A program made the translations under genes and the position numbers. Shown piece by piece: positions 1 through 47,744 of a DNA stretch of 47,744 nucleotides. Origin of the DNA: Candidatus Eiseniibacteriota bacterium (GTDB taxonomy: Bacteria > Eisenbacteria > RBG-16-71-46 > CAIMUX01). The notes beneath the pieces are model-generated. The model had not been told where the DNA came from and searched no databases. It worked only from the letters and a program-made list of their open reading frames with translations. The DNA lies in the NCBI GenBank assembly GCA_903844735.1, contig CAIMUX010000126.1, positions 1 through 47,744 on the forward strand, read 5' to 3'. Position 1 is the stretch's first letter, and each line of letters starts with the position of its first letter.

Positions 1-301
1 AGTTTACAAGTAGGCCACGGTCAGGCCTTGACACTGGCCGCGAGTTTACAGGTAGACCACGTTCAGGCCTTGACACTGGCTTGCGAGTTTACAGGTAGGC
101 CACGTTCAGGCCTTGACACTGGCTTGCGAGTTTACAAGTAGACCACGCTCGGGCCTTGACACTGGCTTGCGAGTGGCAGATAGGCCACGTTCAGTCCTTG
201 ATACGGGCTTGGGCGTTTTGTCGGACGCTACGTTCAGTCGTTGATACGGGTTTGGGCGTCTTGTCGGACGCCACGTTCAGTCCTTGATACGGGCGTATGC
301 G
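1..301. repeat. 43-bp tandem repeat array, seven units
   Basis: Seven head-to-tail units start near 1, 43, 86, 129, 172, 216 and 259, with unit lengths of 42-44 bp. Units 1-4 share the core CAGGCCTTGACACTGGC and begin AGTTTACA. Units 5-7 are a second subtype with CAGTCCTTGATACGGG and a GTCGGACG block. There are no unique spacers, so this is a satellite-like array and not CRISPR. It starts at the first base of the window, so the array may be longer. The last unit runs into the 3' end of the IS66 remnant. Confidence 0.9.
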
Positions 302-677
302 TCGGCCCGCACAGCATTTTGGGGTTCGAGCATGGCGGCGACCTCGGTACCGGGGCGGGACTTTGAGCAGTAGTGAGTCTTCCGGCCGGGGATGCCGCCG
401 CGGATCCCGCGCTCGATGGCGCTGTTTTCGGCAGCACGCGGGGGGTGTCCAAGAACGCCACCAGGCCCAAAGAACAAGCATGTCGCCGATCGCCCGCCCG
501 AGGTCGCTTTCCGTCAGCACCGGCTGCGTGGACGCCGACTCCCGGATGGCAGCCACCGGCGGCCGGGATCGTTCCTGACTGAGCGTCACGATCAGTTCCA
601 AGCGCTCGGCCCGCTCCCGCTCGGAGACATCTGGCCCGTCCCCGCGATAGTTGTCGCTCGATCTCATAGAGCGCCAT
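277..677 (-). pseudogene. IS66-family transposase remnant, frameshifted
   Basis: Pieces of one protein can be read on the minus strand, but only by changing frame. The order is MALYEIERQ (from 677), then LSQERSRPPVAAIRE and LTESDLGRAIGDM, then LVAFLDTP, then ENSAIERGIRGGIPGRKTHY and SKSRPGTEVAAML. This matches the C-terminal part of IS66 transposases (family pattern NNAIERxLRGxxxGRKNHYGSKSRRGTEVAALF). At least three frame changes are needed, and the N-terminal catalytic half and terminal inverted repeats are missing. The call is a decayed insertion sequence with no activity expected. It lies just upstream of a toxin-antitoxin pair. Confidence 0.75.
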
Positions 678-744
678 CGTTGGGGAAGGTCAGCACGGCA
701 GCAAGAGATGAGAATCGAGTTCCGGGCCGGGTCTAAATTTCGTG

Positions 745-774
745 TTGACGCAGCTTGCCGAGAACGCACAAAAT
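745..774 (+). promoter_or_regulatory. Candidate promoter for the AbiE pair (possible leaderless mRNA)
   Basis: TTGACG at 745-750 is followed by an 18-bp spacer and CAAAAT at 769-774. The expected start of transcription, six to seven bases on, coincides with the ATG at 781. No Shine-Dalgarno sequence precedes that ATG, so the message could be leaderless. This is inference from spacing only. Confidence 0.4.
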
Positions 775-780
775 GTCGGC

Positions 781-1419
781 ATGCCAGCCGATCGTGCCGA
801 CAAATCGCGCAACCGAAACCAAGAAGCCGACGCTGCGGAACGCCTGCGCGCGGGCGGTATCGGTGTCTTTTTCCGCCCCAGCCAGGTGGCGGGTGCCGGC
901 ATTACCCGAGATGAGCTCCGATCGCTCGTCCGGCAAGGCTCGGTCGAGCACGCCTGCCGCGGGCTGTATCGCATGGCGGATGCGGAGCCGACAGAGAACT
1001 ACTCGCTCGCGATGGCCTGCGCGCGAGTCCCGAACAGCGTCATCTGCCTTCTCTCCGCTCTTCGCGTCTACGGCATTGGCACCCAGGCCCCGGCCGAAGT
1101 CTGGATCGCCATTCCCCACAAGGCGCGCATGCCGCGCCTTCCCGGGCTCAATCTGCGCGTCGTGCGCTTCAGCGGACCCGCCTGGACCCTGGGTGTGAAG
1201 GAGACGGCGTTCGACGGGGTGCCGGCCCGAATCACCACCCCGGCACGGACCGTGACGGACTGCTTTCGCTTCGAGCGCCTTGTCGGCCCCGAGGCCGCGA
1301 TGGAGGCGCTGCAAGACGGTCTCCGCCAACGCAAGGTGACCGTCGCCGAACTCTCGCACGTGGAGGAAATCCTTCGGTCGCGCCGCCTCAGCGCTGCCCT
1401 CGATAGCAGGTCGATATGA
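781..1419 (+). CDS. abiEi: AbiEi-family antitoxin (type IV toxin-antitoxin)
   Basis: The 212-residue protein fits the AbiEi antitoxin family: an N-terminal winged-helix domain that binds the operon promoter, then a C-terminal domain needed for antitoxicity. Visible features are the segment FFRPSQVAGAGITRDELRSL, followed by VRQGSVEHACRGLYRM (residues about 30-65), the usual AbiEi DNA-binding region, and a C-terminal half with ITTPARTVTDCFRF. The start is uncertain. GTG at 742 gives 13 more residues but has no ribosome site, while ATG at 781 lies where transcription would begin from the promoter at 745-774. The stop overlaps the start of the next gene by 4 bp, the usual arrangement for this pair. 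In known AbiE systems the antitoxin represses its own operon; that is family knowledge. Confidence 0.8.
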   Translation: MPADRADKSRNRNQEADAAERLRAGGIGVFFRPSQVAGAGITRDELRSLVRQGSVEHACRGLYRMADAEPTENYSLAMACARVPNSVICLLSALRVYGIGTQAPAEVWIAIPHKARMPRLPGLNLRVVRFSGPAWTLGVKETAFDGVPARITTPARTVTDCFRFERLVGPEAAMEALQDGLRQRKVTVAELSHVEEILRSRRLSAALDSRSI

Positions 1420-2435
1420 GCCCTGACGTGGCGGCATCGATCAAGGCCCGTCTTCTCGCCGGGGCTAGGGCGAAGGGCGAGGAGTTCGAGCGAACGCTGA
1501 CGCGCTTTGCGGCTGAGCGGCTGCTCTACCGCCTCGGGGCGTCGCCGGCACGGCAACGCTGCCTCCTGAAGGGGGCCAGCTTGCTTGCCGTGTGGCTGGC
1601 CGATCCCCATCGTGCGACCCGCGACATCGACCTACTGGCGTTCGGGCCAGCGGACGACACCGCCGTGCGAGCGCTTCTTGAGGAGGTCTGCGGCGTGTCG
1701 TGTCCCGAGGACGGGCTCCGCTTTGATCTGTCCGGGATGAAGGTGGAGGCCATCCGGACCGAGGAGGAGTATTCCGGGACGCGAGCCCGCTTTCTCGCCT
1801 ACCTCGGCAATGCGCGTATCCAGATCCAGGTCGACATAGGGTTCGGCGATGCGCTCGGGGCGAGGCCCGAGGAGATCCTGCACCCGACCATGTTGACGGG
1901 ACTCCCGCCGCCGCGGTTGCGCGCCTATCCACGCGAAGCGAGCGTGGCCGAAAAACTCGAGGCGATGGTCAAGCTGGGAACACGAAACAGCCGGATGAAG
2001 GACTTCCACGACATCTGGGCGCTCGCGGACACGTTCGGGTTCGATGGCCCGCCCCTGCAGAGAGCGATCGCCGCCTGCTTCGAACGCCGCGCGACCCCGT
2101 GGTTGGCCGAGGTACCGCCTGCGCTGACCCCGGAGTTCTACCAGACAGCCGCTATCGAGGCCCGCTGGAAACGCTACCTCGCGGCCGGCGCCGTGCTCGC
2201 TCCGCCGCCGGCGAAGTTCGCGGCCATCGGCGAGCGGATTATCGGCTCTTTCGGCCCCGTGCGAAGCAGCGCCGCGGAGGGCACCGAGTTCACAGACTCG
2301 TGGGGGCCTGGAGGGCCGTGGCTGCCGCATGGCAGGGGGACACCGACCATGACGCGTCGGGCTGCCCGGAAGATCGGGGGCGGCCCCCGAGGCTGGGTTG
2401 CAGGGCTAGTTCTCAGACTACCCGGTGCTTCGTAA
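1416..2435 (+). CDS. abiEii: AbiEii/AbiGii-family nucleotidyltransferase toxin
   Basis: This 339-residue protein fits the AbiEii toxin family, DNA polymerase beta-like nucleotidyltransferases that stall growth, some by adding nucleotides to tRNA. The core motifs are present: LKGASLLAVWL followed by RDIDLL with metal-binding Asp70 and Asp72, then FDLSGMKVEAIR, a later VDIGFGDAL, and EKLEAMVKLG...SRMKDFHDIWAL near residues 175-205. The family core usually ends near FTDSWGPGGPW (about residue 297). The remaining 40 or so residues are Arg/Gly-rich and unlike the rest, so they may be read-through after loss of the original stop. ATG overlaps the antitoxin stop (ATGA), implying coupled translation. 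A role in phage defence is possible but not shown. Confidence 0.85.
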   Translation: MSPDVAASIKARLLAGARAKGEEFERTLTRFAAERLLYRLGASPARQRCLLKGASLLAVWLADPHRATRDIDLLAFGPADDTAVRALLEEVCGVSCPEDGLRFDLSGMKVEAIRTEEEYSGTRARFLAYLGNARIQIQVDIGFGDALGARPEEILHPTMLTGLPPPRLRAYPREASVAEKLEAMVKLGTRNSRMKDFHDIWALADTFGFDGPPLQRAIAACFERRATPWLAEVPPALTPEFYQTAAIEARWKRYLAAGAVLAPPPAKFAAIGERIIGSFGPVRSSAAEGTEFTDSWGPGGPWLPHGRGTPTMTRRAARKIGGGPRGWVAGLVLRLPGAS

Positions 2436-2944
2436 GTATGAGATCCGAGATGGACGCCTTATGCCGGATGGCCGCTTGTCGGACCTCAGGAGGCCCGAAA
2501 ACAGAGAGACTCCCGTAAACCGTCCTACACGGCGAGGCATTTCCTCGGACCACGAACTGAGGTGGCCCGAGTGGCGCTCCGCGAGCACAGATATCACCAG
2601 ACATCGACCCGGCCGCAAAGCGGAAGGCGTTGTGGGTGTTGCTTCGGCAGCCCATGGCGCCTTCGTCGTTTCCAGATGCCGACACGGAGTGGGATAGGAC
2701 GAGCCTGCGATGTGGGACGCTGGTTGCGCGGGGTCCTTGCTATTCCAGTCATCCTTTCGCGAGATCCAAGCCGCTGACCGAGGCCGCATGGTCGAGTTTC
2801 CAGAGATCGTTCGGGAAGGACAGGCAGTTGCGATCTGTCGCCGGCGCGACGCCAGTGGTACTCTCCCCGCTTTGCCGGTATCTGGGGCGCGCACGGGGCC
2901 GCTCCGGGGAGGCTGGCAGCTCGGTGACCGCAAGGAGAGAAGCC
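2436..2944. other. Intergenic region without a recognisable gene
   Basis: About 510 bases separate the AbiE toxin from the aminopeptidase. Open frames exist on both strands, but none gives a recognisable protein or a convincing ribosome site. No clear promoter hexamer pair with normal spacing was found. AAGGAG just before 2945 is the ribosome site of the next gene. Confidence 0.5.
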
Positions 2945-4396
2945 ATGTCCGCCGCGAATGATGCCCACCTGGTCGCCCAAGGACTCCTCGACTTCATCGC
3001 CGCCGCGCCCTCTCCGTTCCACGCCGCTGAGACCGCGGGCCTGCGCCTCGTGCAGGCCGGTTTCCGTCGTCTCGATGAGGCCGATGCCTGGGACCTCGAG
3101 CCGGGAGGGAAGTACTTCGCCGTCCGCAACGGTTCCTCGGTCGTGGCCTTCATCACCGGGAACGAGCGTCCGGAGTCCGCAGGGCTTCGCATAGTAGGAA
3201 CCCATCTCGACAGCCCGGCGCTGAAACTGAAACCGCAGCCGGTCATAGAGCGACACGGTTATATCCAGCTCGGGATCGAGGTCTATGGCGGGACGCTTCT
3301 GAATAGCTGGCTCGACCGAGATCTCGGCCTGGCCGGGCGTGTCGTCGTCGAGTCGGCACCTCCTCGTCGCTTGGCTGCCCGAGGGCGGGGAGTCCGGGGG
3401 GTGGGTAGGCGCCCGGTGGCAACACGCCCGGCAGTGGCGCGCGACGCGGCCGCGCGCGGTTCCGATTCCGATGGTCGCGCGGTGGGAGCACCCGGGGAGG
3501 GCGGCGACGGCACGATGTCGCTTCTCCTGTGTGTCGATACGCCGTTCGCTCGCGTGCCCCAGCTTGCCATCCACCTCGACCGCGAGGTGAACGACAAGGG
3601 ACTGATTCTGAACAAGGAGAGTCACCTCGTGCCGGTGATCGGCCTGTCCGGGGCGAAGGCGTTCGACTTTCGCGGTTGGCTCGGGGAGCGGCTCGGCGTG
3701 AACCCCGCGCGCATCCTCGATCACGATCTGTTCTTCCACGACCTTGCGACACCGTCGTTTCTCGGCCTCGATGCGGCGTTTCTTTCCGCGCCGCGCCTGG
3801 ACAATCTCGCCAGCTCGCACGCCGCCCTCTCGGCCCTCTTGGCGACCGCCGAGGAGCGAGCGGGGGCGACGCGCGTGGCCGCCCTCTACGACAACGAGGA
3901 GATCGGCTCTTCCACGCGCCAGGGAGCAGGCGGACCGTTCCTCGTCGAGGTGATCGATCGCGTCGTCGCGGCGATCGGTGCGGGCGGCTCCGAGGCGCGG
4001 CACAGGACGCGAGCCCGCTCGCTGCTCGTCTCGGCCGACATGGCGCATGCCCTGCACCCGAACTACCCGGACCGCAACGAGCCGCGGCACGCCCCGCGTC
4101 TGAACGGCGGGCCGGTGATCAAGTACAATGCCAACGCTCGCTACGCTACCGACGCCGTCTCGGGCGCTTTCTTCGCGAAGATCTGCCGCGAGGCGAAGGT
4201 CCCATTCCAGCGGTATGTCAACCGCGCCGACTTGGTCTGCGGCAGCACGATCGGACCGCTCGTCTCGACGCAGCTCGGCCTGCGCACGGTCGATGTCGGC
4301 AGCCCGATGCTCGCGATGCACTCCAGCCGCGAGATGGCCGGGGCGCACGATCCGGCGTTCATGGTCCGAGCGATGAGGAGGTTCTATGTCTCCTGA
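2945..4396 (+). CDS. apeB: M18-family aminopeptidase
   Basis: A 483-residue cytosolic metallo-aminopeptidase of the M18 (aspartyl aminopeptidase-like) family, which removes N-terminal residues from peptides using two metal ions. Ligand and catalytic motifs are intact: THLDSPAL (His87), RLDNLAS, YDNEEIGS (Glu318-Glu319), SADMAHA (Asp365) and AMHSSREM (His459). Start ATG 2945 follows AAGGAGAGAAGCC; the frame is open further upstream but that part has no family similarity. An oddity is that residues about 136-188, between RVVVES and SLLLCVDT, form an Arg/Gly/Ala-rich low-complexity stretch where the family normally has a short loop. The next gene overlaps by 11 bp, so the two are probably co-transcribed. 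Confidence 0.92.
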   Translation: MSAANDAHLVAQGLLDFIAAAPSPFHAAETAGLRLVQAGFRRLDEADAWDLEPGGKYFAVRNGSSVVAFITGNERPESAGLRIVGTHLDSPALKLKPQPVIERHGYIQLGIEVYGGTLLNSWLDRDLGLAGRVVVESAPPRRLAARGRGVRGVGRRPVATRPAVARDAAARGSDSDGRAVGAPGEGGDGTMSLLLCVDTPFARVPQLAIHLDREVNDKGLILNKESHLVPVIGLSGAKAFDFRGWLGERLGVNPARILDHDLFFHDLATPSFLGLDAAFLSAPRLDNLASSHAALSALLATAEERAGATRVAALYDNEEIGSSTRQGAGGPFLVEVIDRVVAAIGAGGSEARHRTRARSLLVSADMAHALHPNYPDRNEPRHAPRLNGGPVIKYNANARYATDAVSGAFFAKICREAKVPFQRYVNRADLVCGSTIGPLVSTQLGLRTVDVGSPMLAMHSSREMAGAHDPAFMVRAMRRFYVS

Positions 4397-4808
4397 GATG
4401 ATGAGCAACGAAATGGTCATCCGCATGCAGGGGAAGGCCCAGGTCGTCGCGGAGTATCGCGGAATCGAAATCTACACAGACCAGCGCCCCGAGGCGGGCG
4501 GTGACGGCAGCGCGCCCGAGCCGTTCACGCTTTTCCTCGCATCCATCGGGACCTGTGCCGGCATCTACGTGATGAAGTTCTGCCAAACGCGCGGCATCCC
4601 GACGGAAGGCATCGTGATTCGCGAGAGGATTCTGCCGGATCCAGCCAATCCGGCCCGGGTCGGTCGGGTCGAGCTCACGATCGAAGTCCCGCCGGAGTTT
4701 CCCGAGAAGTACCACGAGGCGTTGATCCGCGCGGCTGACGGGTGTGCGGTCAAGAAGGCGATCCAGAATCCGTTCGAGATCGGCGTCAGGACGGTCGTGC
4801 GGGACTGA
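4386..4808 (+). CDS. OsmC-like protein
   Basis: A 140-residue protein of the OsmC/Ohr superfamily, small dimeric proteins that in characterised members reduce organic hydroperoxides through two cysteines. The typical order is present: an N-terminal beta layer, then PFTLFLASIGTCAGIYVMKF with Cys57, and DGCAVKKAI with Cys120 before a final strand. Two further ATGs lie at 4398 and 4401, but GAGGAG lies five bases before 4386, which favours that start. The gene overlaps the aminopeptidase by 11 bp. OsmC relatives with this cysteine pattern are also annotated only as redox-related, so the substrate is unknown. Confidence 0.85.
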   Translation: MSPEMMSNEMVIRMQGKAQVVAEYRGIEIYTDQRPEAGGDGSAPEPFTLFLASIGTCAGIYVMKFCQTRGIPTEGIVIRERILPDPANPARVGRVELTIEVPPEFPEKYHEALIRAADGCAVKKAIQNPFEIGVRTVVRD

Positions 4809-4852
4809 GCCTCCGTGCAGCGTCTCATCGACCGCCCCGGAAAGGAGCCCCC

Positions 4853-5203
4853 ATGGACCCGCGCACCGCCCCGGATTGGACCGATGAACTCCCCGTGGCT
4901 GTCACCGTGACGGCGGCCGACGGTACGATCCTCTCCATGAATCGTCGGGCCGTGGAGAGTTTTGCCGACGACGGTGGCTTGACCCTCATCGGGAAGAGCG
5001 TCTTCGACTGCCACCCCGAACCGGCGCGCACCAAAACCGTGGAGCTCTACGCCGCCCAGGCGCCGAACCACTACACGATCAGCAAGAACGGGCAGAAGAA
5101 GATCATCCACCAGTTGCCGTGGTATCGCGACGGTGTCTGCGCGGGCTTCGTGGAAATCTCGATCCCGGTTCCCGACGATCTGCCGCACCACGTGCGGGGC
5201 TGA
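4853..5203 (+). CDS. Small single-domain PAS-like protein
   Basis: A 116-residue protein that appears to be one PAS fold and nothing else. The segment VAVTVTAADGTILSMNRRAV is typical of the first strands of a PAS domain, followed by LIGKSVFDCHPEP, the usual helix after which ligand-binding PAS domains continue, and a final strand GVCAGFVEISIPV. No kinase, cyclase or DNA-binding domain is attached. Start ATG 4853 follows AAAGGAG at proper spacing. It sits 44 bp after the OsmC gene on the same strand and may be in the same transcript. A redox or small-molecule sensor role is a guess. Confidence 0.7.
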   Translation: MDPRTAPDWTDELPVAVTVTAADGTILSMNRRAVESFADDGGLTLIGKSVFDCHPEPARTKTVELYAAQAPNHYTISKNGQKKIIHQLPWYRDGVCAGFVEISIPVPDDLPHHVRG

Positions 5204-5241
5204 GGTGACGTCCGCCGTATCGGCCACGGGGTACGCTTCCG

Positions 5242-7245
5242 TCAGCGGATCGAGGGTCCTGGCCAGAGAAACGAAACGCGTGCGCCGCTGACCGGCTCCT
5301 GCGCCCAGTAGCGTCCACGAACGAGGTGAAGCTCGGCCATGGGCGCCGCCGCGAACTCGACCGTGCCGTTGCCTTTGGACGCTCCCTCAAGCCTGGTCAC
5401 CAGCCGGCCCTGCAAATCGAAGATCTCGCAGAAGAGGCCCGGGCGCGCGGGGCGCTCCAGGCGCAGCACCGGCGGCCCGGAGCCGTTGCCCAGGGCGAGG
5501 AGGCGCGGGCTTTCACCTTTTGTCTGCTGCACGGGGAGGCGCACGAAACCCCAGCGGGTGGCACCCTCGGGCAGCGGGGGGACCCGGGGAGCGGGAGGCT
5601 CGGCCTCGCGACGCAGGAGCGATGCCACCTGGGCCGGGTTCGGCCGCGCGTCGAACAGTCCGCCCCGCGGTCCCGCTCCGAGGAGCAGCGCGATCGCGCC
5701 CGCGACGTGCGGGCAGGCGGCGGAGGTCCCATAGAACGGGTCGAGGACCGAGTTCTGCACCCCGTCGGGGCCGAGAATCTCCGGCTTGGCTCGCCCGTCG
5801 AGGGTCGGCCCGTAGGAGCTGAACGGCTCGATAGAGCGGTCGGCCCAGGCATAGGCGCCCACGGCGACGGCGTCGGGGGAATCCGCCGGCATGGCGAGGC
5901 TGCCCTCTGAAACGCGGCTCTGTGGAGCGAGAGCACCGCTAGAAATGGGGTCGACGCGTGTGACCCGGAGGAACCGTCCCCGGGGATCTCCGAGGAGGCG
6001 GCGGATCCGAATCGTCGTGCCGGAGAGATCGTTGTTGCTGTGCAGGTGCAGCAGACGGAATGCGAACGGGTCGGGCTGCTCGTCCTGGGATGTCGCGAGG
6101 ATTCTCCGGCCGTCCGTGGCCAGAAGCTCAATCACGAAGTCGAGATCGGCGGAGTACGGCCATCGGTCCCACGTGAGCCAAACATGCAGGTCCCGACCCG
6201 CACCCGAGGCGGGAAGCAGGATCGCCTCGGAGCCGTACTCGTCGACATTGAGGGTGCGATTGGAATCCGGGTCGGACCAGTAGCCACCCCAGTACCCCTG
6301 CGCGAAATTGCCCGAAGCGTTGACCCAGAGGAGGCCGTTGTCGTGGGCGAGACGGACCACGTCATGGATCGGTCCGGTGCCATCACCGCCGCCCAGCGGC
6401 CAGGCGATCGAATGGCTGATCACCTCGACCCCCTGCTCGATGAGCCAGGTTACTGCCTGGCGCATCTCCTCCGGCGTGCCGGCATTGGTGAGGTAGAGCT
6501 CGGCTCCCGGAGCGACATCGTGCACGATCTCGGCGCACGCGGTTCCGTGGGCCTCGCCGTGGCCCGTGATGTCGGGTCCGCTCCCCTCGTCGTAGAAGGC
6601 GCGTGCCTCGACATGGGCAGGCAGTTCCGAGCCGAGGAGTTTTTCGTAGTTGAGGAAGCCTATGTCGAGGATCCCGACGCGCACGCCATCACCGCGACCG
6701 TAACGCGACCAGAACTCCGGTACGCGCATCCCGGCCAGCCCCTGCGACTCGGCGAGCGGCACCGGACGCGGCGGCAGGCCGACATGCATCACCCCGGCGT
6801 GCGCGGAGAGTGCGCGCACCTGCGCGGGGGCGATCCGCACCTGAACGCATGGACCGAGCGAGCCCTGGACGAGGCAGCCGGGGATGGCCCCCAGCCATGT
6901 GGGGGGTGCGTCGTTGACCAGCGGAATGATCGGTCCGCCCGTTTCGCTACTTTCCGGGTCCAGGGTCACCCGCACCATGATGCGGTTGTCCGCCCCAAGC
7001 ACGGGTTCGTTGCCGCGGAGCAGCGCCTTGGCCCGCCCCGCGAGGCCCGCGGCATCGAGCGAGTCGGCCGTGATTCGCCGTTCGATGGATCCCTGGATCG
7101 TCCTGGCTTTCGCGGGTGCAGGGGCACCCGAGATGAGCCCGATGACGGCGAGCGCCCCGGCGAGCAGACCGGCGAGTGCGCAGGAAACCTGTGGCGTTCG
7201 GCCGGCCGGGGTCGGAGTGTTTTCGGTGATGGCCCGGGTGTTCAT
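5242..7245 (-). CDS. Secreted S8 (subtilisin-like) serine peptidase
   Basis: A 667-residue exported protease. An N-terminal hydrophobic segment (CALAGLLAGALAVIGLISGA) followed by APAPAKA is a signal peptide. The catalytic triad is visible: Asp194 in VGILDIGF, His233 in GEAHGTACAEIV, Ser508 in YGTSAACPHVAGA; the oxyanion Asn lies in WVNASGNF. Between Asn and Ser is a beta-rich insertion of about 120 residues with DLHVWLTWDRW and a second block DLSGTTIRIRRLLG, resembling inserted beta-sandwich domains of large subtilases. The C-terminus (FCEIFDLQGRLVTRLEG...VRGRYWAQ) looks like a FlgD/type IX-type sorting domain. Start ATG 7245 follows GAGG; ATG 7257 is an in-frame alternative. It lies 59 bp after the barrel gene on the same strand. 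Confidence 0.88.
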   Translation of the reverse strand: MNTRAITENTPTPAGRTPQVSCALAGLLAGALAVIGLISGAPAPAKARTIQGSIERRITADSLDAAGLAGRAKALLRGNEPVLGADNRIMVRVTLDPESSETGGPIIPLVNDAPPTWLGAIPGCLVQGSLGPCVQVRIAPAQVRALSAHAGVMHVGLPPRPVPLAESQGLAGMRVPEFWSRYGRGDGVRVGILDIGFLNYEKLLGSELPAHVEARAFYDEGSGPDITGHGEAHGTACAEIVHDVAPGAELYLTNAGTPEEMRQAVTWLIEQGVEVISHSIAWPLGGGDGTGPIHDVVRLAHDNGLLWVNASGNFAQGYWGGYWSDPDSNRTLNVDEYGSEAILLPASGAGRDLHVWLTWDRWPYSADLDFVIELLATDGRRILATSQDEQPDPFAFRLLHLHSNNDLSGTTIRIRRLLGDPRGRFLRVTRVDPISSGALAPQSRVSEGSLAMPADSPDAVAVGAYAWADRSIEPFSSYGPTLDGRAKPEILGPDGVQNSVLDPFYGTSAACPHVAGAIALLLGAGPRGGLFDARPNPAQVASLLRREAEPPAPRVPPLPEGATRWGFVRLPVQQTKGESPRLLALGNGSGPPVLRLERPARPGLFCEIFDLQGRLVTRLEGASKGNGTVEFAAAPMAELHLVRGRYWAQEPVSGARVSFLWPGPSIR

Positions 7246-7304
7246 CGTTTGCCTCATCTTGTCGTCTAGGTCTTCTCTCGATCGGCTATCGCAATCCCGC
7301 GGAT

Positions 7305-8036
7305 TCAGCGCCAAGTCAGCTCGAACCCGAAGCTCGCGTGGGACGGGGTGGCGTTGCTGCCGCGCTCGTCGCTGCGGCCACCGGGACGCAGCACCTCCCG
7401 GTGTCCGCCGGTGAGAACGGCCCGGAAGACCAGGCGCCACCCGAGGCGCGAGTTCCCGGCCGACCCCTCGAGGCCCAGACTTGCCGTGCCCCCCGGATCG
7501 GATCGGCGCCCCTCGATGGAGGTCACGGGTTCGTCTCCGGCGTAGCGATAGTCGAACCGCTCACGACTGAAGACCAGCGCGGGGCCCGCGGCGACGAAGG
7601 CCCGTGCACGCCCCGTGCCGCCTGTCGCCAGCGCCACCGGCGTGCGAAAGATGAACTCGGCAGTGAACGGCGTCACGCTCAAGCGGCTCTTCGCCGACTC
7701 CGCCAGTCGCGCCTCGGGGGTGCCGGTACGGCGAAACCAACCCATGCGCACTTCGGCGCCGAAGCGATCGTTCACGGCATAGCCGATGCCGCCGGAGACG
7801 CCAGGGCCACCGGCATAGGTACTCCGCACCGCGCTGTCGGTGAGGAGAAACCAGATCGGCCCGGCCGCGGGGTACCAGCCGGCGGGAGGGGGCGCCGCGA
7901 GGGTGATCGAGGTCGAGGCTGCCGCGACGAGGATCGCCGTGATGACAAGCTGGGGAGTGTTGACCAGGCGCGACGGTACCCTGGCTCCGTGACCAGGGTG
8001 AACGAGGTCACGCCCCGTTCTGGGATTAGCCGGCAT
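7305..8036 (-). CDS. Small outer-membrane beta-barrel protein
   Basis: A 243-residue protein with a hydrophobic N-terminal segment (QLVITAILVAAASTSITLAA) typical of a signal peptide, then alternating polar/apolar strands with Gly and aromatic residues, and a C-terminal FGFELTWR that fits the final barrel strand. No enzyme motif is present. It resembles generic outer-membrane barrel families of the OmpA/OmpW size class, but no specific family is recognised. The start is ATG 8036 just after GGAGGAAG, which gives a long n-region of about 27 residues and tight spacing. It is the first gene of a minus-strand pair with the S8 protease, and the promoter at 8113-8142 precedes it. Confidence 0.65.
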   Translation of the reverse strand: MPANPRTGRDLVHPGHGARVPSRLVNTPQLVITAILVAAASTSITLAAPPPAGWYPAAGPIWFLLTDSAVRSTYAGGPGVSGGIGYAVNDRFGAEVRMGWFRRTGTPEARLAESAKSRLSVTPFTAEFIFRTPVALATGGTGRARAFVAAGPALVFSRERFDYRYAGDEPVTSIEGRRSDPGGTASLGLEGSAGNSRLGWRLVFRAVLTGGHREVLRPGGRSDERGSNATPSHASFGFELTWR

Positions 8037-8112
8037 CTTCCTCCATGGCCGAAGGCCCTGGGCGTGGTGGAACTCCTTGGCAGATAAACAGTTCTGCTCG
8101 TGCCAGCCGTTG

Positions 8113-8142
8113 ATGCTAGCATCCTCCCTCGGACGGGGTCAA
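8113..8142 (-). promoter_or_regulatory. Candidate sigma-70 promoter for barrel/protease pair
   Basis: On the minus strand TTGACC (8142-8137) is followed by an 18-bp spacer and TAGCAT (8118-8113). The predicted transcript would have a leader of about 70 bases before the start at 8036. It is back-to-back with the rpsU promoter, 16 bp away. Confidence 0.5.
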
Positions 8143-8158
8143 TCCTTGGATCCTACGC

Positions 8159-8188
8159 TTGACACGGGCCATGTCGAGCGACTATGGT
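8159..8188 (+). promoter_or_regulatory. Sigma-70 promoter for rpsU-mutS2-dnaG-rpoD
   Basis: A perfect TTGACA at 8159-8164, an 18-bp spacer and TATGGT at 8183-8188. Transcription should begin near 8195, giving a leader of about 75 bases. The leader can form short G/C hairpins (CTCGG...CCGAG, CCCC...GGGG), but no known regulatory RNA is recognised. Confidence 0.6.
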
Positions 8189-8270
8189 CTCGGTTCCCGG
8201 GATGGTACCCCGAGTGGGGTGGTCGATCTTCCCGTAGTATCCACTTGCAGAGTCGAGGGGGTTGGAAAAC

Positions 8271-8471
8271 TTGCCAGGGATTCGCGTTAAAGACAACGAG
8301 TCGTTCGAGAGCGCGCTTCGTCGCTTCAAGAAGAAGTGCGAGAAGGCCGGGGTCATCTCGGACCTTCGGAAGCATCAGCACTTCGAGAAGCCGAGCGAAA
8401 CACGGAAGCGGAAGGAAAACGCCGCTCGCCGAAAGATGCAGGCACTGCAGCGCGCGCAGCAGGGCACGTGA
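8271..8471 (+). CDS. rpsU: 30S ribosomal protein bS21
   Basis: A 66-residue basic protein matching bS21: it starts [20 protein letters not shown] and continues [20 protein letters not shown], ending in Lys/Arg/Ala-rich sequence. bS21 binds the 3' part of 16S rRNA near the anti-Shine-Dalgarno region and helps initiation. The start is a TTG: GAGGGGG at 8255-8261 lies nine bases before TTG 8271, and family members begin MPGIxV. An upstream TTG at 8262 would be too close to the ribosome site. It is the first gene of the macromolecular-synthesis cluster. Confidence 0.93.
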
Positions 8472-8532
8472 TCGGCATGGCTTCGCGGACCCGCCCCTGG
8501 GCGCCCACGCGAGGCGAGGGTAACGCCGCCAT

Positions 8533-10980
8533 TTGAACGCCCACGCTCTGGAGGTACTTGAGTTCGAGAAGGTCCGCCGGATGCTCATCCGGTGGACCTT
8601 CTCCATCCCCGGCCGGGAACGGGCCGAGGCACTCCGCCCTGACCTCGACCACGCGCAGGTTCTCCGTTCGCAGGCGAGGATTGCCGAGTGGCGCCGCCTC
8701 GAGCTCAAGGGCTCTGCGCCGGGCGTGGCGGAGGTAGGCGATTTGCGCCCGCTTCTCGTGCGCCTACGCCGGAGTGAGGGCTCTCTCGAGGGCCGTGAAC
8801 TCACGCTGTTCCTCCCGTTCCTGGATCACGTGCGGCGGCTGCGCTCGCTGTGGGATGAGGCGGTGGGCACTCTGAACCTGCCCGCACTCTCTGAAGTTCT
8901 TCGCGAAGTGGGTGACTTCGCCACGCCCCGCGCGAGGCTGGCCCGCTCGCTCTCCCCGTCGGGAGAACTCCTCGATACCGCCAGCCCGGAGCTGGCGCGC
9001 ATCCGGCGCGAGCTGTTCGAGTCCCGGGCCAGATGCGCCGACCTGCTCGAGGGGATGCGCTTGCGCCTTCGCGATGATCGCGAGGACACCTTTGTCACGC
9101 TGCGCGAGGGGCGCTATGTCCTTTCGGTGCGCTCTCACCACCGAGCGGTTTTCCCCGGGCTGATCCACGGCCACTCGCAGAGCGGCCAGTCGGTTCTCCT
9201 GGAGCCGTTGGAGGCGGTGGAGGCGAACAACCGCGTTGCCGATGCGCGCGAGGATGAGCACTTCGAGGAAGCGCGGATCCTCCGCGAGTTGACCGACCTC
9301 TTGCGCGAGCACGCCGAGGAGTTGGACTGTGCCTTCGGCGTGGTGGGAGAACTCGATCTGGTGCGCGCGGCCACCCGTCTCGCTCTCGATCAACGCGCCG
9401 AGGCGCCGACGCTGAATGGGAACGGGCGGCTCCGCGTGGTGCGTGGCCGCCACCCACTCCTCGCCGAGGCGGAGATCCGTGGCGGGGCGAAGGTGGTTCC
9501 GCTCGATCTCGACATGAATACCGGCGAACCCGTTCTTCTCGTCTCCGGTCCGAACATGGGCGGGAAGACGGTGGCTCTGAAGACGGTCGGGTTGCTTGTC
9601 CTCATGGCGCGCGCCGGGCTCTTCGTCCCCGCCGCCGATGGCACCGATCTGCCCCTGGTGGACGAGGTCTTCGTCGATCTCGGCGACGAACAGTCGATCG
9701 AAGGGGACCTCTCCACCTTCGCCGGACATCTGCGAAACATCGGGGAGATGTGGGAGAAGGCGGGCGGAACCTCGCTGGTGATCCTCGACGAGTTGGGAGG
9801 CGGCACCGACCCCGAAGAAGGGGCTGCCTTGGGCATGGCGCTGATCGAGGGGCTGGCCGCGCGGGGGACCCTCACGCTGGCTACCACACACCTGACGGCG
9901 GTCAAGCTTTTCGTCTCGGATCGGGCCGGGATGCGCAACGGTGCGATGGAGTTTGACCCGCTGGCCATGACGCCGCGGTTCCGCCTCGTGATCGGCGAAC
10001 CCGGAACGAGCCGGGCCTTCGACATCGCCCGAAGGATCCTGCCGCGTCTCGACCTGCTCGATCGAGCCGAACGGTACCGGTCGCCGCTCCTGGTGCAGAT
10101 GGAGGAGCTGTTCGGGAGGATCGATGCTGAGCGGGTCCGGATCGAGGCCGAGCGCCGGAAGCTGGAGGAAGAGCGGGAGCGGATGCGCGAGGCGGCCGAG
10201 CGCCGGGATCGCCAGGCGACTCGTCTCCGCGAGCGGCTGGAAAAGCTGAAGACCGAGCGTCGGGCGGCCGCGGGGCGCGTCTACGACGAGGCGCAGGCCT
10301 TCGTAAAAAACTTGAAAGAATCGCTGGAACTTCGTGCACTCGAACCTGTTCAGGCTGTCTTGCCGGAGATCAGAAAGATCGAACGCGAGATAGCCCAGAA
10401 GATCGCGCAGGTGCGACGAACTCCGATGGTGGATCCCCACGGGCGCCGACTCCCGGAGGAGAGAATTCGTCCCGGGGAGGATGCATGGATTCCCCGCCTC
10501 CGAGCGATCGCGCGCATCGAACGGACGTCCGGCGATCGGACCTGGGTCGACTGGCAGGGGCGCCGCTTCGAGGTTTCTCGATCCGAACTGGAGGAGCCTC
10601 CGTGTGACCGTGGCCGCGGTCCCGAGATCCACCGCAGTCCCGAGATCGGCCGCGGTACGGAGATCGGCCGCCGTGGGGAGCCGACCCGCACCGTCGGGAT
10701 GCTGGACGAAGCTCCGACCGAGCCGATGGGCCGCGAACTAGATCTCCGCGGCTGCCGCGCGGAGGAGGCGCTCCGGATGCTCGACGCCTATCTCGACAAA
10801 GCATCGCTGCAGCGCCTTGACCAGGTACGCATCGTCCACGGGAAGGGTACCGGGGTCTTGAAGCGCGAGGTTGAGAAACACCTGCGAGGGCATCCCCTCG
10901 TCTCCTCTTTCCGTACCGGTGAAGTGGCGGAAGGGAGCTGGGGAGTCACCGTGGCGAACCTCGGGCCCGCGCCGTCGTAG
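8533..10980 (+). CDS. mutS2: Endonuclease MutS2
   Basis: An 815-residue MutS2 protein. Order: N-terminal clamp and lever region, ATPase with Walker A SGPNMGGKT (residues 338-346), Walker B LVILDELGGGTDPEEG, a long Glu/Arg coiled coil (about 525-600), a KOW-like segment, and a C-terminal Smr nuclease domain starting DLRGCRAEEALRM (737) with VRIVHGKGTGVLK. MutS2 lacks the mismatch-recognition domain; in characterised species it suppresses recombination or acts on collided ribosomes. The linker before Smr carries a short repeat of the PEIGR type (residues about 694-718). The start is a TTG at 8533, with GAGGG 12 bases before it. It lies between rpsU and dnaG, where most bacteria have no gene. 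Confidence 0.95.
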   Translation: MNAHALEVLEFEKVRRMLIRWTFSIPGRERAEALRPDLDHAQVLRSQARIAEWRRLELKGSAPGVAEVGDLRPLLVRLRRSEGSLEGRELTLFLPFLDHVRRLRSLWDEAVGTLNLPALSEVLREVGDFATPRARLARSLSPSGELLDTASPELARIRRELFESRARCADLLEGMRLRLRDDREDTFVTLREGRYVLSVRSHHRAVFPGLIHGHSQSGQSVLLEPLEAVEANNRVADAREDEHFEEARILRELTDLLREHAEELDCAFGVVGELDLVRAATRLALDQRAEAPTLNGNGRLRVVRGRHPLLAEAEIRGGAKVVPLDLDMNTGEPVLLVSGPNMGGKTVALKTVGLLVLMARAGLFVPAADGTDLPLVDEVFVDLGDEQSIEGDLSTFAGHLRNIGEMWEKAGGTSLVILDELGGGTDPEEGAALGMALIEGLAARGTLTLATTHLTAVKLFVSDRAGMRNGAMEFDPLAMTPRFRLVIGEPGTSRAFDIARRILPRLDLLDRAERYRSPLLVQMEELFGRIDAERVRIEAERRKLEEERERMREAAERRDRQATRLRERLEKLKTERRAAAGRVYDEAQAFVKNLKESLELRALEPVQAVLPEIRKIEREIAQKIAQVRRTPMVDPHGRRLPEERIRPGEDAWIPRLRAIARIERTSGDRTWVDWQGRRFEVSRSELEEPPCDRGRGPEIHRSPEIGRGTEIGRRGEPTRTVGMLDEAPTEPMGRELDLRGCRAEEALRMLDAYLDKASLQRLDQVRIVHGKGTGVLKREVEKHLRGHPLVSSFRTGEVAEGSWGVTVANLGPAPS

Positions 10981-10993
10981 GCCTCGGGCGGGT

Positions 10994-11080
10994 CAGGAGC
11001 CCGAAGTCAGAAGACAGTAGCTAAGTGGACGGAAGTCAGGATTCAGGAGCGCGAAGCGCGAAGTCCGAAGCCCAGAGGTA
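10994..11080 (+). repeat. GAAGTC-rich degenerate intergenic element, copy 1
   Basis: The 103-bp mutS2-dnaG gap is built from variants of GAAGTC, AGAAG, GCGAAG and CCGAAGCC. Similar purine-rich sequence recurs at 25218, 30041 and 32876, so it looks like an intergenic family and not chance composition. Confidence 0.55.
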
Positions 11081-11083
11081 TCG

Positions 11084-12976
11084 ATGCCGGTCGGTGGAAG
11101 TGATCCCTTCGTGGAGCGGGTGCGGGAGGCGAGCGATATCGTTGCCGTCGTGGGCGAGTACGTCGCCCTCCGCAAGGCCGGCGCGCGCCTCGCGGGTCTC
11201 TGCCCCTTCCACCGGGAGAAGACAGCGTCTTTCTACGTGAACCCGTCGATGCAGGCGTTTCACTGCTTCGGCTGCGGGGCCGGGGGGGATGTGTTCACGT
11301 TTCTCATGCAGCACGAGAAGATGACCTTTCCCGAGGCGGTGCGGCACCTTGCCACGCGGGCGGGGGTTCCGCTTCCGGACAAACGTGGACAGGGCTCCGA
11401 TTCGCTGGAGCGGATTCGGGAGACCCTCCGGATGGCGCGCGCTTGGTTCCGGTCCCAGATCGAGGGGCCGGAAGGGGTTGAGGCACGCACCTACCTCGAC
11501 GCGCGTGGTATCCTCCCGGCCACGCGCGAGGCGTACGGCCTGGGCTTCGTGCCGGAGAGCTGGGACGGGCTGCTGCGCCACGCGCGTGCGGTCGCCTCGG
11601 AACGGGCGCTCATTGAGGCAGGGCTGGCTGTGGAGTCGGAGAGCGGGCGCATCTACGACCGCTTTCGGCACCGCGTGATGATTCCGATCGAGACGGCGGG
11701 CGCATCACCGCTCGGCTTTGGCGGCCGTGCCCTCGGCGACACCGAGCCGAAGTACCTGAACTCCCCCGAGACGCCGGTCTATCACAAAGGGGCGGTCCTC
11801 TACGGCACGGGACCCGCCCGCGAGGGGACCCGATCCGAAGGACGCGTGGTGGTAGTCGAGGGCTACTTCGATGTCATCGGCCTCGCGCAAGGGGGAATAC
11901 CCGGTGTGGTTGGGACCTGCGGCACGGCGCTCACGCCCGAGCAGGCCATGCAACTGAAGCGCCTGTCCGACCGGGTGGTGTTGGTCTTCGACGGCGACGA
12001 GGCGGGTCTGCGGGCCGCACTGCGCGCTCTCCCGGTGCTGGTGGGGCCCGTCTCTGATGTGCGGGTGCTCCTGCCACCACCAGGGAAAGATCCGGACCTC
12101 TGGGTTCGCGAGGACGGGGCCGACGCGGTGCGTGCTGCCCTCGATCGAGCCCGATCGCCGCTTGCCTTTCTGGAGGACCTTGTCACCGCCAGGGTTCTGT
12201 CGCGGCGCGAGGCGGCGGGGCGCGCCGCCGATCTGGCCGCGCTGATTGCCGACCCGATCAGTCGGGACCTCTGGGTGCAGGAGGCTGCCGGCCGCTATGG
12301 GGTGAGTGCCGACGCGTTCACCCAGGCGGTCCGGGGTCGTCTGGCGCGACTTCCGAGCGCCGCGGCCGCACCGGACGTGATCGGCAGCGGCCCTTCCTCC
12401 CGTTCCCGCGGAGAGCCGGCCGGGCGGGTTGTCGATCCGGGTGGGACCGGCGCAGACGGAATGGGTCCCCGGGGATCGAGTCGGGGAACCGACGCCGCCG
12501 TATTCACCGACGCTCTGGAACGCGAGTGCCTGCGTACCGCGCTCGCCCGGCCCGAGTGGGCGAGCACGCTTGCCACGGCGGTCGGGGAGGCCGGGGTCTT
12601 CGCGTCGCGGCTGGGGACACTCCTGGGCTGGATCGCAGAGGCGGCAGCCGAGTCAGGAGGGCGAACTCCTGGGACTGTCCTCGCTTGCACGATTCAGGCC
12701 CATCCGGGGGCGACAGGCCTGACCGCGTTTGGGATGGAGATCGGCGGAGACCCGGAGGAACCGGATGCCCTCCTCCCACGGATCCAGCTTCGCGGGCTGC
12801 GCCGGCGAATGGAGGAGCTGAACGCGTTGATCCGCCGCTCCGAGGAAGACGGGAACCGCGAGTCGTTGGACCGGTTCCTCCGGGAGCGCCAGGCGCTGGC
12901 CGCGGAACGGGCCAGACTCGATGGCCTGGCTTCAGGAAGGGCCCCTGCCCCCGAGGACCCGAGGAAGAACCCCTAA
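11084..12976 (+). CDS. dnaG: DNA primase DnaG
   Basis: A 630-residue primase that makes RNA primers for replication. The N-terminal CHC2 zinc finger is complete (Cys40, His43, Cys61, Cys64, in CPFHREKTASF and CFGCGAGG). The RNA polymerase domain includes YGLGFVPESWDGL and a TOPRIM fold with VVVVEGYFDV (Glu259) and LVFDGDEAG (Asp303, Asp305). A Gly/Ser/Arg-rich linker (about 450-480) precedes the DnaB-binding helicase-interaction domain. Start ATG 11084 follows AGAGG. It is placed upstream of rpoD as in the classical macromolecular-synthesis operon, with 100 bp between. Confidence 0.95.
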   Translation: MPVGGSDPFVERVREASDIVAVVGEYVALRKAGARLAGLCPFHREKTASFYVNPSMQAFHCFGCGAGGDVFTFLMQHEKMTFPEAVRHLATRAGVPLPDKRGQGSDSLERIRETLRMARAWFRSQIEGPEGVEARTYLDARGILPATREAYGLGFVPESWDGLLRHARAVASERALIEAGLAVESESGRIYDRFRHRVMIPIETAGASPLGFGGRALGDTEPKYLNSPETPVYHKGAVLYGTGPAREGTRSEGRVVVVEGYFDVIGLAQGGIPGVVGTCGTALTPEQAMQLKRLSDRVVLVFDGDEAGLRAALRALPVLVGPVSDVRVLLPPPGKDPDLWVREDGADAVRAALDRARSPLAFLEDLVTARVLSRREAAGRAADLAALIADPISRDLWVQEAAGRYGVSADAFTQAVRGRLARLPSAAAAPDVIGSGPSSRSRGEPAGRVVDPGGTGADGMGPRGSSRGTDAAVFTDALERECLRTALARPEWASTLATAVGEAGVFASRLGTLLGWIAEAAAESGGRTPGTVLACTIQAHPGATGLTAFGMEIGGDPEEPDALLPRIQLRGLRRRMEELNALIRRSEEDGNRESLDRFLRERQALAAERARLDGLASGRAPAPEDPRKNP

Positions 12977-13076
12977 AGATAGACGCAGGGAAGAGAAAAC
13001 GTCTTGAAGATACTGGACAGCAATGGTATCGGTCACGTAACCTCCCCCAATGCCTCAGAAAGGAGAACTCCCCCGC

Positions 13077-14924
13077 ATGAAGGCCAAGCCAAAGGGGAAT
13101 TCCCTGCAGGAGCTGAAGGAGCTTGCCGTTCGCCAAGGGTTCGTCACGTACGACCAGGTGGACAACTCCATCGACCACGCGCTCGAGAGCGAAGTCATGG
13201 TGGGGCAGATGGACGAGGCCTTCCGTCTCCTGCAGGAGCTCAATGTTCCCTGGTTTGAGACCGAGGAGGAGGCCTACCGCACCCAGAAAGCGTTGCGCGC
13301 CCCCGAAGAGAAAAAGAAAGAGATCAAGCCGGTCGCGCAGCCGGCGGTTCGCTACGACGATCCGGTGCGGATGTACCTCCGCGAGATGGGGCGCGTGCCG
13401 CTGCTCAACCGTGATGGCGAGGTGGTGATCGCCAAGCGGATCGAGTCGGCCGAAGTCGCCGTCATCGGCGCCATGTTCGTCACGCCGCTGGCCATCCACG
13501 AGCTGCACCAGACCGCCGAGAAGCTGAAGGTGGGCAAGTGCAAGTTCGAGGAGATCATCCAGGTAGACCTCGCCAATTGGAACGGGGAGTTTTCGGCGCT
13601 CTCGGAGAGGAAGCGGGTCGCCGCCGCGGTGCGAAGGATCCTCACCCTGCACGGTGACTACGGGAAGGCCCTCGGCGGTGCCGTGCGGCGGGTGGGTGAG
13701 GCGAAGCGGCGGCAACAGCAGGCCGCGGTCGAGAAGACGCAGGGAAAGCTCGTGGCCGAGGTCCAGAAGCTGGGGATCAATCCGAAGCTGGTGGAGAAGA
13801 TCAGCCTGCGTCTGAAGCGCGAGCTCGAGCGGTTGACAGAGGCTGACGCCCAGGCGCGCCGGCTCGAGAACGAGCAGGCCGTCCTGGAGGCGGAACAGGC
13901 GCAGCTTGTCTTGGTGGCCGACGCCGCAAAAAAGAAAGCCTCTTCCCGCGCCACCGGTACCTCCGCCGCCGTCACTACCACGACCGCGAAGAAGAACGCC
14001 GCCACGCGTGCAGCGGCCGCCGGCGTAGTCAGTCAGGCCAGGGTCAGGGACTTGCAGGAACGGGCGACGGCGATCTCCCGCGAGGCCAAGTCGGAGCGAC
14101 GGAAGATCCGCCGTACCGAAGAAGATATCAAGATGACGCAGGCCCAACTCGTGGATGTGGTGGACCGGATCCGTCGCAGTGAGCAGGAACGGGACCAAGC
14201 CAAACGGGAGATGATCGAGGCCAACGTCCGTCTCGTGATCTCGATCGCCAAGCGCTACACGAACCGTGGACTCGAGTTCCTCGACCTCATCCAGGAGGGG
14301 AACTCGGGGCTGATGCGGGCGGTCGACAAGTTCGACTATCGCAAGGGGTACAAGTTCTCCACCTACGCCACCTGGTGGATCCGGCAGGCCATTACCCGTG
14401 CCATCGCCGACCAGGCGCGAACCATCCGCGTTCCCGTGCATATGATCGAGGCGATCAACAAAGTGGTGCGGACCTCGCGCCGACTCCTGCAGGACCTTGG
14501 TCGCGAGCCGTCCGCCGACGAGATTGCCGACAAGCTCAAGATGCCGGTGGACAAGATCAAGATGGTCTTGAAGGCCGCGCAGGAACCGATCTCTCTGGAT
14601 CGCCCGATCGGAGAGGACGACGACAGCAATCTTGGCGACTTCATCGAAGACCAGAGCGTCGTCTCGCCGGCGCACTCGGCAACCTTCGCCATGCTGCGGG
14701 ACGAGGTCAACGAGGTGCTGGAGACACTGACCAAGCGTGAGGCTCGCGTTATCCGGCTGCGCTTCGGCCTGACCGAGGACGGTTGCCCGCGCACGCTTGA
14801 GGAGGTCGGGGCTCTCTTCAACGTCACTCGCGAGCGTATCCGACAGATCGAAGCCAAGGCGTTACGCAAGCTGCGCCACCCGACGCGTCGTCGCCGCCTG
14901 CGCACGTTCCTGGAGATGACATAG
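13077..14924 (+). CDS. rpoD: RNA polymerase primary sigma factor
   Basis: A 615-residue housekeeping sigma-70 factor. Region 1.1 is at the N-terminus ([19 protein letters not shown]), region 1.2 at [17 protein letters not shown], a long non-conserved region follows, then region 2 with [20 protein letters not shown] and [16 protein letters not shown], region 3, and region 4 ending [18 protein letters not shown]. The non-conserved part carries a Lys/Ala/Thr linker (residues about 281-318) that interrupts a coiled-coil segment. Start ATG 13077 follows AAGGAG eleven bases upstream; ATG 13050 is in frame but has no ribosome site. It ends the rpsU cluster. Confidence 0.96.
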
Positions 14925-14980
14925 CCGGCGGGCAACGAAGTGGAGCGGTCCGGATAGAGTGGGCGCTGCTCTCGTCGGGC

Positions 14981-15009
14981 TTGACCTTTGGTCGACGATT
15001 TGTTACCGT
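14981..15009 (+). promoter_or_regulatory. Candidate promoter for the tRNA pair
   Basis: TTGACC at 14981-14986, a 17-bp spacer and TACCGT at 15004-15009. The expected start near 15016 is about 20 bases before the first tRNA. The -10 box is weak. Confidence 0.45.
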
Positions 15010-15037
15010 CGCCCATCCGAGGCGCACTTGGTGGCAT

Positions 15038-15110
15038 GGGCCCATAGCTCAGGGGTTAGAGCGGCCGGCTCATAACCGGTTGGTCCTTGGTTCAAACCCA
15101 AGTGGGCCCA
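15038..15110 (+). tRNA. tRNA with CAT anticodon, probably tRNA-Ile2 (else elongator Met)
   Basis: A full cloverleaf can be folded: acceptor GGGCCCA pairs with TGGGCCC (15103-15109), D stem GCTC/GAGC, anticodon stem 15064-15068/15076-15080, loop CTCATAA with anticodon CAT at 15071-15073, T arm CTTGG-TTCAAAC-CCAAG. Discriminator is A15110 and CCA is not encoded. The acceptor does not have the unpaired first base of initiator tRNA. C4-G69 and C5-G68 pairs agree with what TilS is known to favour in tRNA-Ile2, so lysidine-modified Ile2 is preferred over elongator Met. Confidence 0.85.
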
Positions 15111-15171
15111 CGGGTGATGCGTTCGGCCGCCCGACCCGGCAGGGGGGCGGCGGACGCCGCAAGGATGATCA

Positions 15172-15247
15172 GGGCGGGTAGCTCAGTCGGTAGAGCATCG
15201 GCATCACAAGCCGGTGGTCGCAGGTTCAAGTCCTGTTCCGCCCACCA
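15172..15247 (+). tRNA. tRNA-Val (CAC)
   Basis: Acceptor GGGCGGG pairs with TCCGCCC (15237-15243), D stem GCTC/GAGC, anticodon loop ATCACAA giving CAC, T arm GCAGG-TTCAAGT-CCTGT, discriminator A15244 and an encoded CCA at 15245-15247. It lies 61 bases after the CAT tRNA, probably in the same transcript. Confidence 0.9.
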
Positions 15248-15253
15248 TCTGCT

Positions 15254-15272
15254 CCCCGGGGAAATCCCGGGG
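15254..15272 (+). other. G/C hairpin after tRNA-Val
   Basis: CCCCGGG (15254-15260) and CCCGGGG (15266-15272) form a perfect 7-bp stem around GAAAT. There is no T-tract, so it may serve 3'-end processing of the tRNA transcript and not termination. Confidence 0.4.
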
Positions 15273-15286
15273 ACGCGTTCCGGAAG

Positions 15287-15320
15287 ACGGAGGCGCCCAC
15301 CAGCCGGCGCCTCCGTTTTT
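15287..15320 (+). terminator. Rho-independent terminator
   Basis: ACGGAGGCGC (15287-15296) pairs perfectly with GCGCCTCCGT (15307-15316) around a 10-base loop and runs into TTTTT (15316-15320). This is the clearest intrinsic terminator in the window and should end the tRNA transcript. Confidence 0.9.
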
Positions 15321-15353
15321 GTCTGTGCGGCGCCTGAACAGAAGGGAAGATGA

Positions 15354-16061
15354 GTGAGCGAGGAGATCCGCATCCTGGTAGAGCTGAGCCGGGCCGACCT
15401 GGAGTGCTCTCGCCTGTCCGGCCGCACCGAGTCGATTCCGCGCGAGCTGGACAAGCACGAGGCTGAGCTGATGGTGCACGGTCGCGCTCTTGAAGTGCTG
15501 GAGCTGCATGCGGAGGATCTGCGCCGGGACCGGCGCGGGTTCGAGCGCGAGGTTGAGTCGACCAAGACGCGCCGCCGCGAGCTGGAGTTGCAGCAGTCCC
15601 GCATCAAGAACAACGCCGAGTTCCAGGCGATGTCCCACGAGGTGGAGGATCTCCGTCGGCGCGTGGCCGAGATTGAAGACCAGGCGCTGGCGAGCATGCA
15701 GGAAGAGGAGCAGGTCCAGACGGAGATCCGCCGTTTGCAGGATCTGTGCGCGCAGGAAGAGCGTCGACTGGGCGGTGTACGCGAGCGCCTGAACGAGGAG
15801 CTAGCCAGCTACCGGCAAGATCTGGAGGCATCGCGGCAGCGCCGCGATGGCCTGGTCTCTCAGCTCGACCCGCAGTTGCGCAGCCGCTACGAGCGGATCC
15901 GGCGAAGCAAGGGTGACATGGCGGTGGTCGGCATCGTGCAGGGCTCCTGCACCGGCTGCGGCTATCACCTGCCGGCCCAGCGCGTCCTCGAGCTGCAGCG
16001 GGCCGAGCGGATCATTGCCTGCGAGGGGTGCGGGCGGCTTCTCGTTTGGATCGGCGAGTAG
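15354..16061 (+). CDS. Coiled-coil protein with C4 zinc ribbon (DUF164 type)
   Basis: A 235-residue protein: residues 1-180 are nearly all Glu/Arg/Leu coiled coil, and the C-terminus has a zinc ribbon with Cys199 and Cys202 (SCTGCGYHLP) and Cys223 and Cys226 (ACEGCGRLL). This is the architecture of the widespread DUF164/C4-type zinc ribbon family, whose best studied relatives bind nucleic acids or act as regulators; no defined role can be given here. Start is GTG 15354 after GAAGGGAAG; the ATG at 15350 is in another frame. It follows the tRNA terminator and precedes the RNase P RNA gene. Confidence 0.85.
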   Translation: MSEEIRILVELSRADLECSRLSGRTESIPRELDKHEAELMVHGRALEVLELHAEDLRRDRRGFEREVESTKTRRRELELQQSRIKNNAEFQAMSHEVEDLRRRVAEIEDQALASMQEEEQVQTEIRRLQDLCAQEERRLGGVRERLNEELASYRQDLEASRQRRDGLVSQLDPQLRSRYERIRRSKGDMAVVGIVQGSCTGCGYHLPAQRVLELQRAERIIACEGCGRLLVWIGE

Positions 16062-16158
16062 AGTTCTCGCCTGCGGCGACGAGGCGGCCGGCCGGGAGCC
16101 GATCCGAGGCGGAATACCGTCGTCTTCCATCGCGAGAACGGGCTCCAGATGTCGGGAT

Positions 16159-16565
16159 CACGAAACGGGAGCGGGTGCGATCGTCGCGAGGGTACCGCGC
16201 GTTTCATCTCTGTATGAGGCGGGCGGGTCTTCGAGGAAAGTCCGGGCTCCGTTGGGCAGGGTGCCGGGTAACTCCCGGCGGGAGCAATCCCAGGGAAAGT
16301 GCCACAGAAAACAGACCGCCCCGGGCCTTCGCCGGGGTAAGGGTGAAACGGTGAGGTAAGAGCTCACCAGTGCCGGCGGCAACGCCGGCAGCTCGGCAAA
16401 CCCCACCCGGAGCAAGACCGAATAGGGGAGGAGAGGCTGCCCGCCTCGTTCGCACTCCCGGGTTGGTCGCTGGAGCCGTTCGGTAACGGACGGCCTAGAT
16501 AAATGACGATCCCGGGCCTCACGGTCCGGAACAGGACCCGGCTTACGGCCCGCTCTCGTTTCGTG
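16159..16565 (+). ncRNA. rnpB: RNase P RNA, bacterial type A
   Basis: The conserved core is present: GAGGAAAGTCCGGGCTCC, then GGGCAGGGTGCCGGGTAAC, AGGGTGAAACGGTGAGGTAAG, CCACCCGGAGCAAGACC with AATAGGGG, and CGGCCTAGATAAATGAC near the 3' end. The ends were set by helix P1: CACGAAACG...GAGCGGG (16159-16175) pairs with CCCGCTC...CGTTTCGTG (16549-16565) with one mismatch. The RNA is the catalytic part of the enzyme that trims tRNA 5' leaders. It lies 97 bp after the zinc-ribbon gene. Confidence 0.95.
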
Positions 16566-17158
16566 GTTCTGCCCTTGCTTCCTCGGCCGCTTCCGGCCTC
16601 GCTGGACCACCATGAAACCTGGGGATTTCATCTCTTGGTGCGTGCAGACGCGCGGAATCCGCGGCTCCTCTGTACTGCCGTCGATTGGTGACGTCCGACC
16701 TCGCGTTCTTGGCGCGAATCCTGACGCTCGCTCAGGTGCGCCATTATCCGGGCCCCGTATATGGACCGAATGGTGTCCGTCCGTTTGATCGTGCGGCGGT
16801 GCGCGCAGGATCCGAGCCCGAGGATCCGAGAGCAGCCCGGGACGTTGCAGGCGGCCGCCGATCGGATGCAGGCGGCATTCGACCGTCGGGTCACGGCCAG
16901 ACTCACGTGCGATCGCACCCGGGGGAACGGGAAGGCCGCCGGAGGCCGATTCGGCTTCTTGTAGGATCGGAGCACAACGGCGGGTGATCCCAGGCTTGTC
17001 TTCGTCGCGCGGGCCGGCGGCCATCCACCAGGCAAGTCAACGTGCCGCGAGTTCCCGGACCGGAATCGCTCCCGGTCGAGGTACAATATCCAGGAGTTTC
17101 CGGCAGCACCGGTCCTCCGCGTGGGGACGGGTATAAGGACTCCCACAGGAGGGCAGAC
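16566..17158. other. Intergenic region between rnpB and efp
   Basis: About 590 bases without a credible gene; short open frames have no family resemblance. It carries TACAAT at 17082-17087, a good -10 box that would start efp transcription near 17094 with a 65-base leader, though no matching -35 is seen. AGGAGG at 17147-17152 is the efp ribosome site. Confidence 0.5.
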
Positions 17159-17725
17159 GTGGCTACCACAGCCGATCTCCGCAACGGCATCGTCATCGAG
17201 TACAAGAACGATCTCTACAAGGTAGTGGATACGCAGCACGTGAAACCGGGCAAGGGGGGAGCGTTCGTCCGTGCGAAGCTCAAGAACCTGCGCACCGGGA
17301 AGGTCCTCGATGATACCTGGACCTCAGGCGCCACGATCGTCATCGTTGAGATCCGCAGCCGGCCCATCCAGTACCTGTATTCGGCCGGCACCGAATACCA
17401 CTTCATGGACACGGAGACCTATGAACAGATCGAGCTGCCTCAGGAGCTGCTCAAGCCATACCTTCCGTTCATGACGGAGAACATGGCCATGGAGCTTCTG
17501 GTCAGGGAGGACAACGAGAACACGATCGACGTTGCTTTTCCCACGTCCGTCGTCCTCGATGTGACCGAGGCGCACGATGCCGCGCGAGGGGACAGTGCCG
17601 GATCGGTGACCAAGCCGGTCAAGGTCGAGACAGGATACGAACTGCAGGTCCCGCCCTTCATCTCTCAGGGGGAAAGGATCCGGATCGACACGACGACCGG
17701 GAAGTATATCGAGCGGGTGAACTGA
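17159..17725 (+). CDS. efp: Translation elongation factor P
   Basis: A 188-residue EF-P, which enters the ribosome E site and relieves stalling at polyproline. The three beta-barrel domains are complete: the N-terminal KOW-like domain with the tip loop KPGKGGAF (Lys32 is the residue that is modified in many bacteria), a middle domain, and the C-terminal OB domain ending VPPFISQGERIRIDTTTGKY. The start is GTG 17159, six bases after a strong AGGAGG. The Lys tip suggests EpmA- or YmfI-like modification systems and not the Arg-rhamnose type. Confidence 0.95.
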   Translation: MATTADLRNGIVIEYKNDLYKVVDTQHVKPGKGGAFVRAKLKNLRTGKVLDDTWTSGATIVIVEIRSRPIQYLYSAGTEYHFMDTETYEQIELPQELLKPYLPFMTENMAMELLVREDNENTIDVAFPTSVVLDVTEAHDAARGDSAGSVTKPVKVETGYELQVPPFISQGERIRIDTTTGKYIERVN

Positions 17726-17770
17726 GACCCTTCGGCCGGGCGGCGCAGCCGGCGGCCGACGATCGCGCCT

Positions 17771-17795
17771 GTCCGCCGGACGGGCGCCGGCGGAC
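17771..17795 (+). other. Perfect inverted repeat after efp
   Basis: GTCCGCCGG and CCGGCGGAC form a 9-bp stem with a 7-base loop, 46 bases after the efp stop. No T-run follows, so it is not a standard terminator, but it may stabilise the 3' end. Confidence 0.4.
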
Positions 17796-17983
17796 ACTCG
17801 CTTCACAGCAACCACCAGATGCCCATGTCCATTCTGGCACACCGCCCGCCGTCGCCGGTAGACTGCAAACCGGCGCCGGCTGTGGTACCCTCACGTGTTG
17901 GAGACGGAGGACTCGGGCGGAACCGCCCACCCATGATGCCACGCTGCAGGAGATGCTCGCACGCGCACCAAGGGGCGGCCCGC

Positions 17984-20881
17984 ATGGGGGGCGTCTCTCT
18001 GCCGGCGTCCGATCCGTTTTCGATCCGTTTGCTTTCCCGGTCCGGAGCCTGGTCCCGAGCTGGGCGCCGTGTTCGGTCCGGTGTTTGGACTCTACCATTC
18101 GTGACGCTTCTCCTCCTTGTCCCCGCGGCCACCCTTGCCCAGTACACCCCCTTCGGCAAGAACAAGGTCCACTACGCCCGTTTCGAATGGCAGGTCCTGG
18201 AGAGTCGTCACTTCCGGCTCTATCACTACCGGGAAGAGGCCGACCTCGCGAGGCAGGCGCTGGAACTGGCCGAGGAGGGGTACGTCGACCTGCGGGCCCG
18301 TTTCGCGCACGACGTAGTGCGTCCGATCCCACTGATCATCTACTCCTCCCACCTCGACTTCCAGCAGACCAACGTCACCCCGTATTTCCTTCCCGAGGGG
18401 GTCGCCGGGCTCACGGAATTCGCCCGTGGGCGTGTTCTCGTGCCGTTCGACGGGTCGCTGCACGACTTCCGTGTCACGCTGCGCCACGAGCTGGTTCATG
18501 TCTTCCAGCTCTCGCTGGAGGAACGGACCAACCGCGAGCACTTTCGGCCCGGGATCCCGGGGCTGCCGCTCTGGTTCACCGAGGGAGAGGCGGTGCACTT
18601 CTCCGAGCAGCGCGATACAGAGGCCGACATGATCCTCCGGGACATGGTGGTGGCCGGGACGTTGCCGCCCATCGGCGAGTTCTGGCGGCACGAAGGCGGC
18701 TTCACGCTCTACAAGCTCGGACAGTCGGTTCTCGACTATGTTGCCGAGACCTGGGGCGAGGACCGTCTCCGGCTCTTCCACGAACAGCTCTGGCGGCACG
18801 ACCGATTCGAGGACGTGCTGCACGACGTGCTCGGGGTCACTTCGGAGGAGCTGTCCTCGCGCTGGGCATTCCACCTGAAACAACGCTACTTTCCCTCGGT
18901 GGAGACGGCGGTCCCGAGCAGCGTCGTTTCGAAGCAACTCACAGCCGAAGGGGGCTCTGATTTCAAGCCCCTTCCGCTGCCGGCCGGACTGCCCGGCCTT
19001 GACGGCCACTTTGCGTTCCTCTCGCCGCGGAACGGTTTCACGAACATCTACACCGCGGCCGGCGCCGGCGAGAAGCCCGAACGGGAGGTGCGCGTCCTCG
19101 TGGCCGGCGAGCGAAGGGCCGAGTTCGAGTCATTTCACGCGTTTCGCAGCCGCATGGATGTCTCCGCCGACGGGCTGCTCCTCTTCGCGGCCAAGCACGA
19201 CGGCCGGGACGCGGTGAATGTCTACTCCATCGCGCGACGGCGGGTGGTGTCGCGTTATGCTTTCGCGGGACTGATCGGGCTGACATCGCCGGCCTGGGCG
19301 GGGGATACGAACCGCTTTGTCTTCAGCGGTCTCTCGCGCGAGGGCGACTCCGATCTCTTCCTCTACGATCGCGAAAAGGACAGACTCACCCGGCTTACGC
19401 GCGACCGCTATCTCGACATCGAGCCGGCTTGGTGTGCGTGGGCGAACTCCGTGGTCTGGGTGAGCGACCGCGGTCCGGCCGGCGACCGTGGGGCGCGCAA
19501 TCTCTATCTCCTCGCGCCCGGCACCGGCGAGATCCGACCCCTTACGCGTGGCGCGTGGCGCGATGCCTCGCCCGCCTGTGATTCGGTGCGGAAGGAAATC
19601 CTCTTCACGAGCGACCGGGATGGCTTTCAGGATGCCTACAGAATCGATGCCCAGGGGAGTGGGGAGCGGCTGACGCGGAGTCTCGATGCCCTGTTCGATC
19701 CGCGCCCGACTCCCGATGGTCGGGCCTTTCTCGCCACCGTTTACCGCGAGGGGCGGTTCGAGGCGCGCTCCTTCGCGCGGGCCGACACGGCGGGCGAGCC
19801 GGTGCGGTTCGCGGCATCGGCCGCCGACACGCTCCGCCCGTGGGATTGGAACACGCTGGCCGATCCGGTGGCCTCCCGCACGACGCACTACAGCCCGCGT
19901 TTCAGCCTCGACATCGCGCAGGGAGGCGTCCTGCTGGATCCCGGGATGCGCACCGGCGAGGGGCTCTCCGCCGCCTTTTCCGACATCATGGGCAACCACC
20001 TCCTGTTTGTTGGTTTGGGAAACAGCAGTTTTTCTTCCGCGTCGCGTTTTCTCGACGAGTTCTCGGCGTCGGTGGCCTACGTCAACCTTGGCCGGCGGCT
20101 CAACTACGGAGTGTCGGCCTTCCACTACGCCGGCGAATACTACGACCGGCTCGGCTATCCGTACTTCGAACGCCGCGCCGGGGTGGGGCTCATCCTCCGC
20201 TATCCGTCCAGCAAGTTCACTCGTGTCGAGAGCAACGCGTCGGTGGCCTATGGCGAGACCGACCGCACGTTCACCGGTTTCCGGCGCGCCGGACCCCTGG
20301 CGTCCCACTCGCTGGCGTGGATCCACGACACCTCGCTGTGGCTTTCCACCGGGCCGATTGATGGGCAACGGGTGAACCTCACGGCGGCCACCACCATCGA
20401 TCTGCGCGGAGGCGGGCCGGAGAATACGCTCCTCTTGGGGGAATGGAATCGCTACCTCCGTCTGGGGCTTCTGTCTTGCTACGCGGTGCGGCTGCAGGGG
20501 CGGTGGAGCGATGGAGAGAATCCGGAGGTCTTTCTTCTCGGCGGCTCACAGTCGTTGCGAGGCTGGCCGCACCACGACCTCAATGGCAAGCGGACGCTTC
20601 TGTGGAACAACGAGGTGCGCTTTCCACTGATGCGCGGCGCAGTGCTGGGGTTGCCGCCAGGAGATCTCGAGCTGCCGGGGGTACAAGGTGCGGTCTTTCT
20701 TGACGGCGGCGCCGCCTGGAACGAGGGGTGGCCCCCTCCGTGGGCGGGTTCGTACGGTGTCGGCTTTCGGATGGGTTTTGGCGGGTTTCTCGTGCTGCGG
20801 CTCGACTTCGCGCGCCGGATCGTTTTTCCCGACTGGTCGCGTTCCACGCGGACGGAGTTCTATGTCGGCTGGAATTATTAG
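17984..20881 (+). CDS. Outer-membrane fusion: HExxH peptidase, TolB-like propeller, BamA-type barrel
   Basis: A 965-residue protein with three parts. After a signal segment (LPFVTLLLLVPAATLA, about 36-53) comes a peptidase MA-like domain with LRHELVHVFQ (His168, Glu169, His172) and WFTEGEAVHF (Glu200), the gluzincin zinc-site pattern. The middle (about 300-620) has repeated blades such as FTSDRDGFQDAYRID and FLYDREKDRLTRLTRD, typical of TolB/PD40 propellers. The last 330 residues form a barrel with GGSQSLRGWPHHDLNGKRTL, the hallmark motif of Omp85/BamA, and end in FYVGWNY, a barrel-insertion signal. Start ATG 17984 after AAGGGGCGG is preferred; the frame is open to 17819. No POTRA repeats are visible. 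Function unknown; it may anchor a periplasmic protease at the outer membrane. Confidence 0.82.
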   Translation: MGGVSLPASDPFSIRLLSRSGAWSRAGRRVRSGVWTLPFVTLLLLVPAATLAQYTPFGKNKVHYARFEWQVLESRHFRLYHYREEADLARQALELAEEGYVDLRARFAHDVVRPIPLIIYSSHLDFQQTNVTPYFLPEGVAGLTEFARGRVLVPFDGSLHDFRVTLRHELVHVFQLSLEERTNREHFRPGIPGLPLWFTEGEAVHFSEQRDTEADMILRDMVVAGTLPPIGEFWRHEGGFTLYKLGQSVLDYVAETWGEDRLRLFHEQLWRHDRFEDVLHDVLGVTSEELSSRWAFHLKQRYFPSVETAVPSSVVSKQLTAEGGSDFKPLPLPAGLPGLDGHFAFLSPRNGFTNIYTAAGAGEKPEREVRVLVAGERRAEFESFHAFRSRMDVSADGLLLFAAKHDGRDAVNVYSIARRRVVSRYAFAGLIGLTSPAWAGDTNRFVFSGLSREGDSDLFLYDREKDRLTRLTRDRYLDIEPAWCAWANSVVWVSDRGPAGDRGARNLYLLAPGTGEIRPLTRGAWRDASPACDSVRKEILFTSDRDGFQDAYRIDAQGSGERLTRSLDALFDPRPTPDGRAFLATVYREGRFEARSFARADTAGEPVRFAASAADTLRPWDWNTLADPVASRTTHYSPRFSLDIAQGGVLLDPGMRTGEGLSAAFSDIMGNHLLFVGLGNSSFSSASRFLDEFSASVAYVNLGRRLNYGVSAFHYAGEYYDRLGYPYFERRAGVGLILRYPSSKFTRVESNASVAYGETDRTFTGFRRAGPLASHSLAWIHDTSLWLSTGPIDGQRVNLTAATTIDLRGGGPENTLLLGEWNRYLRLGLLSCYAVRLQGRWSDGENPEVFLLGGSQSLRGWPHHDLNGKRTLLWNNEVRFPLMRGAVLGLPPGDLELPGVQGAVFLDGGAAWNEGWPPPWAGSYGVGFRMGFGGFLVLRLDFARRIVFPDWSRSTRTEFYVGWNY

Positions 20882-22046
20882 GCGTGAGGCCCGGCGCCTG
20901 CCGGGGTGGGCGAGGCGGGCTTGGTGGTCCCGACCGTGGGGGCCCGGTGACCTACGTTCCGGGGCCGAGCGACGTTGGGGCATCCGTGCGGGCATGGTGA
21001 TCGTGCTGTTCGTCGCATCGCATCTGCCCCGCGTGGAACCCGCCGTGGCTGAGGGGACGCTCACCGGGCTCTGGTCGCGGCGGGCCGGTCGCAGCATCAC
21101 GGTTTCGCCTGCGGTGGGATCCGGGCGAGTGTTCACCGTCAGCACTGACGGCCGCGTGCAGTGTTACCGTCTTGCGGATGGGAAGCGACTCTGGGGGCAT
21201 CGCCTTAAGGACTCCGGAGAGGCAGCCCCCGCTTGGTCGCCCTCGGCCGAAGGCGGGCGGCTGTTCGTTTCCTCAGGGAACGAGGGGCGGGTGCTTCTCG
21301 CTCTCGATGGGACGCGCGGTCGCCGCCGGTGGAGCCACGAGCTCAGCTCGCCCATCACCGTGATCGCGGCGGACGATTCGGCGGTTGTCGCTCTCGTGCG
21401 GAAAGGGACGCTGGCGGCATGGCGGGCGAGCGACGGGGCCGCGCTGTGGACGCGGGCTTTGGATGGTTGGGACCCACCACCGTTTCTTCTACACGACGGA
21501 CGGATCTTCGCGGGGATGCGGCACGACTCTCTGCTTGCGCTCGACGCTCGCACCGGTGTGCCTGTCTGGCGCTCGGCCCCGGGCGGCAGGTTTGCCACCG
21601 CCCCGGTGCCGGCAACGGGGCTGCTCGCGCTGGTTGATGTCGAAGGCAGTATGGCGTGGATCGAGCCTGAGACCGGTCTGGTCGTGGCCCGCACGCAGCG
21701 CAGCGCATGGCAACTATGCGCCGGAGCCTTCTGCGAGTCCGGGCTTGTCACCGTTTCATCGGGAGGGCGCGCGGAGATGGCGGGGCGCGTGCCGGGTGCG
21801 GGAGATTGGTCCGCACCGATTGAGAACGCGGTGGTTGCCGCGCCGTTGGTGCGCCGCGGGACGGTGCTGGTAGGCGCTACTTCGGGGAACCTCTCGGCGT
21901 TGGATGCCCTGAGCGGACGGGTTCTCTGGTCATTCCAGTCGGCGGCCGGCTTCCGGGTCGGCCCGCTCGCGGCCGGCGACACTCTGCTCTTGGCCGACAC
22001 GCGTGGCACCATCCATGTGTACCTCGACGGCGCGGGGAGAGAATGA
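20862..22046 (+). CDS. PQQ-type beta-propeller protein, exported
   Basis: A 394-residue protein built from repeated blades of the form LLALDARTGVPVWRS, LSALDALSGRVLWSFQS and CYRLADGKRLWGHRL, which are PQQ/BamB-like propeller repeats. An N-terminal hydrophobic stretch (VIVLFVASHLPRVEPAVAEG) suggests export. No lipobox is seen, unlike BamB. Start ATG 20862 has GGAG four bases before it and overlaps the barrel gene by 20 bp; ATG 20995, directly before the signal segment, is the alternative. The overlap with a BamA-type barrel gene suggests the two act together at the outer membrane. Confidence 0.8.
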   Translation: MSAGIIRREARRLPGWARRAWWSRPWGPGDLRSGAERRWGIRAGMVIVLFVASHLPRVEPAVAEGTLTGLWSRRAGRSITVSPAVGSGRVFTVSTDGRVQCYRLADGKRLWGHRLKDSGEAAPAWSPSAEGGRLFVSSGNEGRVLLALDGTRGRRRWSHELSSPITVIAADDSAVVALVRKGTLAAWRASDGAALWTRALDGWDPPPFLLHDGRIFAGMRHDSLLALDARTGVPVWRSAPGGRFATAPVPATGLLALVDVEGSMAWIEPETGLVVARTQRSAWQLCAGAFCESGLVTVSSGGRAEMAGRVPGAGDWSAPIENAVVAAPLVRRGTVLVGATSGNLSALDALSGRVLWSFQSAAGFRVGPLAAGDTLLLADTRGTIHVYLDGAGRE

Positions 22047-22061
22047 GATGAGGTCGCGAGT

Positions 22062-22877
22062 ATGAAGTGGCGAGTACGGGTCCGGCCGCCTAGCTCATGG
22101 CCACGGGGCTTTGTTTCGCGGGGGATTGCGGCTTCGTGGCTCCTGCCGATGCTTCTGGCCGTCGTCCGTCTCCCCGCACATGCCTCGGGTCGGGAGCCGA
22201 TTCTCCCGGCCGCACCGGTGCTCGGATCGGCGGGTTCGGTCGTGATCCTCACGGATCCGCCGGGTGCTCGGGCCTGGATCGGCGATCGGTTTGTCGGGAC
22301 CACACCGGTGCGGGTCGACTCCCTGGCTCCGGGGCGGCTGCGAGTGGTCCTGGCCCCGATATCCCCGGCGATGCGTTGGCGGCGGCCGTGCCTGGTCTAT
22401 GCCGATCCGCGGGCCGGAATTCTCGACACGCTGCGCATCGATCTCCGCGGTGCGGACGGCAGCGTCCCCGCGGGCGACGGGCGCGTGCGGGTGGGCGCCG
22501 ACCTGGAGGCCGCGCTCAGGGCCGAGCGCCCCCCGCTCTCCCGCCTCGGAACTGTCCTGCCGATCGCCGCCCTTGGCCTCGGCGCGGCCGGAGCATGGTC
22601 GCGACATTTCGCCGACGCAGCGGACCGCGACTACCTCCGAACCGCGGATCGCGGGCCAATGGAGGACCGCCTCCGCCGCGCGGACCGGCTCGATCGTGTG
22701 TCGGTGGCCTGTTGGATCGGGGCGGAGGCTTGCCTTGCCGGGGCTGCGTGGGTCTGGTTGCGCGGGGATGGCCGGGTGCCGGTCGCTGCGTCCTTTGACG
22801 ACGAGGGTGGGGTGCGGCTCGGCCTGCGCGTCGGGGCGGAAACCCCGCCTTCCCCCGCACGACAGGGTGACCGGTGA
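22062..22877 (+). CDS. PEGA-domain membrane protein
   Basis: A 271-residue protein with an N-terminal hydrophobic segment ([17 protein letters not shown]), then a PEGA domain ([31 protein letters not shown]), a small beta fold common in envelope proteins and possibly binding surface polymers. Residues about 170-235 contain two hydrophobic segments ([14 protein letters not shown] and [18 protein letters not shown]) separated by an acidic/basic linker, so it likely spans the inner membrane. It starts 16 bp after the propeller gene, on the same strand, making a three-gene envelope cluster. Role unknown. Confidence 0.7.
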
Positions 22878-22950
22878 CCCTTGAGTACGGCGATGTTTTC
22901 GGGCCGAGCCAGGGTGCGTGATCTGATTGACCTGACGACTGGAGGGGAGA

Positions 22951-24006
22951 ATGACGATGCGGGTCGATCTGCGCAGCGATACGGTGACGCGGCCCACAAC
23001 GGTGATGCGGCGGGCCATGGCCGAGGCGGAGGTCGGGGATGATGTCTTCGGCGACGACCCGACGGTCCGCCTTCTCGAAGAAGAGACGGCGGCGTTTCTC
23101 GGCAAGGAGGCTGCGCTTTTCGTGCCTAGCGGCACGATGGGGAACCAGGTCTCGGTGGCAGCTCATACTGAGCGCGGCGATGAAGCTATCTGCGAATCGA
23201 CCAGCCACATCTTTCTCTATGAAGGGGGCGGTCCCGCGCTTCTCTCCGGGGTGCAACTCCACCCTCTCGCGGGCGATCGCGGACTCATCAGCCTGGAGCA
23301 ACTGCGCGGCGCCATCCGGGCGGCGGATGTGCACTTCCCCGTGAGCCGCCTGCTCTGTCTGGAAAACACCCACAACCGGGCCGGTGGGCGCGTTCTGCCG
23401 GTAGCTGATGTCGAAGCGCTCACGGCGGAGGCGGCCATCCACGGCCTGCGGACGCACCTCGACGGAGCGCGGATCTGGAACGCCGCCGTTGCTTCGGGCA
23501 TCCCGGAAGCCCGGTGGGTGTCGTCGTTCGACTCGGTACAGGTCTGTTTTTCCAAGGGGCTGGGAGCGCCGGTCGGCTCCTGTGTCGCCGGACCGCGGGA
23601 TTGGGTGGACCGTGCGCGGCACTATCGCAAGCGGTTCGGTGGCGGGATGCGCCAGGCCGGCATCATCGCCGCGGGGGCCTTGCACGCTTTGCGGCACCAC
23701 CGCGAACGCCTGGCCGAGGATCATGCCCGGGCGCGGCGGATGGCCGCGGCTCTGGCCGGCCTGCCCGGTTTCGCCGTCGACCCCGCCGAGACTGAGACAA
23801 ACATCGTGGTAGCGCGGCTGGCACCCGGCGTGGCCGACCCCCAACGCTGGGTGGAGGCGCTGTCCGTCCGTAGTGTGGCCGTGGTTCGCTTCGGCCCGGC
23901 GGCACTGCGCATGGTGACTCATCTCGACATCGATGACGACGCCCTCGACTTCGCGGTGCGTGCGGTGCGCGAGGTGGCGGCGGAACTGGGGCGAGCACAG
24001 GATTGA
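22951..24006 (+). CDS. ltaE: Low-specificity L-threonine aldolase
   Basis: A 351-residue PLP enzyme that splits threonine or allo-threonine into glycine and acetaldehyde. The family start [12 protein letters not shown] is present, with [50 protein letters not shown] and the PLP lysine Lys202 in [12 protein letters not shown], then [15 protein letters not shown]. Start ATG 22951 follows GGAGGGGAG; ATG 22957 is possible. Length is normal. It is not obviously linked to its neighbours, which are on both strands. Confidence 0.93.
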
Positions 24007-24072
24007 ACCGGCGCGAAAGGACGGGGGAAGGTCGAGCCGCCCCGGACAGGCCGGGTTGGGTATCGCGGCCGC

Positions 24073-25140
24073 TCAGCGCACCGTGCCGCGCACGTCGATG
24101 ACGAGCTCCGGTTGTTCGGGATCGGTCGTATCGAGTCGCACCGTTTCCCGCAACCGCGTCGGTTCCTTGGCGGTGAGGGCCACGGTCAGCAGGTAATCGT
24201 TGCCATCGCGTTGGAGCGAGGTCGTGAGCCACGGAACGCTCGGGCGCGCCGCGGTGATCCGGTACTCACCCGGGCCGTCGGCTTTCAGGCGCAGCGTGCG
24301 CGTCAGCGCGTCTCCCACCCGAGATGAGCCGAAACTGATAGCTTCATCGACCGGACGGAAATAGGCGTGGATGAATCCGCGAATGCTGATGCGGTCCGAC
24401 TTCACCTTCGGGTGGTCGTAGGGGATCTCTACCCGGACATTGAAGCGTCCGAACGGCGCGTCGGGCCGGATGCGCGCCTCTACCTTCCACGCAACCGGGC
24501 CCGATAGCGGATCCTGCACCACCCTCCATCGCACCAGGTCGTCGGCGCCGACTGGCGTGTGAACGGTGAACGGCACGCCAGGCTCGGCCTTGAGGATGGT
24601 CGTGAGCAGCAGAGCACCGCCGCGGCGCACCGGGCCGAAGTCGAGGATGCGTTCGGAGACCTCCACCTCCGGCGTGACGTGCGAGAGCAAGAGAATCTCG
24701 ACCTGCGGCTCCGCCGGGTCATTGGTCTCCAGGATCACCACTTTTCGCTGATCGCCCTCGTACTCCCCGCTGTTGAAGACCACGCGGAGGGTGGTGGAAG
24801 CGCCCGGGGCGATGACGGTGTCGGCCGGTTCCGCCATCGTGCAGCCGCAGTCGGGGGTCACCTTGAGAATCCGCAGCAACTCCGTGCCGCCGTTGCTGAC
24901 GGTGAAGGTCTGCGCCCGGCTGACATGCTGCGGGATCCGACCGAAGTCGACGGTGCGCTGATCGAATCGGATCACGGGCCCCTTCATCAGGCGGGATATC
25001 GGGTCCGCCGCAGATGCGGGCATGGGAAGCGCCGCGAGGAGGGCCAGGAGCAGCGTTGGCCCGCATCGGGCGAACAGGCCGAGTGCGAAAGCCGGACGGG
25101 ACGGTGTGGTTCTCGCGGATAATGGGCGCACGAAATCCAT
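24073..25140 (-). CDS. DUF1573-domain exported protein
   Basis: A 355-residue protein with a signal peptide (LLLALLAALPMPASA) and a DUF1573 domain: VDFGRIPQ, then FTVSNGGTELLRILKVTPDC with GCT, and APGASTTLRVVFNSGEYEG. The Cys98-x-Cys100 pair is the hallmark of this Ig-like family, which is abundant in Bacteroidota and related phyla. Further similar beta units follow (ILDFGPVRRGG, ISFGSSRVGD). The reaction, if any, is unknown. Start ATG 25140 has GGAG at seven bases, shorter than the open frame. It is divergent from the S8 protease gene, and the promoter at 25173-25200 is close to ideal. Confidence 0.82.
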   Translation of the reverse strand: MDFVRPLSARTTPSRPAFALGLFARCGPTLLLALLAALPMPASAADPISRLMKGPVIRFDQRTVDFGRIPQHVSRAQTFTVSNGGTELLRILKVTPDCGCTMAEPADTVIAPGASTTLRVVFNSGEYEGDQRKVVILETNDPAEPQVEILLLSHVTPEVEVSERILDFGPVRRGGALLLTTILKAEPGVPFTVHTPVGADDLVRWRVVQDPLSGPVAWKVEARIRPDAPFGRFNVRVEIPYDHPKVKSDRISIRGFIHAYFRPVDEAISFGSSRVGDALTRTLRLKADGPGEYRITAARPSVPWLTTSLQRDGNDYLLTVALTAKEPTRLRETVRLDTTDPEQPELVIDVRGTVR

Positions 25141-25172
25141 CGAATTCTCCCCGGCTGTCGATTCTTCTCGTA

Positions 25173-25200
25173 AGTATACCCCGCCGCACGCCGGGTTCAA
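25173..25200 (-). promoter_or_regulatory. Sigma-70 promoter for DUF1573 gene
   Basis: On the minus strand TTGAAC (25200-25195), a 16-bp spacer and TATACT (25178-25173). The start should fall near 25166, giving a leader of about 26 bases before the ATG. Confidence 0.6.
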
Positions 25201-25217
25201 CTCGTCCGGCCGCTCCG

Positions 25218-25255
25218 GAGATTCGGGCTTCGGACTGGAGGCTTCGGGCTCGGAC
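25218..25255 (-). repeat. GAAGTC-type intergenic element, copy 2
   Basis: Read on the minus strand this is CCCGAAGCC, CAGTCCGAAGCCCGAATCTC, the same motif as at 10994 and 32876. It sits between the divergent promoters of the DUF1573 and S8 genes. Confidence 0.45.
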
Positions 25256-25274
25256 GATCCGCCCGGGGCAAAGC

Positions 25275-25303
25275 TTGGAAAGGCGCGGATCTGTATCTAG
25301 ACT
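25275..25303 (+). promoter_or_regulatory. Candidate promoter for the S8 protease gene
   Basis: TTGGAA at 25275-25280, a 17-bp spacer and TAGACT at 25298-25303, placing the start near 25310, about 50 bases before the ATG. Confidence 0.45.
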
Positions 25304-25358
25304 GTGGGCAGCGGCGCGGGGAGACGGCCCCGGCTCGCAACGAAAGGTGGCTCGCGTA

Positions 25359-27608
25359 ATGAAGCTCCGACCCGGTCAGGTATCTTCGAGAGTCATCCGC
25401 GCCACCCGTCGGCAGGGTTTCGTGGCTCTTGTCGCCATCGTGCTTGGCGCAGGGGCCACCTCTGTCGCCACGGCGGACCTGCCCGCCGGCCGGCCCGCGG
25501 CCGCTGGTCAACCGGGGCTCTACTGGATTTACTGGGGTTCCGGCTGGGAGGATCAGGCGGCCAAGGCCGCGGCCGCGGGGGAGCGACCCTTTGGCATCCG
25601 GGCCGAGGCGCGTCTCCGCAGAGCGGGAGCCGTTCTCTCCACGCTGGTGCCCGCGAACCGACCTGTTCCGTACGCCTTTCTTGATCATCTGCGCAGCCTC
25701 GGTGTCGAAGTTCGCTTTGCTTCACGCTTCCTGCGGGCAGCCAGCGCGTTCCTTGCCGCGGGGGATTTGGTCCGGCTTGGCAGCGATCCTGGGGTCGTCG
25801 CTCTGGTCCCGGTGCTCACCCTGCGGCGGCCCACCGAAGGCGGGCCGGACCCTTCGCATGATGGTGCGGAAGCCGAACGCGACGCTGATCGACGCTCGGG
25901 AGGGGGGCCGGTGGAGGCGCCGGATGGTGGGGCGCGTGCCGGCCTCTGGAGGCCCGCCTCGGCCGCGACCGACACGTTGCCCGATCCGCGGAACCTCACC
26001 CGCGAGGACTACGGAGCGTCGTGGCGCCAGTGCGAGCAACTCGGCGTCACCGCACTCCATCGTCTCGGCTATTCCGGCCGGGGTGTATTGGTGTGCCTGC
26101 TCGACGCGGGCTTCTATCCGTGGCACGAAGCGTTTACCCGGTCCCGGGTGCTGGCCACCTGGGATTTTGTGGAGCACGACCAGAGTGTCTGGTACGACAG
26201 TGACCGGATCGGGAGCAGGTACAACACGCCCGCGATGGAGTACCACGGAACGTACACGTTTTCCGCCCTGGGAGGGTTCTCCGCGGGTGCCCTGATCGGC
26301 CCGGCCTACCGTGCCCAGTTCGCCCTCGGCCGTACCGAGGTCGTGGAGTCCGAGACACGGATGGAGGAGGATACCTATGTCGCTGGGCTCGAGTGGGCGG
26401 ACAGCCTGGGCGCGGACATCGTGTCGACCTCGCTCGGCTACCTTCGTTTCAATGACGGCTTCGCCTACTCGCCTGACTCACTGGATGGACGGACAGCGGT
26501 GACCAGCCGCGCCGCCGCGCTGCTCGTGCGCCGCGGTGTCGTGCTCGTCACGGCCATGGGGAACGCCGGACCCCAGCCGCGCACCCTTATCACGCCGGCG
26601 GATGCCGAGAGTGTCATCGCGGTAGGGGCGGTCGACTCTCGGGGAGACGTGGCGGGGTTCAGTTCGCGCGGCCCGAACGCTCTCGGCGTGACCAAGCCGG
26701 ATGTCTGCGCTTGCGGGGTGGCGACGGCCTGCGCCGATGCCGCCGCCCGGGAGGCGTACACATCGAAGAACGGCACGTCACTGGCGACCCCGCTGATCGC
26801 CGGGCTGGTCGCGCTGTTGTTGGAGGCGCACCCCGACTGGACCCCACATCAGGTGCAGCAGGCGCTGCACCGCTCGGGTGACCAGACCCGCAACCCGGAC
26901 GATGCACGCGGCTGGGGCGTGCCTGATGCCTCCTTCGCGTTTGGTGCCATCGATCCGACCGCTTCCGAGTCTTCGCAGCTCACGGTGCGGTCCGTTTCCT
27001 GGGTCGAGGAGGAGGAATCGGGAGAAGCGGCCTTGCGCGATTCGCTGGCCAGTCCGGGCCAGCATGGCCGGTTGCGGCTCGTCCTAATGAACGAAGGTGA
27101 TCACCCTGCTCCGGCGGCCTGGCTCGCCCTCGCCGTCCCGCCGGAGGGGATCGTGGCGGACGGTGATTCCTTGCTGGTGAATTCCTTGGAGCCGGGCGCG
27201 GTGGTCAGACTGGAGGACGGACCGACTCTCGCGGTGGCTGACGATCATCCCGTTCCGCAGTTGGCTCGGCTACCGTTGCGGTTTCGCACCGACCGCGGGG
27301 TCGTCTACTACCGGACGCTGAATCTGCCCATTGTTGCTCCCACTTGGCAGGTGCGGCCCTATCCGAACCCGCTCGTCGGATCTCGCGAGCTCATGCTGGA
27401 TCTGGAGCAGCCGCACAGTGGGCCGATCAGCCTGACGGTGTTCGACGTCGCGGGGCGGCTGGTGGCGCGGCCGTTCGTCGCCCTGCCGTCGGCCTCGCGG
27501 GTGCGCCTGCACTGGACCCCTGAGGTGGCTCTGACCTCCGGGGTCTACTACCTGCGGATCGAGACCGGGGGAGGGGCGACGACTCGCCGTTTCGTGCTCC
27601 TACGCTGA
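25359..27608 (+). CDS. Secreted S8 serine peptidase with C-terminal sorting domain
   Basis: A 749-residue exported subtilase. Signal segment GFVALVAIVLGAGATSVATA, then a propeptide-like region (about 40-150) with FLDHLRSLGVEVRFASR and SDPGVVALVPV. The triad is complete: Asp about 249 in VCLLDAGF, His about 295 in EYHGTYTFS, Ser474 in NGTSLATPLIAG; the oxyanion Asn is in MGNAGPQ. The last 85 residues (YPNPLVGSRELMLDLEQP, LTVFDVAGRLV, TSGVYYLRIET) match a type IX/FlgD-like sorting domain. Start ATG 25359 follows AAGGTGG at eight bases. A Glu/Asp/Gly-rich linker lies at about 165-205. It likely degrades proteins outside the cell. Confidence 0.92.
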   Translation: MKLRPGQVSSRVIRATRRQGFVALVAIVLGAGATSVATADLPAGRPAAAGQPGLYWIYWGSGWEDQAAKAAAAGERPFGIRAEARLRRAGAVLSTLVPANRPVPYAFLDHLRSLGVEVRFASRFLRAASAFLAAGDLVRLGSDPGVVALVPVLTLRRPTEGGPDPSHDGAEAERDADRRSGGGPVEAPDGGARAGLWRPASAATDTLPDPRNLTREDYGASWRQCEQLGVTALHRLGYSGRGVLVCLLDAGFYPWHEAFTRSRVLATWDFVEHDQSVWYDSDRIGSRYNTPAMEYHGTYTFSALGGFSAGALIGPAYRAQFALGRTEVVESETRMEEDTYVAGLEWADSLGADIVSTSLGYLRFNDGFAYSPDSLDGRTAVTSRAAALLVRRGVVLVTAMGNAGPQPRTLITPADAESVIAVGAVDSRGDVAGFSSRGPNALGVTKPDVCACGVATACADAAAREAYTSKNGTSLATPLIAGLVALLLEAHPDWTPHQVQQALHRSGDQTRNPDDARGWGVPDASFAFGAIDPTASESSQLTVRSVSWVEEEESGEAALRDSLASPGQHGRLRLVLMNEGDHPAPAAWLALAVPPEGIVADGDSLLVNSLEPGAVVRLEDGPTLAVADDHPVPQLARLPLRFRTDRGVVYYRTLNLPIVAPTWQVRPYPNPLVGSRELMLDLEQPHSGPISLTVFDVAGRLVARPFVALPSASRVRLHWTPEVALTSGVYYLRIETGGGATTRRFVLLR

Positions 27609-27756
27609 CTTCTCCGGATCGCCTTCGCTTCTCCTCAAGAAAGATGGTGATATCCGCCGATACGCAAGCAAGGGCCCGCCGTGGTCTCCATCGCGGCGCG
27701 GGTGTGTCCGGCGTTGCTTGTCGCCGTAGGGGATAGCAGATTCCGAAGGGATTTCA

Positions 27757-29484
<1,728 letters not shown>

Positions 29485-29527
29485 ACAACGCACCGCGATG
29501 CGGCGAAGCCGCGGGAGGAGACACGAC

Positions 29528-29980
29528 ATGGACGAGCACCGGCCGGGAACCACCGAACGAACCGGCCGCATCCTGCTGGCCGAAGACGATCCCACCAACC
29601 AGTATGTCTTCCGCGCCATCCTTAGTGCGGCGGGATACGAGGTGGAGATGGTAGAAAACGGGCTCGAGGCCTTGGATCGGGTGCGCGAGAGTCCTCCCTC
29701 GGTCGTTCTCTTGGACATGATGATGCCGGTCATGGACGGCTACGAAGCGGCGGGCCGGATCGCCGCCGACCCGGAACTGGACGACGTGCTGGTCATCGCC
29801 CTCACCGCGCGCGCCATGAAGGGGGACCTCGAGAAGACCATCGAGGCGGGGTGCGACGACTACCTTGCGAAACCGGTGAGCCGGAAGGTGCTGCTCGACA
29901 AGGTGCAGGAGTGGATGGCGAAGCCGGCGGAGGAGACCCGCGAACGGCGGAGGCGGCGGAGGGAAGCGAAGGCGGCCTGA
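29528..29980 (+). CDS. Receiver-only response regulator
   Basis: A 150-residue protein that is one receiver domain plus a basic tail. LLAEDDPTNQYVFRAIL begins it, the phospho-acceptor is Asp63 in LLDMMMPVMDGYEA, with Thr93 in VIALTARAMKG and Lys115 in YLAKPVSR. The last 25 residues are Arg/Lys-rich (RRRRRREAK) and there is no output domain. Start ATG 29528 follows AGGAGACACGAC. It likely relays the signal of the adjacent kinase to another protein, or acts by protein contact. Confidence 0.9.
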   Translation: MDEHRPGTTERTGRILLAEDDPTNQYVFRAILSAAGYEVEMVENGLEALDRVRESPPSVVLLDMMMPVMDGYEAAGRIAADPELDDVLVIALTARAMKGDLEKTIEAGCDDYLAKPVSRKVLLDKVQEWMAKPAEETRERRRRRREAKAA

Positions 29981-30001
29981 GGCGGCGCGAGGAAATCCGC
30001 G

Positions 30002-30187
30002 TCAACTACCGTCAGCGCGGCTGCACCGTATGCCCCTGAGATTCGGAGTAGACAAGCTTCGGGCTCCAGGCTTCAGGTCGATCATGGGCAAGCTACGGAA
30101 GTACCGGAGATGGAAACGCTTCGCGCTCTCCCAGTCGCACTGCCAGTCCTCGGCGTCTTCGGCGATCCTCCAGCGCTCACTCGTCAT
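30002..30187 (-). pseudogene. Possible small gene remnant of unknown function
   Basis: On the minus strand an open frame begins MTSERWRIAEDAED with good G/C at third positions, continues WQCDWESAKRFHLRYFRSL, then changes character at IDLKPGARSL, where the GAAGTC-type element starts. This looks like a small acidic/aromatic-rich protein whose 3' end was lost when the element arrived or spread. It has no recognised family and no clear ribosome site, so it may not be a gene. Confidence 0.25.
30041..30077 (-). repeat. GAAGTC-type intergenic element, copy 3
   Basis: On the minus strand it reads CCTGAAGCCTGGAGCCCGAA then GCTT, like copies 1, 2 and 4. Copies 2 and 3 share the flanking sequence GAGATTCGG on the plus strand. 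Confidence 0.4.
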
Positions 30188-30423
30188 CGCCGAGGAAGAC
30201 GAAGAGGAAGAGGGTCTCACCCGTCGATCGACGGGCATCGTCTGCTCCAGGTCTCAACTCTCCTTGTTGGGAGAACGCCGAAAAGTATCTGCGCGGCGGT
30301 GGCACGGACGGTCGCCGATTCGGCGCCGACGCGGCGGGTCTCTTGACACCTCGGCCCGGGTTCACCAAGATCCGGCCGCTGCCTTTCCGTGCGTGGAGTG
30401 TTCGGAGATAGCACGGAGGTCCG

Positions 30424-31737
30424 ATGCCGGCCGTCGTCGAAATCGAGCGACTCAGCAAGCTCTTCTTCCGTCGCATCCGCGGCGCCGGACTGCGGGGGCT
30501 GGCGGGCGCTTACTTTCGCCCGAGGACGGAGCAGGTCGTCGCCCTTCGGGATCTGGACCTCCGCATGGAGAGCGGCGAGTCACTGGCCCTCATCGGTCCC
30601 AACGGGGCGGGCAAGAGCACGACGATCAAGATCCTCACCGGGATCCTGCACCCCACGGCCGGTACCGTGTGCGTGCTCGGGCTTGTGCCCTGGCGGGAGC
30701 GAACCCGCTTGGCGATGAACATCGCCACAGTCTTCGGCCAGCGTTCGCAGCTCTTCGCCGATCTGCCCGCCGGCGAGACGTTCGAACTCCTCGCCCGCAT
30801 CTACGAACTGCGCCCGTCGGACTACCGCCCGCGCCTCGACGAACTCGTGCGCCGCTTCGAGATCGAGCCGCTTCTCGCCACGCCGGTTCGCAAGCTCAGC
30901 CTGGGAGAGCGGATGCGCTGCGAGATCGCCGCCTCGTTTCTCCACCGGCCGCGCGCGGTCTTTCTGGACGAGCCGACGATCGGGCTCGACGTCATTGCCA
31001 AACAGCAGATCCGCAGCTTCATTCGGGAGATGAACCGCGACGAGGGCGTGGCGGTGCTGCTCACTTCGCACGACGCGGGAGACGTGGAGCAGCTCTGCAA
31101 GCGTGTCGTGGTCATCAACCATGGCACCGTCGTCTTCGACGACCGGGTGAGCGTTCTGCGTCGACGCCACCTGCGGCGCAAGCAGATCGGGTTGCGACTG
31201 AGCGAGCCGAATGTGACGATCACGCCGTTGCCGGGAGTCACGGTTCTGACCGCACGCGGCTACGGGATCAAGCTCGAGGTGGACACCGACATCCAGCCGA
31301 TCGCCGGCGTGATGAACGCGCTCGCGGCGCTGCCGCTCGCAGGCCCGATCCCTCTCGACCCCGGCTCGCTGGGCGCGGCCCTGTTTCTGGCGTTGCTGGC
31401 CTTCGTCGCCGACTGGATCCTCACATTCAGCATCTCGCTCTGCTCGTTCTGGGTGGAACGAACCGACGGCCTTCACCTCTTCTATATGATGTTCCGGCGC
31501 ATGGCAGGCGGCTTCGTCGTTCCGCTCACCGTCTTCCCCGAAGGACTGCAGCGGGTTCTGCACTATTCGCCGTTCCCGTACCTCGTGTACGCCCCGGCCC
31601 GCATCTTCGCGCGCGGAAGCCTCGAGGGAAGCTTTGGGGCTCTGGTCGGCCTCCTGGTTTTGATCGCCTCGGGCTTGGTCGTGTTGCGGGGAGTCTATCG
31701 CCTCGGCTTACGACGGGTCAGCGCCCAAGGCGGCTAG
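30424..31737 (+). CDS. ABC exporter ATPase fused to half of an ABC-2 permease
   Basis: A 437-residue protein. Residues 1-300 are an ABC ATPase of the ABC-2 exporter class: LIGPNGAGKST (Walker A), KLSLGERMRCEIA (signature), AVFLDEPTIGLD (Walker B) and LLTSHDAGD (switch His). After about residue 305 the sequence becomes a permease: LGAALFLALLAFVADWIL, then SFWVERTDGLHLFYMMF, and VVPLTVFPEGLQRVLHYSPF plus two more membrane segments. That matches only the C-terminal half of the first permease of three-gene ABC-2 systems; the N-terminal 120 or so residues appear to be missing. Start ATG 30424 follows GGAGG. Either an in-frame deletion fused two genes or this is a real variant. The next gene is the second permease. 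Confidence 0.85.
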   Translation: MPAVVEIERLSKLFFRRIRGAGLRGLAGAYFRPRTEQVVALRDLDLRMESGESLALIGPNGAGKSTTIKILTGILHPTAGTVCVLGLVPWRERTRLAMNIATVFGQRSQLFADLPAGETFELLARIYELRPSDYRPRLDELVRRFEIEPLLATPVRKLSLGERMRCEIAASFLHRPRAVFLDEPTIGLDVIAKQQIRSFIREMNRDEGVAVLLTSHDAGDVEQLCKRVVVINHGTVVFDDRVSVLRRRHLRRKQIGLRLSEPNVTITPLPGVTVLTARGYGIKLEVDTDIQPIAGVMNALAALPLAGPIPLDPGSLGAALFLALLAFVADWILTFSISLCSFWVERTDGLHLFYMMFRRMAGGFVVPLTVFPEGLQRVLHYSPFPYLVYAPARIFARGSLEGSFGALVGLLVLIASGLVVLRGVYRLGLRRVSAQGG

Positions 31738-31745
31738 GAGAAACG

Positions 31746-32564
31746 ATGCCCATCGAGAATTCTTCGCCACCCCGCGGCGTACGCACGCTGGTTTCCCTCA
31801 CCGGTGCCTACCTGCGCACGAGCCTCCAGGGCCTGCTGGAGTACCGCGCGTCTTTCGTCACCCGCGTTGTCTCCATGCTCTGCAACGATGCTGCCTGGCT
31901 GGCGATGTGGCTTCTGTTCTACCAGAGATTCCCGCTCATCGAGGGGTGGGGACCGCGGCAGGTCGTTACCATCTGGGCCGTGTCCGCCGGGGGCTACGGA
32001 CTCGCGACGACGGTCTGCGGCGGGATGCGCAGCCTCGCCGCCGACGTCATGCTCGGCCGGCTCGATCCTTTGATGACACTGCCCCGGCCGATCCTTCCCC
32101 ATATCCTGATCCGGCGGATGGAGCCGACGGCCCTCGGCGACGTCGCGTTCGGAGTTCTGGGATTCCTCGTCCTGGCGAACCCGACGCTCATGGACGTCGG
32201 TCTCTTCACGATCTTCCTTCTGAGCACCGCCGCCATCTACGTCGTGTTCGCGGTGCTCACGCAGAGCGTGGTCTTCTGGGTCGAGAACAGCGAGAACCTG
32301 GCGGAACAGCTCCTCATGGCCTTGATCACGTTCTCGCTGCAACCCACAATGATCTTCGACGGCTGGGTGAAAGCCGCGCTCTTCACCGTCATTCCGGCCG
32401 GCTTCATCGCTTTCGTGCCGCTTAGGCTTCTGACGGAGTTTTCGTGGCCGCTCCTGGGCGGACTGCTGGCCTTCGCGGCGGGAATCCTCGTGATCGCCTC
32501 GGCGGTCTTTCACGCGGGCTTGAAGCGGTACGAGTCGGGCAATCTGATCGGGGGGCAGACATAG
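31746..32564 (+). CDS. ABC-2 family exporter permease
   Basis: A 272-residue integral membrane protein with about six hydrophobic segments (AAWLAMWLLFYQRFPLI, AVSAGGYGLATTVCGG, FGVLGFLVLANP, FTIFLLSTAAIYVVFAVLT, AALFTVIPAGFIAFVPL, LLAFAAGILVIASAVF). It fits the ABC-2 transporter permeases paired with a daunorubicin-type ATPase, including GGMRSLAADVMLGRLDPLM. Start ATG 31746 is nine bases after the stop of the ATPase fusion, and AGGAG overlaps that stop. The substrate cannot be told; lipids, drugs or polysaccharide are typical for the class. Confidence 0.85.
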   Translation: MPIENSSPPRGVRTLVSLTGAYLRTSLQGLLEYRASFVTRVVSMLCNDAAWLAMWLLFYQRFPLIEGWGPRQVVTIWAVSAGGYGLATTVCGGMRSLAADVMLGRLDPLMTLPRPILPHILIRRMEPTALGDVAFGVLGFLVLANPTLMDVGLFTIFLLSTAAIYVVFAVLTQSVVFWVENSENLAEQLLMALITFSLQPTMIFDGWVKAALFTVIPAGFIAFVPLRLLTEFSWPLLGGLLAFAAGILVIASAVFHAGLKRYESGNLIGGQT

Positions 32565-33125
32565 TCGGGAGCCGGTTGGGGTTCGGGATGCTCGGACTCG
32601 CGGTCCCTCTTGTTCCGCCCGCGACAGAACCCCGGCGCCTGCCTCCAATGGATTACAACACCGCATTGGCTGATGCGACAGGAGCCTGTGATCATGCCGC
32701 GCCCGACGGACTGGCCCAAGCTCAAGGGCAGGTCATTCCTTTGCGGAACTTGGAAGGTGCTCCCACCCAGCACGTCGTGGCTTGGGTTGTGCTACGACGG
32801 CCCGCGGGGACAGTTCTACGAGCCGTATCCGATCGATAACATTTGTGATATCTTTTGTAAGGGTAACTAGTTGAGTAGTCAGAAGTCAGAAGACGGCAGT
32901 CAGAAGTCGGAAGCTGGAAGCCGGAAGCCGGAAGCACGAGTCAGAGTGGGGACGCTTCTCGACGAGACTTGAGTCAGCAAGTCGTTGGAGGCCTCCTCGC
33001 GGGCCACTCTGAACTCCGATTCCTGAATCCCGTCTACCTGAGTCGCTACGTGGAAACAAGCTCACCGCAGTCGGTGCGCCTCGGCGTGAGTCGCCGACAA
33101 CGCGCTACCAGGAATGGAGTTCCGC
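32565..33125. other. Intergenic region without a recognisable gene
   Basis: About 560 bases. The first 300 are of normal composition with short open frames but no recognisable protein. An A/T-rich patch at 32830-32870 interrupts it, followed by the GAAGTC element. The ribosome site GGAG at 33116-33119 belongs to the ABC-F gene. Confidence 0.45.
32876..32945 (+). repeat. GAAGTC-type intergenic element, copy 4
   Basis: This is the clearest copy: AGTCAGAAGTCAGAAGACGG, then CAGTCAGAAGTCGGAAGCTG, then GAAGCCGGAAGCCGGAAGC. It is a run of 6-9-bp purine-rich units. Three degenerate copies lie elsewhere in the window. Confidence 0.6.
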
Positions 33126-35108
33126 TTGATCCGCGCCATCGCGGTCACCCGCTCGTTTGGAGAGCAGGTCTTGTTCGAGCCGGGCGACTGGTTCCTCGGG
33201 GACCGGGACCGCGTCGGTCTCGTCGGACCCAACGGGTCCGGGAAATCGACCTGGCTCAAAATGCTGGCCGGATTGGAGAGCGCCGATGGCGGGCGCATCG
33301 AAATGCCCAAAGGGCAGCGTGTCGGCTATCTGCCGCAGTTCGGGTTTCGCATGGGTGGAGGGACCGTGCGCGACGAAGCCCGGGCGGCCTTCTCGTCGGT
33401 GCTGGCCCTCACGGATGAGCGTGCGCGGCTGGAAACCGCGTTGGAACATCCCGACATCGAGGCCGACGATGCCTCCTCACTCCTGAAGCGCCACGACCAC
33501 GTGGAGCAGGAAATCCGTCGGCTCGATGGTTACGAGGTGGACCGGCGCGTCGACCGCGTCCTCCGCGGCCTCGGTTTCGATTCCGCCGGGTTCGATCGTC
33601 CCGTACCGGAGCTCTCCGGCGGCTGGCAGATGCGTGTGGCGCTGGCGCGACTCCTTCTCGAGGAACCGGAAGTGCTGCTCCTCGACGAGCCGACCAATCA
33701 CTTGGACATCGAGGCGCGCGAGTGGTTGGAGGGGTTTCTCGGCGAGTACGCGGGAAGCTTCGTCCTGGTCTCCCACGACCGGTACTTCCTGGACCGCACG
33801 GTGACGCGGATCACCGACATCATGAACAGGCGGCTCCATGGGTATACCGGCAACTACACCCGCTACCTGGAGGAGCGGGAGGCGCGCTACACGCAGGCAC
33901 TGAAAGCCTACGAACGTCAGCAGGACGAGATCCGCCGCATCCAGGCCTTCATCGAGCGTTTTCGGGCGAAGAACACGAAGGCGACCCAGGTGCAGAGCCG
34001 CATCAAGATGCTCGAGAAGATACAGAAGCTCGATCCTCCGCAGTCGCCGCCGCGCAGCATCCATTTCCAGTTCCCCCAACCGGGCCGGACCGGTCGGATC
34101 GTCCTCGAGCTCCGCGAGATGGCAAAGTCGTACGGGGCGCTCCGCGTCTTTCGGAATGTGGATCTGGCGCTGGAGCGGGGGCAGAAAGTGGCCCTGGTGG
34201 GTCCAAACGGGGCGGGGAAATCGACCCTCATGCGCATCCTCGCCGGGACCGAGCCGTTCGATGCCGGCTGGCGCACGGAAGGCGTGCGCGTGACCCTCGA
34301 CCATTTCGCCCAGGACCAAGCGGATCAATTGCCATCAGACCTGAGCATCCTCGAAGCGACCATGGGACGCGCCTCCAGCGGCTTCGCCCCTCAGGTCCGC
34401 GGTCTGCTTGGGGCGTTCCTGTTTTCCGGGGATGCGGTCGGGAAGAAGATCGGGGTTCTTTCCGGCGGAGAACGCAACCGGCTCGCGCTCGCTTTCATGT
34501 TGATGCGCCCGGCCTCCGTGCTCCTGCTCGACGAACCGACGAACCATCTCGACATGGCGGCAAAGGACGTCCTGCTGGAAGCTCTGCGCTCGTTCGAGGG
34601 GACGGTGGTCTTTGTTTCCCACGATCATTATTTCCTCGATGGCCTGGCCGGCCGTGTTCTCGAGGTCGGCGGCGGCAAGCTCCTGGATCACCCCGGGGGG
34701 TTCGAATCGTACCTCTGGCGCAAGCGGCAGGAGGAGGAGCGCGCGGCGGCCACCGCCCGCGCCGAGGCCGCTGGGAACCGAGGATCTGCACCGGCGGACG
34801 CGCCCGGAATACCGGGAGCCGGTACATCCGGAGGCGGCGCGCCGGGAGCCGGTCAGGCTTCCTCCTCCGTGCGCAGGTCGCGCGTCACGACCCGACGCGT
34901 GCGAGAGTTGGAGGAACGGATCGCCGTACTCGAGGAGCGCAAGGGTAGGCTTGAGGGGCTGCTTGCCGGCGACGACTTCTACCGTGACGCCGAGAAATCG
35001 GCATTCTATCTTGACGAGTATCGCGAGGTCGGCGCCGGCTTGGAGAACGCGATGGAAGAATGGGCCGCGGCCGTGGCCGCTCTCGATGAGGCGCGCGGAG
35101 ACCCCTGA
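33126..35108 (+). CDS. ABC-F family ATPase
   Basis: A 660-residue soluble protein with two ABC domains and no membrane part. Domain 1: LVGPNGSGKSTWLKML, ELSGGWQMRVALARLL, VLLLDEPTNHLDIE; domain 2: [46 protein letters not shown]. The linker between them has the Arg/Lys-rich RAKNTKATQVQSRIKMLEK typical of ABC-F proteins that bind the ribosomal E site. After about residue 545 comes a Gly/Ala/Pro linker and a coiled-coil C-terminal domain (VRELEERIAVLEERKGRLEG) like that of Uup/EttA relatives. TTG 33126 with GGAG six bases before is preferred; ATG 33114 is an alternative. Confidence 0.93.
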   Translation: MIRAIAVTRSFGEQVLFEPGDWFLGDRDRVGLVGPNGSGKSTWLKMLAGLESADGGRIEMPKGQRVGYLPQFGFRMGGGTVRDEARAAFSSVLALTDERARLETALEHPDIEADDASSLLKRHDHVEQEIRRLDGYEVDRRVDRVLRGLGFDSAGFDRPVPELSGGWQMRVALARLLLEEPEVLLLDEPTNHLDIEAREWLEGFLGEYAGSFVLVSHDRYFLDRTVTRITDIMNRRLHGYTGNYTRYLEEREARYTQALKAYERQQDEIRRIQAFIERFRAKNTKATQVQSRIKMLEKIQKLDPPQSPPRSIHFQFPQPGRTGRIVLELREMAKSYGALRVFRNVDLALERGQKVALVGPNGAGKSTLMRILAGTEPFDAGWRTEGVRVTLDHFAQDQADQLPSDLSILEATMGRASSGFAPQVRGLLGAFLFSGDAVGKKIGVLSGGERNRLALAFMLMRPASVLLLDEPTNHLDMAAKDVLLEALRSFEGTVVFVSHDHYFLDGLAGRVLEVGGGKLLDHPGGFESYLWRKRQEEERAAATARAEAAGNRGSAPADAPGIPGAGTSGGGAPGAGQASSSVRRSRVTTRRVRELEERIAVLEERKGRLEGLLAGDDFYRDAEKSAFYLDEYREVGAGLENAMEEWAAAVAALDEARGDP

Positions 35109-35116
35109 GCGCTCAG
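35105..35116. other. Palindrome holding both convergent stop codons
   Basis: CTGAGCGCTCAG is a perfect 12-bp palindrome. It contains the TGA stop of the ABC-F gene (35106-35108) and, on the other strand, the TGA stop of the nucleotidyltransferase gene (35115-35113). The coding regions are separated by only four bases. Confidence 0.7.
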
Positions 35117-35814
35117 CCGCCGAAGCTGAAGGTCCCGAGCGGATCCTCGCCACCGGCGCTGCCGCCGGCGATCTCGGTCGGCTCCGGACGTGGGGCCGGC
35201 TCCGGGACCGGCAAACGCGCGCAGCGAAGCGCGTCGAAGTAGTCGTCCCGGTCCTCGATACCCTGTGTCACCGCGATGTACTGAACCTCGCGGTCTTCCA
35301 CCTGCTTGGCGTGTGCCTTGATGACGTCCCAGATCTCTGCCGGGGCGGCGAGGCGGCGGAAATCAGCAGCGAATGACACGTCAAAAAAGACCGGATGGCC
35401 GACCGCGCCTTGCCAGGTGGGTACCAGGATCTTTCCCTTCGTAGCGGCATAAGCCGTTCCGAGCTCCTCGATGATCTCCTTGCCCAGGAGCGGCTGATCG
35501 CCACGGCCGATGGCGAATGCCTTCGCCGTGCCGGAGAGGCGCTCCACGCCAAGACGCAGAAGATCTGCGTACGGCTCGTCGCCGGCGGGTGCCTGGACCG
35601 GGACGATCTTGCCCGCGAGATCTCCCAGGGACGCGCGGATTTCCTCGCCCCGATACCCGAGGACCACGATGATCTCGCTGAACTTGGCGTCGACGTAGGC
35701 GCGAAGGGTGCGGCCGAGGACGGTGGTATCTCCGAACGGCAGCATCGGGATGGGAGTGCGCAGCCGGCGCCCGCTGCGGGCGGCGACGATGATCGCGGAC
35801 AGGTTTTTCATCAT
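35113..35814 (-). CDS. MobA-like nucleotidyltransferase with degenerate active site
   Basis: A 233-residue protein with the Rossmann-like NTP-transferase fold of the MobA/MocA family, which adds CMP or GMP to molybdopterin. The framework is present: SAIIVAARSGRRLRTPIPML then LPFGDTTVLGRTLRAYV, IIVVLGYRGEEIRASL, GRGDQPLLGKEII, VPTWQGAVGHPVFFDV. But the family signature AAGxSxRMGxxK is changed: the Gly and the Lys are replaced, so normal catalysis is doubtful. The C-terminal 30 residues are Pro/Glu-rich. Start ATG 35814 (35811 is next) follows GGAGGAG at nine bases. It converges with the ABC-F gene. Confidence 0.7.
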   Translation of the reverse strand: MMKNLSAIIVAARSGRRLRTPIPMLPFGDTTVLGRTLRAYVDAKFSEIIVVLGYRGEEIRASLGDLAGKIVPVQAPAGDEPYADLLRLGVERLSGTAKAFAIGRGDQPLLGKEIIEELGTAYAATKGKILVPTWQGAVGHPVFFDVSFAADFRRLAAPAEIWDVIKAHAKQVEDREVQYIAVTQGIEDRDDYFDALRCARLPVPEPAPRPEPTEIAGGSAGGEDPLGTFSFGG

Positions 35815-35906
35815 GGTCAGAAATCTCCTCCGAATAGCGTCGGGCGGCGGCCGGTCGCCCGGTCTCCCTTTGTCCGGACGGCGAGGCCGTCGCGGGACGA
35901 AGCGGG

Positions 35907-35936
35907 AGTATAGGCGGCGGGGGAGCCGGGGGGCAA
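35907..35936 (-). promoter_or_regulatory. Candidate promoter for the nucleotidyltransferase gene
   Basis: On the minus strand TTGCCC (35936-35931), an 18-bp spacer and TATACT (35912-35907). It would give a leader of about 85 bases. Confidence 0.4.
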
Positions 35937-36297
35937 CGGCGGATTTGACCGCGGCGTTCGGCCGGGTCTGTTTCGGTGCGCCTGCCTGTCCTTCCCGCCG
36001 AGTCCCGGCGTGAGGATATCCGAACGGCGCACCTTTCGACGGTTGGGCCGTCCCCGGAGCGACCAACTTGGGTCGGTTGCAGATATGGGAGTCAGGCGTG
36101 GCGTGGCTGACGGGGCATCAACGCGGGCAGAACCTACTCGTCGTGGTTCCAAAGGTGTGAAGGCGGGAGGCGGGAAAAGGACAGATGGGATAGAATCCCC
36201 CAGGCAACCGGTCTGGGCCACGAACTAGGTAGCGGACGACGACGCACCGGCCGGGTTCAGGCCTGTTGTCGGCCGCAGAGAGACGGAGGTTTCGCAG
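35937..36297. other. Intergenic region between divergent genes
   Basis: No gene is visible in about 360 bases. It holds TAGAAT at 36191-36196, a possible -10 box for the gene at 36298, but the -35 position is G-rich and unconvincing. ACGGAGG just before 36298 serves as ribosome site. Confidence 0.4.
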
Positions 36298-36843
36298 ATG
36301 ACGATCTGGGACGAGATCCTTACCTCGGCGAGGGAGATGGACATGAGCCGCCTCTGGCAGCTCCTGGACGCCGATACCCGCTTTCTGGCGGCCAATTCCT
36401 TCTATCAGCACGATTTCGAGGATGGTGGGGCCCAGCACCTCCAGGCCGACGCAAAGGTCGCCGCGGCGCTCAATTTCCGTCTCGTGGCCGCGCGCAAGCT
36501 TCCGGCCGAGCGCAAGGCGCGATCGATCGCCTTGCTCCCCCGACCGACTCCGGAGCTCGTGGCGATGATGCTGACTGCTCTTCATTTCGAGAACCGGCGC
36601 GGGTTGATGTCGAGGTTTCTGGACTCCCTCGGGATCGAGCACGAGGATGGGCTGATTCCGCCGGATCACGGCCCTCTCATCGCCGACAGCGGCCGGCTGG
36701 CGGAGGCGATCGACGGTCTCTTCAGCTCGTTTCCGCCGGATCAGGTGGAGCTCTACCTCGCCGCTCTCTATCTCAGCGATCGGGAGAGCTGGGGGAGCAT
36801 CCGCTCAGTCGTGTCGCAACGGAAGGCTTCATCTGAGGGTTGA
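36298..36843 (+). CDS. Uncharacterised protein
   Basis: A 181-residue soluble, largely helical protein that is not recognised. Visible blocks are WDEILTSAREMDMSRLWQLL, ADTRFLAANSFYQHDF, ALNFRLVAARKLPAERKARS and FPPDQVELYLAALYLSDRES. It has no signal peptide, membrane segment or nucleotide-binding motif. Start ATG 36298 follows GGAGG at eight bases, and codon use is like that of its neighbours, so it is likely real. It stands alone, with non-coding sequence on both sides. Confidence 0.65.
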   Translation: MTIWDEILTSAREMDMSRLWQLLDADTRFLAANSFYQHDFEDGGAQHLQADAKVAAALNFRLVAARKLPAERKARSIALLPRPTPELVAMMLTALHFENRRGLMSRFLDSLGIEHEDGLIPPDHGPLIADSGRLAEAIDGLFSSFPPDQVELYLAALYLSDRESWGSIRSVVSQRKASSEG

Positions 36844-37178
36844 TCGCGCTGCCCATTCTCCAAACCACGCACCCGGATCCGGTTCGTCCGGCGACCGGTC
36901 TGCATTTCCGCCTCTTTCTCCCTGGTCAGGCGAACACGATCCCGGAAGGTCTGAAAGAGCAGAACCCGGGAGCGACTCGCTGGCTAGCCCGCCACACGGT
37001 CGCGTGGCACGGGGGCGTGCCTTGTACCGAAGACGTGGCCATGCCGGACTACGCTCGGCGGAGGGCGTGGCCGGCGGAAGATGGGGCCTCTCCGGCATGC
37101 GCGTACCGGCTCCGGCAACCGACTCAAAGGGCGGTTGAACCGGAGTACTTGCATGTGAATGCGCCCTCGGGCCCCCGC
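36844..37178. other. Intergenic region, convergent
   Basis: About 335 bases separate the unknown gene from the stop of the convergent adenosine deaminase. A short G/C hairpin (GGCACG...CGTGCC near 37016-37031) is present but no T-tract follows. No gene is seen. Confidence 0.4.
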
Positions 37179-38252
<1,074 letters not shown>

Positions 38253-38284
38253 GGCGTTGGCTCCTTCATGGTCGGAAGTCGGTC

Positions 38285-38313
38285 TTGACTCCACCGCGGT
38301 ATCCCCGGACAAT
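38285..38313 (+). promoter_or_regulatory. Candidate promoter for the nucleoside salvage operon
   Basis: TTGACT at 38285-38290, a 17-bp spacer and GACAAT at 38308-38313. The start near 38320 gives a leader of about 128 bases, rich in G/C inverted repeats. No known riboswitch is recognised in it. Confidence 0.45.
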
Positions 38314-38447
38314 CCCCCGCGGCGGGCCACCGGCCCGGCGGCCCGATCCCGCGCCTCTCCGGTGCCGGGACTATCCTTTCGGTGCCCTTGCGGGGGATTT
38401 GATCGAGGGTAGCGGTCGGAACGGGTCGCGTCAACGAGGAGGGCGCC

Positions 38448-39125
38448 ACGGAAACGCTGATTTCCAGAGAAGCGATTGCCCGGCGGGTGGGCGAGTTGGG
38501 GGAGGAGATCTCCTGTGACTACGCCGGCCGGGTTCCGGTGGTGATCGGTATCTTGAAGGGGGCGGCGGTCTTCCTCGCCGATCTCGTCCGCGCCCTCACC
38601 ATCGATGTCGAGGTCGACTTCATGGCGATTTCCAGCTATGGGCGCGGCACGGTCTCCTCCGGCACGGTGCGACTGCTCAAGGATCTCGATCTTGATATCA
38701 GCGGGCGTGACGTGCTCGTGGTGGAGGACATCGTCGACTCCGGCCTCTCCTTGGACTATATCCGGCGCAACCTCGAGACCCGTCACCCCCGTTCTCTCTC
38801 GCTCGTGGCTCTCCTCGACAAGCGCGAACACCGCCAAACCGGGGTAGATGTCGGCTACATCGGCTTCCCGGTTCCGGATGCCTTCGTCGTCGGCTACGGC
38901 CTCGACTTTCGTGAACTCTACCGTGGGCTGCCCGAGGTGGCGGTCTTGAGCCCCGAAGAAATCGAAGGGCCGGTGAGCGACGGTTCCGCGGCGGGTAGGT
39001 TCTCGCTCGGCGGTACCGTGGTCGGTGAGCCCTCGCTCGGCGGTTCCGTAGCCGGTGGGTCCTCGCTCGGCGGGGCCGGGCTCGACGGGTCCGGGAGCGG
39101 TGTGGCTGGGGGGCATGGGGCGTGA
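38448..39125 (+). CDS. hpt: Hypoxanthine phosphoribosyltransferase
   Basis: About 225 residues. The enzyme joins hypoxanthine or guanine to PRPP. Family blocks are present: ISREAIARRVGELGEEIS, VIGILKGAAVFLADLVRAL, DFMAISSYG, LLKDLDLDISGRDVLVVEDI, VDSGLSLDYI (PRPP loop), LLDKREHRQ and GFPVPDAFVVGYGLDF. The start is a problem: the first ordinary start is GTG 38487, but the family's first helix lies upstream of it. GAGGAGGG (38436-38443) is four bases before ACG 38448, with CTG 38457 and ATT 38460 next, so a non-AUG start is likely. The C-terminal 48 residues are a Gly/Ser-rich tandem repeat absent from the family. It overlaps udk by 4 bp. Confidence 0.88.
   Translation, partial: TETLISREAIARRVGELGEEISCDYAGRVPVVIGILKGAAVFLADLVRALTIDVEVDFMAISSYGRGTVSSGTVRLLKDLDLDISGRDVLVVEDIVDSGLSLDYIRRNLETRHPRSLSLVALLDKREHRQTGVDVGYIGFPVPDAFVVGYGLDFRELYRGLPEVAVLSPEEIEGPVSDGSAAGRFSLGGTVVGEPSLGGSVAGGSSLGGAGLDGSGSGVAGGHGA
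38971..39090 (+). repeat. 30-bp in-frame tandem repeat in the hpt tail
   Basis: Four units of exactly 30 bp start at 38971, 39001, 39031 and 39061. Units 2-4 share TCGCTCGGCGG; unit 1 is more diverged. Being a multiple of three, the array extends HPRT by repeats of the SLGGxVxG kind without changing frame. Confidence 0.8.
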
Positions 39126-39790
39126 CCGCGGCGTCATCGGGCATTCTCATCGGCATATCCGGTGGCTCGGCCTCGGGCAAGACCCTGGTCGCCCGGCGCA
39201 TCCACGAGGCGCTCGGCTCGCGCCGCGTGGTCGTGGTGAAGCAGGACTCCTATTACCGTGATCTCAGCGGCATGAGCGAGGAGGATCGAGCCCGCCAGAA
39301 CTTCGATCATCCCGACGCGTTCGACCTCGGACTGCTCCACGAGCACCTGCGCGTGTTGCTCGACGGCGGCTTCGTCGATGAGCCGATCTACGACTTCACG
39401 CACCACCAACGGCTCCCCGAAACACGCAGCATCGGCGGCGCTTCCGTCATCGTCCTGGAGGGAATCCTCATTCTCGGTGACCCCGACCTGCGCGGACTGA
39501 TGGACATCAAAGTGTATGTCGAGACCGAGCCCGATGTTCGGCTCCTGCGCCGTTTGCGGCGGGATGTGGAGGAACGGGGGCGAACGGTCTCGTCGGTCCT
39601 GGATCAGTACGAGCACTTCGTTCGCCCGATGCACTTGCAGTTCGTGGAGCCGAGCAAGCGGTACGCCGACGTCATCGTCCCCGAGGGGGGGCACAATCGG
39701 GTGGCGATTGACCTGATCCAGACGAAGATCGCTGCCATCCTGATGCAGAAGTGGCCGGACGAGCACCCGACTCCCGGGGGACCGCGGTGA
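39122..39790 (+). CDS. udk: Uridine kinase
   Basis: A 222-residue P-loop kinase that phosphorylates uridine and cytidine. The P-loop [11 protein letters not shown] is near residue 14, followed by [63 protein letters not shown] and [14 protein letters not shown], the usual uridine kinase series. The C-terminus [12 protein letters not shown] is typical. Start GTG 39122 overlaps the hpt stop (GTGA), and its own stop overlaps tdk the same way, so the genes are translationally coupled. Confidence 0.95.
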
Positions 39791-40401
39791 CCGCTGAGCC
39801 TGGCCGGGGCAGTCCGGGGCTTTTCGGCGAGGGAGGAGCAGGACTCGAACCTCATCCCGGAGGCGTCATCGAGGTTATCTGCGGTCCCATGTTCAGCGGC
39901 AAGACCGAAGAGCTGATACGTCGCTTGCGGCGCGCCGTCATTGCGCGCCGCCGCGTCGTGATCCTTAAACCGGCGATCGACGATCGCTATGCGCTGGACT
40001 ACCTGGTGTCCCACTCGGAGCAGAGGGTCCCTTCCCTGGTCGTGCGCAACTCGGCCGAAGTCTTCCTCCATGGGCGCGAGGCCGAGGTCGTGGGGATCGA
40101 CGAGACCCAGTTCCTCGACGAGGGGATCGTGGAAGTATGCGAACGGTTGGCCGACGCGGGCAAACGGGTCATCGTGGCCGGACTCGATCTCGACTACCGC
40201 GGCCTCCCGTTCGAGCCGATTCCCCAACTTCTGGCCCGGGCTGAATATATCACGAAGACGCTGGCCATCTGCGTCGTCTGCGGCGCGCCGGCCGGGCGTA
40301 CCCAGCGGGTGGCGGGTCGCGACGAACGGATTCTGGTCGGATCGACCGAGTTCTACGAGGCGCGTTGCCGCGGCTGTGTTGAGCCGCCCGAGGAGGAATG
40401 A
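39787..40401 (+). CDS. tdk: Thymidine kinase
   Basis: A 204-residue type II thymidine kinase, which makes dTMP from thymidine. It has the P-loop [26 protein letters not shown], the catalytic Glu region [30 protein letters not shown] and the zinc site with four cysteines ([13 protein letters not shown] and RCRGC). Start GTG 39787 overlaps the udk stop; the first 25 residues before the P-loop strand are Gly-rich and not typical, so a later start is possible but none is obvious. Its stop overlaps the next start by 4 bp (ATGA). Confidence 0.94.
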
Positions 40402-41477
40402 AGCCGATGGTGCGAGGGGGTCGGGTGAGTGGTTGGGCGACGGGTTGGGCGACAGGTTGGAGGACGGGTTGGGTGGCATGTGCGGCGGTTTTTCTTGTGA
40501 TCGGCGTGCTGACCGGGGGAGGCTGTACGAAGAAAGAAGCCGCCAAGGGCGACACCTACCCCGTGGGATTGGTTTTCGATGTCGGCGGGATCGGTGACAA
40601 GTCGTTTAACGACGCCGCCTATGCGGGCCTACTGCGCGCGCGGGATCAGCTTGGCATACGCTTCGAGTACTTTGAGCCGGGAGAGGGAACCGATCGCGAG
40701 GCCGCGCTGCGGTTGCTCGCCAGCGGCTCGTCTAAGATCATTCTCGGGGTCGGCTTCCTTTTCACCGATGACATCGAGACCGTGGCCCGCGAGTACCCCG
40801 AAAAGCTCTTCGCCTGTGTCGACTACACCTGGACCGAAGGGAAGCAGGTACCGGCGAACCTGGTGGGGCTGAAGTTCCGCGAGGAGGAGGGTTCGTTCCT
40901 CGTCGGCGCCATCGCCGGGCTTGTGTCGCAGAGCGGCACCGTCGGCTTCGTCGGCGGCATGGACATCCCGCTCATTCACAAATTTGAGGCCGGGTATCAC
41001 GCCGGTGTGCTCAGCGTTCGCCCTGACGCGAAGGTTATCATCTCCTATGCCGGCGTCACCGGCGATGCGTTCAAGAACCCGGCCAAGGGCAAGGAGCTGG
41101 CCTTGGCACAGATCGACGCCGGTGCCGACGTGATCTTCCACGCCTCCGGTTCTACCGGCCTCGGTGTCTTCGAGGCGGTGCGAGCTCGAAACAAGCTCGC
41201 CATCGGGGTCGATTCCGACCAGTCGGCGGTCGCGCCCGACCACTGCCTCACCAGCATGGTCAAGCAGGTCGATGTGGCGGTTTTCGACGCCATCTCTCGC
41301 GCCCGGGACGGGACGTTCGCCGGTGGCATCCTCAGCGAGGGTCTCAAGGAAGGGGGCGTTGACTACGTGTTTAACGAGGGCAACGCTCGCTGGATTACCC
41401 CGCCCATTCGCGCCCGGGTCGAAGCGTTGCGTAAGGAGATCGTGGAGGGTCGCGTCACGGTCTCTTCAGGCCGCTGA
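40398..41477 (+). CDS. BMP-family nucleoside-binding lipoprotein
   Basis: A 359-residue substrate-binding lipoprotein of the BMP/PnrA/Med family, which captures purine or other nucleosides for an ABC importer. The lipobox LTGGGC places the lipidated Cys43; mature sequence starts with TKKEAAKGD. Family blocks follow: [84 protein letters not shown] and [12 protein letters not shown]. An oddity is the n-region, which holds a 12-bp tandem repeat encoding [10 protein letters not shown]. Start ATG 40398 (after GAGGAGGA) overlaps the tdk stop; GTG 40473 could skip the repeat. It is followed by ATPase and permeases. Confidence 0.93.
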
Positions 41478-41529
41478 AGCATCGCGCGGGCTCAGAGCCC
41501 GTCGGCATGATGAAAGGGCTCCCGCGTCG

Positions 41530-43035
41530 ATGAACCCGGCAGTCGAATTCCTCTCCGTAACGAAGCAGTTCGGGCCGATCACCGCCTGCGATCGAGTGAG
41601 TTTTCCGGTCTTTCCCGGCGAGATTCATGCCGTCGTGGGGGAGAATGGCGCCGGCAAGTCGACCCTCATGGCGATGCTGTCCGGGTTCTTCCGTCCCGAC
41701 GAGGGGACGCTGCGCGTGGCGGGGAGCGAGCTGCGACCCGCCTCTCCCGCCCGCGCGCTTGAGCTCGGGGTGGGACTCTGCGCCCAGCATTTTCACCTCG
41801 TCCCGACCCTGACCGGGATGGAAAACATCCTTCTCGGCGGACCCGGCCATCGGTTGCTGGGACGGCTCTCCCATCGTGCGCAGGACTCCGTGCGGGGGCT
41901 GATGAAGCAGTACGGGCTGCGCACTAGCCTCGAAGTCCCGGTGGAAGTCCTCTCCGTGGGCGAGCGCGAGCGGATCGAGATCCTGAAGCTGCTGCACCGC
42001 AACGCCCGCGTTCTCATCCTGGACGAACCGACGGCGGTTCTTGCCCCCTCCGAGGTGGAGGCGCTTTTCGGCGTGCTGCGGGCTCTGGCCCGCGAGGGGC
42101 GCTCGGTCCTCTTCGTCACCCACAAGTTGCCGGAGGTCCTGGCCGTGGCCGACCGCGTCACGGTGCTGCGAGGGGGGCGGGTCATGGGCACCCTGCCCGG
42201 CAAGGGGCTCGATCCGGGTCATCTCGTTTCGCTCATCGTGGGAGGCGACCCGCCCGATCCGCGGTCCTGGACGCCGCGCGAGCCGGGCCGTCCCGTCCTT
42301 GAGGTGAAGAATCTTTCGGCGGGCCGCACGGGCGCCGCGCTCGAGCGCATTTCGTTTGGCGTGCGCGAAGGGGAGATTGTCGGCATTGGTGGCGTCGAAG
42401 GGAACGGCCAGCAGGAGCTGGTGGGGGCGCTGCTGGGCAGCCTGCGCCGCGAGGGTGGGGAGATCCGCTTTCTCGGTCGTGTCGTCTCGCCGCTCGGACA
42501 CCGAGGTTTTCGTCGGCGCGTGGGCTGGATTCCGGCCGACCGGCAGCGTGAGGGATTGCTGCCCGACGCGCCGTTGCCCGAGAACGCGGTCCTGGGCCTG
42601 CACGATCGCCCGCCGTTTAAGGTCGGCCCTTTCCTGCGCCACGCGCGCATGCGCGAGGCCGCGGCCGGGATCGTAGAGGCGTTCGGCGTGCGGCCGCCGC
42701 GGCTCGACCTGCCTGCGCGGGTCTTTTCCGGCGGGAATCAGCAGCGCTTCATCGCCGGCCGTGAGCTGTCGCGTCGCCCTCCGCTTCTGGTGGCGGTGCA
42801 TCCCACCCGCGGTGTGGACCTGGGGGCGACCGCGTTCCTGCACGAGCGGCTGCTGGAAGAACGGGATCGCGGCACGGCGATCCTGCTCGTCAGCGCCGAC
42901 CTGGTCGAGTTGCGTGCCCTCTCGGACCGGATTCTTATCCTCTATCGCGGCAAGATCGCCTACGACGCGACTCGCGAAACCATCGACGCTCCGAGGCTAC
43001 ACCGGGCGCTCCTCGGCCTGGAGGTTGAAGCTTGA
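41530..43035 (+). CDS. Nucleoside ABC importer ATPase
   Basis: A 501-residue tandem ABC ATPase of the sugar/nucleoside importer class. Half 1 has [36 protein letters not shown] and [13 protein letters not shown]. Half 2 is degenerate in a way usual for this class: [19 protein letters not shown] in place of Walker [17 protein letters not shown], and [15 protein letters not shown]. Start ATG 41530 lies 52 bp after the lipoprotein gene. The stop overlaps the permease start (TTGA). The pairing with the BMP lipoprotein and two unlike permeases fits nucleoside importers of the YufNOPQ/BmpDEFG type. Confidence 0.94.
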
Positions 43036-44282
43036 CCTCGTTGTGGCACGGCCCGCGGGGACGATGGGCGAAGTGCTTCCGTAAGGGGCGTGGTGGTCCG
43101 GCGGGGGACCGTGCCGCCCTGCGGGTGCCCGACCGCGGACTCGACGCGAGTGATCAGGGGCGCGGGCTGAACGCGGGGCTTCGCGCCACCGCTCGCAACG
43201 CGCTCATCCTGTCGGCCGGTCCGGTTGTGCTTTCCGTGGGCCTGGGGCTCTTGCTCGCCGCTGTAGCGGTGCGGGCGTTGGGAACCTCGCCCTCGGAATT
43301 CTACAGTCGGCTGTTCACCGGGACCCTCGGCTCCGTGTATGGCTTCAGCCAGGTCCTGTTCAAGGCCACGCCGCTCCTCTTCACGGGGCTGGCGGTGGCG
43401 ACGGCGTTTCGGGCACGTCTGTTCAACATCGGCGCTGAGGGCCAGATGGTCGTCGGCGGCTTTGCCATGGCTTGGGTCGGTTTCGCCGGCCCCGTGCTGC
43501 CGATCCCGCTGGGCTTACTGCTCGCCCTCGCGGCCGGTGCTTTCGCGGGCGCGGCCTGGGGGGCGATCCCCGGTTTGATTCGTGCGCGCACCGGGGGCAG
43601 CGAGGTCATCGTCACCATCATGCTGAATTTCATCGCGGTCGCGTTGGTGAATTGGCTGTTGGTCACCCGTTTCGCCCTTCCTGAAACGGTGCGAACCGCC
43701 GAGGTGCATGCTTCAGCGTGGCTCCCGCGCTTTTCCGACCACGTGGGCGCGCTGCGCGGCAGCCCCCTCAACGGTGCCTTGGGGCTCGGGATCCTGCTGG
43801 CCGTCGTGCTCCACGTGGTGCTGGGGAGGACGGTTTTCGGGTTTTCGCTGCGCGTCCTCGGGGAGGGGGCCACGCAGGCGCGCTATGCGGGGCTGCCCGT
43901 GGGGCGGCTCATCGTGCAGGCGATGCTTCTGTCCGGCGCTTTGGCCGGTCTGGCGGGGTCGAGCTTCATTCTCGGCTACAAGCGTTATTACGAGGGGGAC
44001 TTCTCCTCCGGGGCCGGCTTCACCGGGATTGCGGTCGCCCTCCTGGCGCGGAACCGGCCGCTCTTCCTCATCCCCTCCGCGATCTTCTTCGGCGTTCTTT
44101 CCTATGGCGGACTGGTGGTGAACAGCATCGTCCCGCGGGAGCTTCTGGAGGTGCTGCAGGCGGTGATCCTCCTCCTCTTCATCGTCTTTGATCGGCTCCT
44201 GCAGCGCCTGCCGCTGCGGCCGCGTTGGGGGCAGGCGCCTTCGGGTGACCCGGCTGTTCCAGCGACCGGAGAAACGCCGTGA
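43032..44282 (+). CDS. Nucleoside ABC importer permease 1
   Basis: A 416-residue membrane protein of the BPD_transp_2 class with about nine to ten segments, such as LSAGPVVLSVGLGLLLAAVA, LFTGLAVATAFRARLFNIGA, EVIVTIMLNFIAVALVNW, FTGIAVALLARNRPLFLIPS and LLEVLQAVILLLFIVF. FNIGAEGQM is a conserved permease motif. The first 55 residues before segment 1 are polar and Arg/Gly-rich, unlike the family, so the real start may be later. Start TTG 43032 overlaps the ATPase stop by 4 bp. It pairs with the shorter permease that follows. Confidence 0.92.
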   Translation: MTSLWHGPRGRWAKCFRKGRGGPAGDRAALRVPDRGLDASDQGRGLNAGLRATARNALILSAGPVVLSVGLGLLLAAVAVRALGTSPSEFYSRLFTGTLGSVYGFSQVLFKATPLLFTGLAVATAFRARLFNIGAEGQMVVGGFAMAWVGFAGPVLPIPLGLLLALAAGAFAGAAWGAIPGLIRARTGGSEVIVTIMLNFIAVALVNWLLVTRFALPETVRTAEVHASAWLPRFSDHVGALRGSPLNGALGLGILLAVVLHVVLGRTVFGFSLRVLGEGATQARYAGLPVGRLIVQAMLLSGALAGLAGSSFILGYKRYYEGDFSSGAGFTGIAVALLARNRPLFLIPSAIFFGVLSYGGLVVNSIVPRELLEVLQAVILLLFIVFDRLLQRLPLRPRWGQAPSGDPAVPATGETP

Positions 44283-45244
44283 TCGGCCTGGCCACCGCTT
44301 TCGTAGCCCAGGTTTTGCGCATCAGCGTGCCCTACGCGCTGGCCGCCACCGGCGGCGCTTTCAGCGAGCGGGGCGGCGTGATCAATATCGGTCTGGAGGG
44401 GATCATTCTCGCGGGTGCGTTCGGGACGGCGGCCGGAACTCTCGCCACCGGCAGTCCCTGGCTGGGAGTTCTGTTCGGGGTGGGAGCGGGGATCCTGATC
44501 GCGGCGCTGCACGCGGCGATTACGGTGGGAGCGAAGGCCGATCAGATTCTGAGTGGCTTGGCACTCAACCTGCTGGTGTTGGGCGGCACCCGTGGTCTGC
44601 TGCGCCTGCTCTACGACTCGTCGAGCAACTCGCCTCGTTTCGAGGGCTTTGCTCCGCTTGCCTACGTGGCTCGTTTCACCGGCGATGCCGCGGTGCCGGG
44701 GGGCGCCGCCGCCACCGGCCCCGGGGCGCCCTTTGAAGGGCTGCTCCTGCTGGTCGGACACCCGCTCTTTCTTCTCGGCGCGGGAGGGATCATCCTGGCG
44801 CAGGTACTTCTCTTTGGTACCGGCTTCGGTCTTTCGCTGCGCGCGGCCGGTGACGGACCGCGGGCGCTGGACGGCGCGGGGATTTCGGTGTCGCGTGTGC
44901 GTGCGGCGGGGGTGCTTCTGTCCGGGGTCTTCGGTGGCGCCGCCGGCGCCTGGCTCGCCCTCGAGCAGCACATGTTCACGGATGGGATGTCGGGGGGCCG
45001 CGGCTACATCGCCCTCGCTGCCATGATTGTGGGGAAGTGGCGGCCCCTGGCAGGCGCCACCGCTTGCCTGCTCTTCGGGGCGGCCGAAGCGTTGCAGATG
45101 CGCGTGCCGTCCGGGGTGATTCCGACCCAGTTTCTCCAGATGCTGCCGTATGTCGTGACCATCCTGGCGCTGGCCGGGTGGATCGGCCGTTCGACGGCCC
45201 CGGCTCGGCTCGGTGAACCGTATGATCGCGAGGAGGGGCGCTGA
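44279..45244 (+). CDS. Nucleoside ABC importer permease 2
   Basis: A 321-residue partner permease of the same class: SVPYALAATGGAFSERGGVI, then NIGLEGIILAGAFGTAAGT, QILSGLALNLLVLGGTRGLL, GFGLSLRAAGDGPRALDGAG, ISVSRVRAAGVLLSGVFGG and GRGYIALAAMIVGKWRP. ERGGVINIGLEG is the conserved motif of the second permease. Residues about 130-160 form a polar, Ala/Gly-rich loop. Start GTG 44279 overlaps the permease 1 stop (GTGA). It completes the importer. Confidence 0.93.
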   Translation: MIGLATAFVAQVLRISVPYALAATGGAFSERGGVINIGLEGIILAGAFGTAAGTLATGSPWLGVLFGVGAGILIAALHAAITVGAKADQILSGLALNLLVLGGTRGLLRLLYDSSSNSPRFEGFAPLAYVARFTGDAAVPGGAAATGPGAPFEGLLLLVGHPLFLLGAGGIILAQVLLFGTGFGLSLRAAGDGPRALDGAGISVSRVRAAGVLLSGVFGGAAGAWLALEQHMFTDGMSGGRGYIALAAMIVGKWRPLAGATACLLFGAAEALQMRVPSGVIPTQFLQMLPYVVTILALAGWIGRSTAPARLGEPYDREEGR

Positions 45245-45303
45245 GACCCCGGGCGCAAGGCGGGGCGATGAGGTCATGAACGCGAGGAGGAGGTGCTGAG
45301 ATC

Positions 45304-46152
45304 ATGGACGGGAGGGAGGGCACAGAGACCTTGGACCACCACATCGCACCGTTCGACTCGGCCGGGCTGGCCCGGACCATCCTCGCGGAGACCGGTGGCG
45401 CGTCTTCCGATCTCGCGCTCGTGCTGGGAAGCGGATTGGGCGGGCTCGCGGATCGCGTGGAGCGGCGCTGGGAACGGCTCGGCGGTGAACTGCCGGGCTA
45501 CCCGGTCTCCACGGTGGTCGGGCACGCCGGGCGTCTCATTCTGGGAACTCTGTCCGGTCGCGCCACGTGGGTCGTACAGGGTCGCGTTCATCTGTACGAA
45601 GGTTATACACCCGAGGAGGTGACGCGGTACGTGCGACTGCTGCATGCCCTCGGCGTGCGCACGCTAGTCCTCACCAACGCCGCCGGTTCGCTCGACGCCA
45701 CGGCCGCCGCACCCGGTGAGGTCGTGCTCTGCCGGGATGCCGTCAACCTCTTCTTCCGCTGCCTCGCGCGTCCCGCGCACGATCTGCCGTGGCGCGCACG
45801 CTCATCTCTTTCCAGCCCGGAGCTGTGTGGCATCGCCACGGAGACGGCGCGCGAGGCCGGGATCTGCCTGCGCCCCGGCGTGCTGGCCGCCTCGTCCGGG
45901 CCAAGCTATGAGAGCGCGGCCGAGGTGCGCGCCTGGCGTCTTCTCGGGGGCACGGTAGCCTCCATGTCGACGGTGCCCGAGGCGCTGGCGGCGCGCGAGC
46001 TGGGGATGCGCCGCCTGGTCTTCTCGCTGGTGACGAATCTCGGAACCGGCCTTTCGCCGAATCCGCTTACACACGAGGATGTCGTGGTCGAAGCGGATCG
46101 GGCGGGAGCGAAGCTGCAGGGGCTGCTGGAGATTCTCTTGCCGCGGCTCTGA
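45304..46152 (+). CDS. Purine nucleoside phosphorylase
   Basis: A 282-residue trimeric-type (class II) phosphorylase that splits inosine or guanosine with phosphate to give base and ribose-1-phosphate. Motifs: LALVLGSGLGGLADRV, GHAGRLILGTLSG, VQGRVHLYEGY, LVLTNAAGSL, SSGPSYESAAEVRAWRLLGG, VASMSTVPEALAAREL and the substrate Asn in SLVTNLGTGLS. Start ATG 45304 has GAGGAGGTG ten bases before. It is the last gene of the salvage cluster and supplies bases to HPRT; with adenosine deaminase it completes an adenosine-inosine-hypoxanthine-IMP route. Confidence 0.94.
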   Translation: MDGREGTETLDHHIAPFDSAGLARTILAETGGASSDLALVLGSGLGGLADRVERRWERLGGELPGYPVSTVVGHAGRLILGTLSGRATWVVQGRVHLYEGYTPEEVTRYVRLLHALGVRTLVLTNAAGSLDATAAAPGEVVLCRDAVNLFFRCLARPAHDLPWRARSSLSSPELCGIATETAREAGICLRPGVLAASSGPSYESAAEVRAWRLLGGTVASMSTVPEALAARELGMRRLVFSLVTNLGTGLSPNPLTHEDVVVEADRAGAKLQGLLEILLPRL

Positions 46153-46820
46153 GGGAGCATTCCGGGCGGTAGGCAACGGTCGAGTGTGTGACTGTTCACC
46201 GCAGGGTGCAGGTTCGCGTTCGGGGCGGGGAGGCGTTCCGCGAGACTACGGAATTTGGTGGTCAGAGAGTGGTTGACGGAGGCCTCGGTGGGTTGAGCTG
46301 CCGGGGTCTCTTTGTGCGCGTTGTGGCAGCGGGTTGCGGCGGTGAGGGTGCGGGCGGGTTCTCTGGTTCGTGGGGGTTCGGAGCGGAACCGTGGCGAACC
46401 GTTCGTTCTTCGCGATTTGGGCTCCGGACTCTCTGCCTCTCGGGTCTCTCGGGCGAACTGGTGAAACGACGCGGCTCCCAGCGGACCCCGCGGCGGACGG
46501 TTCTCGAGGCTCTCTCGCTCCAGCGACTCGGCCGCCGAAAAACCGGTTGACGACCCCGCTCCTGAGGAGTATACCGCCACCCGTCGGTCGACAGGCGTCG
46601 CCTGTCCGATGCGACGTCTGGTGCTGGTTCGTGTGATTCTTCCGCTCGTTGGGGCAAAGGCGGAAGGCGTGAGGTGTTGGTGCATTCGAATACCGGGCTG
46701 TCCATCAGGCACGCCGGGCACGTTGAGACCAGTGTCCGGATCTGCATGCCCATCCTGCCGATGATCGCGCATGGACGTGGCCCACTCGGATCTGGAGTTG
46801 TGCTGTGGGGGGAACGTGAC
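46153..46820. other. Gene-poor region
   Basis: About 670 bases after the phosphorylase stop. Open frames on both strands have Arg/Pro/Ser-rich composition and no recognisable family. There is a small hairpin (GACAGG...CCTGTC, 46590-46606) without T-tract. Base composition shifts here to a G-rich plus strand. Confidence 0.45.
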
Positions 46821-46907
46821 ATGACAGCTCGATTGCGATCCCTGACCCGAGTGCTGTGCGTCGGGCTGTTGTGCCTCGTCCCGACCGTCACAGAATCGCC
46901 GGCTTGA
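46821..46907 (+). CDS. Possible 28-residue signal-peptide-like ORF
   Basis: ATG 46821 is preceded by GGGGGAACGTGAC. The product is MTARLRSLTRVLCVGLLCLV followed by PTVTESPA and stop. It has a basic n-region, a hydrophobic core and a polar end, as in an export signal, and then simply ends. It may be a truncated secreted protein, a real small membrane peptide, or chance. The next gene also starts with an export signal. Confidence 0.3.
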   Translation: MTARLRSLTRVLCVGLLCLVPTVTESPA

Positions 46908-46942
46908 GGCGGCGCGAGAGGCGCGTCGCCAGAAGAGGCTGT

Positions 46943-46967
46943 GCCCATGACGGCCACGGTCATGGGC
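46943..46967 (+). other. Perfect 9-bp inverted repeat
   Basis: GCCCATGAC (46943-46951) and GTCATGGGC (46959-46967) around a 7-base loop, between the small ORF and the last gene. It could be a hairpin in the leader of the last gene or an operator. No T-tract follows. Confidence 0.5.
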
Positions 46968-47034
46968 GTAGCCAGAACGACCGGGTGTCATGTTCCCGCT
47001 GAACCAAGACAAGGGCGAAGGGGGCCCGAAGGCG

Positions 47035-47742
47035 ATGAAATCTCTCGTCGACATGAAGAAACTGCTCGTAGTCGCGATGTGTGGGATGTGGGTCTGTTTG
47101 TGGGGTGAGCCTGGGTATGGTGGGAACGCGGCAACGGAGGTGTCCGTTCGGGCCGGGTCGGTGGTGTCGCCTCAGCATGAAGTGGAGAGTGTTGCCGCGC
47201 GACCGGTGGGGCCGAGTGTGGCGGAATATGTGAGATCGGGCGGTCGTGTGGATCTGGAGGCGGTGCGAGCGTCGGGGTACGAAGGGGCGTTGGACCTCGA
47301 AGGGTACGAGGTTCGTGTGGATCCGAAGACGGGAGAACCGGTGGTGATGGCAAGAACTCCGGAAAGCGCCGCGACGAATCCGGATGACATCTATTGGGCG
47401 GACGGCTTTTGCCTTCCAGGGATGAACGCGAGGGTTTTTGCCTTGGCCGTGTATGACAGCAAACTCGTCTTTGGCGGTGATTTCACCGCTGCCGGGTGCG
47501 TGCCTGCGAAGGGCATCGCGTCGTGGGACGGGGCGAACTGGGCGGCCTTCGGATCGGGGGTTGAGGGGGGATATCAACGAGTCATAGCCCTGACGGTGTA
47601 CGATGGCGAGCTGATTGCCGGAGTGAGCGTGAGCACGGAATCTGAGGGTTCGAGGCCGGGTTTTGGATCATGGAAGCTGAGGTTCCGGGGTCTGCGTCCC
47701 TCAGGAACCGTAGAAATGACCCCCTCGCGAAGCTTGCTCTAA
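47035..47742 (+). CDS. Truncated exported repeat (propeller-like) protein
   Basis: A 235-residue reading frame that ends two bases before the window ends. It has an export signal (MKKLLVVAMCGMWVCLWG), a spacer with VRVDPKTGEPVVMARTPES, then FALAVYDSKLVFGGDFTAAG followed by IASWDGANWAAFGSGV, and again VIALTVYDGELIAG. These are the first two copies of a repeat seen in large secreted proteins with many such units. After about residue 195 the repeat stops and unrelated sequence runs to a TAA, so the gene is cut, probably by an inserted element or at an assembly break. Start ATG 47035 has GAAGG just before it; ATG 46990 and 47053 are alternatives. Codon use is unlike the salvage genes. Confidence 0.6.
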   Translation: MKSLVDMKKLLVVAMCGMWVCLWGEPGYGGNAATEVSVRAGSVVSPQHEVESVAARPVGPSVAEYVRSGGRVDLEAVRASGYEGALDLEGYEVRVDPKTGEPVVMARTPESAATNPDDIYWADGFCLPGMNARVFALAVYDSKLVFGGDFTAAGCVPAKGIASWDGANWAAFGSGVEGGYQRVIALTVYDGELIAGVSVSTESEGSRPGFGSWKLRFRGLRPSGTVEMTPSRSLL

Positions 47743-47744
47743 GC

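Follow-up and report, generated by a model that had tools for sequence, protein, structure and literature searches.

The stretch of DNA analysed here (the window) comprises 47,744 nucleotides of a contig from Candidatus Eiseniibacteriota bacterium, and carries on its forward strand, at positions 17984-20881, one open reading frame of 965 amino acids without interruption. Translation runs from an ATG at 17984 to a stop codon at 20879-20881, and the longest open reading frame of the gene begins upstream of this ATG, at 17819. From N- to C-terminus the protein consists of a signal peptide, a gluzincin-type zinc peptidase, a TolB-like beta-propeller and a 16-strand Omp85 beta-barrel; POTRA domains are absent. 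The signal peptide (residues ~1-52, 17984-18139) is marked by a hydrophobic core, LPFVTLLLLVPAATLA, before Q53 and by an N-terminus of low pLDDT in the structural model. It is followed by the peptidase, of MA-clan gluzincin type (residues 53-307, 18140-18904), which is supported by Peptidase_MA_2 matches in relatives and by invariant residues. The propeller (residues ~316-608, 18929-19807) is defined by DPPIV_N and TolB matches, by a profile comparison with the PDB, by Foldseek and by the strands of the model, and the barrel (residues 641-963, 19904-20872) by Pfam Omp85, AlphaFold2 and the Foldseek likeness to TamA and BamA barrels.

A first-pass annotation had read the gene as this three-domain combination without POTRA domains, and had proposed a domain search and a structure prediction; both bear the reading out. 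In the window protein, the propeller is matched by Pfam DPPIV_N (26.9 bits, cut-off 22) and by NCBIfam TolB (E 1.5e-23, below the TolB cut-off), while the barrel is matched by Pfam Omp85 (PF01103; 29.8 bits, cut-off 24) and NCBIfam also gives an Omp85 family match. Peptidase_MA_2 is sub-threshold on the window protein alone (17 vs 32.4 bits, E 0.005), but 37 out of 43 relatives match it, with E-values down to 6.9e-14. PD40 is found in 41 and Omp85 in 31 of these 43 proteins, none of which gives a match to the POTRA families in the profile scan. The same scan finds no M48 or TPR family in the window protein or in the 43 relatives. Searched against the PDB, a profile built from 97 relatives retrieves TolB structures at 2e-20, while its barrel part retrieves, more weakly, BamA, TamA and the POTRA-domain protein 9ccg (Fusobacterium BamA). 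A frame artefact or a join of two genes is ruled out, as the same domain order recurs in 170 full-length relatives.

The AlphaFold2 model, for which the window protein was supplied together with an alignment of 97 sequences, has a mean pLDDT of 88.9 and a pTM of 0.87. Its peptidase domain is mainly helical, with HELVH lying within helix 159-186 and Glu200 within helix 196-207, and nothing resembling a POTRA domain separates the propeller from the barrel. The sixteen barrel strands comprise residues 641-651, 657-666, 672-680, 693-701, 707-720, 726-741, 746-761 and 766-782 (strands 1-8), and 790-806, 811-826, 832-843, 870-890, 893-912, 921-932, 936-947 and 950-963 (strands 9-16); most of these blocks have a pLDDT above 85. 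GGSQSLRGW, recognised at first pass together with a C-terminal aromatic residue, occupies residues 853-861 (20540-20566) in the loop that joins strands 11 and 12, and the aromatic residue is Tyr965. The L6 loop of BamA sits in the equivalent position, between strands 11 and 12. Within the motif, R859 is invariant in 97 proteins and G860 is kept in at least 90%. Foldseek ranks TolB first for the model, followed by TamA and BamA (TMt 0.67 for TamA with the barrel only), and none of the 50 entries listed covers all three domains.

The family is widespread. In a profile search with a limit of E 1e-60, it is found in 46 of the 47 genomes from the window's class and in 49 of 147 genomes outside its phylum, both counts pooling the two lineages described below. 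At least 508 relatives are present among named contigs, the best 80 of which come from Eisenbacteria, Zixibacteria, Glassbacteria, Calditrichota, KSB1, Gemmatimonadota, Ignavibacteria, Latescibacteria, Marinimicrobia, Rhodothermales, Krumholzibacteria, unplaced Bacteroidetes bins and one bin labelled Caldisericaceae. In a tree of 175 sequences, 103 members including the window protein form clade A (support 0.986), which is spread over FCB-type phyla; the remainder include longer paralogues. One such paralogue, of ~1,100 amino acids with the same three domains, is encoded in the window's own genome (G000:C119:41282-44482) away from any BamB/PEGA operon, and paralogues of this kind are present almost throughout the class. 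A plasmid- or phage-borne origin was rejected, since there is no phage match and the single plasmid match is a barrel-less protein: plasmid pSR116 of Salinibacter ruber (L225:3905-5806) encodes a 633-residue 'basic secretory protein-like protein' that aligns to peptidase and propeller only, and whose length is insufficient for a barrel.

The zinc-site residues noted at first pass, HELVH and the glutamate of a downstream TEGEAVH, are located at residues 168-172 (18485-18499) and 199-205, with E200 (18581-18583) as the third ligand. Among 97 clade-A proteins, which are 30-55% identical to the window protein, H168, E169, H172 and E200 do not vary. HExxH and the third-ligand glutamate are kept in 169 of the 170 full-length relatives, across both lineages (163 fit a strict pattern, six more show HExxH and EG by eye, and one is without HExxH). 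In the 80-locus set, one of the two selection patterns spans the E200 region, and conservation of E200 there is partly by construction; HExxH is in neither pattern, and the genome set selected by profile is free of this bias. Judged from the alignments, conservation of the catalytic residues exceeds chance. The peptidase is also the most conserved domain, with a column entropy of 1.63 compared with 1.84 for the barrel and 2.26 for the propeller; it is a putative active protease. The relative without HExxH has 1062 amino acids (L188:3-3188, + strand) and is possibly an inactive partner, a second, active-looking relative being encoded close by in the same locus.

Two further genes follow on the same strand. 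The gene at 20862-22046 encodes a BamB-like PQQ propeller (PF13360, 113 bits, cut-off 27.6), and that at 22062-22877 a PEGA-domain protein (PF08308, 26.4 bits, cut-off 20.8) with an N-terminal hydrophobic segment and a C-terminal hydrophobic hairpin in its hydropathy profile. The order of these genes and the overlap of the first with the barrel gene are as originally annotated, but the overlap is probably 20 nt and not the 190 nt of the open reading frames: the probable start of the BamB-like gene is the ATG at 20862, preceded by GGAG at 20854-20857. The suspected link to these neighbours holds across phyla, and in one clade only. Where 1.5 kb or more of downstream sequence is available, a same-strand BamB-like PQQ propeller comes next in 65 of 80 clade-A loci, compared with none of 61 others; with 2.5 kb, a PEGA gene is present in 46 of 73 clade-A loci, 42 of them with both partners and four with PEGA alone, while 17 have BamB alone and 10 neither. 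By parsimony on the tree, the BamB-like neighbour requires seven changes, as against at least 37 with shuffled labels. Its start codon overlaps the stop region of the barrel gene at 52 of 79 loci (by 1 nt in 33, 4 nt in eight and 13 nt in 11). The downstream proteins scanned match PQQ_2 (BamB) in 58 of 61 cases, and the third genes match PEGA in 22 of 39; hydrophobic segments flank a conserved AD..Y..Y stretch in 42 of 51 PEGA-type proteins. A lipobox, by strict pattern, is found in the BamB-like protein at 52 of 79 clade-A loci and is absent from that of the window, as from its own lineage. In the longer-paralogue lineage no partner family occurs in more than 12 of 67 loci. The composition of the operon also varies: in several Zixibacteria (L120:9902-12094, L125:9890-12055) the PEGA gene is replaced in third place by a gene for a ~730-residue HEAT-repeat protein, and in one related family the PEGA gene (L048:8782-9663) directly follows the barrel gene, with no BamB-like gene present. 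Synteny beyond these genes (rpoD, aldolase, DUF1573) is confined to the same order and was set aside as uninformative about function.

The same genome encodes an ordinary BamA with five POTRA matches as a separate gene (C119:106530-108785), which rules out replacement of BamA by the peptidase-propeller-barrel protein. Three further POTRA-matching frames lie on contigs C47, C79 and C15, and two of these include an Omp85 barrel; some shorter frames match Omp85 but no POTRA family. The BamB-like protein of the operon is the only stand-alone PQQ_2 protein of BamB size found in this genome, the remaining PQQ_2 matches lying in frames of 762-1338 residues.

The novelty implied at first pass is smaller than it seemed, as a propeller-fused, POTRA-less 'WD40-Omp85' was published in 2014 (Heinz & Lithgow; PMC4104836) and likened by its authors to a fusion of BamA and BamB. 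This is the closest described kind: judged by the main text of PMC4104836, a TolB-like WD40 propeller directly precedes the Omp85 barrel with no POTRA, as it does here. That main-text description contains neither a zinc peptidase nor an operon, whereas here an N-terminal gluzincin domain is near-universal and, in clade A, a BamB-like protein is encoded by a gene of its own. The separate 'Metallo' subfamily of the same authors is PF00149, a different domain from the gluzincin. Several Omp85 subfamilies, including the WD40-like one, were still uncharacterised in 2024 (PMC11116518). In the literature searched, mostly that outside subscription journals, the architecture was confined to PMC4104836 and a passing mention in PMC11116518, and the peptidase domain, the division into two lineages, the operon and the near-universal active site did not come up.

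With BamA and TamA, the nearest solved barrels, the protein shares sixteen strands, the RG motif of L6 and the C-terminal aromatic residue; it differs in having a peptidase and a propeller in place of POTRA domains, in a genome with a separate five-POTRA BamA. BepA (YfgC) resembles it in its zinc-peptidase motif and in the role proposed here at an Omp85 barrel, although BepA is a soluble M48-TPR protein and the present domain, of another MA-clan family, is fused to the barrel. The patatin-Omp85 protein PlpD likewise has an enzyme N-terminal to an Omp85 barrel, but that enzyme is a lipase, and PlpD has one POTRA and no propeller. The downstream protein is like BamB in its PQQ_2 propeller and its size, and at many clade-A loci it has a lipobox, yet it falls below the NCBIfam BamB equivalog cut-off (118.9 bits, cut-off 285.2) and is encoded with the peptidase-propeller-barrel protein. 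Finally, the Bacteroidota BAM is an FCB-specific outer-membrane assembly machinery whose distribution likewise tracks SprA; the paper on the F. johnsoniae complex reports BamG and BamH across FCB phyla, correlated with SprA in a similar way, and its text mentions neither a peptidase or propeller nor BamB (PMC12611786).

In BamA, TamA and FhaC, the side N-terminal to strand 1 is periplasmic. The peptidase and propeller precede strand 1 of the barrel, and we therefore infer a periplasmic location for them. The first-pass annotation had suggested 'a surface or periplasmic' device for quality control or secretion; the periplasmic side is now favoured and the surface is less likely, given this topology and the precedent of PlpD, while the function as first guessed is reasonable but unproven. 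PlpD, the sole comparable enzyme-Omp85 protein studied, has a periplasmic enzyme domain, and its authors propose that novel functions arose by reuse of the Omp85 scaffold (PMC11116518).

Our preferred reading, to which we give a probability of about 0.45, is that an Omp85 barrel, carrying a BepA-like protease in the same polypeptide and paired with a dedicated BamB-like lipoprotein, forms a periplasm-facing module for outer-membrane assembly or quality control. The barrel would sit in the outer membrane, a zinc peptidase in the periplasm and a TolB-like propeller taking the place of POTRA domains, and together with the BamB-like propeller lipoprotein and the PEGA protein, possibly held in the inner membrane by its C-terminal hydrophobic hairpin, would make up a complex in the envelope apart from the ordinary BAM complex. 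The propellers might dock client proteins, or the BAM or Tol machinery, at the periplasmic face; the barrel with its L6 loop could serve as a membrane-perturbing or client-engaging platform; and the peptidase may trim or remove clients stalled at the barrel, in a manner resembling that of free BepA at the E. coli BAM complex, where this zinc peptidase can either promote or degrade LptD (PMC8423444). Against the assembly module, an Omp85 barrel is not necessarily an assembly factor, given the reuse of the scaffold that the PlpD authors propose; the BamB-like protein of the window's own lineage has no lipobox, and 15 clade-A loci are without a BamB-like neighbour. Furthermore, the second lineage keeps the three domains without the operon, and the three-domain protein can therefore act without these partners. 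A bolder form of this reading, which we consider rather doubtful, is that the three genes constitute a further outer-membrane assembly machine beside BAM, TAM and TpsB, a module conserved in FCB-type phyla in which folding and proteolytic triage fall to one polypeptide and the sole BamB-like protein of the genome works with this barrel and not with BamA.

Other functions can be envisaged for the same parts. A maturation protease of type IX secretion, or of another FCB-specific export route, would cut exported proteins or assembly factors of the large SprA-type translocon. Outside the phylum, SprA is found in 9 of the 10 genomes assigned to clade A and in 17 of 137 others (Fisher p 4e-7), with clade-A assignment covering the genomes whose matches were retrieved, and a subtilase in the window (25014-27608) has a sub-threshold match to the T9SS C-terminal sorting domain Por_Secre_tail (21.5 vs 27 bits). 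SprA is, however, a hallmark of FCB bacteria, so that its co-distribution is confounded by shared ancestry; one clade-A genome (G107) is without a SprA match, the window's own genome has no SprA at 1e-10, and no T9SS genes recur as neighbours, leaving this explanation unlikely. A dedicated translocator or maturase of the two-partner-secretion type, handling a single class of cargo that its peptidase would cleave, is very unlikely: the weak match to a ShlB/FhaC-type barrel (15.9 bits, cut-off 22.7) is set against TamA and BamA as the best structural matches, and no large exoprotein gene recurs nearby.

Surface display, in which the barrel would translocate the two N-terminal domains or present them on the outside of the cell to exploit nutrients or to attack, is consistent with the translocation of polypeptides by many Omp85 proteins and with the barrel-less peptidase-propeller protein on the Salinibacter plasmid. 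The position of both domains ahead of strand 1 and the predicted periplasmic or membrane nature of the operon partners make it distinctly improbable, as does PlpD, for which surface display was long assumed until its enzyme domain turned out to be periplasmic (PMC11116518). A Tol-Pal-like tether is no more probable. Here the TolB-like propeller and the PEGA protein would link the outer membrane to the inner membrane or peptidoglycan, leaving the peptidase a regulatory role and the barrel that of an anchor; TolB is indeed nearest to the propeller and the PEGA protein has its C-terminal hairpin, but a peptidase that is the most conserved domain is odd in a mere tether, and no Pal- or TolA-like gene is prominent among the recurring neighbours.

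These results would provide one of the uncharacterised Omp85 subfamilies with a catalytic domain, a known taxonomic range, two distinct lineages and an operon, making its function testable. If the assembly or quality-control module does triage outer-membrane proteins, it would show how assembly is linked to proteolysis in FCB bacteria, in which BAM is unlike the E. coli complex.

Elsewhere in the window, a class A RNase P RNA (301.7 bits) lies at 16167-16561 between a zinc-ribbon gene and EF-P, genes for tRNA-Met (15038) and tRNA-Val (15172) follow rpoD, and a second subtilase frame is present on the minus strand at 5242-7440.
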